DNA from: Clostridia bacterium
GTDB lineage: Bacteria > Bacillota > Clostridia > Oscillospirales > CAG-272
Assembly (NCBI GenBank): GCA_017481595.1
Contig: JAFUOY010000017.1
Coordinates: 29,618-93,617, forward strand
Reading direction: 5' to 3'
DNA: 64,000 nucleotides
Below are positions 1-64,000 of the stretch, piece after piece. The notes below the pieces were generated by a model. That model was not told the origin of the DNA, did not search any database, and was given only the letters and a program-made list of their open reading frames with translations. The position numbers were made by a program, and so were the translations under genes. The stretch's first letter is position 1. Every line of letters starts with the position of its first letter.

Positions 1-248
1 CCGACGCCTGAAACTATCTGCGCCGCAACTCTGCCGGCATCCGATGCTCCGTCAAAGCCATAAATGGAAACAAGCATAATAAGGGCAGAACCAAGACAAA
101 CGATGGTGTGGGTACGGATGCCCGCCTCCTTGTAACGTCTTTTTCTTTCGTATCCTATGGCAAAGCCCAAGATCACAGCAAGAAGAAGGCGAAAAATATT
201 TTCAAGCTCAAAGGCTAAATTTATATTAGAAAAATAGTCCAGCATCAT
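1..248 (-). CDS. MgtC/SapB family membrane protein (3' end outside window)
   Basis: Only the first 82 codons are inside the window; the gene runs off the left edge. It starts at an ATG at 248 behind a GGAGGA ribosome binding site, with a second ATG directly after it. The visible part has a short N-terminal segment, a hydrophobic helix (about residues 19-32) and the sequence GIRTHTIVCLGSALIMLVS followed by GRVAAQIVSGVG, the hallmark of the MgtC/SapB integral membrane family. MgtC proteins are linked to Mg2+ limitation and ATP synthase modulation in pathogens; in Clostridia the role is unknown. It follows rsmG by 6 bp, so it is probably the last visible member of the operon read from miaA. Confidence 0.8.
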   Translation of the reverse strand, partial: MMLDYFSNINLAFELENIFRLLLAVILGFAIGYERKRRYKEAGIRTHTIVCLGSALIMLVSIYGFDGASDAGRVAAQIVSGV

Positions 249-254
249 ATCCTC

Positions 255-983
255 CTATAAGGGTTTTTTACTTATTTGGGAATTGTTTCTCGGGTATTTT
301 TGCGGGGTATGTGTTTGTTTTCTTATAATTACCATTGTTCTCTCAAGGCTTTCCACCCCGTTTGTAAGAGTGTAGTTTATTACATTTTCACATTCAGCTC
401 CAAGGAGAGAAATGGCATTTTTTGATTCCTCAAGCTCCTCGGCGGTGGTCCTTGATTTCATTGCGATAAATGCGCCGCCCTTTTTAACAAGGGGAATACA
501 AAGCTCGCAAAGGAGATTTAATCTGCCCACCGCGCGTGCGCAGGCAATATCAAATTTCTCTCTGTATTCTGCATCCTTGCCAAGCTCCTCTGCCCGTCTG
601 TTTGACACGGAAATTGAGGAAATGTCAAGGAGGGTGGCTGTATTTTTAACGTATTCTACCTTTTTGGTGACGCTATCCACTCCTAAAACGGATACGTCAT
701 CCCTTAAGATCGATATAGGAAAGGTGGGAAAGCCCCCTCCGCAGCCTATATCCACTATTCTTGCCCCCTCAGGCAGCAGGGGAACGATAGCGCAGGAGTC
801 AACGATATGCTTTAAAATAACGCCGTCCGTATCTCTTATGGCGGTTAAATTAAGCTCCTCGTTAACCTTTAACATATGTGTGGAAAAGCGCTCAAATAAA
901 GCTGCCTTTTCCTCGTTTATAAGGCCGCGGGTCGCTTCGTTAAGGTCGGCAACCCTGATCAGCTTATTCTGAAATTCCGTCAT
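255..983 (-). CDS. rsmG: 16S rRNA (guanine527-N7)-methyltransferase RsmG (GidB)
   Basis: This 242-residue protein is a class I SAM-dependent methyltransferase that modifies G527 of 16S rRNA in the cytoplasm. Family signatures are NLTAIRD (45-51), LKHIVDS (57-63), the SAM-binding loop VDIGCGGGFPTFP (77-89) and ARAVGRL (149-155). Length is normal for the family. It starts with ATG behind a GGAGG site and sits 9 bp after the pseudouridine synthase gene. Pairing with mnmE is common in other Firmicutes, but here mnmE is 58 kb away. The C-terminal 15 residues are basic and not conserved. Confidence 0.95.
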   Translation of the reverse strand: MTEFQNKLIRVADLNEATRGLINEEKAALFERFSTHMLKVNEELNLTAIRDTDGVILKHIVDSCAIVPLLPEGARIVDIGCGGGFPTFPISILRDDVSVLGVDSVTKKVEYVKNTATLLDISSISVSNRRAEELGKDAEYREKFDIACARAVGRLNLLCELCIPLVKKGGAFIAMKSRTTAEELEESKNAISLLGAECENVINYTLTNGVESLERTMVIIRKQTHTPQKYPRNNSQISKKPL

Positions 984-992
984 ATTGCCTCC

Positions 993-1910
993 TTAGCTCA
1001 AGGCCTCAAGCCTTTTTAATAATTCCGTAAATTCCTTTGGCAGCTCCGTTTCAAAGCGCATGATCTCCTTCGTTACGGGATGTGGGAAGGAAAGCTCCTT
1101 GGCGTGGAGGCATTGACCCTGTAGAAGTGGCGCGTTTGCCTTTTCAAAGGGAGTTTTGCCGCCGCCGTAAACCGTATCGCCGATTATGGGATGCCCAAGA
1201 TAGCTCATATGGACGCGTATCTGATGGGTGCGCCCTGTTTCAAGCTCCATTTTTGCGTGGGTAAAGGATCTATACTCACAAAGGGCGGTGTAGTGGGTAA
1301 TTGCCTCACGTCCCCCGGAAATTACCGCCATTTTCTTTCTGTCGGACGGGCATCTGCCGATGGGGGCGTCAACCGTGCCGTTGGGACTTTTAAAATGCCC
1401 CGTTACTATTGCGTGATATACTCGTTTTATACCGTGGTCCTTTAAAAGAGAGGACAAAAACAGATGCGCCTCGTCGTTTTTTGCCACTACAAGAAGACCT
1501 GAGGTATCCTTGTCTATTCTGTGTACGATGCCCGGGCGGACAACTCCGTTTATCCCCGACAAGGAGCCCTTACAATGATACATAAGCGCGTTTACAAGAG
1601 TTCCGCTTGGGTTTCCCGGGGCGGGATGCACCACCATACCCGAGGGCTTGTTTACAACTATTATATGCTCATCCTCGTAAACAATGTCAAGTGGGATATT
1701 TTCGGGCTCTGCGTTCAGAACCTCGATCTCCTCCTCCTCGACGGTAATATCGTCGTCCTTGCGGAGCTTGTAATTTTTGCTCTCAAGCTTATCGTTTACC
1801 CTTACAAGACCGTTTTCTATCATTGATTGTGCGTGGGATCTTGTAACCCCCAAAAGCTCAGAAACGTACACGTCAAGGCGTTTTTTTACGTCACTCTCCT
1901 GTATTTTCAT
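993..1910 (-). CDS. RluA/RluD family 23S rRNA pseudouridine synthase
   Basis: This 305-residue cytoplasmic enzyme converts uridines in large-subunit rRNA to pseudouridine. It has an N-terminal S4 RNA-binding domain (about residues 10-60), then the RluA catalytic domain with HRIDKDTSGLL around residue 130, which carries the catalytic aspartate, and the later GRTHQIRVHM motif. Length and domain order fit RluD (YlyB-type). The ATG at 1910 follows an in-frame GTG at 1913; both overlap the last codons of lspA, so translation is probably coupled to lspA. RluD is the best guess, but RluC-type specificity cannot be excluded. Confidence 0.9.
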   Translation of the reverse strand: MKIQESDVKKRLDVYVSELLGVTRSHAQSMIENGLVRVNDKLESKNYKLRKDDDITVEEEEIEVLNAEPENIPLDIVYEDEHIIVVNKPSGMVVHPAPGNPSGTLVNALMYHCKGSLSGINGVVRPGIVHRIDKDTSGLLVVAKNDEAHLFLSSLLKDHGIKRVYHAIVTGHFKSPNGTVDAPIGRCPSDRKKMAVISGGREAITHYTALCEYRSFTHAKMELETGRTHQIRVHMSYLGHPIIGDTVYGGGKTPFEKANAPLLQGQCLHAKELSFPHPVTKEIMRFETELPKEFTELLKRLEALS

Positions 1911-2391
1911 CACTTGAAGCCGCCTTTTTCGCTTTTTGCTCCTTTATCATAGAAAGGATGAAGCCGAGAATAGTAATGCCTGATCCTACGCAAACGCAGC
2001 AGTCTGCAAAATTGAACACGTAGAAGTCGATAAATCTGCAATCTATCATATCAACCACGTATTTAAGACAAATACGGTCTATCATATTTCCGATGCCGCC
2101 GCCGATAATAAGGGCAATACCGATCTTCGTTAAAATACCCTCCTCGCAGAACTTTATAAGATATACGGAAAGAGCGATAAGGGCCACTATGGAAAGGGTC
2201 ATAAATACCCATCTGTGCTCGGAGAGCATACCGAATGCCGCACCCTCGTTACGAACGTAGGTAAAGTGGAAAATATCCTTTATTATGGGGATAGTTTCTC
2301 CAACGGTCATATTTGCTCTTACGATAGCCTTCGTTATCTGGTCGATGCCTATGGAGGCTGCTATAGTGCTTAAAATAATTATTAAGGTCAT
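1891..2391 (-). CDS. lspA: lipoprotein signal peptidase II LspA
   Basis: LspA is the aspartyl protease that cleaves signal peptides of diacylglyceryl-modified prolipoproteins in the membrane. The 166-residue protein has four hydrophobic segments and the conserved blocks VRNEGAAFG (46-54), GGGIGNMIDR (97-106), YVVDMI with catalytic Asp114, and FNFAD with catalytic Asp130. It starts at ATG behind an AGGAGG-type site. The C-terminal tail (about 15 residues) is charged. Likely substrates inside this window are the three lipoprotein candidates at 25387, 34599 and 45602. Confidence 0.96.
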   Translation of the reverse strand: MTLIIILSTIAASIGIDQITKAIVRANMTVGETIPIIKDIFHFTYVRNEGAAFGMLSEHRWVFMTLSIVALIALSVYLIKFCEEGILTKIGIALIIGGGIGNMIDRICLKYVVDMIDCRFIDFYVFNFADCCVCVGSGITILGFILSMIKEQKAKKAASSDENTGE

Positions 2392-2400
2392 TTTTACCTC

Positions 2401-2667
2401 CTAAATAAACAATACGGCAAGGCGGGAAATAACGCCGAGGCCTATAAATAAGATCAGCATTGAAAAGTCAATGGGGCATCTGCGGAACACGTCAAATCTG
2501 AAGAGAAAATCTCTTATAGGGCGTAAAACGGGCTCCGTCAGCATAAATGCAAAATCATAAAGCTTGGATTCCTGAAAATAGGGCACCCATGAGCAGATGG
2601 CTCGGGCGCAGAGTATCAGCTCATAAACGGAAATGAGGGATACCAATGTGTATACTAAATAAAACAT
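2401..2667 (-). CDS. YggT family membrane protein
   Basis: An 88-residue protein with two hydrophobic helices (about 1-27 and 66-88) and the family core CSWVPYFQESKLYDFAFMLTEPVLRP. YggT proteins are found next to sepF and yggS in Firmicutes and are linked to envelope or division functions, without a defined activity. Here it is 15 bp from sepF and 9 bp from lspA in the same operon, which supports a division or membrane role. The conserved TEPVLRPIR motif is present. Confidence 0.88.
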   Translation of the reverse strand: MFYLVYTLVSLISVYELILCARAICSWVPYFQESKLYDFAFMLTEPVLRPIRDFLFRFDVFRRCPIDFSMLILFIGLGVISRLAVLFI

Positions 2668-2682
2668 TTTTGTACCCTACTA

Positions 2683-3069
2683 TCAAAGATTTGTAAAGGT
2701 GTCTTCATCGCGCTTCTTATTAAAGATCTCGCCGCCTACGTCAACCTTTTTGGGGGCGATAAAGAAGGACTCTGCGGTTGCCTGCTTGATGGTTGCATCA
2801 AGGGCGTAGGCAGATCCGCTTACGAAGTCGATCATTCTGCGGTAGAGGGATTTGTCTATATGCTCAAGATTGAGAAGAACGGTCTTGCCCTCCTTAAGGT
2901 GGTCGATAGCCACCAATAGAGTTTCAAAATTGATAGGCTTAACGAGCTTTAATTCAATATCTCCGCCTCCCAAGGAAATGCTGGCGTTATCCTTTTTGCC
3001 TTCTTCCTCAACTATTTCGTCATCTGCGTCGATCTCAACGTATTTTTTTGATTTTCTGAAAAGTCCCAT
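2683..3069 (-). CDS. sepF: cell division protein SepF
   Basis: SepF tethers FtsZ to the membrane and organises division septa in Gram-positive bacteria. This 128-residue protein has a short N-terminal amphipathic stretch (MGLFRKSKKY), an acidic linker, and a C-terminal SepF domain from about residue 40 with the recognisable VLLNLEHIDKSLYRRMIDFVSG and ESFFIAPKKV segments. It is slightly short because the linker is brief. The gene starts 2 bp after the yggS stop, an arrangement typical of division clusters. No ftsZ lies in the window. Confidence 0.94.
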   Translation of the reverse strand: MGLFRKSKKYVEIDADDEIVEEEGKKDNASISLGGGDIELKLVKPINFETLLVAIDHLKEGKTVLLNLEHIDKSLYRRMIDFVSGSAYALDATIKQATAESFFIAPKKVDVGGEIFNKKRDEDTFTNL

Positions 3070-3071
3070 AA

Positions 3072-3740
3072 TTAATTCCTTTCTCCGAAGATCGCGCTGC
3101 CCACTCTTACCATATTAGCGCCCGCCTCTATTGCGTACAGATAGCTTTCGCTCATACCCATAGAAAGAACTGCGTCGTCCTCGTCTTTAAATAATTTATC
3201 AAAAATTTTTTTGGTCAATGTAAAATATTTCATATATTCCTCTTTGGTATTGCACCTTGGCGCCATAGTCATAAGACCACGCACGTGTATAAAGGGAATA
3301 TTCTGAAGTGAGGCGTAAAATTCCTCCACGTCCTCGGGCATAATTCCGCCCTTTGCCTCCTCCTTGCCGCTGTTTACCTCTATCAAAACGTCCATTACCT
3401 TGTTTATTTTGGAGCATTTTGCGCTTATTTCCTCAGCAAGGGATAAAGAATCAACGGAGTGTATCATATCCACCTTATCGTAGATATATTTTACTTTATT
3501 TCTCTGTAAGGAGCCGATAAGATGCAAAGAAGCCCGTCTGTCAAGCAACTCGTACTTTTCTCTTACCTCGTTTACTCTGTTTTCTCCGATAAGGTCAGCG
3601 CCAAGGGAAATAAGATAGTTTATATCCTCTGCGCTTTGGGTTTTCGTGGCAATAAGCAGCTTGACCTTGCCTTCCTTATCAAGCTCCTTAATACCCCTTA
3701 ACACTTTTTCGTAATTTAATTTTATCTGTTCCTTGGTCAT
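3072..3740 (-). CDS. YggS family pyridoxal-phosphate homeostasis protein
   Basis: This 222-residue single-domain TIM-barrel protein binds PLP without known enzyme activity and maintains PLP and amino acid homeostasis. The PLP lysine is in LLIATKTQ (Lys33), followed by GENRVNEVREK, HLIGSLQRNK, HSVDS, the SMGMS block and the C-terminal RVGSAIFGER. Length is normal. Its start overlaps the 3' end of miaA by 4 bp (ATGA type), showing translational coupling. Confidence 0.95.
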   Translation of the reverse strand: MTKEQIKLNYEKVLRGIKELDKEGKVKLLIATKTQSAEDINYLISLGADLIGENRVNEVREKYELLDRRASLHLIGSLQRNKVKYIYDKVDMIHSVDSLSLAEEISAKCSKINKVMDVLIEVNSGKEEAKGGIMPEDVEEFYASLQNIPFIHVRGLMTMAPRCNTKEEYMKYFTLTKKIFDKLFKDEDDAVLSMGMSESYLYAIEAGANMVRVGSAIFGERN

Positions 3741-4660
3741 ATAAAATCTCCCACGTGACGAAGCACCGCCTCATAGGGGTCCTCCTTGTCAACGTATACG
3801 GTAATATAATTGCTTTTTTTCTTGAACCAGGTAAGCTGGCGCTTTGCGTAATGCCTTGTGGAAAGCTTCAGCTGTGCAATACAGGCTTCAAGGTCCCTTT
3901 CGCCCTTAACGTAAGGGATCAGCTCCTTGTAGCCGATAGCTCCCGATGCCGTTGCCGAGGACTCAAAGGTGCCCGTTTCGTAAAGGCGTCTTACCTCATC
4001 AAGGAGTCCTGCCTCCATCATTATATCAACTCGCTTTTCTATTCTTGAATAGAGAAGCTCCTTGTCCTCGCAGGTCAGAAAGAATATTTTCGATTCGTAG
4101 GGAGAGGGCTCTTTTTTGTTTTCCTTGTCTATTACGCTTTTTGGCTTGCCCGTGCATTTATATATTTCAAGGGCGCGTATTACTCTTTTTACGTTATTAT
4201 AGTGGATTGCCTCCGCGCTTACGGGGTCAATCTCCTTTAGCATATTATGTAGGGTGAGCGCGCCGTTTTTGTTTGCAAAATCCTCAAGGGAGTGTCTGTA
4301 TTCCTCGTCTGCCACCGTTTCTCCAAAGGTGGATATCTCAAGGACACTGTCAAGATACAGTCCCGTGCCTCCGCAAAAGATGGGGGTTTTACCTCTTTTT
4401 GTAATATCGGCAATCAGCTCTCTTGCTCTCTTTGCGTAGTCCGCGCAGGAAAAGGCTTTGCTTGGGTCTATAATATCGATCAGATGGTGGGTAACCCCAT
4501 CCATTTCCTCCTTGGTTACCTTTGCCGTACCGATATCCATTCCCTTATATATCTGCATGGAGTCGCAGGAAATTATCTCGCCGTTGTATTTTTTTGCCAG
4601 CCTTACGGAAAGGGAGGTCTTACCTACCGCCGTGGGGCCTACTATTCCCAATACCTTCAT
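3737..4660 (-). CDS. miaA: tRNA dimethylallyltransferase MiaA
   Basis: MiaA transfers a dimethylallyl group to A37 of tRNAs reading UNN codons. The 307-residue protein has the P-loop GPTAVGKTSLS near the N terminus, SCDSMQIYKGMDIGTAK, HHLIDI, the FCGGTGLYLD block and the C-terminal RHYAKRQLTWF. Length and motifs are complete. It begins with ATG behind GGAGG and follows the upstream membrane protein gene by 11 bp, so the two may be co-transcribed. Confidence 0.96.
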   Translation of the reverse strand: MKVLGIVGPTAVGKTSLSVRLAKKYNGEIISCDSMQIYKGMDIGTAKVTKEEMDGVTHHLIDIIDPSKAFSCADYAKRARELIADITKRGKTPIFCGGTGLYLDSVLEISTFGETVADEEYRHSLEDFANKNGALTLHNMLKEIDPVSAEAIHYNNVKRVIRALEIYKCTGKPKSVIDKENKKEPSPYESKIFFLTCEDKELLYSRIEKRVDIMMEAGLLDEVRRLYETGTFESSATASGAIGYKELIPYVKGERDLEACIAQLKLSTRHYAKRQLTWFKKKSNYITVYVDKEDPYEAVLRHVGDFI

Positions 4661-4671
4661 TTCTGCCTCCT

Positions 4672-5364
4672 TTAAATAAAGAATATCTTTTCAAGAGAGC
4701 GGCGCATAGGCTTACAGATGGCAACCACGATAAGCATCATTCCAAGAAGGAAGAACACAAGGGCGGGGTAGAAGGACCATATAAAGCGGATGCTGTCAAA
4801 GAAGGTAAGGCGGATAAGAAATTCAATAAGGACGGTAAAAAGCCCCGTTGCGATAAATCCGCCTCCGAGAGTGTAAAGAAAGCCGCGTCTTACGTATCTT
4901 TTAAGGGTGATCATTGTGGTGCTTATAATACATATTCCAAGGGTAATTGGCAAAGCGAAGGTGAAAAACCAGCTTTCCCCTCTTATAAAGGATATAAACC
5001 AGAGAAATACCGCCGTCGCTCCAAAATCACAGGGGACGAATATTACGGGATTTGGGGATTTAAACCACAGGGGAAGCACAATTATTACGTAAGTAAGCAA
5101 AAGGGCGCTTATTACGTAGCGTGACCAGGTCATACGGTGAAATACCGTAATATCACACACGAAAAGGACGGACATTGCAATAAAATACAAAACGCTGATA
5201 ACGAAAAGTATGCCTATCCTGTTATATTCCGTCTGGGGAGCGCCGCCCTTTGGGAAAAGCAAGCCTTCCTTGGATATAAAATCGGGGTGGTATACCTCTG
5301 TGTTACAAAGGGGGCATTTTTTCTGCCCGTCAGTAAGCTCTACACCGCATTTTATACAGTACAT
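4672..5364 (-). CDS. zinc-ribbon integral membrane protein (DUF6320-like)
   Basis: A 230-residue protein that opens with a zinc ribbon (MYCIKCG...CPLCN, Cys pairs at about 3/6 and 17/20) followed by six or seven hydrophobic helices and a basic C terminus. The architecture matches the DUF6320 group, which I associate from memory with neighbouring acyltransferase/esterase genes in Clostridia; that assignment is moderate. It lies 10 bp downstream of the esterase-acyltransferase fusion, so the two are likely one functional unit. No catalytic motif is visible; a membrane partner or sensor role for the acyltransferase is inference only. Confidence 0.65.
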   Translation of the reverse strand: MYCIKCGVELTDGQKKCPLCNTEVYHPDFISKEGLLFPKGGAPQTEYNRIGILFVISVLYFIAMSVLFVCDITVFHRMTWSRYVISALLLTYVIIVLPLWFKSPNPVIFVPCDFGATAVFLWFISFIRGESWFFTFALPITLGICIISTTMITLKRYVRRGFLYTLGGGFIATGLFTVLIEFLIRLTFFDSIRFIWSFYPALVFFLLGMMLIVVAICKPMRRSLEKIFFI

Positions 5365-5374
5365 ATTATCCTCC

Positions 5375-7600
5375 TTATCTTGAATTACTCTCTGCCACCG
5401 TTTTTATATTAAGCTCCTTAAGTACCTGATAAAACTCCCGCTCAAGGAGGGGCTCTTTTATATTTCTTACGAAATTTAAGTACATTTTGTCCTTGTAGGT
5501 AATAAGTCCCGTATTGTAGGGAGCCTTTGCCTGTACGCCAAGGACGAAGCCCATTTTCGTAACGTATTTATCTATCTCGGGGGGCAGAGTGCAAACGCCG
5601 AGATTTGAAAGGGCGAAGCAGGATTTCCTTTCTCCTACTGCGTTAAATACCATTTTCATTGCTAAATTCTTTATAAACAGGGGCATAAGCTTGATTATAA
5701 GAGCTTTTTCATCTCCTACGTTCTTCGCTATTCTTGCCCTCATCTGCTTCGGGGTATTCATTATTGCCATCTGGCTCTGAATCAGGGTAGCCGCCTCTTG
5801 TACCGTATATTCTCCGTATCTTGGGTCAATGCCCGGGGTTACGTAAAGAACGAAATTACGCAAGGAGCAGGACGGAAACATCTTACGCAGATTTACGGGG
5901 ATAAGTATCTTTAAGGGCTTACGCCTGTTAATATTCCTTACCTTTTTTTCCTGTATTCTTGCCGCCGCAGTCAGCATTATGGCGGAAAACAGAGAGGTTA
6001 CCGTTACCTTCATTTCCTTTGCCATTTTAATAATGTCGGCAGAGTCGAAAATAAAGGTGGTATTGGTTACGTAGCCGTCAAGCTCCCTTGTGCCCGTGAG
6101 CTTAAAGGCGGTGGTGTCGGCTCTCGTTGCCTTGACTCCGCCCGAGTATTTTAAAAAGCTGTCCTCAAGCTCCTCGGGGGTGGGCTCGTCAAGAACGTTT
6201 AATATTCCGTCCCACGGAGTTACGTTTTCCTTGTATTTTTCCTTTACGTACTCGCAAAGGAGGGTCTTTAAAAATATAAGACCGCCGTTTCCGTCCGTCA
6301 GGGCATGGAAAAACTCAACCGCTATGCGCTTTTGGTACACAAGAACACGAAGTGCGCATTTTCGTATGTCGTCAAAGAACATACGGGAGAGGGGGTAGGG
6401 CTTTTCGTCCATTATGTCGGGGGCCTTTGGTATTTCCTCGATATAATACCAGAACATACCGGTTTTCAGCCTTACGGCAATGGAGGGGAATCGTCTTACG
6501 GTTATATCAAGGGCTCTTTGCAAAGCGTCCTTATCCACGTCCTCCGTAAGAGTTGCGGATAAGCGGAATACGTTTGTCCAGTTTCTTCTTCTTGCGGCGG
6601 GATATATCTTTGCCGCGTTATCAAGGCTCATCCAACGGAGCTTTCTTGCGGGGATCCTTGATTTTACAAACCTTGCTATTCTGTTAAAATCCTCTCTGTC
6701 CTCGTAAAGACAGTAGAGAATATACGCGTGCCATTTTTTCTTGCCGATATAAATATGGGATTCTGCGCCCTGCTTTAAGAGCTTTGCGTGAATACCCAAA
6801 GCGTCATCACGCATTATTTCGTGCTCACCCACAAAAATAATTGATGGGGGCATACCCGTAAGGTCGGCAAAAAGAGGGGATGCCAGGGGGTGCTGCTTAA
6901 GCTCCCTGTCCTTTAAAATATCCTCCTCCGTACTGCGGAATTCTTTATTTCCGTTGGGAGTGTCCTTTCCGTAGATATATCTGTCTGCAAATCTTGTGAG
7001 CCTGCCTATCTTCATAGAAAGATCGTTTCGCTTGTTCTCCTCGTAGCTCTTGCCCGAAACGGTAAGGTCCGTCCAGGGAGAAATAGCGATTATGCCCGCA
7101 GGCATTTTTCTGCCCGCTTCTCTTAATTTAAGACATAAGGAGTAGCATAAGCCTCCGCCTGCGCTCTCTCCCGCAAGTAAAATTTCCTCGGGGGAGTAGC
7201 CAAGGGATAAAAGATGCTCGTAGGCGGTAAGGCAGTCGTCAACTGCGGCAGGGAATATATGCTCGGGAGCAAGACGGTATTCAACCGCAAGCACCTTAAT
7301 GCCCATCTTTGATGCAAGCACCGTGGAAAAGCCCTTTGCATAGGTAATATCACCGCCCGAGTATCCTCCGCCGTGGAGGTAAAGTATTACCCCGCGGGAA
7401 AGCTCGTCTTTAGGGGACACCATTGCCATAGGTAATCCGTTTACCGTAAGATCGGATACGTCAACCTTACTTTTTCCCATTCGTGAAAGAAGCTTACCAA
7501 GGGTAGTCATGCTTTTTCTTTCGTTTTCGGGGGCGGACTCGTTAAAAAGCGGCTTTAAAAGCTTAAAATTCGCTCTTACAAAATTACCCGACAGCTTCAT
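5375..7600 (-). CDS. fusion of alpha/beta-hydrolase esterase and condensation-like acyltransferase
   Basis: A 741-residue cytoplasmic protein with two enzymatic domains. Residues 1-315 are a hormone-sensitive-lipase type alpha/beta hydrolase: oxyanion motif HGGG (76-79), nucleophile elbow GESAG with Ser146, acid near Asp265, and His291. Residues 320-741 resemble the condensation/alcohol acetyltransferase superfamily, with HALTDG (432-437) matching the HxxxDG catalytic motif and an ordered C-terminal half including NFVLYVTPG. The hydrolase would release, and the transferase would form, an ester. The substrate is unknown. It begins with ATG behind GGAGG and leads into the zinc-ribbon membrane gene. 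There is no signal peptide. Confidence 0.82.
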   Translation of the reverse strand: MKLSGNFVRANFKLLKPLFNESAPENERKSMTTLGKLLSRMGKSKVDVSDLTVNGLPMAMVSPKDELSRGVILYLHGGGYSGGDITYAKGFSTVLASKMGIKVLAVEYRLAPEHIFPAAVDDCLTAYEHLLSLGYSPEEILLAGESAGGGLCYSLCLKLREAGRKMPAGIIAISPWTDLTVSGKSYEENKRNDLSMKIGRLTRFADRYIYGKDTPNGNKEFRSTEEDILKDRELKQHPLASPLFADLTGMPPSIIFVGEHEIMRDDALGIHAKLLKQGAESHIYIGKKKWHAYILYCLYEDREDFNRIARFVKSRIPARKLRWMSLDNAAKIYPAARRRNWTNVFRLSATLTEDVDKDALQRALDITVRRFPSIAVRLKTGMFWYYIEEIPKAPDIMDEKPYPLSRMFFDDIRKCALRVLVYQKRIAVEFFHALTDGNGGLIFLKTLLCEYVKEKYKENVTPWDGILNVLDEPTPEELEDSFLKYSGGVKATRADTTAFKLTGTRELDGYVTNTTFIFDSADIIKMAKEMKVTVTSLFSAIMLTAAARIQEKKVRNINRRKPLKILIPVNLRKMFPSCSLRNFVLYVTPGIDPRYGEYTVQEAATLIQSQMAIMNTPKQMRARIAKNVGDEKALIIKLMPLFIKNLAMKMVFNAVGERKSCFALSNLGVCTLPPEIDKYVTKMGFVLGVQAKAPYNTGLITYKDKMYLNFVRNIKEPLLEREFYQVLKELNIKTVAESNSR

Positions 7601-7726
7601 TTGTCCACCTCCTGTGCATAATTACCTTATTATATCATTGTAACATATTTTTTTATGCTGTGCAAGGCTAAAACATATAATTTAATAATATTTAATAAAT
7701 ACGCCCCCCATACCTCCTTATGAAAG

Positions 7727-7755
7727 TTGACAAAAAGGTATTTTAATGATATACT
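7727..7755 (+). promoter_or_regulatory. sigma-A promoter for the 7796 gene
   Basis: TTGACA (7727-7732) and TATACT (7750-7755) are separated by 17 bp, about 40 bp before the start codon at 7796. This is a near-consensus vegetative promoter. Confidence 0.75.
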
Positions 7756-7795
7756 TAAACGGTAAGAACCAACTCAAAGGAAGGGTAAAGCAGAG

Positions 7796-8398
7796 ATGAA
7801 AAGCGGAATAAAAGGAAAATTACATATAATAATCCCTACCCTGTGTCTGATTTTGGCGCTTTGCGGCATATGCTTGGCAAGCGTATATAGGGTAGAGGGC
7901 AGAAAAATTGCCTATACCTATTCCGTCACCGCGCAGCCCGAGCACGTTTACGCCTGGGGATACGAAATAGAGGACGGAGTGTATACTCCCGTTAAGAAAA
8001 ACGCCTATCTCGTACTTCCCGTTACGGAGGAAAAGGAAATTAACGACGTGCGCATAAAATTCAAGTCCCCCGTAAAGAAAAGCTGCGAAATAAAGCTTGC
8101 CTACGCCACCAAGGATTCGGGACTTTCCGACGAAAATACATATAAAAAGACCTTGAATAAGGGCTACGACGAATATTATTCCGTCCTTGACCCAAAGGTC
8201 TATACCATACTTGAATGCTACATTCCCGAGGAATTCGAGCTTGATTCCGTGGTGCTTTCCTACGTTACGGAAAGCGAGCCCGTCGCCGAGATAAAAATCC
8301 GAAAGGATCTACACGTCTACGGCAATATTGCCGTCTTGAGTGCATATTTTGTTTCCCTTGGAGCAATATTTTTCGTAAGAAAGAAAAAGCAAAAATAA
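7796..8398 (+). CDS. membrane-anchored protein of unknown function
   Basis: I do not recognise this 200-residue protein. It has an N-terminal hydrophobic helix (about 10-29) and a second at the C terminus (about 173-192) followed by a lysine-rich tail RKKKQK, so the central 140 residues are probably outside the cell. The middle is rich in beta-type sequence with many charged residues and aromatic motifs (VYAWGYEIEDGVYTP). It stands alone under its own promoter, with an AAAGGAAGG ribosome binding site, and ends before an intergenic repeat and a bidirectional terminator. A cell-surface structural or sensory role is possible but not supported by any motif. Confidence 0.75.
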   Translation: MKSGIKGKLHIIIPTLCLILALCGICLASVYRVEGRKIAYTYSVTAQPEHVYAWGYEIEDGVYTPVKKNAYLVLPVTEEKEINDVRIKFKSPVKKSCEIKLAYATKDSGLSDENTYKKTLNKGYDEYYSVLDPKVYTILECYIPEEFELDSVVLSYVTESEPVAEIKIRKDLHVYGNIAVLSAYFVSLGAIFFVRKKKQK

Positions 8399-8410
8399 TG
8401 TTTACATAGG

Positions 8411-8576
8411 TAGGGACAGGCGTCCCCGACTGTCCGAGGAAATAAGGGACAAAAGCAAAGCTTTGGTTTAGAAGATAGATATTACGACATAATCGGTAGG
8501 GGAGGGGCTTGCTCCTCCCATATTTTGTGAGAATTGAATTTATGCTGGAACGGACAGTCGGGGACGCCTGTCCCTA
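8411..8576. repeat. intergenic element with perfect 25-bp inverted ends
   Basis: The left arm at 8411-8435 and the right arm at 8552-8576 are exact reverse complements over 25 bp (each reads TAGGGACAGGCGTCCCCGAC... inwards). Between them are 116 bp with a further GC-rich hairpin (GGGGAGGGGCTTGCTCCTCCC). There is no reading frame. It resembles a non-autonomous miniature element or REP-type palindrome; no clear target-site duplication is visible. Confidence 0.6.
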
Positions 8577-8630
8577 CAAAAAGATAATAAATCTCAAAGC
8601 ACCTTGACGTAAGGACTTGCCCAAAAACGA

Positions 8631-8662
8631 AAAACTCCCGACACGTGTCGGGAGTTTTCTTA
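8631..8662. terminator. bidirectional terminator between convergent genes
   Basis: A perfect 20-bp palindrome (8635-8654, CTCCCGACACGTGTCGGGAG) is flanked by A-rich sequence on the left and TTTT on the right, so it can work on both strands: for the 7796 gene (+) and for the OadG-like/OadB operon (-). Confidence 0.85.
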
Positions 8663-8675
8663 ATTTATGCCTGTC

Positions 8676-8816
8676 TTATTTAAAGAATCTGATTCTGTTA
8701 AGAGCCACTATAAATCCAATAAGAATGCCCATTACGATAAAGATACCGAGCATACCGAGACCCATATACTTAAACGATTCAAGAAAAGCTTCAAAATTTA
8801 TATTGAATTCAAACAT
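8676..8816 (-). CDS. 46-residue OadG-like single-helix protein
   Basis: A short open frame of 47 codons with ATG at 8816 and stop at 8676-8678. It encodes a 46-residue protein with an acidic N terminus, one hydrophobic helix (about residues 18-38, GLGMLGIFIVMGILIGFIVA) and a basic end RIRFFK. It lies 15 bp after the OadB-like gene on the same strand. Gamma subunits of Na+-translocating decarboxylases (OadG) are small single-helix proteins in the same position, so a gamma-like stabilising partner is likely. It lacks the proline/alanine linker and the C-terminal Zn-binding tail of classical OadG, and is much shorter. Confidence 0.7.
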   Translation of the reverse strand: MFEFNINFEAFLESFKYMGLGMLGIFIVMGILIGFIVALNRIRFFK

Positions 8817-8831
8817 ATTTACCGCCTTTCA

Positions 8832-9953
8832 TTATAAGAAGAAGTTAAGGATAAGACCGCCCGCAATAACTGAGCCGATCTGACCTGATACGTTTGCGCC
8901 AATGGAGTGAACGAGCAAGAAGTTCTGGTTGTCCTCCTCAAGGCCGATTCTGTTTACGATTCTTGCGGACATGGGGAATGCAGAGATACCTGCCGCGCCA
9001 ACCATAGGATTGATCTTCTTTCCTTCGGGCAAGAAGAGGTTCATAAGCTTAGCGATCATAATACCGCCGAATGTATCAAAAATAAACGCAATAAGGCCGA
9101 GACCGAGGATGATTACTGTGCCCCAGTTTACAAATGCCTCTGCCTTCATTGTAAAGGCAACGGTGATGCCGAGGAATATTGTAATAAGGTTAGCAAGAAC
9201 CTTTTGCGCTGTTTCAGAAAGGGATTCAAGCACACCGCACTCACGGATAAGGTTACCGAACATAAGGAAGCCTATAAGTGCAACCGCGCCGGGAGCAAGC
9301 ATACCTGTGATTATGGTAACGAGAATGGGGAATACTATTCTTGTAAACTTGGAAACGCTTGCAGGTGAATAGGGCATTCTGATACGGCGTTCCTTCTTAG
9401 TTGTACAAAGCTTTATAATAGGAGGCTGTACAACGGGAACAAGAGCCATATAAGAGTACGCCGCAACCGTGATGGGACCTAAAAGATGAGGAGCAAGCTG
9501 AGTTGCAACTACAATGGACGTAGGACCGTCTGCCGCGCCGATAATAGCGATTGATGCCGCTTCCTTGAAGTCAAAGCCTACCAAGGATGCAAGGGAAAGG
9601 GTCATAAAAATACCGAACTGCGCCGCCGCGCCGAAGATCATAAGCTTCGGGTTGGAAAGGATAGGACCAAAGTCTATCATTGCGCCGATACCTATAAACA
9701 AGATAAGAGGGAATAATTCGTTTGCGATACCTGCTTCGTAAAGAGTTTCAAGTACCTCGGAAACACCGGCAGTACCGGAGTTGTTTGGCAAATTCATAAG
9801 AATAGCGCCAAAGCCCATGGGAAGTAAAAGTGTCGGTTCCATCTTCTTCTTGATAGCAAGGAAGATAAGAACACCGCCGATGACCCACATTACAAGCTGC
9901 TTTAAGAAAAGGTCACCGTCAAGCTCCAAAATGTTTTTGAATAAAGCTTCCAT
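8832..9953 (-). CDS. Na+-translocating decarboxylase beta-subunit-like protein (OadB family)
   Basis: A 373-residue, highly hydrophobic protein with about ten membrane helices and OadB/GcdB/MmdB family features: IGIGAMIDFGPILSNPK, the GAADGPTSIVVATQLAP block, PPIIKL and the C-terminal GANVSGQIGSVIAGG. In this family the beta subunit couples biotin-linked decarboxylation to Na+ export. The ATG at 9953 is chosen because AAAGGAA lies just upstream; an in-frame TTG seven codons earlier is less likely. No carboxyltransferase alpha subunit or biotin carrier is in the window, so the pump is orphan here. A candidate Mn2+-type riboswitch precedes it, which is unexpected. Confidence 0.9.
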   Translation of the reverse strand: MEALFKNILELDGDLFLKQLVMWVIGGVLIFLAIKKKMEPTLLLPMGFGAILMNLPNNSGTAGVSEVLETLYEAGIANELFPLILFIGIGAMIDFGPILSNPKLMIFGAAAQFGIFMTLSLASLVGFDFKEAASIAIIGAADGPTSIVVATQLAPHLLGPITVAAYSYMALVPVVQPPIIKLCTTKKERRIRMPYSPASVSKFTRIVFPILVTIITGMLAPGAVALIGFLMFGNLIRECGVLESLSETAQKVLANLITIFLGITVAFTMKAEAFVNWGTVIILGLGLIAFIFDTFGGIMIAKLMNLFLPEGKKINPMVGAAGISAFPMSARIVNRIGLEEDNQNFLLVHSIGANVSGQIGSVIAGGLILNFFL

Positions 9954-9981
9954 AAAAATTCCTTTCTTTTTCAATTTATAA

Positions 9982-10016
9982 TAAAAAGACCCTTAACAAA
10001 AGAAACCTTTTGTTAA
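9982..10016 (-). terminator. riboswitch-linked intrinsic terminator
   Basis: On the minus strand a 10-bp stem TTAACAAAAG/CTTTTGTTAA (10007-10016 with 9993-10002, 4-nt loop) is followed by TCTTTTTATT. Its 5' arm shares 10013-10016 with the 3' strand of riboswitch stem P1, so ligand-bound P1 and the terminator exclude each other; ligand should turn the gene on. Confidence 0.75.
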
Positions 10017-10116
10017 AAGTCTTGTTATAAACTTAAGTAAAGCTTATGATAGCCCCGGGCAAAAGCCGTATTGACGAGACTACCAACACGCAAGCGTGCA
10101 AACTACTCCCTTTTAA
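10013..10116 (-). promoter_or_regulatory. candidate yybP-ykoY (Mn2+) riboswitch aptamer
   Basis: Read on the minus strand, the leader of the OadB-like gene fits the yybP-ykoY architecture: P1 UUAAAAG (10116-10110) pairs with CUUUUAA (10019-10013); GGGAGUAG follows P1; a P2 hairpin CACGCUUGCGUG; then UAGUCUCGUCAAU, the conserved GUCA loop, with GGGCUA closing the second arm; an AU-rich hairpin; and AACAAGACUUUU at the 3' end. These blocks match my memory of the Lactococcus lactis yybP riboswitch in order and spacing. Members of this class bind Mn2+ and usually control Mn exporters. Confidence 0.72.
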
Positions 10117-10147
10117 AAATATTCAGTTTTGATAAAGAGCCATATAT

Positions 10148-10177
10148 ATTATACAATAATCTTTAGTGATTTGTCAA
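10148..10177 (-). promoter_or_regulatory. sigma-A promoter of the riboswitch/OadB operon
   Basis: On the minus strand TTGACA (10177-10172) and TATAAT (10153-10148) are 18 bp apart. Transcription would begin about 25 nt before the aptamer. Confidence 0.75.
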
Positions 10178-10209
10178 CAATATTTTTTAAACTTATCCTT
10201 TATATGAAC

Positions 10210-10238
10210 TTGACAAATAGAAATATTAGTGATAAAAT
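10210..10238 (+). promoter_or_regulatory. sigma-A promoter of the split transketolase operon
   Basis: TTGACA (10210-10215), 17 bp, TAAAAT (10233-10238). It lies about 70 bp before the start codon at 10307, divergent from the OadB promoter. Confidence 0.75.
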
Positions 10239-10306
10239 ATTTTTTACCACCCTATTATTTTTGATAATAATATTATTGTTTTAATAAATGTATCCGGAGG
10301 CTATAA

Positions 10307-11143
10307 ATGGACAACAAAATTATAGAACTTCAAAAAATTGCAACAGATATAAGACTTGGCGCCGTTGAGGCTGTGTTCAACGGTAAAAGCGGACACCCTG
10401 GCGGAGCTCTTTCCTCTGCGGACATCCTTGCTTGTCTTTACTTTTCTGAAATGAACGTGGACCCCAAAAACCCCACGGATCCCGACAGAGACCGCTTCGT
10501 GCTTTCAAAGGGACATTCCTGCCCCGGTCTTTACGCGGCTCTTGCTTGTAAGGGCTATTTTGACAAAAAGGAGCTTAAAAGCTTCCGTCATCTCGGCTCC
10601 GTTATGCAGGGTCACCCCGATATGAAGGCGATATGCGGCGTTGATATGTCTGCGGGCTCCCTTGGACAGGGCTTTTCCGCAGCCTGCGGTATGGCGCTTG
10701 CGGCAAAGATAAACGGCAAGGATTACCGTACTTACGTTTTGGTTGGTGACGGTGAGAGCCAGGAGGGTCAGATCTGGGAGGCTACTATGTTTGCCGCTCA
10801 TTACAAGCTTGATAACCTTTGTCTTATTATTGACAATAACGGCTTGCAGATAGACGGTAAAGTAGCTGACGTTATGAATACTATGCCCTATGATACTAAA
10901 TTTGCGGCATTCGGCTGGAACGTAATTTCCGTTGACGGCCACAATATTGAAGAAATTCTCAGCGCATTTGACGCTGCCAAGACCGTAAAGGGTAAGCCCA
11001 CCGTAATAATTGCAAAAACGGTTAAGGGTAAGGGCGTTTCCTTTATGGAGGATCAGGCAGGCTGGCACGGTAAGGCTCCCAATGCGGAGCAGTACGAGCA
11101 GGCTGTAAAAGAGCTTGAGGATTATAAAAACGAGTTGAAGTGA
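10307..11143 (+). CDS. transketolase N-terminal subunit
   Basis: This 278-residue subunit carries the thiamine diphosphate pyrophosphate-binding half of transketolase, which shuttles two-carbon units in the non-oxidative pentose phosphate pathway. It shows SGHPGGALSSAD (29-39), SKGHSCPGLYAALA, GSLGQGFS and the TPP/Mg2+ motif GDGESQEGQIWEA (147-159) with IIDNNGLQIDG. The length is that of a split enzyme, with the C-terminal half in the next gene, 10 bp downstream. It starts at ATG behind GGAGG. Confidence 0.95.
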   Translation: MDNKIIELQKIATDIRLGAVEAVFNGKSGHPGGALSSADILACLYFSEMNVDPKNPTDPDRDRFVLSKGHSCPGLYAALACKGYFDKKELKSFRHLGSVMQGHPDMKAICGVDMSAGSLGQGFSAACGMALAAKINGKDYRTYVLVGDGESQEGQIWEATMFAAHYKLDNLCLIIDNNGLQIDGKVADVMNTMPYDTKFAAFGWNVISVDGHNIEEILSAFDAAKTVKGKPTVIIAKTVKGKGVSFMEDQAGWHGKAPNAEQYEQAVKELEDYKNELK

Positions 11144-11153
11144 GGATATAGAT

Positions 11154-12098
11154 ATGGGAGATAAGATTGCAACAAGAGAAGCGTACGGTAACGCCCTTGC
11201 GGAGTTTGGCGCTTTGAATAATGACGTTGTCGTATTGGATGCCGATCTTGCAGAGGCTACAAAGACGGTAATGTTTAAGAAAAAATTCCCCGAGAGATTT
11301 TTTGACTGCGGTATTGCCGAAAACAATATGATGGGCGTTGCGGCAGGTCTTGCAACAGCGGGTAAGATCCCCTTTGCCAGCACCTTTGCTATGTTTGCCG
11401 CAGGCAGAAGCTTTGAGCAGGTAAGAAACTCCATCGGCTACCCTCATTTGAACGTTAAGATCGGCGCAACTCACGCAGGCATCACCGTTGGTGAGGACGG
11501 CGCTACGCATCAGTGTAACGAGGATATTGCCCTTATGCGTACTATTCCCGGTATGGTTATTATCAACCCCTCCGACGCAGTAGAGGCAAGATGCGCAGTA
11601 GAGGCGGCTATCAAGCACGTAGGCCCCGTATATATGCGTTTTGGCAGACTTGCGGTTTCCGTTATCAATAACACCCCCGACTACAAATTTGAGCTTGGTA
11701 AGGGTATTTATATGGCAGACGGTAACGACGTAACCATCGTTGCTACGGGTATAATGGTAGAGCAGGCTCTTATCGCAAGAGAAATGCTCCTTTCCGAGGG
11801 TATTTCCGCTGCGGTTATCAATATTCACACCATCAAGCCCCTTGATAAGGAGATCCTTATTTCCGCGGCTCAGCAGACGGGCGCTATCGTAACTACAGAG
11901 GAGCATAGCGTAATCGGCGGTCTTGGAAGCGCAGTTTGTGAAACTCTTGCAGGCGTTTGCCCCGTTCCCGTTGTTCGCCACGGTGTAGATGACGCTTACG
12001 GTAAGTCAGGCCCCGCAAAGGAGCTTCTTGAATACTATCAGCTTAACGCGGCAGGTATTGTGGAGAAGGTTAAGTTAGCGCTTTCTATGAAAATCTAA
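11154..12098 (+). CDS. transketolase C-terminal subunit
   Basis: This 314-residue partner contains the pyrimidine-binding and C-terminal domains. Features are VVVLDADLAEATKT, CGIAENNMMGVAAGLA with the catalytic glutamate (about 56) that activates the TPP aminopyrimidine ring, THAGITVGEDGATHQ and the C-terminal IVTTEEHSVIGGLG. Together with the upstream gene it forms one active enzyme. A similar split is seen in many Clostridia and Archaea. A related 1-deoxyxylulose-5-phosphate synthase is excluded by the split and by the motif spacing. Confidence 0.95.
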   Translation: MGDKIATREAYGNALAEFGALNNDVVVLDADLAEATKTVMFKKKFPERFFDCGIAENNMMGVAAGLATAGKIPFASTFAMFAAGRSFEQVRNSIGYPHLNVKIGATHAGITVGEDGATHQCNEDIALMRTIPGMVIINPSDAVEARCAVEAAIKHVGPVYMRFGRLAVSVINNTPDYKFELGKGIYMADGNDVTIVATGIMVEQALIAREMLLSEGISAAVINIHTIKPLDKEILISAAQQTGAIVTTEEHSVIGGLGSAVCETLAGVCPVPVVRHGVDDAYGKSGPAKELLEYYQLNAAGIVEKVKLALSMKI

Positions 12099-12110
12099 GT
12101 AAATTCAAAA

Positions 12111-12131
12111 TGCAAAATGCAAAATGCAAAA
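12111..12131. repeat. three tandem 7-bp repeats TGCAAAA
   Basis: Three exact copies of TGCAAAA directly follow the transketolase stop codon. Related ATTCTGCATT units reappear in inverse orientation at 12343-12360, so these may be the ragged ends of one inserted intergenic element. Confidence 0.7.
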
Positions 12132-12133
12132 TT

Positions 12134-12163
12134 AAAAAAGCGACACAGGGTGTCGCTTTTTTG
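12134..12163 (+). terminator. terminator of the transketolase operon
   Basis: Stem AAGCGACAC-AGG-GTGTCGCTT followed by TTTTTT; the A-rich left side also allows use on the other strand. Confidence 0.85.
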
Positions 12164-12170
12164 TTAAGTA

Positions 12171-12260
12171 GCCTTCCCTTGCGAGGGATGCCCAGGCCAG
12201 CCTCTCTTGACGCTCTGCGTCAATTCACCTTCAGGTGGATGCGAAGCAGACGGATGAGTA
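12171..12260. repeat. 90-bp dispersed palindromic repeat, copy 1
   Basis: This copy and the one at 22041-22130 share GCCTTC, CCAGCCTCTCTTGACGC, GCGTCAATTCACCTTCAGG and TGGATGCG(A/T)AGCAGACGGATGAG over 90 bp. Each has two internal hairpins (TTGACGC/GCGTCAA and CACCT/AGGTG). The right third also occurs at 45309-45335. No coding potential. Confidence 0.75.
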
Positions 12261-12359
12261 GTAGTTAAATTGGTTAATAAGATAATTATTACTTCCTGAT
12301 AATTCTGCATTTGCGACGGACGTAGTCCTAGTCCCTGTGGGACATTCTGCATTCTGCAT

Positions 12360-13079
12360 TTAAATAATTTCGTTTGCCAATTTTTTAAGCTTGGCGCAAA
12401 TTGCGGAATCGGTTTCTTCAGGCTCGTATTCGACCTTGGTTACGTCATTGCCCGTAAAGAATTTGTAAAGGGTAAGACCTGCCAAATATCTTCCGTAATC
12501 GAGGGTGAGATGGAAGCCGTCGCGGTTTAAGGACATACCGCCGGATGATACGTCAAACTCGGGAAGGTCGCGTCCCTTTTCAATGGCATCCCCCGAGGGA
12601 ATAATGGGTAGACCGTATTTTTCAGCCACGTCGGACGTGGTTTTCACAATGGCGTTGTACATTGTCTTTCTGTCCCAATTATAATTTGCAAATCCGCCGT
12701 GGGTGCTGTCGTCGGAATAAGCCCACGTTCTGTGGAAAACTATCTTTGCCTTGGGACATTTTTCCTTTATGTAATTTACTAAAAATTCGGTATAAGGCTC
12801 GTAGCTGTCGGGCATACCTGAAAGCTGACTTACCTGTTGTATCGACACGTAGTCCCACTTTTTCTTCAAAAGCGCGTCGTTTATAGACGTCATTTTAAGC
12901 TTTCTGCCGTTTTTCTGATATTCGTAGTAGGCGTTTGCTTCCTTTACGTTGTTAACGTGGGTTTCAAGGGAGCATCCTCCGATATAGAGATTTCTTACAA
13001 AGATCTCGTCGTTTGATATCTGATGAAGATATCTTGTGGCATCCTGTGAAAAACTGTTACCGATAAATAATACGTTCAT
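12360..13079 (-). CDS. DUF4886 family SGNH-type hydrolase
   Basis: A 239-residue cytoplasmic protein. The N terminus MNVLFIGNSFSQDATRYLHQI is typical of DUF4886, an SGNH/GDSL-like fold with the nucleophile in GNS (Ser9). VSIQQVSQLSG and the C-terminal NRDGFHLTLDYGRYLAG supply further blocks, the latter containing the likely Asp-His pair. Such proteins are found with polysaccharide and carbohydrate-esterase genes, suggesting removal of acyl groups from glycans, but the substrate is not known. There is no signal peptide. It is monocistronic and converges with the transketolase operon. Confidence 0.82.
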   Translation of the reverse strand: MNVLFIGNSFSQDATRYLHQISNDEIFVRNLYIGGCSLETHVNNVKEANAYYEYQKNGRKLKMTSINDALLKKKWDYVSIQQVSQLSGMPDSYEPYTEFLVNYIKEKCPKAKIVFHRTWAYSDDSTHGGFANYNWDRKTMYNAIVKTTSDVAEKYGLPIIPSGDAIEKGRDLPEFDVSSGGMSLNRDGFHLTLDYGRYLAGLTLYKFFTGNDVTKVEYEPEETDSAICAKLKKLANEII

Positions 13080-13144
13080 AGCGCGTCCTCTTTTAATTTA
13101 CTTGATGTATCAATTTTATCACCAATAGATAAAAAAGTCAACAT

Positions 13145-13172
13145 AAAAAGCCGACAAGAGTCGGCTTTTTAT
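13145..13172 (-). terminator. terminator of the large sigma factor gene
   Basis: AAAAAGCCGAC (13145-13155) pairs with GTCGGCTTTTT (13160-13170) over 11 bp. On the minus strand the stem ends in a U-run right after the stop at 13175. Confidence 0.85.
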
Positions 13173-13174
13173 TC

Positions 13175-14785
13175 TTATTGCTCCGTTGCAAGAAGGCTAA
13201 GCCAATATTTACCCTCTGTATCGCTGCTTGATAGCACCCCATTCTTTTCCGCCTCGTAAAGGGAGCAGGTTACAAAAATAGTCAAGGCGTTAGACAAAAA
13301 ATTGCCCATCTGCCAATGGAGGTGCCTCGGTACGGACGCTTCGTATTCGTCAAGCACAAGCTTATAGGAGCTTTTTACAATATCGCAAACGCTTTTTGCA
13401 AATTCCTGCGCCATTGCCTCAAGCTCCCTTAATTCATTCTTACCTATATAGTAGTAATTCTGCGTAAAGGAGCCGTCCTTACTTACAAAGAGCTTCTTTT
13501 CAATAGCGATACTGAAAAGATACTTTTCATCTTCATTAAGCTTATCTATAACGCGCTCCCCCTTGATTATTTGTCTTAAAAGAGCAAATACCTCGTTTGG
13601 AATATCAAAATAATCCTGACTGTCAATACCGCTCCAATAGTGGAAAAAGCCTTGCGTAAAAGCGCTTCCAAGCTTATGGACGGGTCCGTCCCAACCGTGA
13701 TATTTTTCAAATTTCTTCGGGGACGTGTCGCTGTTATCAAATCCAAAGGCTATCCATTTGCCGCCGTTTGGACGTAAGGGAATATCGTTATAGTGAATGT
13801 AATTTATATTGTTGAAGTGCCTGTAATACTTTACGGTAAAATCCGCAAATACGGGTATATATACCCATAGCAAGCGGCTCCATTCAAAGCCCGCAGTATT
13901 AAATCTTTCCTCAGTTAAAATATCCTTCTTTGATTCTATAAAAGTCATCAGATTTTTGTAAAAATCGGGGAAGGCGTGTGCGTATATCTTATTTCCTATG
14001 CTTGGATTCTGTCCCGGGAGTATTACAAAATCCGTCTGATATTTTCCCTTTACAGTCTCCTTAAGAAGCTGATTTTTACAAAGATAATACACCTCGTCCT
14101 CAATATAAGGGGCGGAAATTCCAAGCTCCTCGCTAAGCTCCGTTATGCTTACGGGATCTTTATATGCGGCAAGTAAAATATTCTGCGCGGATTTTCTTTT
14201 TACGCAGGAAACAGGCTCCATATCAGCGCCTGGATTTCCCGTACAGGAAACGTAAAGCGCTCCGGGGCGGTAGCTTTTTTCTCCGTAATTTCTCATTGTA
14301 TTCATTCCTTTCTCAATAGCTTGTCTTGCATCGTGAAGCCACCATTTTACCGTTCCCTCGCTTTTACCGAGGGCTTTTCCTATATCCTCGCAGGACATAT
14401 TTTCAAAATAGTGCATAACGACGGCGCGTCGGTAATTTCCTGACATAAGGGACAGCTCCCGCCTTAAAAGATTTTTTTGCTCCTTTAATATGACCTCGTA
14501 TTCAACGTCCTCCTCGGAGATAAGCATATGGTCATAATAAACGGCGGAGCCTTTCTTTTTACTCCTCAGATAATTGAAGAACATATGGTTGGATATTTTC
14601 CATACGTATGCGTTTAAATTGTTTATTTTCTTGCCCGAGTGGATGGATTTTAATACCTCCAAGCATATATCCTGGGACAGATCCTCAATATCCGCCTCCG
14701 AGCGCAGCTTCATACGGCAAAAGCCGTAGATCTTTGGTATCATTTCTTTTTCAAAGGCAAGTAGTATAGCGTCCTTTTCTGTCAA
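13175..14785 (-). CDS. sigma-70 family factor with a large C-terminal extension
   Basis: A TTG start at 14785 is chosen because GCGAGGTG lies 6 bp upstream; the frame is open for 14 more codons to an ATG at 14827, which lacks a site. From TTG the protein has 536 residues. Residues 8-75 are ECF-type region 2 (YGFCRMKL...DIEDLSQDICLEVL, NAYVWKISNHMFFNYLR). Residues 105-160 are region 4 (MSCEDIGKALGKSEGTVKWWLHDAR). After a short linker, 198-250 look like a winged helix (VSITELSEELGISAPYIEDEVYYLCKNQLL). The last 280 residues are soluble, aromatic-rich and unrecognised. An extension this large suggests built-in control instead of a separate anti-sigma factor. Confidence 0.8.
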   Translation of the reverse strand: MTEKDAILLAFEKEMIPKIYGFCRMKLRSEADIEDLSQDICLEVLKSIHSGKKINNLNAYVWKISNHMFFNYLRSKKKGSAVYYDHMLISEEDVEYEVILKEQKNLLRRELSLMSGNYRRAVVMHYFENMSCEDIGKALGKSEGTVKWWLHDARQAIEKGMNTMRNYGEKSYRPGALYVSCTGNPGADMEPVSCVKRKSAQNILLAAYKDPVSITELSEELGISAPYIEDEVYYLCKNQLLKETVKGKYQTDFVILPGQNPSIGNKIYAHAFPDFYKNLMTFIESKKDILTEERFNTAGFEWSRLLWVYIPVFADFTVKYYRHFNNINYIHYNDIPLRPNGGKWIAFGFDNSDTSPKKFEKYHGWDGPVHKLGSAFTQGFFHYWSGIDSQDYFDIPNEVFALLRQIIKGERVIDKLNEDEKYLFSIAIEKKLFVSKDGSFTQNYYYIGKNELRELEAMAQEFAKSVCDIVKSSYKLVLDEYEASVPRHLHWQMGNFLSNALTIFVTCSLYEAEKNGVLSSSDTEGKYWLSLLATEQ

Positions 14786-14871
14786 ATTTATCACCTCGCA
14801 AAATGTGAACTCAACATGTTGTTTCACCTATTGAGTAACCGAAGGGATGCCTCGGTTGGGAATTTTTTATC

Positions 14872-14900
14872 ATTATACCAAAAAATTTTGTAAAATGCAA
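14872..14900 (-). promoter_or_regulatory. promoter of the large sigma factor gene
   Basis: On the minus strand TTGCAT (14900-14895), 17 bp, TATAAT (14877-14872). About 85 bp before the TTG start. Confidence 0.6.
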
Positions 14901-15030
14901 ATTAAAGGAACTAAAGCGTCCTTTACGGCTCATTTTAGTCCATTTTTCGTTTTTTATTGCTTTTGGTAACCAAAATAAGTGGAAAAACATCATTTTTTTC
15001 ACAAAACCATCACAAATTTATAAAAGAAAC

Positions 15031-15059
15031 TTGAATTATACGCCCGCGTAATGTAAAAT
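15031..15059 (+). promoter_or_regulatory. promoter of the VTT-PlsC operon
   Basis: TTGAAT (15031-15036), 17 bp, TAAAAT (15054-15059), about 50 bp before the start at 15112. Confidence 0.65.
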
Positions 15060-15111
15060 AAAGTGAGAGGCTGTGACCTTTTATTTATATTTTGAGATTG
15101 GAGTAACGGTT

Positions 15112-17034
15112 ATGTCAAAGGCAACAAAAATAAAGCTTTTATTGGTCATTGCGTTTTTCGTGGTTCTCATTTTGCTCGGTTGGTTCCTGCTTACCGAGGA
15201 AAACGTGGATATAATTGTTTGCGTTTTCAAAAACGATGATCTTACTAACGAGCAGATCCAGGATAAGCTGAGTCAGCTTGGCATACGCGGTAACATTACC
15301 ATATCCGTTCTTTCTATGCTTCAGGTGGTGCTTACCTTCCTCCCCTCTGAGCCTACGCAGGTTCTTGCGGGACTTACCTACGGCTTCTGGCACGGTCTTG
15401 CCTGCTGTATGGTGGGCGTTTTCCTCGGCAACTCTATCATCTTCGTCCTTTATAAGCTATTTGGCGACAAACTCAACGCCTACTTTGACAAGGAGCTTCA
15501 CCTTAATATAAACAAGCTGAGCAATTCTCATATTATTACCGTTGTTGTTGCCACACTTTATCTTTTGCCCGTTATTCCCTACGGTATGATATGCTTCTTT
15601 GCGGCAACCATGAGGATGAAATATCCTAAATACATTGCTACCACCGTACTTCTTTCAACCCCCTCCGTCGCTATTGGAGTAATTCTTGGCCACACGGCGC
15701 TTGCTACAAGCTGGAAGGTTTCCCTTTCTATCTTTATCATTCTCGTTTTGCTTATCGTTGTTTTCGTAATAAAGAAAAAAGCCTTTTTTGCCTGGCTCAA
15801 CGACTATATTGACAACTCCCGCGACGTAATGTCGGGCAGATTTACGGTAAAATCCTATCACAGAAGAAATCTTCACCTTCCTTTCTTTGTAAGCCGCATA
15901 CTTATGCACGGCAAGGTAAAGGTAAAATACAACTACAAGGTAAAGGATATTGAAAAGCCGTCTATTACCCTTGTAAATCACGGCTCGTTTATAGACTTTG
16001 CTTACGCAGGAGCTATGCTTCGTAAGCACGCGCCGAACTTTGTGGTTGCAAGACTTTATTTCTACAAAAAGCTTTACAGAAACTTCCTTCGTAATTTTGG
16101 CTGCTTCCCCAAGAGTATGTTCTGCGCCGACCTTGAAAGTGCGAAAAACTGCTTACAGGTATTGAAGCGAGGCAGAGCCCTTGCTATGATGCCCGAGGCA
16201 AGACTTTCAACCGTAGGCCGCTTTGAGGATATTCAGGAGGGCACCTACGCCTTTCTTAAGAAGGCGGGGGTTACCGTCTACGTAATAAAGCTTGAGGGCG
16301 ACTACTTTGCAAGACCCAAATGGGGCGATAAGCTAAGAAAGGGTGCTTACGTTGAGGCAACTCTTGATACTCTTATCGATAAAGAGGAGCTTGCCGGATT
16401 AAGCGTTGACCAGATAAAGGAAAGAGTAGAGAAGGCGCTTTATTTTGACGAGTTTGAATGGCTCAAGGAGCATCCCGAAATACACTATAAGTCCAAAACT
16501 CTTGCAGTAGGACTTGAAAACATAATCAATCACTGTCCCGCTTGTAACGAAAAATACACCATAAGAACAAAGGGTAACGACGTATACTGCGAAAAATGCG
16601 GTATGAGGCTTACTCTTAACGACAGATACGGCTTTGAGCCAAACGAATATTTTGAAAACTTTGCCAAGTGGTACGATTGGCAAAAGGAAGAATTCCGCCG
16701 AAGAATGATAGAGGACGAAAGCTTCGCCCTTGTGTCCAAGGTGGAGCTTAAGAACAGCGCAAAGGACGGAAGGCGCGCTCTTTATACCGCAGGTCACGGC
16801 GTTTGCACTCTTAACCGAGAGGGACTTACATACGTTGGCACCCGTGACGGAGTGGAAATCACCAAGCATTTCCCGTTAAATGACATCTACCGCTTGCTCT
16901 TTGGCGCAGGCGAGGACTTCGAGATATACGAGGGCAAGGAGATATACTATTTCATCCCCGAGGAAAAGCGAAGCTGTGTAGATTGGTATATTGTCAGCGG
17001 ACTCCTCAAGGAGCCTGTGGCTTTGGAGGTGTGA
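15112..17034 (+). CDS. VTT (DedA/TVP38-like) membrane domain fused to PlsC acyltransferase and zinc ribbon
   Basis: The ATG at 15112 has GGAG 8 bp upstream and gives 640 residues. Residues 5-27 are a membrane anchor. Residues 60-222 form a TVP38/TMEM64-type VTT domain (FLPSEPTQVLAGLTYGFWHG; LYLLPVIPYGMICFFAA). Residues 245-440 are a PlsC/LPLAT glycerolipid acyltransferase with NHGSFID (His290, Asp295; HX4D) and MMPEARLS (359-366, the position of the PEGTRS motif). Cys475/478/493/496 form a zinc ribbon, then about 140 residues of unknown type. VTT proteins scramble or flip lipids, so this protein may couple acylation of a lysolipid with its translocation. It is first in an operon with YfcC and DUF975 genes. 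Confidence 0.85.
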   Translation: MSKATKIKLLLVIAFFVVLILLGWFLLTEENVDIIVCVFKNDDLTNEQIQDKLSQLGIRGNITISVLSMLQVVLTFLPSEPTQVLAGLTYGFWHGLACCMVGVFLGNSIIFVLYKLFGDKLNAYFDKELHLNINKLSNSHIITVVVATLYLLPVIPYGMICFFAATMRMKYPKYIATTVLLSTPSVAIGVILGHTALATSWKVSLSIFIILVLLIVVFVIKKKAFFAWLNDYIDNSRDVMSGRFTVKSYHRRNLHLPFFVSRILMHGKVKVKYNYKVKDIEKPSITLVNHGSFIDFAYAGAMLRKHAPNFVVARLYFYKKLYRNFLRNFGCFPKSMFCADLESAKNCLQVLKRGRALAMMPEARLSTVGRFEDIQEGTYAFLKKAGVTVYVIKLEGDYFARPKWGDKLRKGAYVEATLDTLIDKEELAGLSVDQIKERVEKALYFDEFEWLKEHPEIHYKSKTLAVGLENIINHCPACNEKYTIRTKGNDVYCEKCGMRLTLNDRYGFEPNEYFENFAKWYDWQKEEFRRRMIEDESFALVSKVELKNSAKDGRRALYTAGHGVCTLNREGLTYVGTRDGVEITKHFPLNDIYRLLFGAGEDFEIYEGKEIYYFIPEEKRSCVDWYIVSGLLKEPVALEV

Positions 17035-17035
17035 T

Positions 17036-18466
17036 ATGGAAAAAAATAAGCAAAAATCCTTTTCAAGTATAGGTCTGCGCTCGTTTCTTATAGTTATTAT
17101 TCTTTTAACTGTAGTAATAGCCGTTAGCGGAGCGTTATCCTACTTTATTCCCCAGGGTGAATTTCAAAAGGATGAAAGCGGAGCTATCATCCCCGGCAGC
17201 TACGTTGAGGGAGAGGTAAACGGAATTGCCATATGGCGTATAATTACCGCCCCTGTTCGCGTTTTTGCCTCAGAGGATTCCCTTACCATCATAATGATAA
17301 GCCTGTTTTTGCTCATTATGAGCGGTGCGTTCAATATCCTTGATAAGACCAACGGTATAAAGGTATTTATCGGACGTCTTATAAGCCGACTTTCGGGAAA
17401 AGTGGCACCCCTTGTATGTATTTGCGTTCTCGTGTTTATGCTTTTCGGTAGCTTTTTCGGTATGTTTGAGGAGCTTTGCACCCTTATCCCATTGGTAGTT
17501 GTCCTGATGCTTTCCTTGGGTATGGATACCATGACGGGCTTGGGCGCTTGTATGCTTGCGGCTTGCTTTGGCTTTTCCGCCGCTATTACAAACCCCTTTT
17601 CCGTAGGACTTGCCTCCTCCGTTGCAGGCTCCGACCCTATGGACGGCGTATGGTTAAGAATAGTATTCTTTATTCTTACCTACGGACTCCTTTGCGTATT
17701 TTTACTGTTCCACATACGTACAATTAAAAAGGATCCTACCCGCTCCCTGACCTATGAAAGCGATATTGAAAAGAGAAAGAGCCTCGGCAACCTTGAAACC
17801 GACACCATTCCAAACAGCGGCAGAATTTTCAAGGTTTATTCCGTATTCTTTGCAGTTCAGCTTACCGTGCTTATACTTATCGCCTCCGTGCGCGCAATAT
17901 CGGGACTTGCAATTCCCATCCTTTGCGTAAGCTTCCTTTTCGGCGGTATCATTTGCGGACTACTTGCAAGCGATGATAAAAAGGCGGTGTTCAAATACTT
18001 CGGTAGCGGCGTGGTTTCTATGCTTCCTGCCGTGATTATGATCGCTATGGCGTCCTCCGTTAAGCTTATAATGGCGGAGAGCAAGATAATTGACACTATA
18101 ATGAACGTGGTTATAAACACTCTTGAGGGTAAGGGAAAATTCTTCTCTGTAATTCTTATCTATTTCCTTATTCTTATCTTGCAGATATTTATCGGCTCTG
18201 CTTCTGCAAAAATAATGCTGGTAGTTCCCATAGTTGCTCCCATTTGCGCATCCCTTGGCATCTCTCCCGCATTGTTCATTCTTGCGTACTGTATGGCAGA
18301 CGGCTTTACGGACGTTATCATCCCTACAAATCCCATTTTGCTCGTCGGTCTTTCTATGGCTAACGTATCTTACACAAAGTGGGTAAAATGGACGTGGAAG
18401 CTTCAGCTCATCGTCTTTGCTTTGACTATCGGAGTTCTGTTCTTCGGAACCTGTATAGGATATTAA
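17036..18466 (+). CDS. YfcC family membrane transporter
   Basis: The ATG at 17036 is one base after the previous stop and has GGAGGTG upstream. The 476-residue protein has about 12 helices and YfcC/C4-dicarboxylate anaerobic carrier features: SGALSYFIPQGEF, a FGSFFGMFEELCTLIPLVVVLM segment, CFGFSAAITNPFSVG and the mirrored DGFTDVIIPTNPILLVGL near the C terminus. Members of this ion-transporter clan are predicted carboxylate or basic amino acid transporters; substrate cannot be told. Tight linkage to the acyltransferase fusion suggests shared regulation, perhaps of envelope precursors. Confidence 0.85.
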   Translation: MEKNKQKSFSSIGLRSFLIVIILLTVVIAVSGALSYFIPQGEFQKDESGAIIPGSYVEGEVNGIAIWRIITAPVRVFASEDSLTIIMISLFLLIMSGAFNILDKTNGIKVFIGRLISRLSGKVAPLVCICVLVFMLFGSFFGMFEELCTLIPLVVVLMLSLGMDTMTGLGACMLAACFGFSAAITNPFSVGLASSVAGSDPMDGVWLRIVFFILTYGLLCVFLLFHIRTIKKDPTRSLTYESDIEKRKSLGNLETDTIPNSGRIFKVYSVFFAVQLTVLILIASVRAISGLAIPILCVSFLFGGIICGLLASDDKKAVFKYFGSGVVSMLPAVIMIAMASSVKLIMAESKIIDTIMNVVINTLEGKGKFFSVILIYFLILILQIFIGSASAKIMLVVPIVAPICASLGISPALFILAYCMADGFTDVIIPTNPILLVGLSMANVSYTKWVKWTWKLQLIVFALTIGVLFFGTCIGY

Positions 18467-18495
18467 AATTTTTATTATAAAGGAGACAAAGAAAA

Positions 18496-19107
18496 ATGAT
18501 TTCTCGTTCTGAGCTTCGCGCAAGAGCAAGACAGACTCTTGGCGGCAAAATTTTTGGCAACCAGTGGCTCTTCCCACTCCTTGTTGCCCTTATTATCAAC
18601 GCTGTAACAGCGTTTGCAGGTGGCACCTTCGTCCTTGCTATCGTATTGACAGGCTCAATTATGGTAGGCTCTGCAGCTTACTTTATTGGTATCGTACGCG
18701 GTAATAAGGCTGATGACCTTAATCCCCTTCTTGACGGCGTTAAGGAGGACTTTGGCGGCAATCTTGTTACAGGCTTACTCGTTACACTTTTCACATTCCT
18801 TTGGTCCTTGCTCTTTATCATTCCCGGTATCGTTAAGTCATATTCCTACGCTATGACCTACTTTATCAAAAAGGATAACCCCGGTATGACAGGTCAGCAG
18901 GCTATTACGGAGAGCAGAAAAATGATGAAGGGCTATAAGTGGAAGCTCTTTATGCTTGACCTTTCCTTTATCGGATGGTATATCGTAGGCGCTCTTTGTC
19001 TTGGTATCGGTACTCTTTGGGTAATTCCTTATCACCAGACTGCAAGAGCTCACTTCTACGAGGAGCTTAAGGGAATACCCGCGGTTGAAGCTGCGTCCGC
19101 TGAATAA
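18496..19107 (+). CDS. DUF975 family membrane protein
   Basis: A 203-residue protein with four to five hydrophobic helices. The N-terminal SRSELRARARQTLGGKIFGNQW and the central SLLFIIPGIVKSYSYAMTYFI are the DUF975 signature, followed by GQQAITESRKMMKGYKWKLFMLDLSFIGW. Function unknown. It starts with ATG behind AAAGGAGA, 29 bp after the YfcC gene, so it belongs to the same transcript, which probably ends at the hairpins around 19152. Confidence 0.9.
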   Translation: MISRSELRARARQTLGGKIFGNQWLFPLLVALIINAVTAFAGGTFVLAIVLTGSIMVGSAAYFIGIVRGNKADDLNPLLDGVKEDFGGNLVTGLLVTLFTFLWSLLFIIPGIVKSYSYAMTYFIKKDNPGMTGQQAITESRKMMKGYKWKLFMLDLSFIGWYIVGALCLGIGTLWVIPYHQTARAHFYEELKGIPAVEAASAE

Positions 19108-19151
19108 TTACATACAAAATCATATAAAACGTACCCTAAAGGACAGTTTTC

Positions 19152-19209
19152 AAAATACGGTGTATCTCGAAAGAGGTATGCCGTATTTTGCATTTGTGTC
19201 CACAAATGC
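19152..19209 (+). other. two consecutive hairpins, the first with a GAAA tetraloop
   Basis: Positions 19152-19168 and 19173-19189 can pair over 17 bp (with several G-U pairs) closed by GAAA; 19190-19198 and 19201-19209 are perfect 9-bp reverse complements (GCATTTGTG/CACAAATGC). They follow the DUF975 stop. A weak T-run makes them a possible terminator or RNA-stability structure. Confidence 0.55.
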
Positions 19210-19253
19210 AGTGCTTGCCAGGAAAATTGATTAGGCATAGGTGAACTAAAAAT

Positions 19254-19432
19254 GGCTCCCTTGTGTAAAGGGTGATTCCCCACAGTGTGGTGAAATGTCT
19301 GCACAGCAGACAAAAGGGCTGGCACGTAGTGTGTCAGCGAAGGCGGCTGAGGGATTGTTTCCGCGCTAAAACTAACTTTTGCAATCCCTCCGTCACGCTA
19401 TCGCGTGCCACCTCCCTTTACACAAGGGTGGC
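19254..19432. repeat. 179-bp element with 19-bp imperfect inverted ends
   Basis: GGCTCCCTTGTGTAAAGGG at the left is matched by CCCTTTACACAAGGGTGGC at the right (two mismatches). The interior holds further small palindromes (CTGCACAGCAG; CACGCTATCGCGTG) and no reading frame. It looks like a miniature inverted-repeat element. Confidence 0.6.
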
Positions 19433-19443
19433 TCTACTACTAC

Positions 19444-19472
19444 TTGACATTATATGGAGAATATGATATAAC
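19444..19472 (+). promoter_or_regulatory. promoter of the 19523 gene
   Basis: TTGACA (19444-19449), 17 bp, TATAAC (19467-19472), just right of the inverted-repeat element. Confidence 0.6.
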
Positions 19473-19522
19473 TATAATATATTAAATCAACAGTAATATT
19501 CAAGCAAAAAGGAGATGTAATT

Positions 19523-19933
19523 ATGACATTAAAAAAATATTGTGAACAGAACAATTTAGATCAGAACAAGGTTTTTAACATGGTGCTTGCAAGAGGGGGC
19601 GATATTCTTCCTACAGTTACTGCCTTTACGGGATATATTGCAGAGATTAGAGATGAATGTTTAGTTTGTACAAATGATAAACTTAATGTATTCAACAAAG
19701 AAATTCCGTTTTCTTCTTTTCAAAGCGCGGAGTTCGGTATTGGAAGCGGACAGCTTTGGCTTCAATGCATTGTCGATGGCAATGAGTTTATTTTCTGCTC
19801 TCCCAGAAAAAGTTGGAAATCTCCTGCCGCGAAGTTGCTTCTTGAAAAAATAGGAGAAAAAACTGAAATTTTAAGTATGAAAGAATATGATAAGTACACC
19901 GGAAAACTGTTTTTTATCTATATGTTTAAATAA
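19523..19933 (+). CDS. hypothetical protein, 136 residues
   Basis: Not recognised. ATG behind AAAAAGGAGATG. It is soluble, with an N-terminal helical part (MTLKKYCEQNNLDQNKVFNM) and a beta-rich centre (TAFTGYIAEIRDECLVC, GQLWLQCIVDGNEFIFCS) reminiscent of a small PH- or SRPBCC-like barrel, but no family motif. The gene stands alone between an intergenic element and a strong terminator, and its base composition is more AT-rich than its neighbours. Confidence 0.7.
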   Translation: MTLKKYCEQNNLDQNKVFNMVLARGGDILPTVTAFTGYIAEIRDECLVCTNDKLNVFNKEIPFSSFQSAEFGIGSGQLWLQCIVDGNEFIFCSPRKSWKSPAAKLLLEKIGEKTEILSMKEYDKYTGKLFFIYMFK

Positions 19934-19974
19934 ATCCATATGGGCAAACTTGCGCCCCTGAATATTCTTATTGC

Positions 19975-20016
19975 ATACAAAATGCACCGCTGATTTTTCA
20001 ACGGTGCATTTTGTAT
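19975..20016. terminator. bidirectional terminator
   Basis: A perfect 15-bp stem (ATACAAAATGCACCG at 19975-19989 with 20002-20016) with a 12-nt loop, between convergent genes ending at 19933 (+) and 20117 (-). Confidence 0.8.
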
Positions 20017-20116
20017 TGGTTTTTTTAGAAAATTTTTTCTTTCGTTTTCCTGTCGGTAGGTAACGTATTCTTAAAACTGTCCATAAGGACACAACGCGTA
20101 AGATACTGTTTTTGTT

Positions 20117-21073
20117 TTAAAAATTATATTTTTTTCCTTGATAAGAGCCGCGTCTGTACAGCTCCTTGTCAATATCGTTTATAACGGAGGTCTTTTTTAA
20201 GCTCCATAGGGGGGATAAAAGGCTATCCTTGATTCCGTCGCCCGTAACTCTTTCAACCACCGTGTCGGGGCATAAAAGCTCAAGCTGATCGCATACTATA
20301 TTTACGTATTCATCCTTTTCGAGGGGGGTGTAAATACCTTTTTCATACATCTTTGCAAGGGGAGTGTCTTTTATTACGTGTAAAAGGTGTATTTTTATAA
20401 TGTCGGGGTTAAGCGCCCTTACGTCAACCGCCGTTTTCAGCATATCCTCCCTGCTCTCTTCGGGTAAGCCGTCTATTATGTGTACGGCAATTTTAACACG
20501 GGGCGCAATTTTTCTGAGCCTTGCAAAGCAGTCTGTAAACTCATCGTAGGTGTGGCATCTGTTTATTCTTTTTGCCGTTTCGTCATTGGAGCTTTGAAGC
20601 CCCAATTCTACGGTAACGGGTATTTTTTCGGACACGTCCCTAAGGATCTCTATTTTTTCATCCTCAAGACAGTCGGCTCTTGTAGCTATATCTATCATTA
20701 CCGCGCCGTCAAATTCCCGTATCTCGTTAAGTATCCTTTTGAAATTGTCGGGGGAGGTGTATGAATTTGTGTACGCCTGAAGATAGGGAATAAATTTCGT
20801 TACGTCCCATTTTGAACGGATCTTCTGTATTTGCTCCGTATATTGGGTAAAAAGGGGCAATAATTCGTTGCATCCTGCGCTTCTGCTGCCGCCCGAGCAA
20901 TAAATACATCCGCCGACTCCGCGGCTGCCGTCTATATTGGGACAGGTAAATCCTGCGTCAAGGGTTATTTTTGCGCACTTTTGCCCAAAGGTACGGCGCA
21001 GATAATAATCGTACGTATAATATCTTTTGTTCGTATCACTGTTTTTAAAAGGATTGTCAGTTACCTGCGACAT
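20117..21073 (-). CDS. TIGR01212 family radical SAM protein (YhcC-like)
   Basis: A 318-residue iron-sulfur protein of the TIGR01212/YhcC group. The cluster cysteines are Cys44, Cys56 and Cys59 in TCPNIDGSRGVGGCIYC, a CX11CX2C spacing characteristic of this group in place of CX3CX2C. Further blocks are PYLQAYTNSY, VELGLQSSNDETAKRINRCHTYDEF, VHIIDGLPEES and KIHLLHVIKDTPLAKMY. The reaction has not been established. Monocistronic, with its own promoter. Confidence 0.9.
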   Translation of the reverse strand: MSQVTDNPFKNSDTNKRYYTYDYYLRRTFGQKCAKITLDAGFTCPNIDGSRGVGGCIYCSGGSRSAGCNELLPLFTQYTEQIQKIRSKWDVTKFIPYLQAYTNSYTSPDNFKRILNEIREFDGAVMIDIATRADCLEDEKIEILRDVSEKIPVTVELGLQSSNDETAKRINRCHTYDEFTDCFARLRKIAPRVKIAVHIIDGLPEESREDMLKTAVDVRALNPDIIKIHLLHVIKDTPLAKMYEKGIYTPLEKDEYVNIVCDQLELLCPDTVVERVTGDGIKDSLLSPLWSLKKTSVINDIDKELYRRGSYQGKKYNF

Positions 21074-21106
21074 ATTCTTACCCCCTGTGCCGATTTTGTC
21101 CTATAT

Positions 21107-21135
21107 ATTTTAACACGTTTGATAAAATTGTTCAA
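21107..21135 (-). promoter_or_regulatory. promoter of the radical SAM gene
   Basis: On the minus strand TTGAAC (21135-21130), 17 bp, TAAAAT (21112-21107), about 35 bp before the start codon at 21073. Confidence 0.6.
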
Positions 21136-21153
21136 TATAAAATAAAAAATTAC

Positions 21154-21182
21154 TTGACAAATAAAAATCCTTCTGCTATAAT
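21154..21182 (+). promoter_or_regulatory. tRNA promoter
   Basis: Consensus TTGACA (21154-21159), 17 bp, TATAAT (21177-21182), 17 bp before the mature tRNA. Confidence 0.85.
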
Positions 21183-21199
21183 ACAATAGCAAATAGCGT

Positions 21200-21275
21200 G
21201 CTACTGTGGCTCAGTTGGTAGAGCACATCCTTGGTAAGGATGAGGTCACCGGTTCGATTCCGGTCAGTAGCTCCA
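21200..21275 (+). tRNA. tRNA-Thr (GGT)
   Basis: A 76-nt cloverleaf. The acceptor arms GCTACTG/CAGTAGC pair, the D arm has AGTTGGTAGAGC, the anticodon stem CATCC/GGATG encloses TTGGTAA with anticodon GGT, and the T arm has GGTTCGATTCC. CCA is encoded at the 3' end (21273-21275). It is followed directly by a terminator. Confidence 0.96.
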
Positions 21276-21276
21276 A

Positions 21277-21305
21277 AATCCCGCACATCTGTGCGGGATT
21301 TTTTG
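21277..21305 (+). terminator. terminator after tRNA-Thr
   Basis: AATCCCGCACA and TGTGCGGGATT form an 11-bp stem followed by TTTTT. Confidence 0.9.
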
Positions 21306-21452
21306 CTTTTATATCTTGGCTTTTCAAGGGCGCGGTCTGCTGTTTTTAACATAATTCCTTTTCCTCTTGTGCAAAAACACGAAAAAAAATTAAAAAACCC
21401 CCAAAAAACGGAGGTTATTTGTTTAAAATGACAAGATATTGTAAAAAATTTA

Positions 21453-21481
21453 TTGACAAGTAAGCGATAGTATGATAATAT
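21453..21481 (+). promoter_or_regulatory. promoter of the methylglyoxal synthase-like gene
   Basis: TTGACA (21453-21458), 17 bp, TAATAT (21476-21481), about 33 bp before the ATG at 21515. Confidence 0.65.
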
Positions 21482-21514
21482 ATTATAAATAACGGTATTC
21501 GGGAGGATTGCTAC

Positions 21515-21970
21515 ATGGAAATTGCCATAATTGCAGATGACACAAAAAAAGAACTGATCACGCAGCTTTGTATAGCATATTGCGGTATTTTGAGTAAGCA
21601 TTCTATTTGTGCTACCAGCACTACCGGTGCTTATATTTCAGAAGCAACAGGCTTAAAAATAGAAAAGCTGCTTTCAGGTACCCACGGCGGAGAACAGCAG
21701 ATCGCCTCAAGGATCGCCTTTGACGAGATCGACGTATTGTTTTATTTCCGCGCCGCTAACCCTTATAAGGATAGCAGAGACGTAAACGCCCGTATGGATA
21801 TTGAACAAAATCTGCTTCGCCTTTGCGACGTTCATAACGTTCCCGTTGCTACAAATATTGCAACTGCGGAAATTATCGTTACCGCCCTTGAAAGAGGCGA
21901 GCTTGATTACAGAAACTTTATCAATCCCCGCTCGGAATATAATATAAAGAAAAGAAATATCAAATACTGA
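21515..21970 (+). CDS. methylglyoxal synthase homologue with altered active site
   Basis: A 151-residue MGS-domain protein. It keeps the phosphate-binding STTGAYISEATG (35-46), LSGTHGGEQQIASRIA (53-68) and LLRLCDVHNVPVATNIATAEIIV (100-122), all family signatures. However, residues that act in the E. coli enzyme are changed: the VAHDH histidine (His19) is Asp8 (IADD), the GGDQQ aspartate (Asp71) is Glu60, and the PHDPD stretch (His98, Asp101) is replaced by a longer segment with no histidine (79-99). It may therefore be an allosteric or ligand-binding relative and not a working synthase. ATG behind GGGAGG; monocistronic. Confidence 0.85.
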   Translation: MEIAIIADDTKKELITQLCIAYCGILSKHSICATSTTGAYISEATGLKIEKLLSGTHGGEQQIASRIAFDEIDVLFYFRAANPYKDSRDVNARMDIEQNLLRLCDVHNVPVATNIATAEIIVTALERGELDYRNFINPRSEYNIKKRNIKY

Positions 21971-21971
21971 T

Positions 21972-22003
21972 AAAAAGCCGATACGAATATCGGCTTTTTT
22001 TAA
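21972..22003 (+). terminator. terminator of the MGS-like gene
   Basis: AAAAAGCCGATA and TATCGGCTTTTT pair over 12 bp with loop CGAA, followed by T residues. Confidence 0.88.
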
Positions 22004-22040
22004 ATTTCAAAAGAGATTATGTTTTTGTTTGCTTTGATTA

Positions 22041-22130
22041 GCCTTCACCTTGAGGGGATGGTCCAGACCAGCCTCTCTTGACGCTTTGCGTCAATTCACC
22101 TTCAGGTGGATGCGTAGCAGACGGATGAGG
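22041..22130. repeat. 90-bp dispersed palindromic repeat, copy 2
   Basis: Same length and layout as the copy at 12171-12260, including the TTGACGC/GCGTCAA hairpin and GGTGGATGCGTAGCAGACGG. The two copies differ at scattered positions, so they are diverged family members. Confidence 0.75.
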
Positions 22131-22189
22131 TGTTTCCTGACATAAACAAATTATATGCGGACGACCAATGGTCGCCCCTACGGCGAAGC

Positions 22190-22331
22190 CATCTTATCAC
22201 TTATCACCTATCACTTCTCACTTTTCCTTGCCTTCCCCAGTGGGGGAAGGGGCGAACGAAGGCAAATATAAGAGAAGAGTGAAGAGTGAAAAGTGAAGAG
22301 TGAAAAGATAAGAGATAAGAGAAAAAACAAA
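22190..22331. repeat. strand-asymmetric repeat tract around a hairpin
   Basis: The left side is pyrimidine-type (TATCACTTATCACCTATCACTT), the right side is purine-type and made of repeated GAAGAGTGAA/AAGTGAAGAGTGAA/GATAAGA units; the two are roughly reverse complementary. The centre is a perfect-type hairpin CCTTCCCC-AGT-GGGGGAAGG. No reading frame. It fills most of the gap 21971-22362 together with the 90-bp repeat. Confidence 0.6.
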
Positions 22332-22333
22332 AC

Positions 22334-22356
22334 ACCCGACCTTAGTAAGGTCGGGT
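22334..22356 (-). terminator. terminator of the ydbC-like gene
   Basis: ACCCGACCTT-AGT-AAGGTCGGGT, a perfect 10-bp stem, followed on the minus strand by GTTTTGTTTTTTC. Confidence 0.85.
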
Positions 22357-22362
22357 ATGATT

Positions 22363-22587
22363 TTATTCAATATCCAAGGTATTAAGCAATTCCTTAAGAT
22401 TCTTCAGCTCTTCTGTTGTAAGAGTGATACCCTTACCGAGCTTTTCGTGGCCTTCCTGCCAAGCGCGAATATCGTAAATAGGCTCACGGTCATTCCAGCT
22501 AACAAGGTTAACCTCTTTAACCCAACCGCTGTTGCTCTCGGAGATTGTACCGAAATTTTTCACGATCTCAAATTTGAACTCGGGCAT
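22363..22587 (-). CDS. YdbC family PC4-like DNA-binding protein
   Basis: The ATG at 22587 is chosen because GGAGGAGG lies 9 bp upstream; the frame stays open to 22629. The 74-residue protein has the YdbC/PC4 pattern MPEFKFEIVKNFGTISES, GWVKEVNLVSWN, YDIRAWQEGHEKLGKGITLT and a C-terminal helix LKNLKELLNT. PC4-like proteins bind single-stranded DNA and may influence transcription or repair. Size is normal for bacterial members. Monocistronic. Confidence 0.9.
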   Translation of the reverse strand: MPEFKFEIVKNFGTISESNSGWVKEVNLVSWNDREPIYDIRAWQEGHEKLGKGITLTTEELKNLKELLNTLDIE

Positions 22588-22723
22588 TTGTCTGATCCTC
22601 CTCCATAAAGATTTATAGATGAAATTCATCTCTTACGGGAGTATTGTAACACATAATTATACAAATTGCAATATAAATTTCATATTTTATTATATTATTT
22701 TATAATATTTTAATAAATAATAT

Positions 22724-22758
22724 AAAGGAGGTCAACGGTAACCCGTTCAACCTCCTTT
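22724..22758 (-). terminator. terminator of the LUD operon
   Basis: AAAGGAGGT...ACCTCCTTT type stem (22724-22732 with 22750-22758) with an inner AACGG/CCGTT stem. T-rich sequence follows on the minus strand. Confidence 0.75.
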
Positions 22759-22792
22759 GATATTGATTTTAGTATCAGAAGCCATTTGAAGA

Positions 22793-23434
22793 TCAGAAGC
22801 CAAGCTCCTCGTTTACAAGAATTACAACGATCCTTTCGGGAATTGAGGAATATCTTGTGTAAACGGTATGTCCGCAAATGGTCTGTCCCGAGATAAGACA
22901 GCTTTCACACTTGCCCTTTTCGGCGCAGGGAGTCTTTCTTGAAAGACGCTGCGCGTTTTTAACGCAGGCAATGGTCTTTATTCTCTCCATAGCGGACGCT
23001 TTGTCCTTAACTATCTTGTTCTTACCAACTACCATTACCACCTTGTCGGGACCGCATATCATAGCGCCGAGTCTGTTACCGTTGCCGTCAATGTTTACTA
23101 TCTCGCCGCTTTCACAAAGGGCATTTGCGCTCATTAAGAAAACATCGGATAAAAGAGCTCTGCGCTTTGCCTCGTGCTGCTCCTGTCTGGTAGGAAAGGC
23201 ATAAGGGTCAAGGACGTTGTATTTTTCAATAGCGGAGTAGACGTCAATTTCGGAAAGAGTTCTTGATCCGCCAAAGGATATCTGCATTTCCTTTTCGGTC
23301 TTACCCTTTTTTGCCATTTCCTCGTCTATTACGGAAAGGACGGTACGTACCGCCTCCTCCTTGTTTTCCGCGTAATAGGGCTTAAACTGTCTTTTTTTAA
23401 GCTCCTCCATAAGGGAAGAAAAGATCTTATCCAT
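22793..23434 (-). CDS. LUD domain protein (LutC-like)
   Basis: A 213-residue protein of the LUD (DUF162) family. It shows ISFGGSRTLSEIDVYSAI, TRQEQHEAKRRALLSDVFLMSANAL, GEIVNIDGNGNRLGAMICGPDKVVMVVGKNKIV, and a C-terminal cluster of cysteines (CAEKGKCESC, ICGH) seen in many clostridial members. LUD proteins take part in lactate oxidation or related redox reactions; without lutA/lutB nearby, the role is open. It sits 1 bp after the membrane protein gene at 23436, indicating co-translation. Confidence 0.88.
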   Translation of the reverse strand: MDKIFSSLMEELKKRQFKPYYAENKEEAVRTVLSVIDEEMAKKGKTEKEMQISFGGSRTLSEIDVYSAIEKYNVLDPYAFPTRQEQHEAKRRALLSDVFLMSANALCESGEIVNIDGNGNRLGAMICGPDKVVMVVGKNKIVKDKASAMERIKTIACVKNAQRLSRKTPCAEKGKCESCLISGQTICGHTVYTRYSSIPERIVVILVNEELGF

Positions 23435-23435
23435 A

Positions 23436-23969
23436 TCAGTCCTCTTTATCGGAGATCTTAGCCGCAGCCTTACCGAAGATGAACAAGCGCTTCTTTGACA
23501 AAAGCTGGAATGCGTTTATTACGAATACTACGAATACGCATACGCTCAATACCGCGTTGATAACGTAAATAATTCTTGAAAAGCTTGCGTAGTTTAAAGC
23601 GGACAATTTACCGTAGTTGTACAAAACCTCGGCAATTATAGAGGGAACGTTGAGAGTTGCCTTTATAACGATGAACGTACCGAGAGCAAGACCGTTTGCT
23701 GTAACCGTGTGCATAGCATCCTTACCTGATTTTGTAAATACTGCAACAGCTATTGCAATGGTACAGATCATAGCCGCGCCGTAGTTGCTGAGTGTCCACA
23801 TTGCAAGAGCAAAAAGGGACAAAGCGGAAATAAGGATCTCACCCTTGTTCATTACAAGCTTGGGAGCCTCGGGAGCCTTTTCCTCCTCATAATCGTTAGT
23901 ACCGTCAAGAAATGACTGTAAAGCCTTTTCCTCGTTGGTAGCTTCAACGTTTTTGTTTTCCTGATCCAT
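23436..23969 (-). CDS. membrane protein of unknown function
   Basis: A 177-residue protein, not recognised. The first 40 residues are acidic (NEEKALQSFLDGTNDYEEEKAPE), then four hydrophobic helices at about 45-85, 90-112 and 130-158, and a charged tail. ATG behind AAAGGAGA. It lies between the GH109-like and LUD genes with gaps of 39 and 1 bp, so it is likely in their operon. Confidence 0.75.
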   Translation of the reverse strand: MDQENKNVEATNEEKALQSFLDGTNDYEEEKAPEAPKLVMNKGEILISALSLFALAMWTLSNYGAAMICTIAIAVAVFTKSGKDAMHTVTANGLALGTFIVIKATLNVPSIIAEVLYNYGKLSALNYASFSRIIYVINAVLSVCVFVVFVINAFQLLSKKRLFIFGKAAAKISDKED

Positions 23970-24008
23970 TTTATTTCTCCTTTCTGAAATATGTAAAATT
24001 TATATCAA

Positions 24009-25235
24009 TTAAAAATTGAACTTCACTACGTCAAGGGAGGGTCTTGTTTTGTACGCGCCCCTTGTAAAGTCGGGGATAGCCTTAGGCATACCGCCCTCCT
24101 TTATAGATTCCTCGGAAAGACAGGTTACCACCATCCAGGCAGCCGCGTCATATACGTCGATCGCCATTTCCTCTCCTGCCTTAAGTCTGTCTACAAAGTC
24201 GCGGAATTCGATATAGTCCATTCCGCCGTGACCTGCATCAAGCTGCTCCTGCGTGATATTGAACCAGCTGTCGGGAAGCATATCCTTAAACTGCTCCGCG
24301 GTGTTCTTATACTCGTCAAAATACTCAACGGGTGACCAAAATTCCTTCTGTCCGTCAAAATATACGGAGTTGGAGGTCTGCTCATACATACCCTTGGAGC
24401 CGCGAACGGTGAACTCTCGGTTATAAGAGCGGGGGAGAGATGTGTCAAGTCTTATAAGTATCTGCTCGCCGTTTTCGCAGGTGATAATTGTGTTAATAAT
24501 GTCACCCTGCGCGAATTTAACGCCGATAAGCTCGGGATTTATGTTGTCCTTGTTGTCCTCAACGTACTGCTCCATACCGCAGGAGCCCGATGCAACGGAT
24601 ACCAAGGATACCATTCTGTTTCCTCTGTTGATGTTAAGTATCTTTGCAATGGGACCAAGCTCGTGGGTGGGATAGTTTTCACAGTTTCTCGTAAGATAAT
24701 TGCGGAGTCTGTAGTGTCTGTTTTCCTTGCCTCTCGTTACCTCGGAGCGAAGGTCGTGGGAATAAGAGCCCGAGCAATAGATGATCTTTCCGAAAAGACC
24801 CTTTCTTGCAATAGCCGTAGCAAGAAGCTCGTCTCTGTTATAGCAGCAGTTTTCCATAAACATAAAGGGCACTCTTGTTCTTTCCCAAGTGTCAACCAGG
24901 TCAAAGCAGTCCTGTACGCTGTACGCGCCGCCAACCTCAAGGGCAACGGCAACTCCTGCGTTCATTGCGTCAATGGCGATGGGAATATGAAGCTCCCAGT
25001 CTGTGGAAATAAGCACCGCATCAAGTCCCTCAGTCTTAAGAAGCTCCTTGTAATCGGTGGTCATAAAGGGTGTATTACCCTTCTTTTCCTTTACCTTGTC
25101 AAAGGCACTTTGCGCGCGGTCCTCATATTTATCGCAAACGGCAATTACGTCAACGTCATCAAGGGAGAGAAGTATCTCCAAAAGTCCCCATCCTCTGCAT
25201 CCGTGGCCGATAAGACCCATTTTTACTCTATCCAT
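24009..25235 (-). CDS. Gfo/Idh/MocA oxidoreductase of the GH109 type
   Basis: A 408-residue cytoplasmic protein. The N-terminal Rossmann fold has GLIGHGCRGWGLLE (7-20) for NAD binding. The C-terminal part matches GH109 alpha-N-acetylgalactosaminidases: SYSHDLR (157-163), YRLRNYLTRNCENYPTHELGP with YPTH at 188-191, NINRGNRM and the later DTSLPRSYNREFTVRGSKG. GH109 enzymes hydrolyse by an NAD-bound oxidation-elimination route. There is no signal peptide, so it would act on imported sugars. Other NAD-dependent sugar dehydrogenases remain possible. Confidence 0.85.
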   Translation of the reverse strand: MDRVKMGLIGHGCRGWGLLEILLSLDDVDVIAVCDKYEDRAQSAFDKVKEKKGNTPFMTTDYKELLKTEGLDAVLISTDWELHIPIAIDAMNAGVAVALEVGGAYSVQDCFDLVDTWERTRVPFMFMENCCYNRDELLATAIARKGLFGKIIYCSGSYSHDLRSEVTRGKENRHYRLRNYLTRNCENYPTHELGPIAKILNINRGNRMVSLVSVASGSCGMEQYVEDNKDNINPELIGVKFAQGDIINTIITCENGEQILIRLDTSLPRSYNREFTVRGSKGMYEQTSNSVYFDGQKEFWSPVEYFDEYKNTAEQFKDMLPDSWFNITQEQLDAGHGGMDYIEFRDFVDRLKAGEEMAIDVYDAAAWMVVTCLSEESIKEGGMPKAIPDFTRGAYKTRPSLDVVKFNF

Positions 25236-25317
25236 AATAATCTCCTGTCCTTATATATTATATTGTAAAGTAGATACCTTAAGTATAGCATAAGAAAAAG
25301 TGAAAATCAATAAACTA

Positions 25318-25346
25318 TTGACAATTTGTTTTTGTGATGATAAAAT
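25318..25346 (+). promoter_or_regulatory. promoter of the lipoprotein/25571 operon
   Basis: TTGACA (25318-25323), 17 bp, TAAAAT (25341-25346), about 40 bp before the ATG at 25387. Confidence 0.72.
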
Positions 25347-25386
25347 AAATGTACAGATATATTTTTGAGAAAGGAAATCATATGTT

Positions 25387-25554
25387 ATGAAAAAGATACT
25401 TGCATTTTTAATGATCGTTCTTATGGCGTTTACCTTCGTATCCTGCGATCTTGGCGAGGATGTTGGCGCTATGTACGACGAGATGGTTCAGGGCGGAGCA
25501 GAGGCTCTTGGCGACTTCTTGAAGGAAGATCCCACTTGGTCCACCGGCGCTTAA
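25387..25554 (+). CDS. 55-residue lipoprotein
   Basis: A 56-codon frame with ATG at 25387 and TAA at 25552-25554. The product starts MKKILAFLMIVLMAFTFVSC, a type II signal peptide with the lipobox FVSC (Cys20). The mature part is only 36 residues, acidic, with a short amphipathic helix. The site GAAAGGAAA precedes it and a strong promoter lies upstream. It is 16 bp before the membrane-anchored gene at 25571, in the same transcript. It could be a small surface partner or entericidin-type peptide; function unknown. Confidence 0.78.
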   Translation: MKKILAFLMIVLMAFTFVSCDLGEDVGAMYDEMVQGGAEALGDFLKEDPTWSTGA

Positions 25555-25570
25555 CTTATGGGGTTGAATT

Positions 25571-26557
25571 ATGAAAAATAAAGCATTAAGAGTAACGGCA
25601 AGGGTCTTTGCCGTTATACTTGCAATAGTATTCTTTTTGCTTTTCGCCATTTATTTCGGCGAAAAGGTGTTCTTTGCGCGCTTCTTTATGGATGCGGACG
25701 CGGAGATGAAAACCCCCGGTCTTTCCGACGGCTACGTGCCTCAGGGCTTTGACTACGTGGGTGAAAAATCCGTATTTCTTACAAGTGGATATATGAAGGA
25801 CGGCAGCGCCTCCCGAGTGTATGTTATCAGCGAGGAATCAAGAAAGGTCATGTTCTTTGTTGAGCTTAAGGAGCAGGACGGCAGCGACCATACGGGTCAC
25901 ACGGGCGGTATTGCCTACTACGGTAATTACGTTTACATTCCCGGCTCCGACGGCTGCGATATCTTTCTTATGTCCGACCTTTTTGACGGGGACTCCAAGC
26001 TTACCAAGTGCGGCGAGATAAAAACAGGTAACGATCCCGCTTACTGTAAGGTATTTGACGGCAAGCTTTACGCAGGCGCGTTTTTCTATCCCGAGGGTGG
26101 ATATTCCACTCCCGACTCACATCACCTTACCACTCCGTCAGGAGATAAAAACTCGGCTGTCATAACAGTATTTGAGCTTGATAAAGCAACGGGAAATGCA
26201 AAAAACCCCACCCCTGTGGGCGTAATTTCAACTACTGACAAGGTTCAGGGTATGACAATGACGGATAAGGGCAACATTATTTTGTCCACGTCCTGGGGTC
26301 TTACAATATCTCACCTGTATGAGTACAACACCAAGATCGCTTCCACGGGTGAGTTTGATTTTAACGGTACAAAGGTGCCTCTTACGTATCTTGACTCAAA
26401 ATGTCTTGTGCGTGATGTAAAAGCGCCTCCTATGGCAGAGGAAATTATATATATGCCCGACGGCGAGGTATACATAATGAATGAGTCCGCTTGTACAAAG
26501 TACATATTCGGTAATTTTACCTCGGGACGTCGCGTATACTCCTACGAGCTTGACTAA
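25571..26557 (+). CDS. membrane-anchored extracellular protein, possible beta-propeller
   Basis: A 328-residue protein. Residues 8-32 are an N-terminal anchor, the rest is outside. The sequence has repeated blade-like strands: GYVPQGFDYVGEKSVFLTSGY, GGIAYYGNYVYIPG, AYCKVFDGKLYAGAFFY, VQGMTMTDKGNIILSTS and EEIIYMPDGEVYIMNES, each about 45-60 residues apart. This suggests a propeller fold like NHL or SMP-30. A catalytic motif is not seen. Its small lipoprotein neighbour may act with it. Confidence 0.7.
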   Translation: MKNKALRVTARVFAVILAIVFFLLFAIYFGEKVFFARFFMDADAEMKTPGLSDGYVPQGFDYVGEKSVFLTSGYMKDGSASRVYVISEESRKVMFFVELKEQDGSDHTGHTGGIAYYGNYVYIPGSDGCDIFLMSDLFDGDSKLTKCGEIKTGNDPAYCKVFDGKLYAGAFFYPEGGYSTPDSHHLTTPSGDKNSAVITVFELDKATGNAKNPTPVGVISTTDKVQGMTMTDKGNIILSTSWGLTISHLYEYNTKIASTGEFDFNGTKVPLTYLDSKCLVRDVKAPPMAEEIIYMPDGEVYIMNESACTKYIFGNFTSGRRVYSYELD

Positions 26558-26576
26558 GGGCATCACAAAAATAATA

Positions 26577-26614
26577 TACGGACCTGTTTTACAGACACAG
26601 GTCCGTACTTTTTT
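26577..26614 (+). terminator. terminator of the 25387-26557 operon
   Basis: TACGGACCTGT and ACAGGTCCGTA form an 11-bp stem, followed by CTTTTTTT. Confidence 0.9.
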
Positions 26615-26832
26615 TGTTAAAAACCCTTTCATGTGTGTGAATCTTGAGCAAAAACAGTATCTTTATGGCGTCTTGGCGTTTGTTGTCTTGCCAAAACATA
26701 GTGAAATATTATTTAAGTAAAATTAAAGTACGTATGGTAGATTTTGAGATGAAGTAAAGCATATTTGACCCTAAGTTTATGCATTATTTACAAAAAATAT
26801 GCAAAAAGACAAAAATTTTAGTAATAATTCTG

Positions 26833-26861
26833 TTGATTTATTTTAAAATATATGCTATACT
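26833..26861 (+). promoter_or_regulatory. promoter of the Gld-type ABC operon
   Basis: TTGATT (26833-26838), 17 bp, TATACT (26856-26861), about 46 bp before the ATG at 26908. The remaining intergenic 26615-26832 shows nothing but AT-rich sequence. Confidence 0.65.
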
Positions 26862-26907
26862 TTAAAAGTCTACAAAATCGTATGATACAAAACAGAAAGG
26901 AAAAATA

Positions 26908-27858
26908 ATGGTAGAAATTAAAAATCTCGTTAAAAAATACGGAAACAAGTATGCTCTTGACGATATTTCTTTTACTATAAACAGCGGAGAGATCGTTGGC
27001 TTCCTCGGTCCTAACGGTGCGGGCAAGTCTACGACTATGAACATTGTTACAGGTTACCTTGCTTCAACGTCCGGTACCGTTGTTGTTGACGGTAAAGACA
27101 TTTTGGAAAATGCTCTTGAGGCGAAGAAGCTTATCGGATACCTTCCCGAGCAGCCTCCGCTTTACGTGGATATGACAGTTCAGGAATATCTTGATTTCGT
27201 ATTTGAGCTTAAGGGCTGCACCCTTAACAAGGCAAAGCATATTGATGAAATATGCACCATCACAAAGATAACAAGCGTAAGAGAAAGACTTATCAAGAAT
27301 CTTTCCAAGGGCTATAAGCAGAGAGTAGGTATTGCTCAGGCGCTTATCGGAAACCCTCCCATCATTATCTTTGACGAGCCTACGGTTGGTCTTGACCCCA
27401 AGCAGATAATCGAGGTGCGTAACCTTATAAGAAATCTCGGTAAAACACATACCGTAATTCTTTCCACTCATATTCTTTCCGAGGTACAGTCCGTATGTAA
27501 CAGAATCGTCGTTATTAACAACGGTAAGATCGTTGCCGACGAAAAGACTGAAAACCTTACTAAGACCATTACGGAAAATCTCCGTTACAGAGTTAAGGTA
27601 TCAGGACCTCAGAGAGAGGTTACTCAGGCGCTTCGCACAATTCCCGGTATCGTAAATGTAGAGGCTCTTAACGAGCGTGATGCCGACGCATTCGTTTACA
27701 TAGTTGAGGGCGCGCCCAACGTTGATATCAGAAAGAAGCTCTTCAGAACTCTCGCTGCCAAGGATTGGCCTATGCTCGGTCTTGAGGCTGTGGGTACTGA
27801 CCTTGAGGACATCTTTATCAGACTTACTGACAAAACAGGAAAGAAGAAAGGAGAATAA
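26908..27858 (+). CDS. ABC transporter ATPase (GldA-like)
   Basis: A 316-residue ABC ATPase. Walker A is GPNGAGKST (34-42), Q-loop YLPEQPPLY, signature LSKGYKQRVG and Walker B IIIFDEPTVGLDP, then a C-terminal domain of about 90 residues (LRYRVKVSGPQREVTQALRTIPG) typical of GldA/NatA-like subunits. It energises the permease 5 bp downstream. ATG behind AAAGGAAA. The Gld name comes from Bacteroidetes gliding; here it denotes the family only. Confidence 0.92.
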   Translation: MVEIKNLVKKYGNKYALDDISFTINSGEIVGFLGPNGAGKSTTMNIVTGYLASTSGTVVVDGKDILENALEAKKLIGYLPEQPPLYVDMTVQEYLDFVFELKGCTLNKAKHIDEICTITKITSVRERLIKNLSKGYKQRVGIAQALIGNPPIIIFDEPTVGLDPKQIIEVRNLIRNLGKTHTVILSTHILSEVQSVCNRIVVINNGKIVADEKTENLTKTITENLRYRVKVSGPQREVTQALRTIPGIVNVEALNERDADAFVYIVEGAPNVDIRKKLFRTLAAKDWPMLGLEAVGTDLEDIFIRLTDKTGKKKGE

Positions 27859-27863
27859 TAGAT

Positions 27864-28595
27864 ATGTTGGCAATTTTCAAACGTGAATTGCGTTCATACT
27901 TCACAACAGCCACAGGATATATTTTCCTTGCCATTTCTTTGGCTCTTTTCGGAGCTATCCTCGGCGCTACCACCCTTATGAACGCCACATCATCCACAGG
28001 CACATACTTCATTTTGGTGCTTATCATTCTTGCAATGATACTTCCCATCCTTACTATGAAATCCTTCAGTGAGGAGAAGAGAACAAAGACAGAGCAGCTT
28101 TTGCTTACAGCTCCCGTTTCCATTCCCAGAATGGTGCTTGGTAAATACCTTGCGGCTCTTACAATGTACGTTATCGTAGTTCTTGCTTCCATGCTTAACT
28201 ACATTCCTCTTTATACGTACACAGTAAAGGATGCGCTCAGCTCAACAATGCCTCCCAACTTCGTAATGATCCTTGGCAGCACTATCGCTATCCTTCTCGT
28301 AGGTATGAGCTTTATCGCTATCGGTATGTTCGTTTCCTCCCTTACGGAAAACCAGTTTGCCGCCGTTGTTATTACCTTTGGTATTCTTGCAGCATTGCTT
28401 TGCATCACTATATTCAACGGATATATAAGCTCCGCTGCTATCAGACTCATTCTTGACTGGTTCAGCATCTACAACAGATTCTACAATTTCACATACGGCT
28501 TGTTTGACTTTGGAGCGCTTATTTACTATCTCTCCGTATCAGGCGTGTTCGTTTTCCTCACTATCCGTGTGTTTGAGTCACGCAGATATCGCTAA
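27864..28595 (+). CDS. ABC-2 type permease (GldF-like)
   Basis: A 243-residue membrane protein with six helices. MLAIFKRELRSYFTTATGYIF at the N terminus and MKSFSEEKRTKTEQLLLTAPVS are characteristic of the GldF/NosY ABC-2 group. ATG behind AAGGAG overlaps nothing; gaps on either side are 5 and 17 bp. It pairs with the ATPase at 26908. Confidence 0.9.
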   Translation: MLAIFKRELRSYFTTATGYIFLAISLALFGAILGATTLMNATSSTGTYFILVLIILAMILPILTMKSFSEEKRTKTEQLLLTAPVSIPRMVLGKYLAALTMYVIVVLASMLNYIPLYTYTVKDALSSTMPPNFVMILGSTIAILLVGMSFIAIGMFVSSLTENQFAAVVITFGILAALLCITIFNGYISSAAIRLILDWFSIYNRFYNFTYGLFDFGALIYYLSVSGVFVFLTIRVFESRRYR

Positions 28596-28612
28596 TTGAA
28601 AGGAGAGAAAAA

Positions 28613-30241
28613 ATGAAAAAAGGATTTTTAAAGTCGCTTTCCGACTCAAAAAACGTTAAATACACAAGTATAAACATCGCCTTCTGCGCTATCGTTATTG
28701 CAATCGTAATGGTGCTTAACGGTATGGTAACTATTTTCTCTGAAAAGTACAAATGGCAGCTCGATATGACTGATGAAGGACTCTTCACAATGTCAGAGCA
28801 GATGGAAACTGCCGTTAAGGAGCTGTTTGATAAGAGAGATGTCGAGATCGAGATCATCTTTGCAAAGGATAAGGATGAGATCAGCGACAAGTTTGAGATC
28901 AGCAGCACATCAGGCGCTATCGGCTACGTACACGCTACTGCAGAGCAGCTCAGCCTTAAGTTCCCTGATAACGTTACTCTCAGCTACCACGATATCGAAG
29001 AGGAATATACCTTCTTCAAGAACAATTTCTATTCTGATTCAGGTACGTCCCTCAGCCAGAACGTAGTTATAATTGCAAGAAAGAATGCTGACGGTACCTA
29101 CGGTGAGTACAGAGTATTCCACTACAATGCATTTTACGGCAGTGATTCATCAGGCAACCTTTACGCATATAACGGAGAAATGCTCTTTACGTCCTCTATG
29201 CTCGGTCTTGCTCTTGATGAAAGCCCCTCAGTTTATTTCACATGGCAGCACGGTGAAACCTCCTTCAAGTCCTGGACTGACAAGAGTGAGCCCATTGACT
29301 ACCTTACCATCGAAACGTCAGAAGACATCAATGCTGACGCAAGAGAGCTTATAAGAATCTTTGCTCAGAGCGGATTTGATGTTAAGCCCATTGACCTTGC
29401 AACTGAGGCAATTCCCGATGATGCAAGATGTATCGTTATCAACAAGCCTAAGTATGACTTCTCCGAGGCTGAAACAAAGAAGCTCATTGATTACTTCAAG
29501 GACTCCGGTACTATATTCTGCTTCACAGAGTACAATATCGACCTTCCCAACCTTTACGAGTGCGCTGAGGCAAACTTCGGTGTAACCGTTAAGCCTCTTG
29601 GCGTAACAGAAAATCCCATCAAGGACCCCGCAACGGTTCTTGCTAACAGCACCCCCTACACTATCAGAGCATTCGTTCCTGATAACAGAGCTACTAACAA
29701 CTATTTCAGAACTATTAAGGATATTGCATCCGCTAAGGCTATCATCACTAACGCAAACGTAATTGAGATTGAAGAAAAATACCTTAGTGACAGCGGATAT
29801 GAGGAGGGTGAATTCGGTAAGTTTGTTAAGCCCTTGCTCGTTACAAGTGAAACTGCTGAGCTTAACGGTAAGGCAGGTATTTATAACCTTGTTACCTTGA
29901 CCGCTGCCGCAGAGACCGATATAAACGGCTCATTTAACGGAGTTGCAAAGGAAAAATATTCTTACTTCCTTATGTGTCCCAATGACGGCTTTACCTCCAA
30001 TCAGAATCTTCTCAGCGGCGCTAACGCAAACAGAGATATGATGATGGCATTGGTATACACCCTTGCCGCTAAGGAGGATACCACATCCCTTGTTGACATT
30101 GACTTTAAGGTATTTGTCAACTACAGCCTTGATATCACAGCAAGAGAGGCTAATATCGTAACTGTTGTTATATCCACAGTTCTTCCTCTTGTATTCGCTA
30201 TCACAGGAGCTGTAATTATTCGCAGGAGAAAACTCAGATGA
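28613..30241 (+). CDS. GldG-like ABC transport system protein
   Basis: A 542-residue protein with an N-terminal helix (about 24-44), a long extracellular part and a C-terminal helix (about 517-535) ending RRRKLR. The outside part resembles the ABC_transp_aux/GldG domain: KYKWQLDMTDEGLFTMSEQ, an ITF-type region VEIEIIFAKDKDEI, and DARCIVINKPKYDFSEAETKKLIDYFKDSGT. In GldFGA-like systems this subunit joins the permease and ATPase. It overlaps the next gene by 4 bp. Confidence 0.88.
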   Translation: MKKGFLKSLSDSKNVKYTSINIAFCAIVIAIVMVLNGMVTIFSEKYKWQLDMTDEGLFTMSEQMETAVKELFDKRDVEIEIIFAKDKDEISDKFEISSTSGAIGYVHATAEQLSLKFPDNVTLSYHDIEEEYTFFKNNFYSDSGTSLSQNVVIIARKNADGTYGEYRVFHYNAFYGSDSSGNLYAYNGEMLFTSSMLGLALDESPSVYFTWQHGETSFKSWTDKSEPIDYLTIETSEDINADARELIRIFAQSGFDVKPIDLATEAIPDDARCIVINKPKYDFSEAETKKLIDYFKDSGTIFCFTEYNIDLPNLYECAEANFGVTVKPLGVTENPIKDPATVLANSTPYTIRAFVPDNRATNNYFRTIKDIASAKAIITNANVIEIEEKYLSDSGYEEGEFGKFVKPLLVTSETAELNGKAGIYNLVTLTAAAETDINGSFNGVAKEKYSYFLMCPNDGFTSNQNLLSGANANRDMMMALVYTLAAKEDTTSLVDIDFKVFVNYSLDITAREANIVTVVISTVLPLVFAITGAVIIRRRKLR

Positions 30242-31944
30242 CAAAAAACAAGAAAATTATTATTACCTTGGCAGTAATGCTTATCGCTCTTATAGCGCTG
30301 GTAGTGGTTTATTTTGCAGTTGTTCTTCCCCTTCTTGAGGATGATACGGAATCTCCCGTGCCTCAGGACGGAGAGGGACTCTTCAACAATAAGCTCACTC
30401 TTTACGAGCCCGTAACCGAGGATCAGCTTATTTCCCTTAAAGTAAAAAATGCCAAGGATGAATACACCTTTAAAAGGGTAAAGGGAAGTGACGGAAAATA
30501 TAAGACCGTTGTGGACGGATACGAAAGCCTTGCCTTTGACGAGACCTTCTACGCGTATCTCAGAACTCACGCCCTTACTCCTCTTACCGTTGAAAATCAG
30601 GTATACAGAAATTGCTCCGAGGAGAAAATGATCGAGTACGGAGTAACGGATGAGACCTGCCAGGCTATCCTTACGGTAAAGTTTACAAACAGCAAGGGCG
30701 AGGTTGAAACTCACGTAATGAGAATCGGTCACCTTGCATTTACAGGTAACCCCTCTTACTACGTTTCCATTGATGACAGACCCCACGTGTACAGATTCTC
30801 CTCCACGGCAGAATCTACACTTTATGCACTTGCAGAGTATATATCTCCTATCATCAACGTAGGATACGATACCTCCTCAGATGCTATGGTAGATATCACA
30901 AGATTCTACATTGCAAAGGGACCTCTTAACGATCTTAAGAGATTCGTTGTTCTTACAGCTGAGCGCTATCTTGATTCTCAGGGCATTTACAGCACGGAGT
31001 ACTATTACCATGTTCTCAATGATGAAGGAGTTGGTATAAAGAGCACAAGAGCGGATCATGAATACGTTCTTAACTCAATTGCCATCTTCTATACTCAGTT
31101 CCTTGGTGACGTCGTTATAAAGATAGATCCCGATGAGGAAACTCTTACAAAATACGGCGTTGGTTCCGATAGCGAGGGTTATTTCGTATACGCGCAGAAC
31201 GTAGAGGGCAAGGATCTTCCTTCCTTCTTTATCAGTAAGCCTATTTATGATGAGGAATTGAAGCAGAACTTCTACTATACCTTGACATCCCAGGGTGATA
31301 TCAAGCTTCTTGTAAGAATTCCCGAAAGCGCTTTTGTTCCTCAGAATCAGTATAAGGACGTTGAGTCTGTTGTATTGGATGAAACAAAGGTTATTAACTG
31401 GGCTGCCACAAATACACTTGGCGTAGGATTTAACCAGGCTATTAAGGGCGACGGAGTTAAGTACCAGGGTGTAAAGAGCGTTACTATCAAGCTCCCCACA
31501 TCCGTATACCAGTACGGTGAGGAGACCTTCTACATCAATTACGTAAATGACGTACTTAAGGTAACTACGAAGAGCGGCAGATATAAGGATGAAAGCAATG
31601 ATACCATCAAGCCCTTTAACCAGTTCTACTACACTCTCGTTTCTTACCCCTTGGCATCAAGATTCAATTCTCTCAATGATGCAGAGCTGGAGGCTATTAT
31701 TTCAAATCCTGCAAATCACCTTTACACCATCGAGGCAGAGCTTAATCCGGCAGAGGGTGAAGCTGCAGGTATCGTAGAAAGATACTCATACTACAGGCTC
31801 AGTACAGAGTACGTTATTATATACCGTACAGAGGGAACTTACGTAAACGGTGTGTTCGTTGAAACCGAAGCATCTGCAAAACGCGGTTTTTCAAGAAATA
31901 CAATATTTGATACAGTAAGAAGCCAGGTTACCGACTATATCTAA
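30238..31944 (+). CDS. DUF4340 domain protein
   Basis: A 568-residue protein with an N-terminal membrane anchor (about 8-29) and a long extracellular region. The pattern of DUF4340 is seen as short repeats such as ISLKVKNAKDEYTFKRVKG and VNYVNDVLKVTTKSG. DUF4340 proteins often follow gldG-like genes, and here the ATGA overlap with the GldG-like gene confirms the operon. The cargo is unknown; the DUF4340 part may bind a ligand or present it at the surface. Confidence 0.85.
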   Translation: MTKNKKIIITLAVMLIALIALVVVYFAVVLPLLEDDTESPVPQDGEGLFNNKLTLYEPVTEDQLISLKVKNAKDEYTFKRVKGSDGKYKTVVDGYESLAFDETFYAYLRTHALTPLTVENQVYRNCSEEKMIEYGVTDETCQAILTVKFTNSKGEVETHVMRIGHLAFTGNPSYYVSIDDRPHVYRFSSTAESTLYALAEYISPIINVGYDTSSDAMVDITRFYIAKGPLNDLKRFVVLTAERYLDSQGIYSTEYYYHVLNDEGVGIKSTRADHEYVLNSIAIFYTQFLGDVVIKIDPDEETLTKYGVGSDSEGYFVYAQNVEGKDLPSFFISKPIYDEELKQNFYYTLTSQGDIKLLVRIPESAFVPQNQYKDVESVVLDETKVINWAATNTLGVGFNQAIKGDGVKYQGVKSVTIKLPTSVYQYGEETFYINYVNDVLKVTTKSGRYKDESNDTIKPFNQFYYTLVSYPLASRFNSLNDAELEAIISNPANHLYTIEAELNPAEGEAAGIVERYSYYRLSTEYVIIYRTEGTYVNGVFVETEASAKRGFSRNTIFDTVRSQVTDYI

Positions 31945-32026
31945 AGGGATTTCCTTGCTCTTATGGAAGGAAAGCTTGAAACCATTCAGTAATAAAGCAA
32001 CATATCATTTATATAGGAGAAATAAA

Positions 32027-34369
32027 ATGGAAATGGAATATAAATACGGTTATTTCAATGAATCCGGCGACGAGTTTATTATAACCTCTCCCGCCACACC
32101 CCGTCCCTTTGACAACTTTCTTTTCAACGATTCCTGCTATGCAAATGTTCATCAGACAGGTATAGGCTGCTTCGACTACCAGATCGACGGTAAGGAGGGC
32201 ATTCAGCTTTATACAGGCGTTGGCCGTATCTGTGACTACGACGTATTCGGTAAGGACCATCTTTACAACCGTCTCGTTTACGTAAGAGATAATGAAACGG
32301 GTGAATTCTGGACTGTAAACTGGGAGCCTGTGTGCCACCCCTATCAGTCCTACAAGTGTACTCAGGGTATGGGCTACACGGAAATAGAGAATAAGACCGC
32401 TGATACAACCTCTAAAATGAGAATTTTTGTTCCCGTTGGTAAGGACGCTTGCGAAATATGGAAGCTTTCCTTCAAGAACGACGGCGCAAAGAAGCGTTCT
32501 TACTCCATCTTTACCTATAGCCAGATCCAGTTCAAATTCAAATGGGGATTTGACAGCTACGGAGATACATTCTACCGCGCTACCCGCTTTGACGAGGGTG
32601 AGAATACCTTCTATATGACAAAGCACCCCTTTATCAAGCCTCATAACTATCTTACCGCGTTTATGATCGCGGACAGAAAGGTAGTAGGCTCTGACGGTTG
32701 CCAGAACGTATTCGTTGGCGACTACGGTACTCTTTCCGCTCCTCAGGTGGTAAGAGAGGGCAAGGCAAGAAACTCCATCGGCTCTGCTAACGCAACTATC
32801 TGCTCAATGCAGTTTGATATGGAGCTTGAGGCAGGCGAGGAGCAGGCTATCAGCCTCGTGCTCGGTATTGGCGAGTGCGAAAACGATTCCAAGGCTTACA
32901 AGGACAAGTACCTTAAGGATCAGGATAAATACTTTGACGAGGTTAAGTCCTACTACAAGGCGCTTTATACACAGAACCACATTACAACAGAGGATAATCA
33001 TCTTGACCGTCTTATCAACTTCTGGGGCAAGCACGCTACCAACTTCGGCGCTACCTGGTGCCGTTGGGGATATAACGGATACCGCGATATCGTTCAGCAC
33101 GGCTTTGGCGTAGTTGCATTCAAGACAGACAGAACAAGAGAGATCCTTAAGGAAGCCGTAGCTAATCAGTATGCAAGCGGTATGGCAGTACGCGGATGGA
33201 ACCCCGTTGATACAAAGCCTTATTCCGACTCTGCCCTTTGGCTTGAGTTTACACTTACAGCATACCTTCGTGAGACGGGAGATATCGACTTCCTCAATGA
33301 GGTAGTTCCTTTCAGAGACGAGGGAGAGGCTACCATCCTCGGTCATATGGACAGAGCTCTTAACTTCCTTGAGTCCAACAAGGGTGAGCACGATCTTCTC
33401 CTTATTAAGTTCGGTGACTGGAATGACTCTCTTACCGGTGTAGGTAAGGAGGGCAAGGGCGAGAGCGTATGGCTTTCCATCGCTTACGCACAGGCGCTTC
33501 TTGAAATGGCAGAGCTTGCCAAGTTTATGAAGGACGAGGCAAAGGAAAAGGATTACCTTGCAAGACGCGAGGCTATCGTTAATGCTATCAATGCTAACGC
33601 TTGGGACGGAGAATGGTATCGCCGCTGCTACACAGACGCAGGCAAGCCCCTCGGCTCAAACGAAAATAAATACGCTAAGATGTTTATGGAGCCTCAGTGC
33701 TGGTCACTTATCTCCGGTGTTGCAAGCGAGGAAAGAGCTGCCACTCTTATCAACGCAATGGATGAGCATATGGCAACTCCCGTTGGTTATATGCTTCTTA
33801 CACCCTCCTATAAGGAATTCGACTCCACAATCGGCCGTATTTCCTCTATGGAGCCCGGTATTTGTGAAAACGGTACAATTTACTCTCATACAAACATCTG
33901 GATGATCCTCGGACTTCTTAAGTACGGTAAGGCAGACCTTGCTTATAACCTCTTTAAGAAGATCGCTCCCGGTTATATCGAGGGCGACAACGCAGAGATC
34001 AAGAATAAGTGCTTACCCTTTATGTTTGCTAACTGCTACCTCGGTCCTGAGCACAAGAACAGCGCGTTCCAGATGGAATACAGCTGGATCACAGGCTCCG
34101 TTGCTTGGTACACAAACACAATGGAAAGCTATATGATGGGTATCCGCGCAACCTACGAGGGACTTGTGGTTGATCCTCACCTTCCCTTTGCAAAGGGTAC
34201 AATGAAGCGTAGCTTCCGCGGCGCAACGTATAACATTACCATCGACAACGCAGACGTTAAGTACAAGGACGTAACAGTATCCGTAGTAGTTGACGGTAAG
34301 GCGATCGACGGCAACGTTATCCCCGCATTTGCCGACGGCGAGCACGAAGTAATCGTTACAGTTAAATAA
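32027..34369 (+). CDS. GH94 family glycoside phosphorylase
   Basis: ATG at 32027 has AGGAG upstream; the product has 780 residues. GH94 features are the N-terminal beta-sandwich (GYFNESGDEFIITSPATPRPFDNFL), GVVAFKTDRTREIL, the GYRDIVQHG segment, ASGMAVRGWNPVD, the catalytic region LLIKFGDWNDSLTG with general acid Asp467, and the C-terminal EYSWITGSVAWY. These enzymes phosphorolyse beta-linked disaccharides such as cellobiose or chitobiose to sugar-1-phosphate. There is no export signal, so the substrate must be imported. It follows the DUF4340 gene by 82 bp and may be read from the same transcript. Confidence 0.93.
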   Translation: MEMEYKYGYFNESGDEFIITSPATPRPFDNFLFNDSCYANVHQTGIGCFDYQIDGKEGIQLYTGVGRICDYDVFGKDHLYNRLVYVRDNETGEFWTVNWEPVCHPYQSYKCTQGMGYTEIENKTADTTSKMRIFVPVGKDACEIWKLSFKNDGAKKRSYSIFTYSQIQFKFKWGFDSYGDTFYRATRFDEGENTFYMTKHPFIKPHNYLTAFMIADRKVVGSDGCQNVFVGDYGTLSAPQVVREGKARNSIGSANATICSMQFDMELEAGEEQAISLVLGIGECENDSKAYKDKYLKDQDKYFDEVKSYYKALYTQNHITTEDNHLDRLINFWGKHATNFGATWCRWGYNGYRDIVQHGFGVVAFKTDRTREILKEAVANQYASGMAVRGWNPVDTKPYSDSALWLEFTLTAYLRETGDIDFLNEVVPFRDEGEATILGHMDRALNFLESNKGEHDLLLIKFGDWNDSLTGVGKEGKGESVWLSIAYAQALLEMAELAKFMKDEAKEKDYLARREAIVNAINANAWDGEWYRRCYTDAGKPLGSNENKYAKMFMEPQCWSLISGVASEERAATLINAMDEHMATPVGYMLLTPSYKEFDSTIGRISSMEPGICENGTIYSHTNIWMILGLLKYGKADLAYNLFKKIAPGYIEGDNAEIKNKCLPFMFANCYLGPEHKNSAFQMEYSWITGSVAWYTNTMESYMMGIRATYEGLVVDPHLPFAKGTMKRSFRGATYNITIDNADVKYKDVTVSVVVDGKAIDGNVIPAFADGEHEVIVTVK

Positions 34370-34394
34370 GATTACATACAATCAAATAAAACAT

Positions 34395-34428
34395 ATCGGC
34401 AGAGGTATTGACCTCTGCCGATTTTTCT
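34395..34428 (+). terminator. terminator after the GH94 gene
   Basis: ATCGGCAGAGGT (34395-34406) pairs with ACCTCTGCCGAT (34411-34422), followed by TTTTCT. Confidence 0.9.
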
Positions 34429-34520
34429 GTTTTTAGCATATAATAGACTCTATTTATAAATGGAAAAAATATTTTACCGTAGAATATTTTTACTGAGTCG
34501 AAGAAAATAGAATTTTTCTA

Positions 34521-34549
34521 TTGACAAGCACTTTCGCATATGATAGAAT
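34521..34549 (+). promoter_or_regulatory. promoter of the solute-binding protein gene
   Basis: TTGACA (34521-34526), 17 bp, TAGAAT (34544-34549), 50 bp before the ATG at 34599. Confidence 0.7.
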
Positions 34550-34598
34550 ATAAGTGAATCATACGATTATATTAGTATCTATAAAAAGGAGGAAAAAT

Positions 34599-36092
34599 AT
34601 GAAAAGGTTAATGTCAATTTTATTAGTGGTACTGATGCTAATACCCTTAATTGTTTCCTGTGGCGGGAATGATGTAACCACAACTACTGAGTCCCCCACA
34701 ACAGAAGCTCCAACTACGGAAGCTCCAACTACGGAAGCTCCTACAACAGAAGCACCAAAGAATATTTGGTCATCAAAGACCGATATAAGAGATACGTGGT
34801 CGGGTAAAACCTTAAACGTTGCTTGCTCCACGTGGTATTCTACAGGCGCTCCCTGGGCAATGCCCGAGGTTTTTATAACCGAAAAGGATGATGCTTACTT
34901 TGGCAAAAAAATTCAAACAGCAGTTCTCGACCGTAATGAATTTATAGAAAAAACCTACGGTGTAAAGGTCAAATGGCTAAATACAACAAAGGCAGGTATG
35001 CCCGATGCACTTGAAAAAGCAACAGTTGCAAAAAACGTAAACTATGATCTTGCCGCGCCCCGAATGATGAACGTACAACCAATCGTTGCAGGCGGATACG
35101 TATACGACCTTGCAGACAGGGAGCTTATAGACCTGAGAAACACTTATTATAACCAAAATATTGTTAAGTCATTGACGGCTCACGGCCATACCTTCTTTGT
35201 AACAGGCGGTTTTTCTAATCTTGATATAGAAACTGCATCCGTTTTTTATTTTAATAAAAACGTTCTTGGTGACGGAAGTGAAAAGGCAAGTAACGAGCTG
35301 TATCAATTGGTAAGAGACGGCAAGTGGACCTATGATAAGCTTGTAGCGTATGCCGAGGCTGCTTATAAGGATAACGGCAACGGCAAAAAAGATGAAGAGG
35401 ATATATTCGGAGCTTATATAGGTGGTTATGATAAATTTTTTAATAGCTTTGGGATAACGCAAGCGGGTGTAAATGAAGCAACAGGCGAATGGGAGATTAC
35501 CCTTAATGATGATAGAACCGACGATATTATTACCGTAATCCTTGATACAAAAAAAGCAGACTGGCAACAACCTTTCTTTGGCTGGGGACACGTAGATGCA
35601 GATTTAATAGATGGAAAATACATTTTTGCCGACTATGGTTTGTACCAATATCACGTTGGATTAAGCGATAATATAGGTGTAGTTCCTTTTCCTATGCTTA
35701 ATGAAGATCAAGGCAGATACTGCGTTCCTTATTCAACGCAGATGTCTGTTGCAATGTGTATTCCGAAAATAACACAGGACAGAGAAATGTCCGAGTACTT
35801 TATGGACGTTCTTTGCTGGACGGGCGAGGAATATACAAAGAAGGCCTATTTGGAAAACAAGAAGGAACATATTAAATCAGATGCGGATATGGAAATGATT
35901 ACTGATTATATCATGCCAAATCTTTATTACGATGCAGGCTTAGCGGTAGGCTGGGATCGACTTTTCACTATTAGCAATATGTATGATAACAATCAAAATA
36001 ATTTTGATGCGTTCTGGAAAGAAGAATCCCCCGACGCACTTAAAACCATAGCCGAGTGGAACGCGGCTTGGGGCGGATATACCGAAGAATAA
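34599..36092 (+). CDS. extracellular solute-binding lipoprotein with TTEAP linker
   Basis: ATG at 34599 has AAAGGAGG upstream and gives 497 residues. The signal peptide ends in the lipobox IVSC (Cys21). Next is a Thr/Pro-rich tether with four TTEAP units (about 33-53). The rest is a family-1-type binding protein: KTLNVACSTWYSTGAPWAMPE, VFYFNKNVLGDG, YTKKAYLENKKEH. Such proteins capture oligosaccharides for an ABC importer, but no permease genes are nearby. The tether probably spans the peptidoglycan. Monocistronic. Confidence 0.85.
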   Translation: MKRLMSILLVVLMLIPLIVSCGGNDVTTTTESPTTEAPTTEAPTTEAPTTEAPKNIWSSKTDIRDTWSGKTLNVACSTWYSTGAPWAMPEVFITEKDDAYFGKKIQTAVLDRNEFIEKTYGVKVKWLNTTKAGMPDALEKATVAKNVNYDLAAPRMMNVQPIVAGGYVYDLADRELIDLRNTYYNQNIVKSLTAHGHTFFVTGGFSNLDIETASVFYFNKNVLGDGSEKASNELYQLVRDGKWTYDKLVAYAEAAYKDNGNGKKDEEDIFGAYIGGYDKFFNSFGITQAGVNEATGEWEITLNDDRTDDIITVILDTKKADWQQPFFGWGHVDADLIDGKYIFADYGLYQYHVGLSDNIGVVPFPMLNEDQGRYCVPYSTQMSVAMCIPKITQDREMSEYFMDVLCWTGEEYTKKAYLENKKEHIKSDADMEMITDYIMPNLYYDAGLAVGWDRLFTISNMYDNNQNNFDAFWKEESPDALKTIAEWNAAWGGYTEE

Positions 36093-36106
36093 CAAAAATA
36101 ACATAC

Positions 36107-36137
36107 AAAAACCTCGACACGTGTCGAGGTTTTTTGT
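36107..36137. terminator. bidirectional terminator between convergent genes
   Basis: A perfect 20-bp palindrome ACCTCGACACGTGTCGAGGT (36111-36130) flanked by AAAA and TTTTT. It serves the solute-binding gene (+) and the GH78 gene (-). Confidence 0.88.
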
Positions 36138-36164
36138 ATTTAAATGATTTTATTGAGCCTTGTT

Positions 36165-38315
36165 TCAGAATATGTACGTTCCCTTACTTACCCTATGCTC
36201 CTTGCTGTCAATTATAATTGTGGCGGGGACGGGAGTTATAATTTCGTAGCGCACCTTTCCTTCAAAATGATACCATTTTGAGGATATGGTGCCGTATTTT
36301 GTATCGATTCGCGCGCTTAAGTGGTCAAGCTTGTTTGTGGGATGGGGAGAAATAAGCACCTCCTCAAAGCCGGGCTTGTCTTCAACCGTATGTATTCCGC
36401 AAGCCTCCATATACACCCAGTCAGCCACGCTTCCGTAGGCGTAATGGTTAAAGGAATTCATAGCCTTGGACCAGAATTCGCCCTTTTCGTTCTTGCCGTC
36501 CCAATGCTCCCATATGGTGGTGGCGCCCTGCTTTACGGAGTAGAGCCAGGATGGGAAGGACTCCTGCAAAAGAAGCTCGTAGGCGGTTTCTGCATATCCG
36601 TTTTGGGAAAGGGCGTGGAGAAGATAGGGTGTACCTACAAATCCCGTCTTTAGTCTGTTGCCGTTTTCCTTTATCATATTATTAAGCTGAAATGCAACGG
36701 CTTTTTTGTCCTCTGCAATATTAAAATATAACGCAAGGGCGCACTCGGTCTGCGTTTTGTATTTCTTAAAGGTCTTTCTTATTTTCGCAAGGATCTTTTC
36801 GTACAGCTTTTCGTATTTATCCACACGTGCCCCGATGATTTTGCCCGTTTTAGCCACAAGAAGGGTGGAATGTGCGTAGAAAACAGAGGCAATAAAGTCC
36901 TCGTTTGACGATCCGCGATAGCTTCCCTCGGGGGCGTCAAGCCCCAGCCAATCTCCAAACTGCTCACATCCCGACCATAGGTATTTTTCCTTGGTATGCT
37001 CGGTTATGTACTTTATATATCTTTTCATTGAGGTGAATTGGCGCTTAAGAATATCCTTGTTACCGTAGGTAAGATATAACTGATAGGGAATAATGGTGGA
37101 TGCATCTCCCCATACGGCGCCGCTATGCTCCGCAACGCTCCAATCCCAACAGATAGTCTGGGGAATAATGTGGGGGATGTGTCCGTTTTTTTCCTGGTCA
37201 AGAGCAAGGTCACTAAGCCACTTTGTAAAAAATTGGTTTACGTCGTAGTTATAGGTCGCCGTTCTGCAAAATACGGTGGCGTCCCCCGTCCAGCCCTGTC
37301 TTTCATCTCTTTGTGGGCAATCCGTGGGTACGTCCAGAAAATTACCCTTCTGTCCCCATATGATATTGGAAAAAAGCTGATTCAGTAATGGGCTTGAGGA
37401 GTCAAGATAACCCGTGCGCTTTATATCGGAGTGAAGAACGATAGCCCTTATATTGTCCCTTTGTATCTTGGTGGGAAATGCGTCCACCCTCATATAGCGG
37501 AAGCCCCAAAAGGCAAGGCGGGGCTTGTATACGTTATGCCCCTCGTGGCAGATATACTCAAACTCCGCCTTTGCATCGCGGTAGTTTTCGTTGTAGAAAT
37601 TGCCGTATTTGTCAAGCTCCTCACATACGGAAAGCGCCACCCTGTCTCCGATTTTTGCGTCCAATTCTATTTCGAAATAGCCCGTCATATTCTGTCCGAA
37701 GTCAATTAAGGTGTCCCCATTGGGAGAAGTAAATATTCTTAAGGGGCGCAGTATTTCCTGCTCCTTTACGTATACGCCCTCCTGCTTTACTACCTTTACG
37801 GATGGGGGATCATTATAAATTTCAGCGTTTACGTAGCTGTCCTCGTAATTTGCATCAACCCTTTCGCCGTCATACAAATCAACGTAGCGAATTTTGTCCT
37901 TTTTTACAAGCCAGCCTTCGTCCGTTACGATTACGTCCCGCGTTCCGTCGGTATAAAGGATGCGGATCTCAGCCATTAAGGCTTTTTTCTTTTCGGGGCC
38001 GCCCTCGTCCGTGCCGAAGTTTATCTTTCCCTTGTACCAGCCCTCACCGAGGGAAACGGAAAGAACGGACCCTGTGTCTATCATTTTTGTAATATCATAG
38101 GTCTGATACTGTACTCTTTTTCGGGAGGTAAAGCCCGGGGCGAGTATAAAATCCCCCACGCGCACTCCGTCAATTTCCGCGCAGTACACACCAAGGGCGG
38201 TAATATTAAGGGTAGCCATCTTTACCTTTTTTGATATGTTAAGCTCCCTTTTAAAGCTTACCGCCTCGTATTGCTTATTATCCCCATGGATTATCCATTT
38301 TGCGTTTTCAAACAT
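36165..38315 (-). CDS. GH78 family alpha-L-rhamnosidase
   Basis: A 716-residue enzyme without signal peptide. The N-terminal beta domain (FENAKWIIHGDNKQYEA; ALGVYCAEIDGVRVGDFILAPGF) and the catalytic (alpha/alpha)6 barrel block LDVPTDCPQRDERQGWTGDA, which carries the acidic residues of the family, identify GH78. SWLYSVKQGATTIWEHWDG and the C-terminal domain follow. It is shorter than many GH78 enzymes because an extra N-terminal domain is missing. It would act on imported rhamnosides from plant material. Its start codon overlaps the mfd stop by 1 bp (TAATG). Confidence 0.92.
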   Translation of the reverse strand: MFENAKWIIHGDNKQYEAVSFKRELNISKKVKMATLNITALGVYCAEIDGVRVGDFILAPGFTSRKRVQYQTYDITKMIDTGSVLSVSLGEGWYKGKINFGTDEGGPEKKKALMAEIRILYTDGTRDVIVTDEGWLVKKDKIRYVDLYDGERVDANYEDSYVNAEIYNDPPSVKVVKQEGVYVKEQEILRPLRIFTSPNGDTLIDFGQNMTGYFEIELDAKIGDRVALSVCEELDKYGNFYNENYRDAKAEFEYICHEGHNVYKPRLAFWGFRYMRVDAFPTKIQRDNIRAIVLHSDIKRTGYLDSSSPLLNQLFSNIIWGQKGNFLDVPTDCPQRDERQGWTGDATVFCRTATYNYDVNQFFTKWLSDLALDQEKNGHIPHIIPQTICWDWSVAEHSGAVWGDASTIIPYQLYLTYGNKDILKRQFTSMKRYIKYITEHTKEKYLWSGCEQFGDWLGLDAPEGSYRGSSNEDFIASVFYAHSTLLVAKTGKIIGARVDKYEKLYEKILAKIRKTFKKYKTQTECALALYFNIAEDKKAVAFQLNNMIKENGNRLKTGFVGTPYLLHALSQNGYAETAYELLLQESFPSWLYSVKQGATTIWEHWDGKNEKGEFWSKAMNSFNHYAYGSVADWVYMEACGIHTVEDKPGFEEVLISPHPTNKLDHLSARIDTKYGTISSKWYHFEGKVRYEIITPVPATIIIDSKEHRVSKGTYIF

Positions 38316-41300
38316 TATAGCGTAGCCCCCGATTCCTTTGATTTTTCTAAATAGGTCTTTAAAACCTCGGTAGCTCCCGTAAGGAGATGGTCACCGGATC
38401 TTGTCATTAAGCAGATGTAGGGATTTTTGCCAACACCCATAATTTTTATCCTTGCCGCATCCACCTTGGACATAAGATAAAGGGTGCCAAGGTCGATCTT
38501 GTCGGGATAGAACCTTATCTGATCCCTCATTTGCTCCACCTTTTTTATCTTCGCCTTGGATGCGTAAGCCTTTACAAGGGCGCACCTTGCAAGAGTTTCC
38601 GCGCTTTTCGGTATCTTTCCGAATCTGTCCGTCATCTCGTCCAAAACGTCCTTGTAGTCCTCGTCGTTTTCAATATGGGCGATCTTTTTGTAAATATCCA
38701 TTCTCTGCGCCGAGGAACGGATGTAGCTCTCGGGCAAGAATGCGTCGGAGGAAAGGGAGATTACGGACTCGAATTTTTCCTCCGTCTTGTATCCCTTTTC
38801 TTCAAGGACAGCCTCATTAAGCAGCTTGACGTAAAGATCGTAGCCCACCGCCTCCATATGTCCGTGCTGAGCCGCGCCGAGAAGATTACCGGCTCCCCGT
38901 ATCTCAAGGTCACGCATGGCGATTTTAAATCCTGCGCCAAACTCCGCAAAATCGCGGATGGCGTCAAGCCTTTTCTGCGCTATCTCCGTAAGAGCCTTGC
39001 CCTGACGGAAGGTAAAGTAGGCGTAGGCACGTCTGTGGCTTCTTCCAACTCGTCCGCGTATCTGATGAAGCTGAGAAAGTCCCATTTTGTCTGCGTTTTC
39101 AATAATAAGGGTGTTTGCGTTGGGAATATCGATACCCGTTTCTATAATGGTGGTGCTGACAAGGATATCTATCTCACCCTTTACAAGGTCAGCCCAGATA
39201 TTTTCAATATCCTCCCTGTCCATTTGTCCGTGGGCGACACGGATACGGGCATCGGGAAAGGCTTTATTAAGTCTGTCTGCGATTCTGTATATATACTCCA
39301 CGTTGTTAAAGAGGTAGAATACCTGTCCTCCGCGGTGAAGCTCACGTCTTATGGCGTCGTTAAGTATGTTTTCGTCGTATTCAAGGACGTAGGACTGTAC
39401 CCCTTGGCGTCCGCCGGGAGCTTCGTCAAGGACGGACATATCTCTTATACCGCCGATAGCCATACTTAGAGTACGGGGAATAGGAGTTGCGCTTAAGGAA
39501 AGGACGTCAACGTCGGGTACAAGCTTCTTTATCTTTTCCTTTTGCGCCACGCCAAAGCGCTGCTCCTCGTCAATGATAAGAAGACCAAGGTCCTTGAATT
39601 CCACGCTGCCCGACAAAAGCTTGTGAGTACCGATTATAATATCCACGTCTCCGCGGCGAAGCTTACGCAATATCACACTCTGTCGGGAGGGGGTAACAAA
39701 TCGGGAAAGCATCTCGATATTTACACCCGTACCCGCAAATCGTGCAAGGGCGGTCTGATAATGCTGCATACAAAGGATGGTGGTGGGCACAAGGATGGCA
39801 ACCTGCTTGTTGTTTGCAACCGCCTTCATTGCCGCGCGCAGAGCCACCTCCGTCTTTCCGTAGCCTACGTCACCGCACAAAACTCTGTCCATAGGATAGG
39901 GCTTTTCCATATCCGCCTTTATTTCGTCAATGGCATCCCTCTGGCAGTCCGTTTCGTCAAACTCAAAGGAGGAGTCAAACTCGCGCTCAATAAGTCCGTC
40001 GGGCAGGAAGGAGAAGCCGTTTATCCTCTGACGGCGGGCGTAAAGGTCAATAAGCTCCTTTGCCATATCCTTAACCGCCGCCTTGGTTTTTGCCGTGGCC
40101 TTTTTCCACTCCGCGCCGCCCATTTTGGACAGCTTTACCTCGCCGTCCTCATTCTTTGCGCCAATGTATTTTGATACCATATCAAGCTGGTCAACGGGTA
40201 AAAACAGCTTATCCGTGCCTGCGTAATCAATGGCAATATAATCTCTGTACGCACCTAAGGCGCACATATTTTTTATACCCATATATCTGCCTATGCCGTA
40301 GGAGGCGTGGACAACGTAATCTCCCACGTTCAGATCCGCATAGGAAAGTATCTTTTCCCCTGCGTTTTTGGCAAATTTTTTGGTTTTCTTCGTTTTTACG
40401 GTCAGCTTATCCGTCCGTGAGGACAAAACAAGAACTGCAAATTTCGATAAGGGAAGCTCGTATCCGTCGGGAAATGACTCGCAAATTACGCATACGCTAC
40501 CCGTTTTAAGCTCGTCGCCATCCTTGTAGGCAAAGGCGGGAACGGAATACTCGTTAAGAGCCTTGACAGCGCCCCTTTGCTCCGTTTCCGTTCTGCACAC
40601 AAGGACACAGGAGTAGCCAAGGGAGGTAAGTCCCTTAAGCTCGTCGATGGCAAAATTAAGAGATCCGTCACGCAAGGAAAGGCTCTTTGCCTTAAAGTCA
40701 AATATGCCTCCGCACTTACCGTTAAAGCCGATATTGTATCTGTGTGAGATTATGACCTGATTATCCGCTATAAATCTTTCGATAGCGTCGGGCTCCGCCA
40801 TATAGCTCGAATATTCGCTTAAGGTTAGTCCCGCTTCAATAAGGGACGCTCCCTCGTCGCAGCTTAAAGAGTAGGAGGAGGTTGCTTTTTGTCTTATTGC
40901 TGCAATATCGGAGAAAATAGCGCAACACGTGTCTTTAAAATAGTCAAGAAGACATTCCTTTTCTGGATAGATAAGGGAAATGAATTTGTCCTGAAAGGAG
41001 AGGGAGGTGCCGTGTACTAAGGAAAATCTTTCCCTCATAAGCTCCGCCTTGGAGCTTTCGTTAGTTGATTTATCAAGAAGCTCATCAACTATCTCTATCA
41101 TCTTTTCGGTGGCTTCCTTACCTGCAATTATCTCCTTTGAGGGAGTAATGCTAAAGGAGTCAACCCCCTCCGTCATTCTCTGGGTAAGAGGGTCAAAAAC
41201 ACCCATTCTGTCTATCTCGTCACCGAAAAGCTCAATACGTATGGGCAGATTTTCCCGTTTTTTGCCGTTTAGGAAGAAATCTCCGCTGTTTGTGGGGAAT

Positions 41301-41872
41301 ATATCCATAATTCCGCCGCGCACCGCAAACTGTCCCGCGCTTTCAACAAGCTCCGCGTGCTGATAGCCCGTGTCAATAAGCTTTTTCGTAAGGGAGGCAA
41401 CATCTATTTCCGTACCCTTGTCAATATGAAATGTACGGGCAAGAAGCTCCGATCTTGGCATAGTGTACTGAAGCAAGGCGTCGGGAGTGGTAACTACCGC
41501 GTCAAGGGAGGAATTACAAGCTCCGCAAAGGATACGAAGCCTTTCATACTCAAGCTCTCGGGAGGCGGTCATATCATAAAAATTAAGGTCCCTGTACGGA
41601 TAAAAGGCGGTATTTAAGCCGCTTCTTATAAGAAAATCGTTTAATCTGTTTGCCTCTCTTTGCTCCGCCACAAGATAAAGAACCGTCTTGTTGTATTCCC
41701 TCTTTATGTGGGAAATAAGGGAGTACGCCATAGCAAAGGATACTCCGTCACCGATTCCGTTTATAAGCAAGGGCAAATGCTCCGATCCTTCCTTTAAAGA
41801 GGAGAGAGCGGAGATAAGATCCTTATATTCCTTCGTTTTTTGAATTGGTTCAAGTAAAATTTTCGTGTTCAT
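38315..41872 (-). CDS. mfd: transcription-repair coupling factor Mfd
   Basis: A 1185-residue ATP-dependent translocase that removes stalled RNA polymerase and recruits UvrA. The N-terminal UvrB-homology part includes YPYRDLNFYDMTASRELEYERL; the RNA polymerase interaction domain (LSYADLNVGDYVVHASYGIGRYMG) and the helicase motor follow, with Walker A GDVGYGKTEVALRA, DEEQRFG, SLSATPIPRTL and RGRVGRS. A TRCF C-terminal domain closes it (VISLSSDAFLPESYI). Length is typical. ATG at 41872 is preceded by a TACTT-type leader without a strong ribosome binding site (ACGGCGGTACTT). Confidence 0.96.
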   Translation of the reverse strand: MNTKILLEPIQKTKEYKDLISALSSLKEGSEHLPLLINGIGDGVSFAMAYSLISHIKREYNKTVLYLVAEQREANRLNDFLIRSGLNTAFYPYRDLNFYDMTASRELEYERLRILCGACNSSLDAVVTTPDALLQYTMPRSELLARTFHIDKGTEIDVASLTKKLIDTGYQHAELVESAGQFAVRGGIMDIFPTNSGDFFLNGKKRENLPIRIELFGDEIDRMGVFDPLTQRMTEGVDSFSITPSKEIIAGKEATEKMIEIVDELLDKSTNESSKAELMRERFSLVHGTSLSFQDKFISLIYPEKECLLDYFKDTCCAIFSDIAAIRQKATSSYSLSCDEGASLIEAGLTLSEYSSYMAEPDAIERFIADNQVIISHRYNIGFNGKCGGIFDFKAKSLSLRDGSLNFAIDELKGLTSLGYSCVLVCRTETEQRGAVKALNEYSVPAFAYKDGDELKTGSVCVICESFPDGYELPLSKFAVLVLSSRTDKLTVKTKKTKKFAKNAGEKILSYADLNVGDYVVHASYGIGRYMGIKNMCALGAYRDYIAIDYAGTDKLFLPVDQLDMVSKYIGAKNEDGEVKLSKMGGAEWKKATAKTKAAVKDMAKELIDLYARRQRINGFSFLPDGLIEREFDSSFEFDETDCQRDAIDEIKADMEKPYPMDRVLCGDVGYGKTEVALRAAMKAVANNKQVAILVPTTILCMQHYQTALARFAGTGVNIEMLSRFVTPSRQSVILRKLRRGDVDIIIGTHKLLSGSVEFKDLGLLIIDEEQRFGVAQKEKIKKLVPDVDVLSLSATPIPRTLSMAIGGIRDMSVLDEAPGGRQGVQSYVLEYDENILNDAIRRELHRGGQVFYLFNNVEYIYRIADRLNKAFPDARIRVAHGQMDREDIENIWADLVKGEIDILVSTTIIETGIDIPNANTLIIENADKMGLSQLHQIRGRVGRSHRRAYAYFTFRQGKALTEIAQKRLDAIRDFAEFGAGFKIAMRDLEIRGAGNLLGAAQHGHMEAVGYDLYVKLLNEAVLEEKGYKTEEKFESVISLSSDAFLPESYIRSSAQRMDIYKKIAHIENDEDYKDVLDEMTDRFGKIPKSAETLARCALVKAYASKAKIKKVEQMRDQIRFYPDKIDLGTLYLMSKVDAARIKIMGVGKNPYICLMTRSGDHLLTGATEVLKTYLEKSKESGATL

Positions 41873-41901
41873 AAGTACCGCCGTTCAGAATTTAAGACGC
41901 C

Positions 41902-41926
41902 AAAACCTCCGACTTTTGTCGGAGGA
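41902..41926 (-). terminator. terminator of spoIIE
   Basis: CCTCCGAC (41906-41913) pairs with GTCGGAGG (41918-41925), loop TTTT, then TTTT on the minus strand. It lies between spoIIE and mfd. Confidence 0.7.
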
Positions 41927-42070
41927 GATGTTTATTTCGTTTGGCAGGCGACAAAGGGCGCCCGCATATTAAGTATACACGATTAAAAAAGGGATGTCAA
42001 CAAAATTTATAAAAAAATTGATGCCAATCCCTTTATTTAACCTGAATTGCCCATTGCAACGCCACTTACG

Positions 42071-44398
42071 TTAAACCGCCTTTTTGACGATGGCTATACT
42101 TACGCTGCGGTCGTCAGCGGGCACACCTCGTTCCTTTGCCCTTTCAATAATTTTCTTGGGGAGGGTGTCGATATTTTTAATATCCGCCTCGGAAAGAAGC
42201 TCACATATCCAGCCTACGTCCTCCTCGGATGCGCAGATTCCGTCGCTTACCATAGTTATCATATCGTCCTCACGAAGGTCAAAGTCAAGCTGCTCCGCAT
42301 CGGGCGCCTTCATAATTCCTATGGGGGCGGTCTTTGAGGTAAGCTTAAACACCTTGTCATCCCTTTTTATAAAAGATGGGGCGGCGCCGCTTTTTATAAA
42401 GCAGCCCTTACCGCTTGCAAGGTCGATCTCAAAAAGGTCAACGGTGGAGGAGCATTCCGTGTGCTTGTTCCGTATAAAGCTGTTTGCCATGGATAACGCG
42501 ATCTCCTTGTCGGGATGGTGGATAAGAAGCCTTTTTAAAAACTCCGCGCACATTTTCGACGTGGCGGACGCCTCACTTCCCGAGCCCATTCCGTCGCAGA
42601 TAAGCATATAAAATTTATTGTCCTTTGATGAAAATGAGTACACGGTGTCGCCGTTTTGGTCCTCCTTTTCCGCCTTTGATGAAAGATATACGCTCTTTGC
42701 GGAAAATGATATACTGCTTTCTGCGTACATTGTACAGTAGGGAGATACACCGTCAAAGGAGGGCTGAGTTATTTTGCATCCAATGGATCTTTCAATCTCC
42801 TCAATAAGGGCGGAGGTTTTGCATTTTGAACCCTCTTTGTCCACCCCTGTGGCGATAATTCGCTTTTTTCTGCCCCCGTATACCCCTATTTTGTCACAGA
42901 TGAAGCCTATGGTATCAACGCTTCTTCTTACCTTGTCCGTAAGGATATCGTCTATTAAAACGTCCTCCTCTATCTTTCCCGACTCTCGGGAGAGCATTTT
43001 AGATATGCTTTCAAAATCGGAGCCGATTATTTCTAATTTGTCGTTTTTAAAGAGGGCGTCCTCCTCCTCCTTGCTCCTTTGATTTATCCTTTCGATTATT
43101 ATGTCGATATTGGGACAGCGGTGGAGGAATTTCTCGTCTATGTCCGTCTTGTTTACGTATTTTTTGTAATAGGAGGCGGCGCACATCTTTTCAATATTTT
43201 CCTTAGTGGTGGAAACGTCCTTATCCCAGCAAATGCTTCTTTTCGGACAAGAATAACAGTTGCTTTCGCATATCTGCAGACAGCTGTCGTACCTTGCATC
43301 AATGCTGATGGTCCTCTGATTAGTGCCGAAATCGTAAAGAAGCTTTGATATCTCCATTAAGGAATCGGACACCTGGGTAAAGCTTTCCTTTATCCTTTCT
43401 CCCTTCTTTTGAGAAAGCACCTCGTTTACCGTCGCTCCCTCACGGCTTGAGGAGGCGAAGGAAAGACGGGGCAAAACTTCGAATTTAAGGAGAGGATACA
43501 TAGCGAGGGAGGAAAAGAGAAGCTCGGGCACTAAATATACGATAGCCTGGTAGCCCGAGGTAAATATACCGTAGCCCACGCTTATAAAAAAGCCGCTCAT
43601 TATGGCAAGAAACACGGAAAAACGCCACAAAAATCCCGATGCTATTGCGCTTATGGCAAATATAGGGGCAAAGGCGATATCCTGGCTTATGCCGAGAAGA
43701 GCGCCAAAGGCTCCGCTTTTTGCGGGAGAAATGTTTTTTGATGCGTAAAGAATAAGTGAATAGGAGAAGATAAGAGAAATATCAAGCCCGAAAAGTTCCA
43801 CACCCTTAAGAGCGTAAATGATCATAAATGACAGGGTGCTTATGGCAACGGTCCTTCTCGGAGACGCCCCCTCATCATAAAGACCGCAAAGAGCGTAGGT
43901 AAGAATTGGAGTCACCACCGTAAAAAAGGCAAGAACAAAAATTTCGTAATAGGAAAAGTCGGAGATAACTACCGTATATATGCTTACTCCCAGGGCGGCA
44001 AAGGCGCTTATCGCCACACGCACTCCCACATTTTCCTTGAAAAACGAGGCAACAAGCTCTCTTTGTCCCTCCGTATTAAGTCCCACGGTCTTTGTTTTAT
44101 CCCCGCTTAACCATAAGGATCCTACAACGCGGATAGCCATTATAGCGCAAAGACAAAGGGCGTAGGTAAGGCTGCCGTCCATATTGAAGTATACGGATAC
44201 AAGGCTTCCTGCAAAGATAAATACGGCGTTTGTTCTGCAGGAGGACAAAAGGGCAAGGGAAAATGGATGAATATCAAAAATGAATTTTACGGGAGTGAGA
44301 AAGAATCCGAGCAAAAAGGCAAGGCATTGGATAAGCGCCGTGCGTATCTCCTTGCCGGGCTTAAGCCTTTCCTTCAGCATTATGTGTGTTTTATTCAT
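42071..44398 (-). CDS. spoIIE: stage II sporulation protein E, PP2C phosphatase
   Basis: ATG at 44398 is chosen for the GGAGG site; an open frame continues to 44446. The 775-residue protein has about ten N-terminal helices (residues about 20-310), a central cytoplasmic region with a cysteine cluster (CLQICESNCYSCPKRSICW) and a C-terminal PP2C domain (ICDGMGSGSEASATSKMCAEFLKRLL; TMVSDGI). SpoIIE dephosphorylates SpoIIAA to activate sigma-F in the forespore and binds FtsZ. Its presence shows the organism descends from endospore formers. Confidence 0.96.
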   Translation of the reverse strand: MNKTHIMLKERLKPGKEIRTALIQCLAFLLGFFLTPVKFIFDIHPFSLALLSSCRTNAVFIFAGSLVSVYFNMDGSLTYALCLCAIMAIRVVGSLWLSGDKTKTVGLNTEGQRELVASFFKENVGVRVAISAFAALGVSIYTVVISDFSYYEIFVLAFFTVVTPILTYALCGLYDEGASPRRTVAISTLSFMIIYALKGVELFGLDISLIFSYSLILYASKNISPAKSGAFGALLGISQDIAFAPIFAISAIASGFLWRFSVFLAIMSGFFISVGYGIFTSGYQAIVYLVPELLFSSLAMYPLLKFEVLPRLSFASSSREGATVNEVLSQKKGERIKESFTQVSDSLMEISKLLYDFGTNQRTISIDARYDSCLQICESNCYSCPKRSICWDKDVSTTKENIEKMCAASYYKKYVNKTDIDEKFLHRCPNIDIIIERINQRSKEEEDALFKNDKLEIIGSDFESISKMLSRESGKIEEDVLIDDILTDKVRRSVDTIGFICDKIGVYGGRKKRIIATGVDKEGSKCKTSALIEEIERSIGCKITQPSFDGVSPYCTMYAESSISFSAKSVYLSSKAEKEDQNGDTVYSFSSKDNKFYMLICDGMGSGSEASATSKMCAEFLKRLLIHHPDKEIALSMANSFIRNKHTECSSTVDLFEIDLASGKGCFIKSGAAPSFIKRDDKVFKLTSKTAPIGIMKAPDAEQLDFDLREDDMITMVSDGICASEEDVGWICELLSEADIKNIDTLPKKIIERAKERGVPADDRSVSIAIVKKAV

Positions 44399-44431
44399 AA
44401 TTTTTCCTCCGTGTGAATATATTTGTATCTC

Positions 44432-44478
44432 ATTATACAACCGCATAAGCGAAAAACACGTTGGATTTTGCTGTCGGG
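44432..44478 (-). promoter_or_regulatory. candidate spoIIE promoter with a weak Spo0A-box-like site
   Basis: On the minus strand TATAAT (44437-44432) lies 34 bp before the start and lacks a good -35 box at 17 bp, as expected for an activated promoter. A sequence resembling a Spo0A box (TGTCGGG on the plus strand, 44472-44478; consensus TGTCGAA) is 34 bp upstream. Confidence 0.35.
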
Positions 44479-44565
44479 AATGTTGAGATTTAAAGGGTTT
44501 TACGGTGGAATGGGCGTAAAATAAGACATAAGGTCACTTTTACACGAAAAAATAAGATGAAATTA

Positions 44566-44594
44566 TTGAATTTTTTTGAAAAAAGAGGTAAAAT
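44566..44594 (+). promoter_or_regulatory. promoter of the SLOG-family gene
   Basis: TTGAAT (44566-44571), 17 bp, TAAAAT (44589-44594), 32 bp before the ATG at 44626. Confidence 0.6.
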
Positions 44595-44625
44595 AAAACG
44601 GATAACAAAGGAAAGGATGTGTCAT

Positions 44626-45147
44626 ATGAAGGAGCTTAATCGCATAAATACGGTCTGCTTTACGGGACACCGTATCATAGGGGCGGATTTTGATGAAAAA
44701 GCGTTTAAAATGGCGATTGACGTTGCATTGAGAAACGGCTTTGATACCTTTATCTGCGGCGGCGCTCTCGGATTTGACACCTACGCGGCAGAGGAGATAA
44801 TCAAGCTTAAAAAATCCCATCCCGAAATAGAGCTGCACCTGTATCTGCCCTGTAAGGATCAGGAGGCGCGCTGGAGCGAAAGGGATAAGGAAAAATATTA
44901 TGAGATACTCAAATGCGCGGATCACGTGGACTGTCCCGACACCCCTTACTACGACGGATGTATGCGTGCGCGCAATTACAAAATGGTGGATAATTCCTCC
45001 CTTTGCATTTCCTACCTCAGGGATAACGTAAAAAGCGGTACGGCGCAGACCGTGCGCTACGCCTGTCAGAGTGGACTTTTTCTCTGTAATCTTTCCGCCT
45101 CAAAGGATAGCTGCTTTTTTGAAATCAAGGAAAAATACTTCAGATAG
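44626..45147 (+). CDS. SLOG family protein (DUF1273/YpsA-like)
   Basis: ATG at 44626 (or 44617 three codons earlier) behind AAGGAAAGG gives about 173 residues. The Rossmann-like SLOG motifs are present: VCFTGHRII at the N terminus and FICGGALGFDTYAAEEII in the nucleotide-binding loop, then ELHLYLPCKDQEARWSERDKEKY and LRDNVKSGTAQTVRYAC. SLOG proteins bind nucleotides or ADP-ribose-like ligands; YpsA affects cell division in Bacillus. Monocistronic. Confidence 0.85.
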   Translation: MKELNRINTVCFTGHRIIGADFDEKAFKMAIDVALRNGFDTFICGGALGFDTYAAEEIIKLKKSHPEIELHLYLPCKDQEARWSERDKEKYYEILKCADHVDCPDTPYYDGCMRARNYKMVDNSSLCISYLRDNVKSGTAQTVRYACQSGLFLCNLSASKDSCFFEIKEKYFR

Positions 45148-45162
45148 ATCGCAATTACACAG

Positions 45163-45212
45163 TAAAATAATCAGCCGATACGGACTTGATATCCTATCGG
45201 CTGATTATTTTA
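45163..45212 (+). terminator. terminator of the SLOG gene
   Basis: A perfect 18-bp stem TAAAATAATCAGCCGATA (45163-45180) with 45195-45212 and a 14-nt loop. The A/T-rich foot can serve either strand. Confidence 0.85.
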
Positions 45213-45289
45213 AAAACGCCACTTAACAGTCGCGTGGTTCAATGGAGGTCAACCGATGAAATAAAGGAAAATAAAAATTGGAGGAAGAA

Positions 45290-45415
45290 GCCTTCCCTAA
45301 GTAAGGGAAGGTGGATGCGAAGCAGACGGATGAGTATGTATCTAAAAGAAACTAACTTAAAAGGGCATACTCATCCACCACTAACGTGGTCCCCCTTCCC
45401 TTACTTAGGGAAGGC
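45290..45415. repeat. 126-bp inverted-repeat element with perfect 22-bp ends
   Basis: Positions 45290-45311 (GCCTTCCCTAAGTAAGGGAA...) and 45394-45415 are exact reverse complements; each arm is itself almost palindromic. The interior begins with GGTGGATGCGAAGCAGACGGATGAG, the same core seen in the 12171 and 22041 repeats, mirrored by CTCATCCACC on the right. No frame. It occupies most of the gap between the SLOG gene and livK. Confidence 0.75.
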
Positions 45416-45528
45416 ATAGATAAGACTCGCTTTTGCAGGGGGACGTTTTGTTTATACTGTCAACCAACATAATGCATATTTATGCAATGTATACAAAAAA
45501 ATTATGTAAAAATTGTTAAAAATATGGG

Positions 45529-45557
45529 TTGACTAAAGAAAATCCTTGTGATATAAT
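45529..45557 (+). promoter_or_regulatory. promoter of the liv operon
   Basis: TTGACT (45529-45534), 17 bp, TATAAT (45552-45557), 45 bp before the livK start. Confidence 0.78.
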
Positions 45558-45601
45558 AGATGCATATTTTTTATTTTTTTATATTAAGGAGATCATTCAC
45601 A

Positions 45602-46765
45602 ATGAAAAAGACATTTGTTAAAGTATTGTGCCTTGCTTTCGTTGCTTTGTTGACACTCAGCTGCTTTACAGCTTGCGGCGGCAGCGAAGAGGCATATGTA
45701 ATCGGTGTATCCGGTCCTGTTACAGGTCCTGCCGCAGTTTACGGCGAGGCTGTAAAGAACTCTGCTCAGATGGCAGTTGATGAAATCAACGCTAAGGGCG
45801 GACTCAACGGCGTTAAGTTCAAGCTTGTATTCCTTGATGACAAGCACGACGCAGGTAACATTTCCACAAACTACGCTTCCCTCGTAGAGCAGGGTATGCA
45901 GGTTTCTCTCGGTACAGTTACAACTGCTCCCGGTCTTGAATTCACCAAGTACGCTAAGCAGGATAACGTATTCTTCCTCACACCCTCCGCTTCCGGTGAC
46001 AAGATTCCCGAGTTTGCAAACGGCTACCAGATGTGCTTCGCTGACGGTAACCAGGGTGCAGTAGCTGCTAACTACGTTAACAGCCTTTTCACATCCGCTA
46101 AGACAATTGGTATCCTTTACAACTCCGCAGACCCCTATTCAAAGGGTATCTACGATCAGTTCAAGGCTGCTCTTAACGAAAACATCACAACTATCGACGC
46201 TGCATTCACAGATGACAAGACAGCAGACTTCAGCGGTCAGATCAACCAGCTCAAGGATTGCGACTTCATCTTTATGCCTATCTACTACACACCCGCTTCC
46301 ACATTTATGAAGCAGGCTAAGGATATCGTTCCCGCTAACGCTGTTTACTACGGCTGCGACGGTCTTGACGGTATCGACTCCGCTATCGAGGGCTTCAACA
46401 TCAACGAGATCCCTCAGGAGGTTTCTATGCTTTCTCACTTCAACTCCAAGGCAACAGACGGCGCTGCTAAGGAATTCGTAGACAAGTACGTTGCTAAGTA
46501 CGGCAGCGGCACACTCAACCAGTTCGGCGCTTCCGCATACGACTGCATATACGCTCTCTACAACGCAATGAAGGCTGCTATCGACGGCGGTAAGGATATT
46601 CCCGCTGACATCTCCGCAAGCGACCTTTGCGAGATCCTTAAGGCTGAATTCAACGGTGACTTCAAGTTCTCCGGCGTAACAGGTAATGACATTACATGGC
46701 AGGATAACGGCTACGTTCAGAAGGACGCAGTTAAGTACATCGTTAAGGCTGCAAACGCACAATAA
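45602..46765 (+). CDS. livK: branched-chain amino acid ABC transporter, binding lipoprotein LivK
   Basis: ATG at 45602 has AAGGAG upstream; 387 residues. The signal peptide has lipobox FTAC (Cys21). The mature part is a type I periplasmic-binding fold of the LivK family: IGVSGPVTGPAAVYGEAVKNSAQMAVDEINAKGG, VTTAPGLEFTKYAKQDNVFFLTPSAS, GASAYDCIYALYNAMKAA. It binds leucine/isoleucine/valine or related amino acids outside the membrane and is the first gene of the livKHMGF operon. The codon pattern is strongly biased, consistent with high expression. Confidence 0.94.
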   Translation: MKKTFVKVLCLAFVALLTLSCFTACGGSEEAYVIGVSGPVTGPAAVYGEAVKNSAQMAVDEINAKGGLNGVKFKLVFLDDKHDAGNISTNYASLVEQGMQVSLGTVTTAPGLEFTKYAKQDNVFFLTPSASGDKIPEFANGYQMCFADGNQGAVAANYVNSLFTSAKTIGILYNSADPYSKGIYDQFKAALNENITTIDAAFTDDKTADFSGQINQLKDCDFIFMPIYYTPASTFMKQAKDIVPANAVYYGCDGLDGIDSAIEGFNINEIPQEVSMLSHFNSKATDGAAKEFVDKYVAKYGSGTLNQFGASAYDCIYALYNAMKAAIDGGKDIPADISASDLCEILKAEFNGDFKFSGVTGNDITWQDNGYVQKDAVKYIVKAANAQ

Positions 46766-46831
46766 TCTACTACGGTTTGCTGACGTGGATTTTTCCGCGT
46801 CAGCAAATTTGAACATATAGGAGAATAATCA

Positions 46832-47701
46832 ATGAATTTTATCACTAACCTTATCGGCGGCTTAAGCCTTGGCGGTATTTACGCTATGATCGCGCTTGGC
46901 TACACTATGGTATACGGTATTGCAAAAATGCTTAACTTTGCTCACGGTGATATTATAATGGTCGGCGGCTATACCATTCTTGTATTTACTGCAAGAAGCG
47001 TGCATCCCATCATTGCCATCATCCTTTCCGTAATATTCTGCGTAGCCCTTGGCATTTCTGTTGAAAAGGTTGCATACAAGCCCCTTCGCGGCTCCTCTCC
47101 TCTTGCTGTTCTTATCACAGCCATCGGCGTAAGCTACCTTTTGCAGAGCCTTGCGCAGATGATCTTCGGCTCAGGAACAAAGATGGTGCAGGGTCTTGAC
47201 CTCGGCAGCTTTTCAATCGGCTCACTCAAAATCGGCGTTTCCACAGTAGTTACTCTTATTGCCTGCTTTATGGTAATGATCGCTCTTAACCTTTTTGTAA
47301 AGTATACGAGAATCGGTAGAGCAATGGTTGCCGTATCTGAGGATAAGGGCGCGGCTCAGCTTATGGGTATCAACGTAAACTTTATTATTATGATCACCTT
47401 TGCAATAGGCTCCGCTCTTGCCGCTCTTGCAGGTACGTTCTACCTTATGCGCTCACCCAGTATGTACAGCACATTCGGTTCACTTCCCGGTATCAAGGCG
47501 TTTGCCGCAGCCGTTATCGGCGGTATCGGTTCCATCCCCGGCGCTATGCTCGGCGGTATTCTTCTCGGCGTTGTTGAGGTATTTGCGGGCGCTTCCGTCC
47601 TCGGTCCTTATACAGACGCTATAGAGTTCGCTATTCTTATCGTTATCTTACTCGTTAAGCCTACGGGCTTCCTCGGTAAGAAGAGAAGGGAGAAGGTATA
47701 A
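46832..47701 (+). CDS. livH: branched-chain amino acid ABC transporter permease LivH
   Basis: 289 residues, about eight helices. The family block GLSLGGIYAMIALGYTMVYG at the N terminus and the cytoplasmic coupling loop AMVAVSEDKGAAQLMGINV are diagnostic. It overlaps livM by 1 bp. ATG behind AGGAG. Confidence 0.94.
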   Translation: MNFITNLIGGLSLGGIYAMIALGYTMVYGIAKMLNFAHGDIIMVGGYTILVFTARSVHPIIAIILSVIFCVALGISVEKVAYKPLRGSSPLAVLITAIGVSYLLQSLAQMIFGSGTKMVQGLDLGSFSIGSLKIGVSTVVTLIACFMVMIALNLFVKYTRIGRAMVAVSEDKGAAQLMGINVNFIIMITFAIGSALAALAGTFYLMRSPSMYSTFGSLPGIKAFAAAVIGGIGSIPGAMLGGILLGVVEVFAGASVLGPYTDAIEFAILIVILLVKPTGFLGKKRREKV

Positions 47702-48843
47702 TGAAGTTTGTAAAGCATTATTTGAATTATACGGTTATCGGCGCCTTCACAATTATTTTTGCAATACTTTCTCTTACGGGTAATCTTTCCGCATCCTACG
47801 CATACCTTTTTGAAAAGGTGGCTATAAGCATTATTCTTGCAGTATCCTTGGGTCTTGTAGTCGGCTTCCTTGGTGAGCTTTCTCTCGGCCACGCAAGCTT
47901 TATGTGCGTTGGCGCATATCTCGGCGGTAAGGTAGCGCAGGTAATTGCAGACGCTATGGGTATTTCCGGCTCTGACAATTTCCTCATCCTTATTCTCTCC
48001 CTTGTAATAGGCGCTGCTTGCGCTGCTCTTTGCGGATTTGTTATCGGCTTGCCCGCCCTTCGTTTAAGAGGTGACTACCTTGCTATCGTTACTCTTGCCT
48101 TCGGTGAGATCGTAAGAGTTATCTTCACCAATGCGGAAAGCTTTGGCGGAGCGCAGGGTATGGGTACACCCAGATTTGACAGAAAATATCTCTTTGTAAT
48201 CGGCTTCCTTCTTGTTCTCGTTACTCTTGCAGTAATTCAGAACCTTTTGAGAAGTAAGCACGGACGCGCAATTACCGCCATCCGCGATAACGAGATCGCG
48301 GCAAAGGCAACGGGTATCAACGTAACCAAGTACAAGCTTGTCGTATTTACTCTTTCCTCTGCATTTGCAGGTATTGCAGGCGTGCTTTACAGCTACGCTA
48401 ACTTTAATATCCAGCCCTCAAAGTTCGGATATAACTACTCCATTGAAATTCTTGTAATGGTAGTTCTCGGCGGTATGGGCAGCATTAACGGCTCCATTAT
48501 CGCGGCGGCTCTCATTACTTATCTTAACACAAAGCTTCCTCTTATCCTTACAGGTGATTTGGCAGTTCTTCAGAACCTCTTCTACGCCCTCATCCTTATC
48601 GCCCTCGTTATTTATAATAACGCTCCCGCGCTTAAGGGCTTCCGCGAGAAGTACAACTTAAAGAACTTCTGGAACAAGATATTCAAGCCAAAGCACGACC
48701 CGTCCAAGATAAGAGACGATGCTGCAAGATGGGACGTTGTTCCTACCAAGATCGAGATGAACGAGGTGCTTTCCACCGATATCGTTATAGACAATATGGG
48801 TGATAACAGCGCGGACATCGGCGAGAGAGGAGGAAATAAATAA
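47701..48843 (+). CDS. livM: branched-chain amino acid ABC transporter permease LivM
   Basis: 380 residues with about nine helices. The coupling loop HGRAITAIRDNEIAAKATGINVTKYKL and GMGSINGSIIAAALITYLN identify LivM. Its C-terminal tail of about 80 residues (from FWNKIFKPKHDPSK) is longer than in most LivM proteins and is hydrophilic. It overlaps both neighbours by 1 bp. Confidence 0.93.
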   Translation: MKFVKHYLNYTVIGAFTIIFAILSLTGNLSASYAYLFEKVAISIILAVSLGLVVGFLGELSLGHASFMCVGAYLGGKVAQVIADAMGISGSDNFLILILSLVIGAACAALCGFVIGLPALRLRGDYLAIVTLAFGEIVRVIFTNAESFGGAQGMGTPRFDRKYLFVIGFLLVLVTLAVIQNLLRSKHGRAITAIRDNEIAAKATGINVTKYKLVVFTLSSAFAGIAGVLYSYANFNIQPSKFGYNYSIEILVMVVLGGMGSINGSIIAAALITYLNTKLPLILTGDLAVLQNLFYALILIALVIYNNAPALKGFREKYNLKNFWNKIFKPKHDPSKIRDDAARWDVVPTKIEMNEVLSTDIVIDNMGDNSADIGERGGNK

Positions 48844-49667
48844 TGGCAAAGCTTTTTGAAAAATTAAAAGGCAAGTCCCTCGTAAGACAGAACATCGAGA
48901 GCGATTACGTTCTTGAAACTAAGGACCTCGGTATTTCCTTCGGCGGTCTTAAGGCGGCGCAGAACGTAAACCTCAAGATAAAGAAAAACGAGATCTACGG
49001 TCTTATCGGTCCTAACGGCGCAGGTAAGACAACTATATTCAACCTTCTTACAGGTGTGTATCAGCCTACCTTTGGCACCTTCTATCTTAACGGTGAGGAG
49101 CTTAGGGGCTACGCTCAGGACAAAATCAACCATAAGGGCATTGCAAGAACCTTCCAGAACATTCGTCTTTTCAACAATATGACCGTTGTAAGAAACGTAA
49201 TGGTTGGTCTTCAGCATCAGCCCGAGTATAAATGCACTCTTGTAGAAAGCCTTCTTCGTCTCCCCAGACATTTCAAGGTTGAAAAGGCTATGAGAGAAAG
49301 AGCAAAGGAGCTTCTTGACATCTTTGGCCTTAAGGATGAAAGAAACAACCTTGCCTGCAACCTCCCCTACGGTAAGCAGAGAAAACTTGAAATTGCAAGA
49401 GCCCTTGCTACAAATCCCAAGCTCCTTCTCCTTGACGAGCCCGCAGCGGGTATGAACCCTCACGAAACTGAGGACCTTATGAACACCATCAAGCTTATCA
49501 GAGATAAGTTTGATATGACAGTTCTCCTTATTGAGCACGACCTTAAGTTTGTATCCGGTCTTTGCGACCGCGTTACAGTTCTTAACTTCGGTACCGTTCT
49601 TACGGAGGGTACTGCTCAGGAGGCGCTCAACCATCCCGACGTAATCAAAGCATATATAGGAAACTAA
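48843..49667 (+). CDS. livG: branched-chain amino acid ABC transporter ATPase LivG
   Basis: 274 residues. Walker A GPNGAGKTT, the LivG-type ARTFQNIRLF Q-loop, signature LPYGKQRKLEIARALA and Walker B LLLLDEPAAGMNP are present, then LIEHDLKFV. The first 25 residues (to SDYVLET) are an extra leader before the usual start of the domain. Co-translated with livM. Confidence 0.94.
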   Translation: MAKLFEKLKGKSLVRQNIESDYVLETKDLGISFGGLKAAQNVNLKIKKNEIYGLIGPNGAGKTTIFNLLTGVYQPTFGTFYLNGEELRGYAQDKINHKGIARTFQNIRLFNNMTVVRNVMVGLQHQPEYKCTLVESLLRLPRHFKVEKAMRERAKELLDIFGLKDERNNLACNLPYGKQRKLEIARALATNPKLLLLDEPAAGMNPHETEDLMNTIKLIRDKFDMTVLLIEHDLKFVSGLCDRVTVLNFGTVLTEGTAQEALNHPDVIKAYIGN

Positions 49668-49676
49668 GGAGGAAAT

Positions 49677-50387
49677 ATGGCACTTTTAGAGGTTAAAAAT
49701 CTTGAAGTATACTATGGCGTTATTCAAGCCATAAAGGGAATTTCCTTCGAGGTAAACAAGGGTGAGATAGTTACCCTTATCGGCGCAAACGGCGCAGGTA
49801 AAACAACTACGATGCAGAGCATTATCGGTCTTATCCACGCAAGAAGCGGAGAGATCACATATAACGGACAGCTTATCAGCGGTATGCCTGCCCATAAGAT
49901 CGTACATCTCGGTATGACACAGGTGCCCGAGGGAAGAAGAATCTTTTCCGAGCTTACGGTGTATGAAAACCTTATGATGGGCGCTTACACAAAGAAGGAT
50001 AAGGAAAAGATCAAGGAAAATCTTGACGAGATCTACGCTCTTTTCCCCAGACTTGAGGAAAGAAAGAATCAGGTAGCGGGTACTCTTTCAGGCGGTGAAC
50101 AGCAGATGCTCGCCATGGGCAGAGCGATGATGTCCAATCCCGACCTTCTTATGCTTGACGAGCCCTCAATGGGACTTTCACCCCTTCTTGTGGATCAGGT
50201 CTTTGATATTATAAAGCACTTCCACGAAAAGGGCACAACCATCCTTTTGGTAGAGCAGAACGCAAATAAATCCCTCGCTATCTCCGACAGAGCCTACGTT
50301 CTCGAAAACGGAAGAATAGTTCTTTCCGGCACAGGCGCAGAGCTTCTTGCAAGCGAGGAAATAAAGAAGGCATATCTCGGAGGCTAA
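49677..50387 (+). CDS. livF: branched-chain amino acid ABC transporter ATPase LivF
   Basis: 236 residues, with Walker A GANGAGKTT, QVPEGRRIFSELTVYENL, signature LSGGEQQMLAMGRAMM and Walker B LLMLDEPSMGLSP. It completes the five-gene transporter. A hairpin without a U-run (GTAAAGGGCTTCGGCTCTTTAC, 50388-50409) follows, so transcription may continue into the ACT-domain gene. Confidence 0.95.
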   Translation: MALLEVKNLEVYYGVIQAIKGISFEVNKGEIVTLIGANGAGKTTTMQSIIGLIHARSGEITYNGQLISGMPAHKIVHLGMTQVPEGRRIFSELTVYENLMMGAYTKKDKEKIKENLDEIYALFPRLEERKNQVAGTLSGGEQQMLAMGRAMMSNPDLLMLDEPSMGLSPLLVDQVFDIIKHFHEKGTTILLVEQNANKSLAISDRAYVLENGRIVLSGTGAELLASEEIKKAYLGG

Positions 50388-50451
50388 GTAAAGGGCTTCG
50401 GCTCTTTACTGCTTCCTTAATACTTTAATACTTTGTTAAAGGAAGAAAAAC

Positions 50452-50721
50452 ATGAAAGCGGTAATTACAGTTATAGGTAAGGATAACGTTGGAATTATTT
50501 CCGCAATAAGCGGCGAATGCGCAAAGAACGGCGTTAATATCGTTGATATTACGCAAAGCGTTCTTCAGGACTATTTCGCTATGATCATGCTTGTGGAAAT
50601 AGATAATATGAATGTTAATCTGGTTCAGTTCCAGAATGCGCTTTCCGCTATCGGTACGGAGAAGGGTCTTGATATCCGCGTAATGCACGAGGATATCTTT
50701 AACGCTATGCACCGTATTTAA
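50452..50721 (+). CDS. ACT domain protein (UPF0237 type)
   Basis: An 89-residue single ACT domain: MKAVITVIGKDNVGIISAIS at the N terminus (beta-alpha with the Gly-containing ligand loop) and VDITQSVLQDYFAMIMLVEID. ACT domains bind amino acids and regulate metabolism. UPF0237 proteins are regularly encoded just before a DUF711 gene, as here with a 12-bp gap, so the pair probably acts together. Confidence 0.92.
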   Translation: MKAVITVIGKDNVGIISAISGECAKNGVNIVDITQSVLQDYFAMIMLVEIDNMNVNLVQFQNALSAIGTEKGLDIRVMHEDIFNAMHRI

Positions 50722-50733
50722 TGAGGTGGAAAT

Positions 50734-52092
50734 ATGATAAACACCAATGATATTCTTGAAACCATAAATATGATAAGACAGGAGAATCTTGATATACGTA
50801 CCATTACAATGGGTATATCTCTTTTCGACTGTATAAGCGACGATCAGAAAAGATTGGAAGCTAAAATTTACGACAAAATAACAAAATGCGCAGAAAAGCT
50901 CGTTCCCACGGCTAACGATCTTGAGCATACCTACGGTATTCCCATCATCAATAAAAGAGTAAGCGTAACTCCCATTTCCCTGGTTGGCAGCGATATTGGT
51001 ATTGACGGCTATGTAAGATTGGCGCAGGTGCTTGAGAGAGCTGCTAACGAGGTTGGCATCAACTTTATCGGCGGCTTTGGCGCATTGGTACAGAAGGGTA
51101 TGACCAAGGGAGCCCACAATCTTATTGAGGCTATTCCCGAGGCTCTTGCATCTACTACAAAGGTCTGCTCCAGCGTAAACGTTGCCTCCACTAAGGCGGG
51201 CATCAATATGGACGCGGTAAAGAGAATGGGTGAGATCATTAAGGATACTGCTATTCTTACCAAGGATCAGGATTCCATCGGCTGCGCTAAGCTTGTGGTA
51301 TTTGCAAACATTCCCGAGGATAACCCCTTTATGGCGGGCGCTATGCACGGTATGGGCGAGAGCGACACGGTAATCAACGTAGGCGTTTCAGGTCCCGGCG
51401 TTGTTGCCTCCGCTATCAAGAGAGAGGGAGATTGTGATTTCTCCCGTCTTGCTGACACAATTAAAAAGACGGCGTTCAAGATCACACGCGTTGGTCAGCT
51501 TATCGCCTGCGAGGCGGCAAAAAGACTTGACACCCCCTACGGAATTATTGACCTTTCACTTGCTCCTACTCCCGCAGTCGGAGACAGTGTTGCCCATATT
51601 CTTGAAAATATGGGACTTGAAAAATGCGGCACCCACGGTACTACGGCGGCTCTCGCTATGCTTAATGACGCAGTTAAAAAGGGCGGAGTTATGGCATCTG
51701 GACACGTTGGCGGCTTGAGTGGTGCGTTTATTCCCGTATCCGAGGACGCAGGTATGATATCTGCGGCTGAGTGCGGCGCATTGACTATTGAAAAATTGGA
51801 GGCTATGACGGCGGTTTGCTCCGTTGGTCTTGATATGATTGCCGTTCCCGGTGACACTCCCGCATCTACTATAAGCGGAGTTATTGCCGACGAAATAGCA
51901 ATAGGCGTTATCAATAATAAGACCACGGCGGTAAGACTTATCCCCGTTATCGGTAAGGGCGTCGGAGAGGGCGTTGAATTCGGCGGACTTCTCGGCTACG
52001 CACCCATTATGCCTCTTAATAAATATTCCAGCGAGGAATTTATTGCCCGCGGCGGCAGAATTCCTGCTCCTATCCACAGTTTAAGAAACTAA
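50734..52092 (+). CDS. DUF711 (UPF0210/PFL family) protein
   Basis: 452 residues. The N-terminal block [26 protein letters not shown] and the long glycine-rich stretches ([45 protein letters not shown]) define DUF711. The fold relates to pyruvate formate-lyase but the glycyl radical is lacking in this family. Biochemical role unknown; pairing with the ACT protein suggests amino acid-responsive activity. ATG behind GAGGTG, 12 bp before metY on the far side. Confidence 0.92.
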
Positions 52093-52104
52093 AGGAGATT
52101 AAAT

Positions 52105-53373
52105 ATGGCAAAGCTTGATACAGTATGCGTACAGGGCGGTTACGATCCTAAAAGCGGAGAAGCCCGCGTAACTCCCATAGTACAAAGCACTACTTACGTA
52201 TATGAAAAGGCAAGCGAGCTTGCTGACCTTTTCGACCTTAAGGCAGACGGCTATTTCTATACCCGTCTTGCTAACCCTACAGTTGCGGTTTTTGAAAATA
52301 AGCTTACTGCTCTTGATGGCGGAAGCTGCGGTATTGCCTGCGCCTCAGGTATGAGCGCAACTCTCCTTGCGGTGCTTAACGTATGTAACGCAGGAGATAA
52401 TATCGTTTCCTCAAGAGCGATCTACGGAGGAACTTATAACCTTTTCTCCATCACTCTTAAGAAGTACGGTATCGAATGCAGATTCTTCGATCCCGACGAT
52501 TCTATGGAGTCCATTGACGCATTGGTAGACGAAAAGACGAAGGTGATCTTTGCGGAAACCATTGCTAACCCCACTATCGTTGTTCTTGATTTTGACAAGA
52601 TAGCAGCCGTTGCAAAGAAGCACAAGGTACTCTTTATGGTAGATAACACTCTTGTTACTCCCGTGCTTTGCCGTCCTCTTGATTTCGGCGCCAACGTAGT
52701 TCTTTACTCCTCATCCAAGTATCTTGACGGTCACGCAGTTGCCCTTGGCGGTTGCATTATCGACGGCGGTAACTTCGATTTCTCCGCTACCGACAGATAC
52801 GCAGAGTTCCTCGTTCCCGACGAAAGCTATCACGGACTCGTATACGCTTCTCTCGGCAAGACGGCGTTCGGCGTTAAGTGCAGAGTTCAGATGATGAGAG
52901 ATATGGGCGCTATTATGAGCCCCGAAAACGCATTCCTTACAAATCTCGGTATGGAAACGCTTGCTCTCCGTATGGAGCGCCATAGTGAAAATGCGGCAAA
53001 GGTAGCTAAATTCCTTTCCGAAAACGAGATGGTAGAGTGGATCAAGCATCCTTCTCTTACAACTGATAAGTATTATGACCTTGCTAAGAAATATATGCCC
53101 GACGGTATGGGCGGTATGATGAGCTTCGGCGTTAAGGGCGGAAGCGCAAAGGCTGCCGAGTTTATGGAAAAGCTTAAGATGATAAAGATCGTAACCCACG
53201 TTGCCGATGCTCGCTCCTGCGTTCTTCATCCCGCTTCCACAACACACCGTCAGCTTTCCTCAGCTGACCTTGAGGCTATTGGAATCAAGGATAACCTTAT
53301 CCGTCTTTCCGTTGGTATCGAAAATGCCGACGATATTATTGAGGATATCAAGCAGGCTCTTGAAAGCATTTAA
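52105..53373 (+). CDS. metY: O-acetylhomoserine sulfhydrylase (Cys/Met metabolism PLP enzyme)
   Basis: 422 residues of the Cys/Met gamma-lyase PLP family. YTRLANPTV (52-60), SGMSATL (81-87), SRAIYGGTYNL (103-113), FAETIANPT (149-157) and the PLP lysine in SSSKYLDGH (Lys205) are present. MetY converts O-acetylhomoserine and sulfide into homocysteine. The neighbouring metA, with the acetyl-type residue, favours this over methionine gamma-lyase. It starts 12 bp after the DUF711 gene. Confidence 0.88.
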   Translation: MAKLDTVCVQGGYDPKSGEARVTPIVQSTTYVYEKASELADLFDLKADGYFYTRLANPTVAVFENKLTALDGGSCGIACASGMSATLLAVLNVCNAGDNIVSSRAIYGGTYNLFSITLKKYGIECRFFDPDDSMESIDALVDEKTKVIFAETIANPTIVVLDFDKIAAVAKKHKVLFMVDNTLVTPVLCRPLDFGANVVLYSSSKYLDGHAVALGGCIIDGGNFDFSATDRYAEFLVPDESYHGLVYASLGKTAFGVKCRVQMMRDMGAIMSPENAFLTNLGMETLALRMERHSENAAKVAKFLSENEMVEWIKHPSLTTDKYYDLAKKYMPDGMGGMMSFGVKGGSAKAAEFMEKLKMIKIVTHVADARSCVLHPASTTHRQLSSADLEAIGIKDNLIRLSVGIENADDIIEDIKQALESI

Positions 53374-53385
53374 AAAAGCTACGCT

Positions 53386-53470
53386 CGATGAATTGACACA
53401 GGGTGTCATGAATTGATGCGGGCATCGCAAATTGCTATCGCATGAACAGACACAATGTGTCATTAAAATT
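53386..53470 (+). other. array of short hairpins between metY and metA
   Basis: The 112-bp gap contains TGACAC-AGG-GTGTCA, GATGC-GGG-CATC, GCGATAGCAATTTGCGATG-type complementarity and GACAC-AAT-GTGTC, each a small inverted repeat with spacer AATT. These look like repeated intergenic hairpin units and not a known riboswitch. Confidence 0.5.
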
Positions 53471-53485
53471 GAGAGGATATTAACT

Positions 53486-54403
53486 ATGCCGATTATTATA
53501 CCACACGACATTCCCGCATATTCTACTCTTTACGGGGAAAATATTTTCGTTATGGATCACGAAAGAGCGCAGTCACAGGATATCCGCCCTATTGAGATCG
53601 CTATCGTAAATCTTATGCCCACAAAGATAGAAACGGAAACTCAGCTTATAAGACTTCTTTCCAACTCTCCTTTGCAGATAAAGGTTACTCTTATCGGAAC
53701 GGAGAGCTACATAGGAAAGAACACCCCCTTACAGCACCTTCACAGATTCTACCACACCTTCTCCGAGGTTAAAAACCGCCGCTTTGACGGTATGATAATT
53801 ACGGGAGCTCCTGTGGAAACTCTTGACTTTGAAGAGGTAAAGTATTGGAAAGAGCTTTGTGAAATAATGGAATATGCAAAAACCAACGTACAGTCCACTA
53901 TGTTTATATGCTGGGGTGCCCAGGCGGCTTTGCATTATTACTACGGCCTTAACAAGATTCCTCTTGATAAGAAGCTTTTTGGCGTATTCCCCCACCGCAA
54001 ATATACTATGTTTGATCCCCTTTTAAAGGGTACGGATGAGGAATTTTTTATTCCTCACTCCCGTCATACCACCATTACCCCCGACGAGCTTAAGAAGGCG
54101 GAGGACGATCTTATCGTTCTTGCAGGCTCGGATGAGATAGGCGCATCCGTCGTTCGTTCAAAGGACGGCAGACGTATTTTCCTTATGGGACATATGGAGT
54201 ATGATAAGTACACCCTTAAGGGCGAGTATGACAGAGACGTTGCAAAGGGACTTGAAATAGATCCGCCAAAGAACTATTTCAGAGACGCGGCAAGAAGCGT
54301 AGTTGTGCAAAATTGGCATTCTACGGCAAATATTATTTATTCAAACTGGCTTAACTATTATGTATATCAGGTTACGCCGTTTGACTTAAATAAACTTCAT
54401 TAA
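53486..54403 (+). CDS. metA: homoserine O-acetyltransferase (MetA family)
   Basis: ATG at 53486 has GAGAGGA upstream; 305 residues. Features are NLMPTKIETETQLIRLLSN, the nucleophile Cys142 in FICWGAQAALHYYYG, and His236/Glu238 in MGHMEY. Residue 111 is Glu in TGAPVETLDFEEV. In this family, Glu at 111 (as in Bacillus cereus MetA) gives acetyl-CoA specificity while Gly gives succinyl-CoA, so this is predicted to be an acetyltransferase. It supplies O-acetylhomoserine to MetY just upstream. Confidence 0.95.
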   Translation: MPIIIPHDIPAYSTLYGENIFVMDHERAQSQDIRPIEIAIVNLMPTKIETETQLIRLLSNSPLQIKVTLIGTESYIGKNTPLQHLHRFYHTFSEVKNRRFDGMIITGAPVETLDFEEVKYWKELCEIMEYAKTNVQSTMFICWGAQAALHYYYGLNKIPLDKKLFGVFPHRKYTMFDPLLKGTDEEFFIPHSRHTTITPDELKKAEDDLIVLAGSDEIGASVVRSKDGRRIFLMGHMEYDKYTLKGEYDRDVAKGLEIDPPKNYFRDAARSVVVQNWHSTANIIYSNWLNYYVYQVTPFDLNKLH

Positions 54404-54488
54404 GGACTGCTGCAATAGTGCAGATCAAAAACAGACGGATTATGGCAAAACCATAGTTTGCATCTTGTTTATCGTATTATTTAAGGTT

Positions 54489-54524
54489 GAGATTTTGCAT
54501 TTCATTGCAAAATCTCTTCTTTTT
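54489..54524 (+). terminator. terminator of the liv-met gene array
   Basis: GAGATTTTGCA (54489-54499) pairs with TGCAAAATCTC (54506-54516), then TTCTTTTT. Confidence 0.88.
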
Positions 54525-54592
54525 AATGTCTGTTTTTTATGCGTGACTGCTACGCCCCATGGGGTCCTCGTAAAATCCGTGAGGATTTTTGG

Positions 54593-54637
54593 GGAATGGG
54601 TCGGCCGTACGCCAGTACGCCGACGAGTACGCATTCC
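54593..54637. other. GC-rich nested palindrome before the metallophosphoesterase gene
   Basis: GGAATG/CATTCC enclose GTCGG/CCGAC, which enclose CGTAC-GCCA-GTACG. The stretch 54541-54660 is GC-richer than its surroundings and also has CCTCG...TGAGG. No gene is seen in 54404-54686. Confidence 0.5.
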
Positions 54638-54686
54638 CGCATTCTGCCCAATTTCGCTAGTCCTTGTTTGGCAGAAAGGAGAAGCT

Positions 54687-55373
54687 ATGATATTTATAAC
54701 AGGCGATACACACGGTCTTATAAATTTTGATAAGCTACGTATCTTTGCTAAGGAAAATCCGAATCTTACCTATGACGATTATATGATAATTGCGGGGGAT
54801 TGCGGAGTGTTATGGAGCAGTGAAACCTACGAAGCATTTATAAGTGAATATACGTCCTTACCCTTTACGGTGTTGTTTGTGGACGGAAACCACGAGAATT
54901 TTGATATGTTGACCTCTTGTCCCGTGGAAGAATGGAAGGGCGGAAAAATACACAGGGTAGCAGATAACGTAATTCATTTAATGCGCGGACAGGTGTTTGT
55001 GATAGAGAGAAAAAGCATATTTACCTTTGGCGGAGCAACAAGCATAGACAGAGGATGGCGCGTGCAGGGGCTCAGCTGGTGGCCCGAGGAGCTGCCAACC
55101 CTTGCAGATTACGACGAGGCGCTTTCAAATCTCCGTGAGCACGATTTCAAGGTGGATATTATAGTTACCCACTCCTGTGACGAAAGGGCGCTGCACTATC
55201 CTCCCGTGTCCGACTCCTTCAAGGGAGTAAGAATATATCCCGAAAACAGAACTCTTACCAATTTTGAGGAAATGGTGGACTACGGCCATTGGTATTTCGG
55301 TCACTACCACGTAGACGGTGACCTTACGGACAAAAAGACCGTTCTTTGTAATAACATTATAAAGATAAAATAA
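54687..55373 (+). CDS. calcineurin-like metallophosphoesterase
   Basis: ATG at 54687 is chosen because GAAAGGAGAAG lies just upstream; an open frame extends further left through the palindromic region but is not supported. The 228-residue protein has the metallophosphoesterase motifs GDTHG (6-10), AGDCGVLW (50-57), DGNHENFD, VTHSCDE and GHYHVD. It hydrolyses phosphate mono- or diesters with two metal ions; the substrate is unknown. Monocistronic. Confidence 0.9.
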   Translation: MIFITGDTHGLINFDKLRIFAKENPNLTYDDYMIIAGDCGVLWSSETYEAFISEYTSLPFTVLFVDGNHENFDMLTSCPVEEWKGGKIHRVADNVIHLMRGQVFVIERKSIFTFGGATSIDRGWRVQGLSWWPEELPTLADYDEALSNLREHDFKVDIIVTHSCDERALHYPPVSDSFKGVRIYPENRTLTNFEEMVDYGHWYFGHYHVDGDLTDKKTVLCNNIIKIK

Positions 55374-55408
55374 AAAAAGCTTTGAGGCGTATGCCCCAAA
55401 GCTTTTTG
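55374..55408. terminator. bidirectional terminator
   Basis: AAAAAGCTTTG and CAAAGCTTTTT pair over 11 bp with an inner GGC/GCC stem, between convergent genes ending at 55373 (+) and 55434 (-). Confidence 0.8.
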
Positions 55409-55433
55409 TGTTATTATTGGATTTTTATATAAT

Positions 55434-56180
55434 TTATTCATCTAAAATGTTAACATTTGGATTAATATCCCAACTGCAGTCAAGGTTATTATATTTTTTG
55501 CGCGCACTTAAAATATAATCTGACATCTCATTGTGCATTTTTTGCACTATTTCATTGATATTTCTTCTGATATCGTTTATATCGTAATTACCCGTAGCCT
55601 CACAGGCAAAATATATATCAAGATTGATACAAGAATTACTGTGTCCCCACTCCACGTCCACGTTAACCTTTTTTATTCTGGCGCGTGCGCCATAAACCGT
55701 GAAGAAGCCCTTGCCGCTAAGATAGCTGTCCGCAATTCTTTCAATATCATATTCGAAATCTCTGTGTCCTATTGCACGTCCGTTTCCGTTGGGAGCAGTT
55801 GAGGGAGTATAAGCGCTTCTGTTCTCATACCCATCGTCCTCCTCATTGCTTGGCGGGAAGATATCGGAAAAACCGCCTTGAATAAAGAACATAACAAGCT
55901 TGACAACAAATATAACAGGCATTCCGAAAACGAATACTACCCAAGACAGTACCGTTTTTCCAACGTTACCATCGTGCTTGGGGAACCCGATGCGAACGCA
56001 CATAAGATTGGAAAGGAGGAAAAATACCACGTGGAAAAGAATACAAACGAGGAACCAGTCTAAAATACGGATAAATCCTTTGTCAATGTGGCGCGCAATT
56101 CCAATCACGTGATCAACGTAGAGCCAGGAGATGAACAGCGACAAAAGAGCGCCTGCAATAAATCTTATTTTTTTAATCAT
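55434..56180 (-). CDS. membrane protein of unknown function
   Basis: 248 residues, not recognised. Three hydrophobic helices at about 5-27, 40-62 and 78-103, then an Asn/Ser/Gly-rich linker (about 110-140) and a C-terminal cytoplasmic domain of about 110 residues (RDFEYDIERIADSYLSGKGFFTVYGARARIKK) with a helical end. ATG at 56180 has GAGGTATT upstream (weak). It is 31 bp from the GH36-like gene and may belong to that transcript. Confidence 0.7.
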   Translation of the reverse strand: MIKKIRFIAGALLSLFISWLYVDHVIGIARHIDKGFIRILDWFLVCILFHVVFFLLSNLMCVRIGFPKHDGNVGKTVLSWVVFVFGMPVIFVVKLVMFFIQGGFSDIFPPSNEEDDGYENRSAYTPSTAPNGNGRAIGHRDFEYDIERIADSYLSGKGFFTVYGARARIKKVNVDVEWGHSNSCINLDIYFACEATGNYDINDIRRNINEIVQKMHNEMSDYILSARKKYNNLDCSWDINPNVNILDE

Positions 56181-56211
56181 TGTAAATACCTCTTATGTAA
56201 TTTAGTTTTTA

Positions 56212-57813
56212 TTATTTTATAGGCATTTCGATTCCGTTTTCGGGATGCCAGTTAAAGAATACTTCTTTGCCGTTGATAAGATATCTTTCGGGGCAGGTGG
56301 TCTCCATCCAGTCAAGGGGAATAAATTCATCCTTCTGTACGGAGGCAATCTTAAAGGCTTCCTTAAGCTCCTTGGTCTCCTCCTCGTTAAGGATACCCGG
56401 CTTACAGGAAACGAAAAGGGAGGACGCGCTCATTGAAAGAGCTTTTAGCCACTCTCTGTTAAGGGACCAATCAATAGCTCCCGTAATACCTACGCAGTCC
56501 GCATCCGCGCCAAAGAAGGCGTTGTTCTGCGCTACACGGAAGGCAAGAGTATTTACACCCATCTTTGCGGTTCTGTGCCATTCAAATCCGCTGGTATCAT
56601 CCCCTGTTCTGTTAAGCTGATGAAGTCCTGCGCAAAGGTGACCGATGGCATTACAGCCGATAATTACAGCACCGTCGGAGTAATCCTTGATTACCTTATA
56701 GAAATTCTTTACTATCTCCGCGCTTGTTTTCGTTCTGTCATAGAAATGCCAATCGTCCATAGCAAGCTTATCAGTTATCTGAAATCCCCATCTGCCGAAA
56801 ATATCAAAGGTGGAGAAGTCGTGCTTGATAAGGCGGTAGCCCCATCCTACAAGTCTTTCGGTGGTTTCCTTAACGTAGTTAAGCACCTCGGGGTGGGAGG
56901 GGTCAAGAACCTTTCTTGAATGCTCAAGATACCACTCCTCGGGGAAACAGTCAACCTTTCTTGGCTCGTCGTCACGTCCGTTTATAAGATAACGTACCCA
57001 GATACCCGGGCGTACGCCAAGGGTGGATATCTCCTCTGCGGTCTTTTTCATATCGGGAAAGCGCTCATTACCCTTATCCCAAGGGGCATCACAGGAGTTG
57101 GGTGACCATCCGTCGTCAATAACCATATAAGGAATGTTTTCACACTCTGCGCACATTTCCTTAACGAATTTCGCATCGGCAATTATCTCCTCATGGGAGC
57201 TTTTTCCGTAGGCGTAATACCAGTTGTTGGAGCCGTAAACCACGTGGTCGGGAAGATATGGGTTTGGAGACATAACCTTACAAAATTCCTTGATAGCGGA
57301 AAATGCGCTTACGTCCCTGTATTCCTTAAAGAATACGGTAGCGCACAAAAGCTCCCTGCCGAAAAGCAACGTACCGTCGCCGCCGTTACGAATATCCAAC
57401 CACAGGGTAACGCCTTTTGTATCGTACTGCCAGAATGCCATTGCATTTGGCTGAACTCCAACGCCAAAGCACTCTGTATATCTGCCCGTATAATCAAGTA
57501 CGGAGTCCGTGCCGTTTGATGCTGCCATATACCAGGGCATACATCTTTCGTTATGTATGGGGCCCCAATTAAGATCGCCGTAGCCCCTTTCCCAGGCGTC
57601 CCCAAGGACCTTTACGTCCTTTCTCATTTCGTTGTTCCAACGGAGTCTTACGTATCTTGCGCCCTTCTCATAGGAGGTTGCAAAAACGGTCAATGCATCA
57701 TCCTTGATCTCAAAGCGTACGCAAGCGTCCTCCGCCTTGCACGCTTCACCGCAAAAGTCAAGCCTTGCGCCGTCAAGGTAGAATGATGTGTAATCGGGAA
57801 TACGTATTTTCAT
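56212..57813 (-). CDS. GH36-like alpha-galactosidase family protein
   Basis: 533 residues, no signal peptide. The catalytic TIM barrel begins near residue 190: YGSNNWYYAYG, YMVIDDGWSPN (229-239), GVRPGIWVRY, YRLIKHDFSTFD with a likely nucleophile Asp332, and RTGDD (402-406) with a likely acid. The order of these motifs is that of clan GH-D (GH27/GH36). The N-terminal beta-sandwich is shorter than in typical GH36. It would cleave alpha-galactosides or related sugars inside the cell. It overlaps the PflX-like gene by 4 bp (ATGA). Confidence 0.8.
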   Translation of the reverse strand: MKIRIPDYTSFYLDGARLDFCGEACKAEDACVRFEIKDDALTVFATSYEKGARYVRLRWNNEMRKDVKVLGDAWERGYGDLNWGPIHNERCMPWYMAASNGTDSVLDYTGRYTECFGVGVQPNAMAFWQYDTKGVTLWLDIRNGGDGTLLFGRELLCATVFFKEYRDVSAFSAIKEFCKVMSPNPYLPDHVVYGSNNWYYAYGKSSHEEIIADAKFVKEMCAECENIPYMVIDDGWSPNSCDAPWDKGNERFPDMKKTAEEISTLGVRPGIWVRYLINGRDDEPRKVDCFPEEWYLEHSRKVLDPSHPEVLNYVKETTERLVGWGYRLIKHDFSTFDIFGRWGFQITDKLAMDDWHFYDRTKTSAEIVKNFYKVIKDYSDGAVIIGCNAIGHLCAGLHQLNRTGDDTSGFEWHRTAKMGVNTLAFRVAQNNAFFGADADCVGITGAIDWSLNREWLKALSMSASSLFVSCKPGILNEEETKELKEAFKIASVQKDEFIPLDWMETTCPERYLINGKEVFFNWHPENGIEMPIK

Positions 57814-58691
57814 ATATTTTCTCCTTTTTTAAAGTCGGGTGTGTAAACAGAGCTTGCCGAGGATCTTTCCTGTATGTATCCGTCAAAGCCAAGCTTCATT
57901 GCGTGCTCCACCACGCTGTTGTATTCAAAGGTAGTTACCCGTCTTTTTAGCTCGGGGTACTCCCCCTTGCAAAATTCGGGTGTGTATTGGCTCATCAAAG
58001 AGAGCTTTACGTTGTCAACGCCGCAAATTTCAGCCACACGGTCAAGGATATTTATACTGTCCTTTCTGTGGGAGGGCAAAACAAGGTGGCGCACTATTAC
58101 GCCCTTTTTAATTATGCCGTCCTCGTCAAACTCGCATTTTGGCTGCTGCGACACCATGGATCTAAGGGATCTTGACGCTACCTCGTAGTAGTCCTTCGCC
58201 CTTGAATATTTTTCGGAAAGCTCGGGGGAAAAATACTTCATATCCGTTAAATAAACGTCCACGTACCCCGCCATTTTTTCTATTTCCTCGGGTAGCTCGT
58301 ATCCCCCCGTGTTGTATACAACGGGGATAGTAAGCTTGCCCCTTACCATATCAAGGGCATCCCTTATTTTGTCTGCATACTGAGTAGGGGAAACCAAATT
58401 TATATTGTGTACACCCCTTGATTGCAGCTCCAGAAATATTTCACCAAGGCGGGAAACGGAAATTTCCTTACCGACTCCGCCGTGGCTTATATCGTGATTC
58501 TGACAGTAGACGCACTTTAGAGGGCAACCCGAAAAGAAAATTGCGCCGCTGCCCTTAGTACCGCTGATGGGGGGCTCCTCCCAATGGTGCGCCATGACCT
58601 TGGCGACCTTTATTTTGTCACCCGAGGAGCAATATCCAATCCCCTCGCTTCTGTCGATACCGCACCTTCGCGGGCAGAGAGTACATTTCAT
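57810..58691 (-). CDS. radical SAM protein, PflX/COG1313-like
   Basis: 293 residues. An N-terminal cysteine group (CTLCPRRCGIDR, Cys3/6/10, and Cys21) is followed by the radical SAM motif GCPLKCVYC (Cys56/60/63), NLVSPTQYADKI, VVYNTGGYE and LPSHRKDS. This is the PflX family of uncharacterised activating-enzyme-like proteins. It is translationally coupled to both neighbours by 4-bp overlaps. No glycyl radical enzyme is adjacent. Confidence 0.88.
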   Translation of the reverse strand: MKCTLCPRRCGIDRSEGIGYCSSGDKIKVAKVMAHHWEEPPISGTKGSGAIFFSGCPLKCVYCQNHDISHGGVGKEISVSRLGEIFLELQSRGVHNINLVSPTQYADKIRDALDMVRGKLTIPVVYNTGGYELPEEIEKMAGYVDVYLTDMKYFSPELSEKYSRAKDYYEVASRSLRSMVSQQPKCEFDEDGIIKKGVIVRHLVLPSHRKDSINILDRVAEICGVDNVKLSLMSQYTPEFCKGEYPELKRRVTTFEYNSVVEHAMKLGFDGYIQERSSASSVYTPDFKKGENI

Positions 58692-59020
58692 CTTATATCT
58701 CCCGCCGTCAATTTTATCAGCTTGCTTAAGTTGTCGGGCTGCTCCTTTGCCTCGTGGGCGGAACGGTTTTTAGACACGTATCCGCACTTTCTGCACTTGT
58801 GGATGATTATAAATCCCTTTTTCGGGTCTGTTTCCACGCGGATAGGATCCATAACTCCGCCGCAGTCACTTGCTCTGTCCCCGGGCATTACGTCCACGTG
58901 CTTGGAGCAAAGACATTTCGGACAGTGATTTCGTGAGGAGTAGCCAAGGGGCTTTACCTCGTGACCGCAATTCTCACAGATAAAGCCGCTGTCATTTTTT
59001 GTAAATCTTTTATTTTCCAT
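58688..59020 (-). CDS. RNHCP domain zinc-ribbon protein
   Basis: A 110-residue protein with the family-defining RNHCP motif (30-34). It has cysteine pairs at 15/18 and 33/36 and a further pair in HKCRKCG, so it probably binds two zinc ions. The family is short and of unknown function. It lies 1 bp after mnmE and overlaps the PflX-like gene. Confidence 0.9.
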   Translation of the reverse strand: MENKRFTKNDSGFICENCGHEVKPLGYSSRNHCPKCLCSKHVDVMPGDRASDCGGVMDPIRVETDPKKGFIIIHKCRKCGYVSKNRSAHEAKEQPDNLSKLIKLTAGDIR

Positions 59021-59021
59021 A

Positions 59022-60401
59022 TTATTTACCTACACAAAAACGGGAGAATATCTCGTTTACTATTTCCTCGCTGGTGGCTCTTGCATCTATCATATCAAGC
59101 TCCGATAAGGCATTTTCAAGGGCGAAGCAGATAATATCAGGAGTCTCTCCAAAATCAAGAGCATCCTTTGCCTCTTTGACCTTTTCAAGGGCAAGATTAA
59201 CAGAGGAAAGCTGACGCGCGTTTGCAATCAAGGGATCGTTTGATAAATTTATCTTGTCAAGCTCGTACATTTTGTTTAAAACCTCGGCAAGTCCATCAAG
59301 CCCGTTCTGACTCTTTGCGGAAATTTCGCACACGTACTCAAAGCTTTTATGCACGTGTTGTATAAATTCCTCGCTAAGACAGACCTTAAGGTCCCCCTTG
59401 TTAAGTACCGCAATACAGCTTTTTCCCTGTACGTCCTTAATTATTTTGTAGTCCTGATCGCTTTCCCTCTCACTCATATCGAATACGCAAAGCACAAGCT
59501 CGGAGGAGTCAAGCTTTTCCTTGGCGCGCATAACGCCTATTTTTTCCACCGTGTCCTCAGTCTCTCGGATGCCCGCCGTATCGGCTAAACGAAGGGTTAC
59601 GTTTCCCACAAGGGCGGTATGCTCAATAACGTCACGGGTGGTGCCTGCAATATCCGTTACAATGGCAAGCTCCTCTCCCGCAAGAGCATTGTAAAGGGAG
59701 CTTTTTCCCGCGTTTGGCTTGCCAACTATGGCGGTACGGATTCCTTCACTTACCGCGCGGGATGATCGATAACTGTTTTTCAACCCTGTAAGCTCGGCTA
59801 AAACCTTGTTAAGAGTATTTGCCATAGCGCCTCTTTCGTTGTCCTCAATATCCTCGTCGGGATAGTCAATTGTGGCGTAGGAGCGGGTAATAAGGTCAAG
59901 CATAAGGGCGCGTATATAGGTAAGCTTGTTAGAAAGTGTACCTCTTGCAATGGAGGATGATAAACGAAGCTGAGCATCGTTTGTCGCGTCAATAACTCCG
60001 CCAATTGCCTCCGCGCGGGATAAGGTCAGCTTGCCGTTAATATAGGCTCTCTTTGTAAATTCTCCTGCCGATGCCATTTTTGCGCCGCAGGATAAAACCG
60101 TTTCAAGCACCGCCTGAGTAACGTAAGAGCCTCCGTGACAGCAAATTTCGCACACGTCCTCCCCCGTAAATGAGTGGGGAGCTTTAAAATAGGTAAGAGT
60201 GCCGTCGTCAATGGCTATTCCGTCACGCACTATGCTTCCGTAATAGCATCTCCTTGGGATAAGGTCAAAAACGTCCGTTTTCTTTGGAAGCACAAACATC
60301 TTTGATACTATTTCAAGGGCAGAATCGCCGCTTATTCTTATCATAGCAACGCCGCCCTTTCCTCTCGCGGTGGAAACTGCGGCAACCGTACTTAAAAGCA
60401 T
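59022..60401 (-). CDS. mnmE: tRNA modification GTPase MnmE (TrmE)
   Basis: ATG at 60401 with GAGGTG upstream gives 459 residues; the open frame extends 15 codons further. MnmE, with MnmG, puts the carboxymethylaminomethyl group on U34 of tRNAs. The N-terminal formyl-THF-binding domain (MIRISGDSALEIVSKMF) is followed by a G domain (GKPNAGKSSLYNALAGEE, DIAGTTRD, DTAGIRE, NKGD) and the C-terminal active-site CVGK. Complete. Confidence 0.96.
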   Translation of the reverse strand: MLLSTVAAVSTARGKGGVAMIRISGDSALEIVSKMFVLPKKTDVFDLIPRRCYYGSIVRDGIAIDDGTLTYFKAPHSFTGEDVCEICCHGGSYVTQAVLETVLSCGAKMASAGEFTKRAYINGKLTLSRAEAIGGVIDATNDAQLRLSSSIARGTLSNKLTYIRALMLDLITRSYATIDYPDEDIEDNERGAMANTLNKVLAELTGLKNSYRSSRAVSEGIRTAIVGKPNAGKSSLYNALAGEELAIVTDIAGTTRDVIEHTALVGNVTLRLADTAGIRETEDTVEKIGVMRAKEKLDSSELVLCVFDMSERESDQDYKIIKDVQGKSCIAVLNKGDLKVCLSEEFIQHVHKSFEYVCEISAKSQNGLDGLAEVLNKMYELDKINLSNDPLIANARQLSSVNLALEKVKEAKDALDFGETPDIICFALENALSELDMIDARATSEEIVNEIFSRFCVGK

Positions 60402-60430
60402 TTTATCACCTCGCTTGATTCTCTTTTTCA

Positions 60431-60459
60431 ATTTTACCACACCCAACGTTTATTTTCAA
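60431..60459 (-). promoter_or_regulatory. promoter of the mnmE operon
   Basis: On the minus strand TTGAAA (60459-60454), 17 bp, TAAAAT (60436-60431), 30 bp before the ATG. Confidence 0.68.
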
Positions 60460-60484
60460 TAGAAAAATATAATATAAAAATGAG

Positions 60485-60513
60485 TTGACTTACTAAAGAC
60501 GGTGTGCTATACT
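60485..60513 (+). promoter_or_regulatory. promoter of the MFS gene
   Basis: TTGACT (60485-60490), 17 bp, TATACT (60508-60513), 37 bp before the ATG at 60550, divergent from mnmE. Confidence 0.72.
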
Positions 60514-60549
60514 CGTATACGTTAAGAAATTTATCAAAAGAGGCGCTTT

Positions 60550-61767
60550 ATGATAACTGACAAAAAGGTAAGGACAGAAGCAATTTTAATAGGCTCTCTC
60601 TGTGCCATATCCTATCTTGCCGTATACGTTGCAAGAAACGTTTTAAGCACAGTAACTCCCGTAATGGTGGAAAACGGAGAATTTACAAAGGAATATATAG
60701 GTAATATTTCCTCACTTTTCTTTATTTTCTATGCTATCGGTCAGCTTTTAAACGGCTTTCTCGGTGACAAAATAAAGGCAAGGTATATGATGTCCGCAGG
60801 ACTTTTACTTGCCGCCGTAGTTAATTTTATTTTCCCCTATATTGTGGTAACTCGGGCGGCTGCAAAGGCGGCATACGGTCTTACGGGCTTTTTCCTTTCC
60901 ATGATATATGCGCCAATGACCAAGGTGGTGGCGGAGAATACTCATCCCGAATACACCACAAGATGTAGCTTGGGCTACTCCCTTGCATCCTACGTCGGCT
61001 CTCCCGTGGCGGGAGCCCTTGCTGCAATTATGGCTTGGCAAAGCGTATTTACCGTCAGCAGTATTGCCCTTGCTGTTATGTCGGTAGCTTGCTTTACTGT
61101 GTTTTTACACCTTGAAAAAAAAGGCGTTATCGTGCATAACAGATACAAAAAGTTCAAGGACGTGTACGAAAAAAGGTCGTTTTTCGGTAATATTTCCGTC
61201 CTCGTTAAAAGAAGAATTCTACTTTTTTCATTAGTTTCCGTCCTTACGGGAGTTGTAAGAACTGCGGTAGTGTTCTGGCTTCCCACCTATTTTTCGGAGC
61301 ATCTCGGCTTCCCACCGAGGACTGCTGCGGCGGTGTTTACCATAGCCACCCTTTTAATATCCCTTACGGTATTTTTAACAGTAGCAGTATACAAGCTCTT
61401 CAGAAGCAATATGGATCTTACCCTCTTTGCAACCTTTACCCTTTCGGCGTTGTTCTTTTTGGGCGTATTCCTTATAAAGCAACCTATTTTAAACGTGTTT
61501 ATGATAGTTATGGCGGTTATGTGCGCAAATTCCGCCGCAACCGTCCTCTGGAGTATGTACTGCCCCACCCTCAAGGACACAGGCATAGTTTCCGCGGCGA
61601 CGGGCTTCCTCGTATTTATTGGATATATCGCATCCTCTCTTTCAAGCACCCTCTTTGCCAACGCCGTGGACTCCATCGGCTGGGGCAATCTTATCATTGT
61701 GTGGATGGGACTTATGATTCTGGGCTCTCTTGCTATGGTCCCTTATCTTTTTAAGAAAAAAGCATAA
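60550..61767 (+). CDS. MFS transporter, OPA/hexose-phosphate-like
   Basis: 405 residues with 12 helices. YVARNVLSTVTPVMVENGEFTKEYIGNISSLFFIFYAIGQ and NGFLGDKIKARYMMSAG (conserved loop 2-3) resemble the organophosphate:phosphate antiporter family. Substrate not determinable, but phosphorylated sugars or glycerol-3-phosphate are likely. ATG behind AAGAGG. Monocistronic. Confidence 0.85.
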   Translation: MITDKKVRTEAILIGSLCAISYLAVYVARNVLSTVTPVMVENGEFTKEYIGNISSLFFIFYAIGQLLNGFLGDKIKARYMMSAGLLLAAVVNFIFPYIVVTRAAAKAAYGLTGFFLSMIYAPMTKVVAENTHPEYTTRCSLGYSLASYVGSPVAGALAAIMAWQSVFTVSSIALAVMSVACFTVFLHLEKKGVIVHNRYKKFKDVYEKRSFFGNISVLVKRRILLFSLVSVLTGVVRTAVVFWLPTYFSEHLGFPPRTAAAVFTIATLLISLTVFLTVAVYKLFRSNMDLTLFATFTLSALFFLGVFLIKQPILNVFMIVMAVMCANSAATVLWSMYCPTLKDTGIVSAATGFLVFIGYIASSLSSTLFANAVDSIGWGNLIIVWMGLMILGSLAMVPYLFKKKA

Positions 61768-61773
61768 ACAATA

Positions 61774-61804
61774 GAAAAACCTCGACACGTGTCGAGGTTT
61801 TTTG
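61774..61804. terminator. bidirectional terminator between convergent genes
   Basis: A perfect 20-bp palindrome ACCTCGACACGTGTCGAGGT (61779-61798), identical to that at 36111-36130, flanked by AAAA and TTTT. Confidence 0.88.
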
Positions 61805-61817
61805 CTTTTTTATTAAA

Positions 61818-62495
61818 TTATGATTTTGTCGGCTCCATACTGTCAATAATTTTTTCAATCTCGGAAAGCTCTATCGTATCGGGGCAATAAAAAATGTAAA
61901 AATATTTATCATCTGCCCAATAAAATTCATAGTAACCGTGGGACATTGAATAATATAGCTTTAGACCTGATTTAAGAACAACATCATTATAACTAACGCC
62001 TTGACTATTTATATGAATATCTGTACCGTCGCTGTTTATATACTGACTTAAATTGATTATTTCATCGTTTCCGTTTTTCCATCTTGTTATTACCCATGAT
62101 TCAAGATTATTTACATAATCTAACGTATATCCTTCTGCTATATATGACGGAAAAAGCGGAGCTTCTATTACCGTTTCCTGTCCATCCTTGTTATCTACGG
62201 TAACGTTTATATAGTTATCATAAAATTCCACAAGGAAATTGACGATAGGTTCTCTTATGGCGGATACGCTCATCACAAGAATAAGAGAGGTTAAAACAGC
62301 CACTAAAATAACCGTAGCTTTTTTGGAAAAGCTTCTTGCGCTTCGCCTTGTATTATTCATTAGCTTGCTTATTGCATTTTTATACTTTTCGGAAAAGGTT
62401 ATCTCCTCATCGGGTAAAGCGTCTATAATTGCCATTTCCCTAAGGTCCGCTTCCATCAGGGCTTCCTTTACTATAGCCAACTGCTTATCCGTCAT
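61818..62495 (-). CDS. membrane-anchored DUF4367 protein, candidate anti-sigma factor
   Basis: 225 residues. The N-terminal 60 residues are cytoplasmic and helical (ALPDEEITFSEKYKNAISKLM), a helix at about 60-80 crosses the membrane, and the extracellular C-terminal domain (FPSYIAEGYTLDYVNNLESWVITRWKNGN) has the DUF4367 pattern. It overlaps the sigma factor gene by 11 bp. Gene order sigma then DUF4367 suggests a membrane anti-sigma factor, though the typical zinc motif is absent. Confidence 0.8.
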   Translation of the reverse strand: MTDKQLAIVKEALMEADLREMAIIDALPDEEITFSEKYKNAISKLMNNTRRSARSFSKKATVILVAVLTSLILVMSVSAIREPIVNFLVEFYDNYINVTVDNKDGQETVIEAPLFPSYIAEGYTLDYVNNLESWVITRWKNGNDEIINLSQYINSDGTDIHINSQGVSYNDVVLKSGLKLYYSMSHGYYEFYWADDKYFYIFYCPDTIELSEIEKIIDSMEPTKS

Positions 62496-63024
62496 AGCCT
62501 TCCTCCTTGAATTTTTCTATAATCATTTCCTTGCCTTTATAAAATCTTGTCTGTACGGTGGATAAGGGAATTTGCATCTGATCTGAAATTTCTTTAAAGG
62601 TCATATCGTATATAAAATAAAATGACAATACGTCTCTGTATTTTGGCTCCATATTAGATATGTATTGCTTCACTCTGTTTACTATATCATTTTTTTCTAT
62701 CTCGGTTAAGATGCACTTATTATCCTCCTCGGTGATCTCGTTTATAGAAAAAAACATTTTATTTTTTCTCATAACGCGCAAGGAGCAATGCTTTGCAATT
62801 TTATATACGTATGCCTTTTGGTTATCCTTTGTAAAGTTTTTTATAACACCTATACGCTCTGCAATTCTTTTAAATGATTCCTGCGCAGCATCCTCCGCAT
62901 AGTGATGGTCCTTTGTAATATATTTTGCAACCTTGAAAACGTATTTTTCATATCTACTATAAATTTCAATAAAATCGTTAGTATCCTCGGGGTCAAATAC
63001 AAAGGTTAAATAAAGCTCTAAAAT
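62485..63024 (-). CDS. ECF sigma factor with AUU start
   Basis: The frame is closed by TAA immediately before ATT at 63024 and has no ATG, GTG or TTG until region 2 is already lost (a TTG at residue 84 or ATG at residue 82 area). Reading from ATT gives 179 residues: region 2 with YEKYVFKVAKYITKDHHYAEDAAQESFKRIAE and region 4 with MEPKYRDVLSFYFIYDMTFKEISDQMQIPLSTVQTRFYKGKEMI. GGGGAG is 8 bp upstream of ATT and the promoter at 63052-63080 would put the transcript start just before it. Related sigma factors start M-L-x-x-Y-L; here ATT codes for the first of I-L-E-L-Y-L. The product would begin with fMet. Confidence 0.85.
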   Translation of the reverse strand: MLELYLTFVFDPEDTNDFIEIYSRYEKYVFKVAKYITKDHHYAEDAAQESFKRIAERIGVIKNFTKDNQKAYVYKIAKHCSLRVMRKNKMFFSINEITEEDNKCILTEIEKNDIVNRVKQYISNMEPKYRDVLSFYFIYDMTFKEISDQMQIPLSTVQTRFYKGKEMIIEKFKEEGYDG

Positions 63025-63051
63025 TTATATCACTCCCCTCTTTTTTAACTG

Positions 63052-63080
63052 ATTTTAGCATATTTCTATAAAAATTACAA
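63052..63080 (-). promoter_or_regulatory. promoter of the ECF sigma factor gene
   Basis: On the minus strand TTGTAA (63080-63075), 17 bp, TAAAAT (63057-63052). The transcript start would be near 63045, leaving a leader of about 20 nt. The rest of 63081-63210 is AT-rich with no clear gene. Confidence 0.55.
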
Positions 63081-63210
63081 ATTTTTTTGAAAAATTTGAA
63101 AAAATTTTTAAAAATTTACGATAATTTTCAAAAAAAATGACTTTATATATATGAATGGTAAAAATTAGCGAACTACCATTTTAATCCATAAAGGAAAGAG
63201 AGGAAAAAAT

Positions 63211-63624
63211 ATGAAAAAATTTTTATCACTTTTATTAACAGTTGTTTTTTGCGTGGTGTTAGTCTTACCCATATATGCATCAAACGAGGGAATAATGCCT
63301 TGTTACAATAATACAGCTAGTGCCGTTGTGGAATTTACTATTAGTGATACAGGATCAGCCCGAGTGACTTGTGGATATAATGGATATTATGGTATCACTA
63401 CTAATGCAACAGTAAACTGTAAAATTGAAAAAAGAACCTTATTCTGGTGGTCCGACGTGGACGGTGCGGAATGGACCGACTACTTAGAAGGAAGCAGAAG
63501 CGAAATCCAACACCTTATACAGCTTCCCAAATCGGGAAAGTACCGATTGACCTATGAAATTACAGTATATGGATCAGGCGGAGCGCCCGACGTAATAACA
63601 GGAGAAATTGAAAAAGAATATTAA
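63211..63624 (+). CDS. secreted protein of unknown function
   Basis: 137 residues with a type I signal peptide (MKKFLSLLLTVVFCVVLVLPIYA, cleavage after YAS likely) and a mature part of about 110 residues rich in beta strands (SAVVEFTISDTGSARVTCGYNGYYG; GKYRLTYEITVYGSGGAPD). Not recognised beyond a likely immunoglobulin-like fold. ATG behind GGAAAGAGAGG. It is 49 bp before the next secreted protein and divergent from the sigma factor, so it may be a target of that system. Confidence 0.78.
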   Translation: MKKFLSLLLTVVFCVVLVLPIYASNEGIMPCYNNTASAVVEFTISDTGSARVTCGYNGYYGITTNATVNCKIEKRTLFWWSDVDGAEWTDYLEGSRSEIQHLIQLPKSGKYRLTYEITVYGSGGAPDVITGEIEKEY

Positions 63625-63673
63625 AAAAGAATATTAAAAACACAAATTATTGAAAATAAAAGGAGGAACAAAA

Positions 63674-64000
63674 ATGAAAAAGAAATTAACGTCATTATTT
63701 GCGGCTATGTTAGCAGTTATTATGCTTGTTACAGCAATTCCCGTTTTCGCTATGGATGTGGATTCTACCACTGTTAAAGAAGTAGAAGAATTAAGAGAAG
63801 AAAACGTAAAGCATTTTGAAATGACGGACGGCACGTATAAGGCTGTTGTATATAGTGACGCAGTACACAGAAAAGATGCTGACGGCGTTTGGCAGGATAT
63901 AGATAATACCCTTGAAGCCGTAAAAGAAAACGGCAACACCGAATATAGCTCCTCCGACGGTAGAATCAAATTTTCTAAGAATATAAAAAACGGAAAGATA
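63674..64000 (+). CDS. N terminus of a large secreted protein (RHS/DNRLRE-like)
   Basis: Only 109 codons lie in the window. Signal peptide MKKKLTSLFAAMLAVIMLVTAIPVFA, then ELREENVKHFEMTDGTYKAVVYSDAVHRKDADGVWQDIDNTLE, which resembles the N-terminal repeat of large clostridial surface proteins carrying DNRLRE or RHS repeats. ATG behind AGGAGG. The remainder is outside the window. Confidence 0.7.
   Translation, partial: MKKKLTSLFAAMLAVIMLVTAIPVFAMDVDSTTVKEVEELREENVKHFEMTDGTYKAVVYSDAVHRKDADGVWQDIDNTLEAVKENGNTEYSSSDGRIKFSKNIKNGKI

Follow-up and report, generated by a model that had tools for sequence, protein, structure and literature searches.

A Mn2+-type riboswitch candidate before an orphan OadB-like gene in Clostridia and its possible link to cation export

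The leader and the two genes behind it

The window analysed here, a stretch of 64,000 nucleotides from a Clostridia bacterium, carries on its minus strand a leader (10116-9983) for which a yybP-ykoY (Mn2+) riboswitch overlapped by a terminator is the best reading, followed by an orphan OadB-like gene (8832..9953) and a small open reading frame, mini-oadG (8676..8816). Upstream of the leader a promoter (10148..10177, minus strand) is predicted purely from its match to the consensus at 12 of 12 positions, with TTGACA (10177-10172) and TATAAT (10153-10148) separated by 18 nt.

The original prediction had described the aptamer blocks and the overlapping terminator in order, and all of them are present. 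The yybP-ykoY-type aptamer (10013..10116) was delineated by checking the pairs, by folding, by covariation and by comparison of L3 with the structures described in part of PMC6754395. On the minus strand it comprises P1.1, UAAAAG paired with CUUUUA (10115-10110/10019-10014), L1 with GGAGUA (10109-10104) opposite AAGA (10023-10020), P1.2 (10103-10101/10026-10024), P2 (10099-10086), P3a (10084-10077/10055-10048), L3 with CGUCAAUACG (10076-10067) and the discriminator A10072, P3b (10066-10059), and P4 (about 10047-10027). The intrinsic terminator (10023-9986, and 9983..10023 with its T run, minus strand) has 17 pairs, and its 5' arm holds the 3' half of P1.1. The full leader (10120-9975) folds with -45.4 kcal/mol, where dinucleotide shuffles average -27.5 kcal/mol (z -5.07), and none of the 200 folded as well. 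When folded alone, the aptamer piece (10120-10013) forms P1.1 and three hairpins at -28.6 kcal/mol; the full-length leader favours the 17-pair terminator, which uses up the 3' half of P1.1.

The OadB-like gene starts at an ATG (9953-9951, minus strand) with an AAAGG Shine-Dalgarno-like stretch upstream. Its product matches the oxaloacetate decarboxylase beta subunit, OAD_beta (PF03977), at 3.6e-151 with 503.6 bits (cut-off 31.6), TIGR01109 at 2.7e-126, and the Salmonella chain of PDB 6iva at 1.8e-96, the last of these matches leaving no doubt about its family. The placing of an OAD_beta gene downstream of the leader thus stood; the start of the coding sequence had to be corrected to this ATG, and a second open reading frame of 46 aa, mini-oadG, was added to the gene content. 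Mini-OadG, read from the minus strand, has one hydrophobic stretch, MGLGMLGIFIVMGILIGFIVALN, and no C-terminal tail, and was recognised by the recurrence of such frames, found by regular expression, behind OadBs of the second clade described below. No match to OAD_gamma (PF04277) was obtained for the window protein, its only match being YesK at 0.0005, below the cut-off. Downstream of the operon, a 26-base sequence, GTAGGGACAGGCGTCCCCGACTGTCC, at 8410-8435 returns inverted at 8552-8577 (seen by eye in the window), and may belong to a small mobile element.

Recurrence and class of the leader

With the leader DNA as query, 29 of 194 related genomes gave a match at E<=0.01, mostly a short one. 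Strong homologues were found at five loci (L003-L007), and the motif was also present at L009, L025 and L029. At L025 (1678-2301) the leader precedes a 208-aa protein without a Pfam family, which has a Cys-rich N-terminus and a hydrophobic stretch. A pattern derived from the window leader (AAAAGGGAGTAG-gap-CGTCA-gap-ARGACTTTT) was run over a species-genome collection and returned at least 119 stretches in other genomes. The leader is therefore not a product of chance, as homologous leaders stand before orthologous oadB genes in related genomes and at least 119 further stretches carry the motif. Two genomes of the same genus hold a second motif copy (L249 in G011 and L259 in G023); the copy in G011 precedes an SPFH-like gene, as judged by eye.

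For the analysis of covariation, 128 copies, all distinct, were parsed from the scan matches listed and from seven copies at the leader-homologue loci. The figures given here come from unbiased sets; a set selected for pairing, being biased, was left out. The junction helices P1.2, P3a and P3b pair more often than in shuffles. Pair 2 of P1.2 stands in 127 of 128 copies among the matches listed (shuffle mean 88.7, a count reached in none of 1000 shuffles); for pair 3 the figure is 112 of 128 among the matches listed, while pair 1 is nearly invariant across the copies and thus uninformative. Pairs 1 and 2 of P3b stand in all 51 copies with unambiguous anchors among the matches listed (shuffle means 34.2 and 31.0), and pairs 1 to 3 of P3a in 63, 56 and 59 of 81 copies among the matches listed (means 38.5, 34.1 and 33.7). 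Pair 5 of P3a is weak, standing in 44 of 81 among the matches listed, a count that 13 of 1000 shuffles equalled or exceeded. As the search pattern prescribes P1.1, this helix is unable to covary within the 128 copies; in L220, which lies outside the pattern set, it reads GAGAG/CTCTC. P4 is seen in the fold of the window leader and is missing, by eye, from some members. Among the matches listed, 105 of 128 copies are followed by a terminator-like complement with a T run; the upstream control gave 4 of 127.

Behind 125 of the 128 copies an open reading frame of 60 aa or more begins within 600 nt; the longest such frames were clustered, and their Pfam names were taken from cluster representatives. 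Among the matches listed, these first genes encode P-type ATPases (27), OAD_beta (25), Band_7 (22), Na_Ca_ex (12) and CitMHS (11) proteins; two clusters, of six and two genes, gave no Pfam match for the single member tested from each, and 20 genes were singletons. Without the seven copies that belong to the window and its kin, OAD_beta still accounts for 20 of 118 among the matches listed, third after the P-type ATPases (27) and Band_7 (22), so that the pairing of leader and oadB recurs outside this group. The Band_7/SPFH genes (at L047, L086, L101 and 19 other scan loci, with Pfam run on three members) are among the commonest first genes. Their share of 22 of 125 among the matches listed means that the targets of the riboswitch are not transporters only. 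At L046 the order is riboswitch, an NptA-like gene (by eye), OadB and mini-gamma. According to part of a published regulon survey, a large portion of yybP-ykoY targets are transporters for tellurium resistance or for unknown substrates (PMC3766115). A limited search of the open-licence PMC literature found no publication linking yybP-ykoY with oadB.

The features that tie the leader to the Mn2+ class lie in L1, in L3 and in the overall layout. The G-rich core of L1, GGAGUA opposite AAGA, is a yybP-ykoY feature. Comparison of the letters places a putative Mn2+-contacting adenosine, A10072, within the L3 sequence UCAAUAC; in the L. lactis structures, as described in part of PMC6754395, L3 reads UCA41AU43UC, Mn2+ is bound on N7 of the invariant A41, and the docking contact is made by the conserved A10 of L1. 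The window leader further shares the P1.1/P1.2/P2/P3/P4 layout of the known forms and the inclusion of the 3' half of P1.1 in the terminator; competition of P1.1 with the terminator is the mechanism reported for L. lactis in the portion of PMC11087558 available. The alx and mntP leaders of E. coli are described as Mn-sensing riboswitches in passages of PMC9603457. The alx leader has the same L3 module as the window leader, CGUCANNACG...CCG, whereas mntP has GUCAACAU...GGC. What sets the window leader apart from the known forms is its target gene, OadB, and the silence of the Rfam 15 model, RF00080.

The Infernal checks named with the original prediction gave no match to either of the models proposed. 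At gathering scores the sole Rfam match in the window was a tRNA at 21200, and the leader was unmatched. At E<=10, the region 9900-10300 gave 18 chance-level rows, with MIR9563 on top (23.2 bits, its cut-off being 90); RF00080, with its cut-off of 45 bits, had no match at the leader, and its single place in the genome of the window reached 10.5 bits on another contig. Sodium and lithium switches, for which Rfam presumably holds families, were absent from the same 18 rows, Na+-I included. Na+-I, the DUF1646 motif, is likewise an ion switch, which in some cases precedes oxaloacetate decarboxylase genes, but it has a two-stem architecture according to parts of PMC9337991; this class was dropped for the window leader, as it gave no match among those rows. 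Four homologous loci showed no RF00080 at E<=10 and chance-level rows at two of the leaders (for instance preQ1-II at L007, 22.2 bits against 47), and at gathering scores 18 scan loci gave no RF00080 rows. Over 147 genomes of the order RF00080 found a match in six, none of them above the cut-off; in 14 control genomes it matched in nine, and above the cut-off in two. In the E. coli K-12 control it scored the mntP leader at 41.6 bits, under its cut-off, and listed nothing at E<=1 for the alx leader (L158). Since RF00080 misses alx and underscores mntP, its silence does not exclude membership in the class, and so narrow a model decides little about the window leader. The absence of a covariance-model match, named with the original prediction as grounds for refutation, would by itself have spoken against the riboswitch, but in the light of the alx control it is uninformative.

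A covariance model (R1) built from 66 scan matches, with the window and its kin left out, retained no more than 11 base pairs, since the hairpins differ in length and so misalign; we therefore counted covariation by position in a script. R1 scores the window leader at 59.7 bits (E 5.6e-11), which serves as a consistency check, its core letters deriving from the window-based pattern. It also matches five of the six sub-cut-off RF00080 places (L151 and L153-L156, E 3e-4 to 0.045), L152 being the exception, and leaves E. coli mntP and alx unmatched at E<=5. A bridge between the two models is provided by L155, the leader of a second-clade oadB with an mntP-like L3, which is found by RF00080 at 24.9 bits, under the cut-off, and by R1 at E 4e-4.

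It could be argued from the chance-level Rfam matches, and from the consensus L3 letters of RF00080, which differ from those of the window leader, that we are dealing with a distinct riboswitch class or with a variant of altered specificity that senses another ion (Na+, Ca2+ or another transition metal). We hold this to be very improbable, considering that the window and its kin retain both the discriminator A and the core of L1 (in the 128 copies both are fixed by the search pattern, so that those copies provide no evidence), that E. coli alx has the same L3 module, and that the 18 rows contain no sodium or lithium switch. On the basis of sequence, structure, covariation, gene company and the parallel with alx, the leader is in all likelihood a riboswitch of the Mn2+ class, as had been proposed.

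Two clades of OadB and a reduced gamma subunit

The description of the gene as an orphan is supported. No OadA or biotin carrier was seen by eye among the open reading frames around the window oadB, and the single PYC_OADA match found in the genome lies on contig C11, in a run of a gamma-like frame, a biotin-carrier-like frame, OadB and OadA (gamma and biotin carrier by eye). The genome, 62% complete, thus holds two OadBs, one in each of two clades. In a tree of 86 OadBs, 35 sequences are split from 51 with a support of 100. OadA was found in the same locus for 31 of the 35 members of the first, or OadA, clade. The second clade of 51 comprises all 29 rows labelled as riboswitch-linked, 20 without a riboswitch, and L046 and L155. 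When 28 OadBs from a wider phylum sample and the Salmonella chain were added, the second clade grew to 79 members, set off by a branch 1.24 changes per site long with a support of 100; the placement of the Salmonella chain is unsure, since its long branch joins at the second-clade branch (a program warning).

All 32 riboswitch-linked OadBs (L046, L155 and L269 included) fall into the second clade, and the OadA clade with its 35 members contains none; GGGAGTA was absent within 400 nt upstream of OadB at the 13 first-clade loci examined. Within the second clade the riboswitch is sporadic, being present in 8 of 28 loci examined in relatives, a count that leaves out a few partial matches at contig ends, and in 2 of the 30 loci that scored best in the phylum sample, that of the window included. 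At nine riboswitch-free loci of the same genus (L212-L217, L219, L222 and L228) the second-clade oadB lies directly after the end of a cysteine-desulfurase-like gene, as judged by eye.

A small open reading frame with one hydrophobic stretch around GxGMxGIF was found by regular expression downstream of 44 of the 51 OadBs in the first set of the second clade. Of the seven misses, five show such a frame on inspection, and two (L041 and L077) are cut at the end of the locus. These mini-gammas measure 38-54 aa in 27 of 44 cases, the remainder having N-terminal extensions. OAD_gamma, with which they have the membrane helix in common, was matched at E<=1 by 21 of the 36 mini-gammas scanned (best 3.8e-5). 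The gamma-like frames of two canonical operons measure 105 and 125 aa and carry a C-terminal tail (by eye), whereas the mini-gammas are tail-less in all 44 cases, ending 26-40 residues past the start of the GxGMxGIF core. In six mini-gammas (L213, L214, L216, L217, L219 and L222) the N-terminal extension is, by eye, long, begins like a signal peptide and contains several Cys pairs; zinc-ribbon families match one or two of the 36 scanned. In the wider phylum sample a mini-gamma was present at 3 of 28 new loci, a fourth regular-expression match (L276) looking spurious.

The residues essential in the Salmonella pump, E40, D203, R304, N311, S382 and N412, which include its Na+ sites (as given in part of eLife 53853), provide a further means of comparison. 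The window OadB keeps four of the six; R304 is replaced by S244 and N311 by K251, which, together with its separate clade and the missing OadA and biotin carrier, distinguishes it from a regular beta subunit of the same family. Where aligned, E40 is kept in 50 of 50 second-clade members of the first set, and the Na+-site residues D203, S382 and N412 in 51 of 51, 51 of 51 and 49 of 49. By contrast, R304 is replaced by S in 38 of these 51, and N311 by K in 37, with N kept in 11, against R in 35 of 35 and N in 35 of 35 in the OadA clade; T148 is I in all 51. Among riboswitch-linked OadBs, 29 of 32 are without R or K at 304 and 21 of 32 without N311, three keeping both Arg304 and Asn311. Since 19 of the 20 first-set members without a riboswitch have also lost both residues, the loss tracks the subclade with mini-gammas and not the riboswitch. 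In the wider second-clade sample, R or K at 304 and N311 are both kept in 20 of 28 members. Mini-gamma and loss of R304 had been considered as a mark of the whole second clade, which was dropped as the phylum sample disagrees. E134, D353 and Q416 set the second clade apart and are found in all members aligned at those sites; their candidacy as Mn2+ ligands was dropped, as they also occur in riboswitch-free members and in L281, which lies in an OadA operon.

These data bear on the possibility that the orphan OadB still serves a decarboxylase as its beta subunit and borrows OadA and the biotin carrier from elsewhere, the Mn2+ status tuning the choice between beta subunits. The run on C11 would offer such partners within the same genome, the second-clade OadB at L281 of the wider sample is itself part of a BCCP-OadB-OadA operon (at L275 of that sample OadA lies on the opposite strand), and the conservation of E40, D203, S382 and N412, and of positions 304 and 311 in most of the wider sample, fits a working beta subunit. 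We nevertheless regard borrowing as unlikely in view of the replacements at R304 and N311 in the first 51 members, of the truncation common to all 44 mini-gammas, and of an OadA query on L032-L150, which found no match within the available stretches, some of them ending inside or just past oadB.

A possible function in the export of cations

Starting from the observed anatomy, covariation, recurrence, clade split, gene neighbourhood and residue changes, we favour the reading that the leader is a Mn2+-sensing yybP-ykoY ON switch, with an alx-like L3, for a probable cation exporter built on the membrane core of the decarboxylase, and we give it a probability of just under one half; Mn2+ as the ligand of this leader, the ON direction and the ion moved are what we infer within it. 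At high Mn2+, L1 and L3 would dock and P1.1 would form, so that its 3' half would be withheld from the terminator and the oadB-mini-oadG operon would be transcribed; at low Mn2+ the terminator would form. The product would be a second-clade OadB distinct from the beta subunit of the OadA operon of the cell, with an elevator-type core that keeps the Na+-site residues, a gamma subunit cut down to its membrane helix, and neither an alpha subunit nor a biotin carrier beside it. Its most likely task would be the export of a cation, Mn2+, perhaps in exchange for Na+ or H+, during Mn2+ overload. Both original suggestions, a metal- or Na+-linked transporter and a control of Na+ export by metal status, are compatible with these data.

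Mn2+ itself can be proposed as the exported ion only tentatively. To the same tentative degree, second-clade OadB and mini-OadG may constitute a previously unrecognised family of Mn2+ exporters, in which a decarboxylase pump core without its biotin engine has been turned into a secondary metal transporter and placed repeatedly under Mn2+ riboswitches. Three observations count against it: 53 of 57 relatives, the genome of the window included, have MntP; the Band_7 targets show a riboswitch that serves more than transporters; and second-clade OadBs lack the riboswitch at 20 of 28 loci in relatives and at 28 of the 30 loci that scored best in the phylum sample. A role of the orphan OadB as the only Mn2+ exporter was dropped, given the presence of MntP.

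Mn2+, or alkaline pH together with Mn2+, might instead induce a Na+ exporter, the second-clade OadB moving Na+ and thereby restoring the gradient for Na+-coupled Mn2+ exporters. The retention of D203, S382 and N412 wherever aligned agrees with this, as does the occurrence of Na_Ca_ex genes behind the same motif. The alx gene responds to alkaline pH as well. Its leader, Mn-sensing according to part of PMC9603457, shares the L3 module. Such a pump would have no evident energy source, as neither an alpha subunit nor a biotin carrier adjoins the gene, and Arg304 is missing in 29 of the 32 riboswitch-linked members, which makes Na+ export rather doubtful, if less so than the borrowing of an alpha subunit.

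The recurring pairing of leader and OadB in other Clostridia suggests that this OadB branch helps cells to handle excess manganese. Moreover, many such leaders in Clostridia are missed by the current Rfam model, and the Mn2+ regulons of this group are therefore probably under-annotated. Stand-alone OadB genes are commonly annotated as decarboxylase beta subunits even though they have no decarboxylase for a neighbour, and the occurrence of a Mn2+-type riboswitch within an OadB clade that is well separated constitutes a specific lead to their function.
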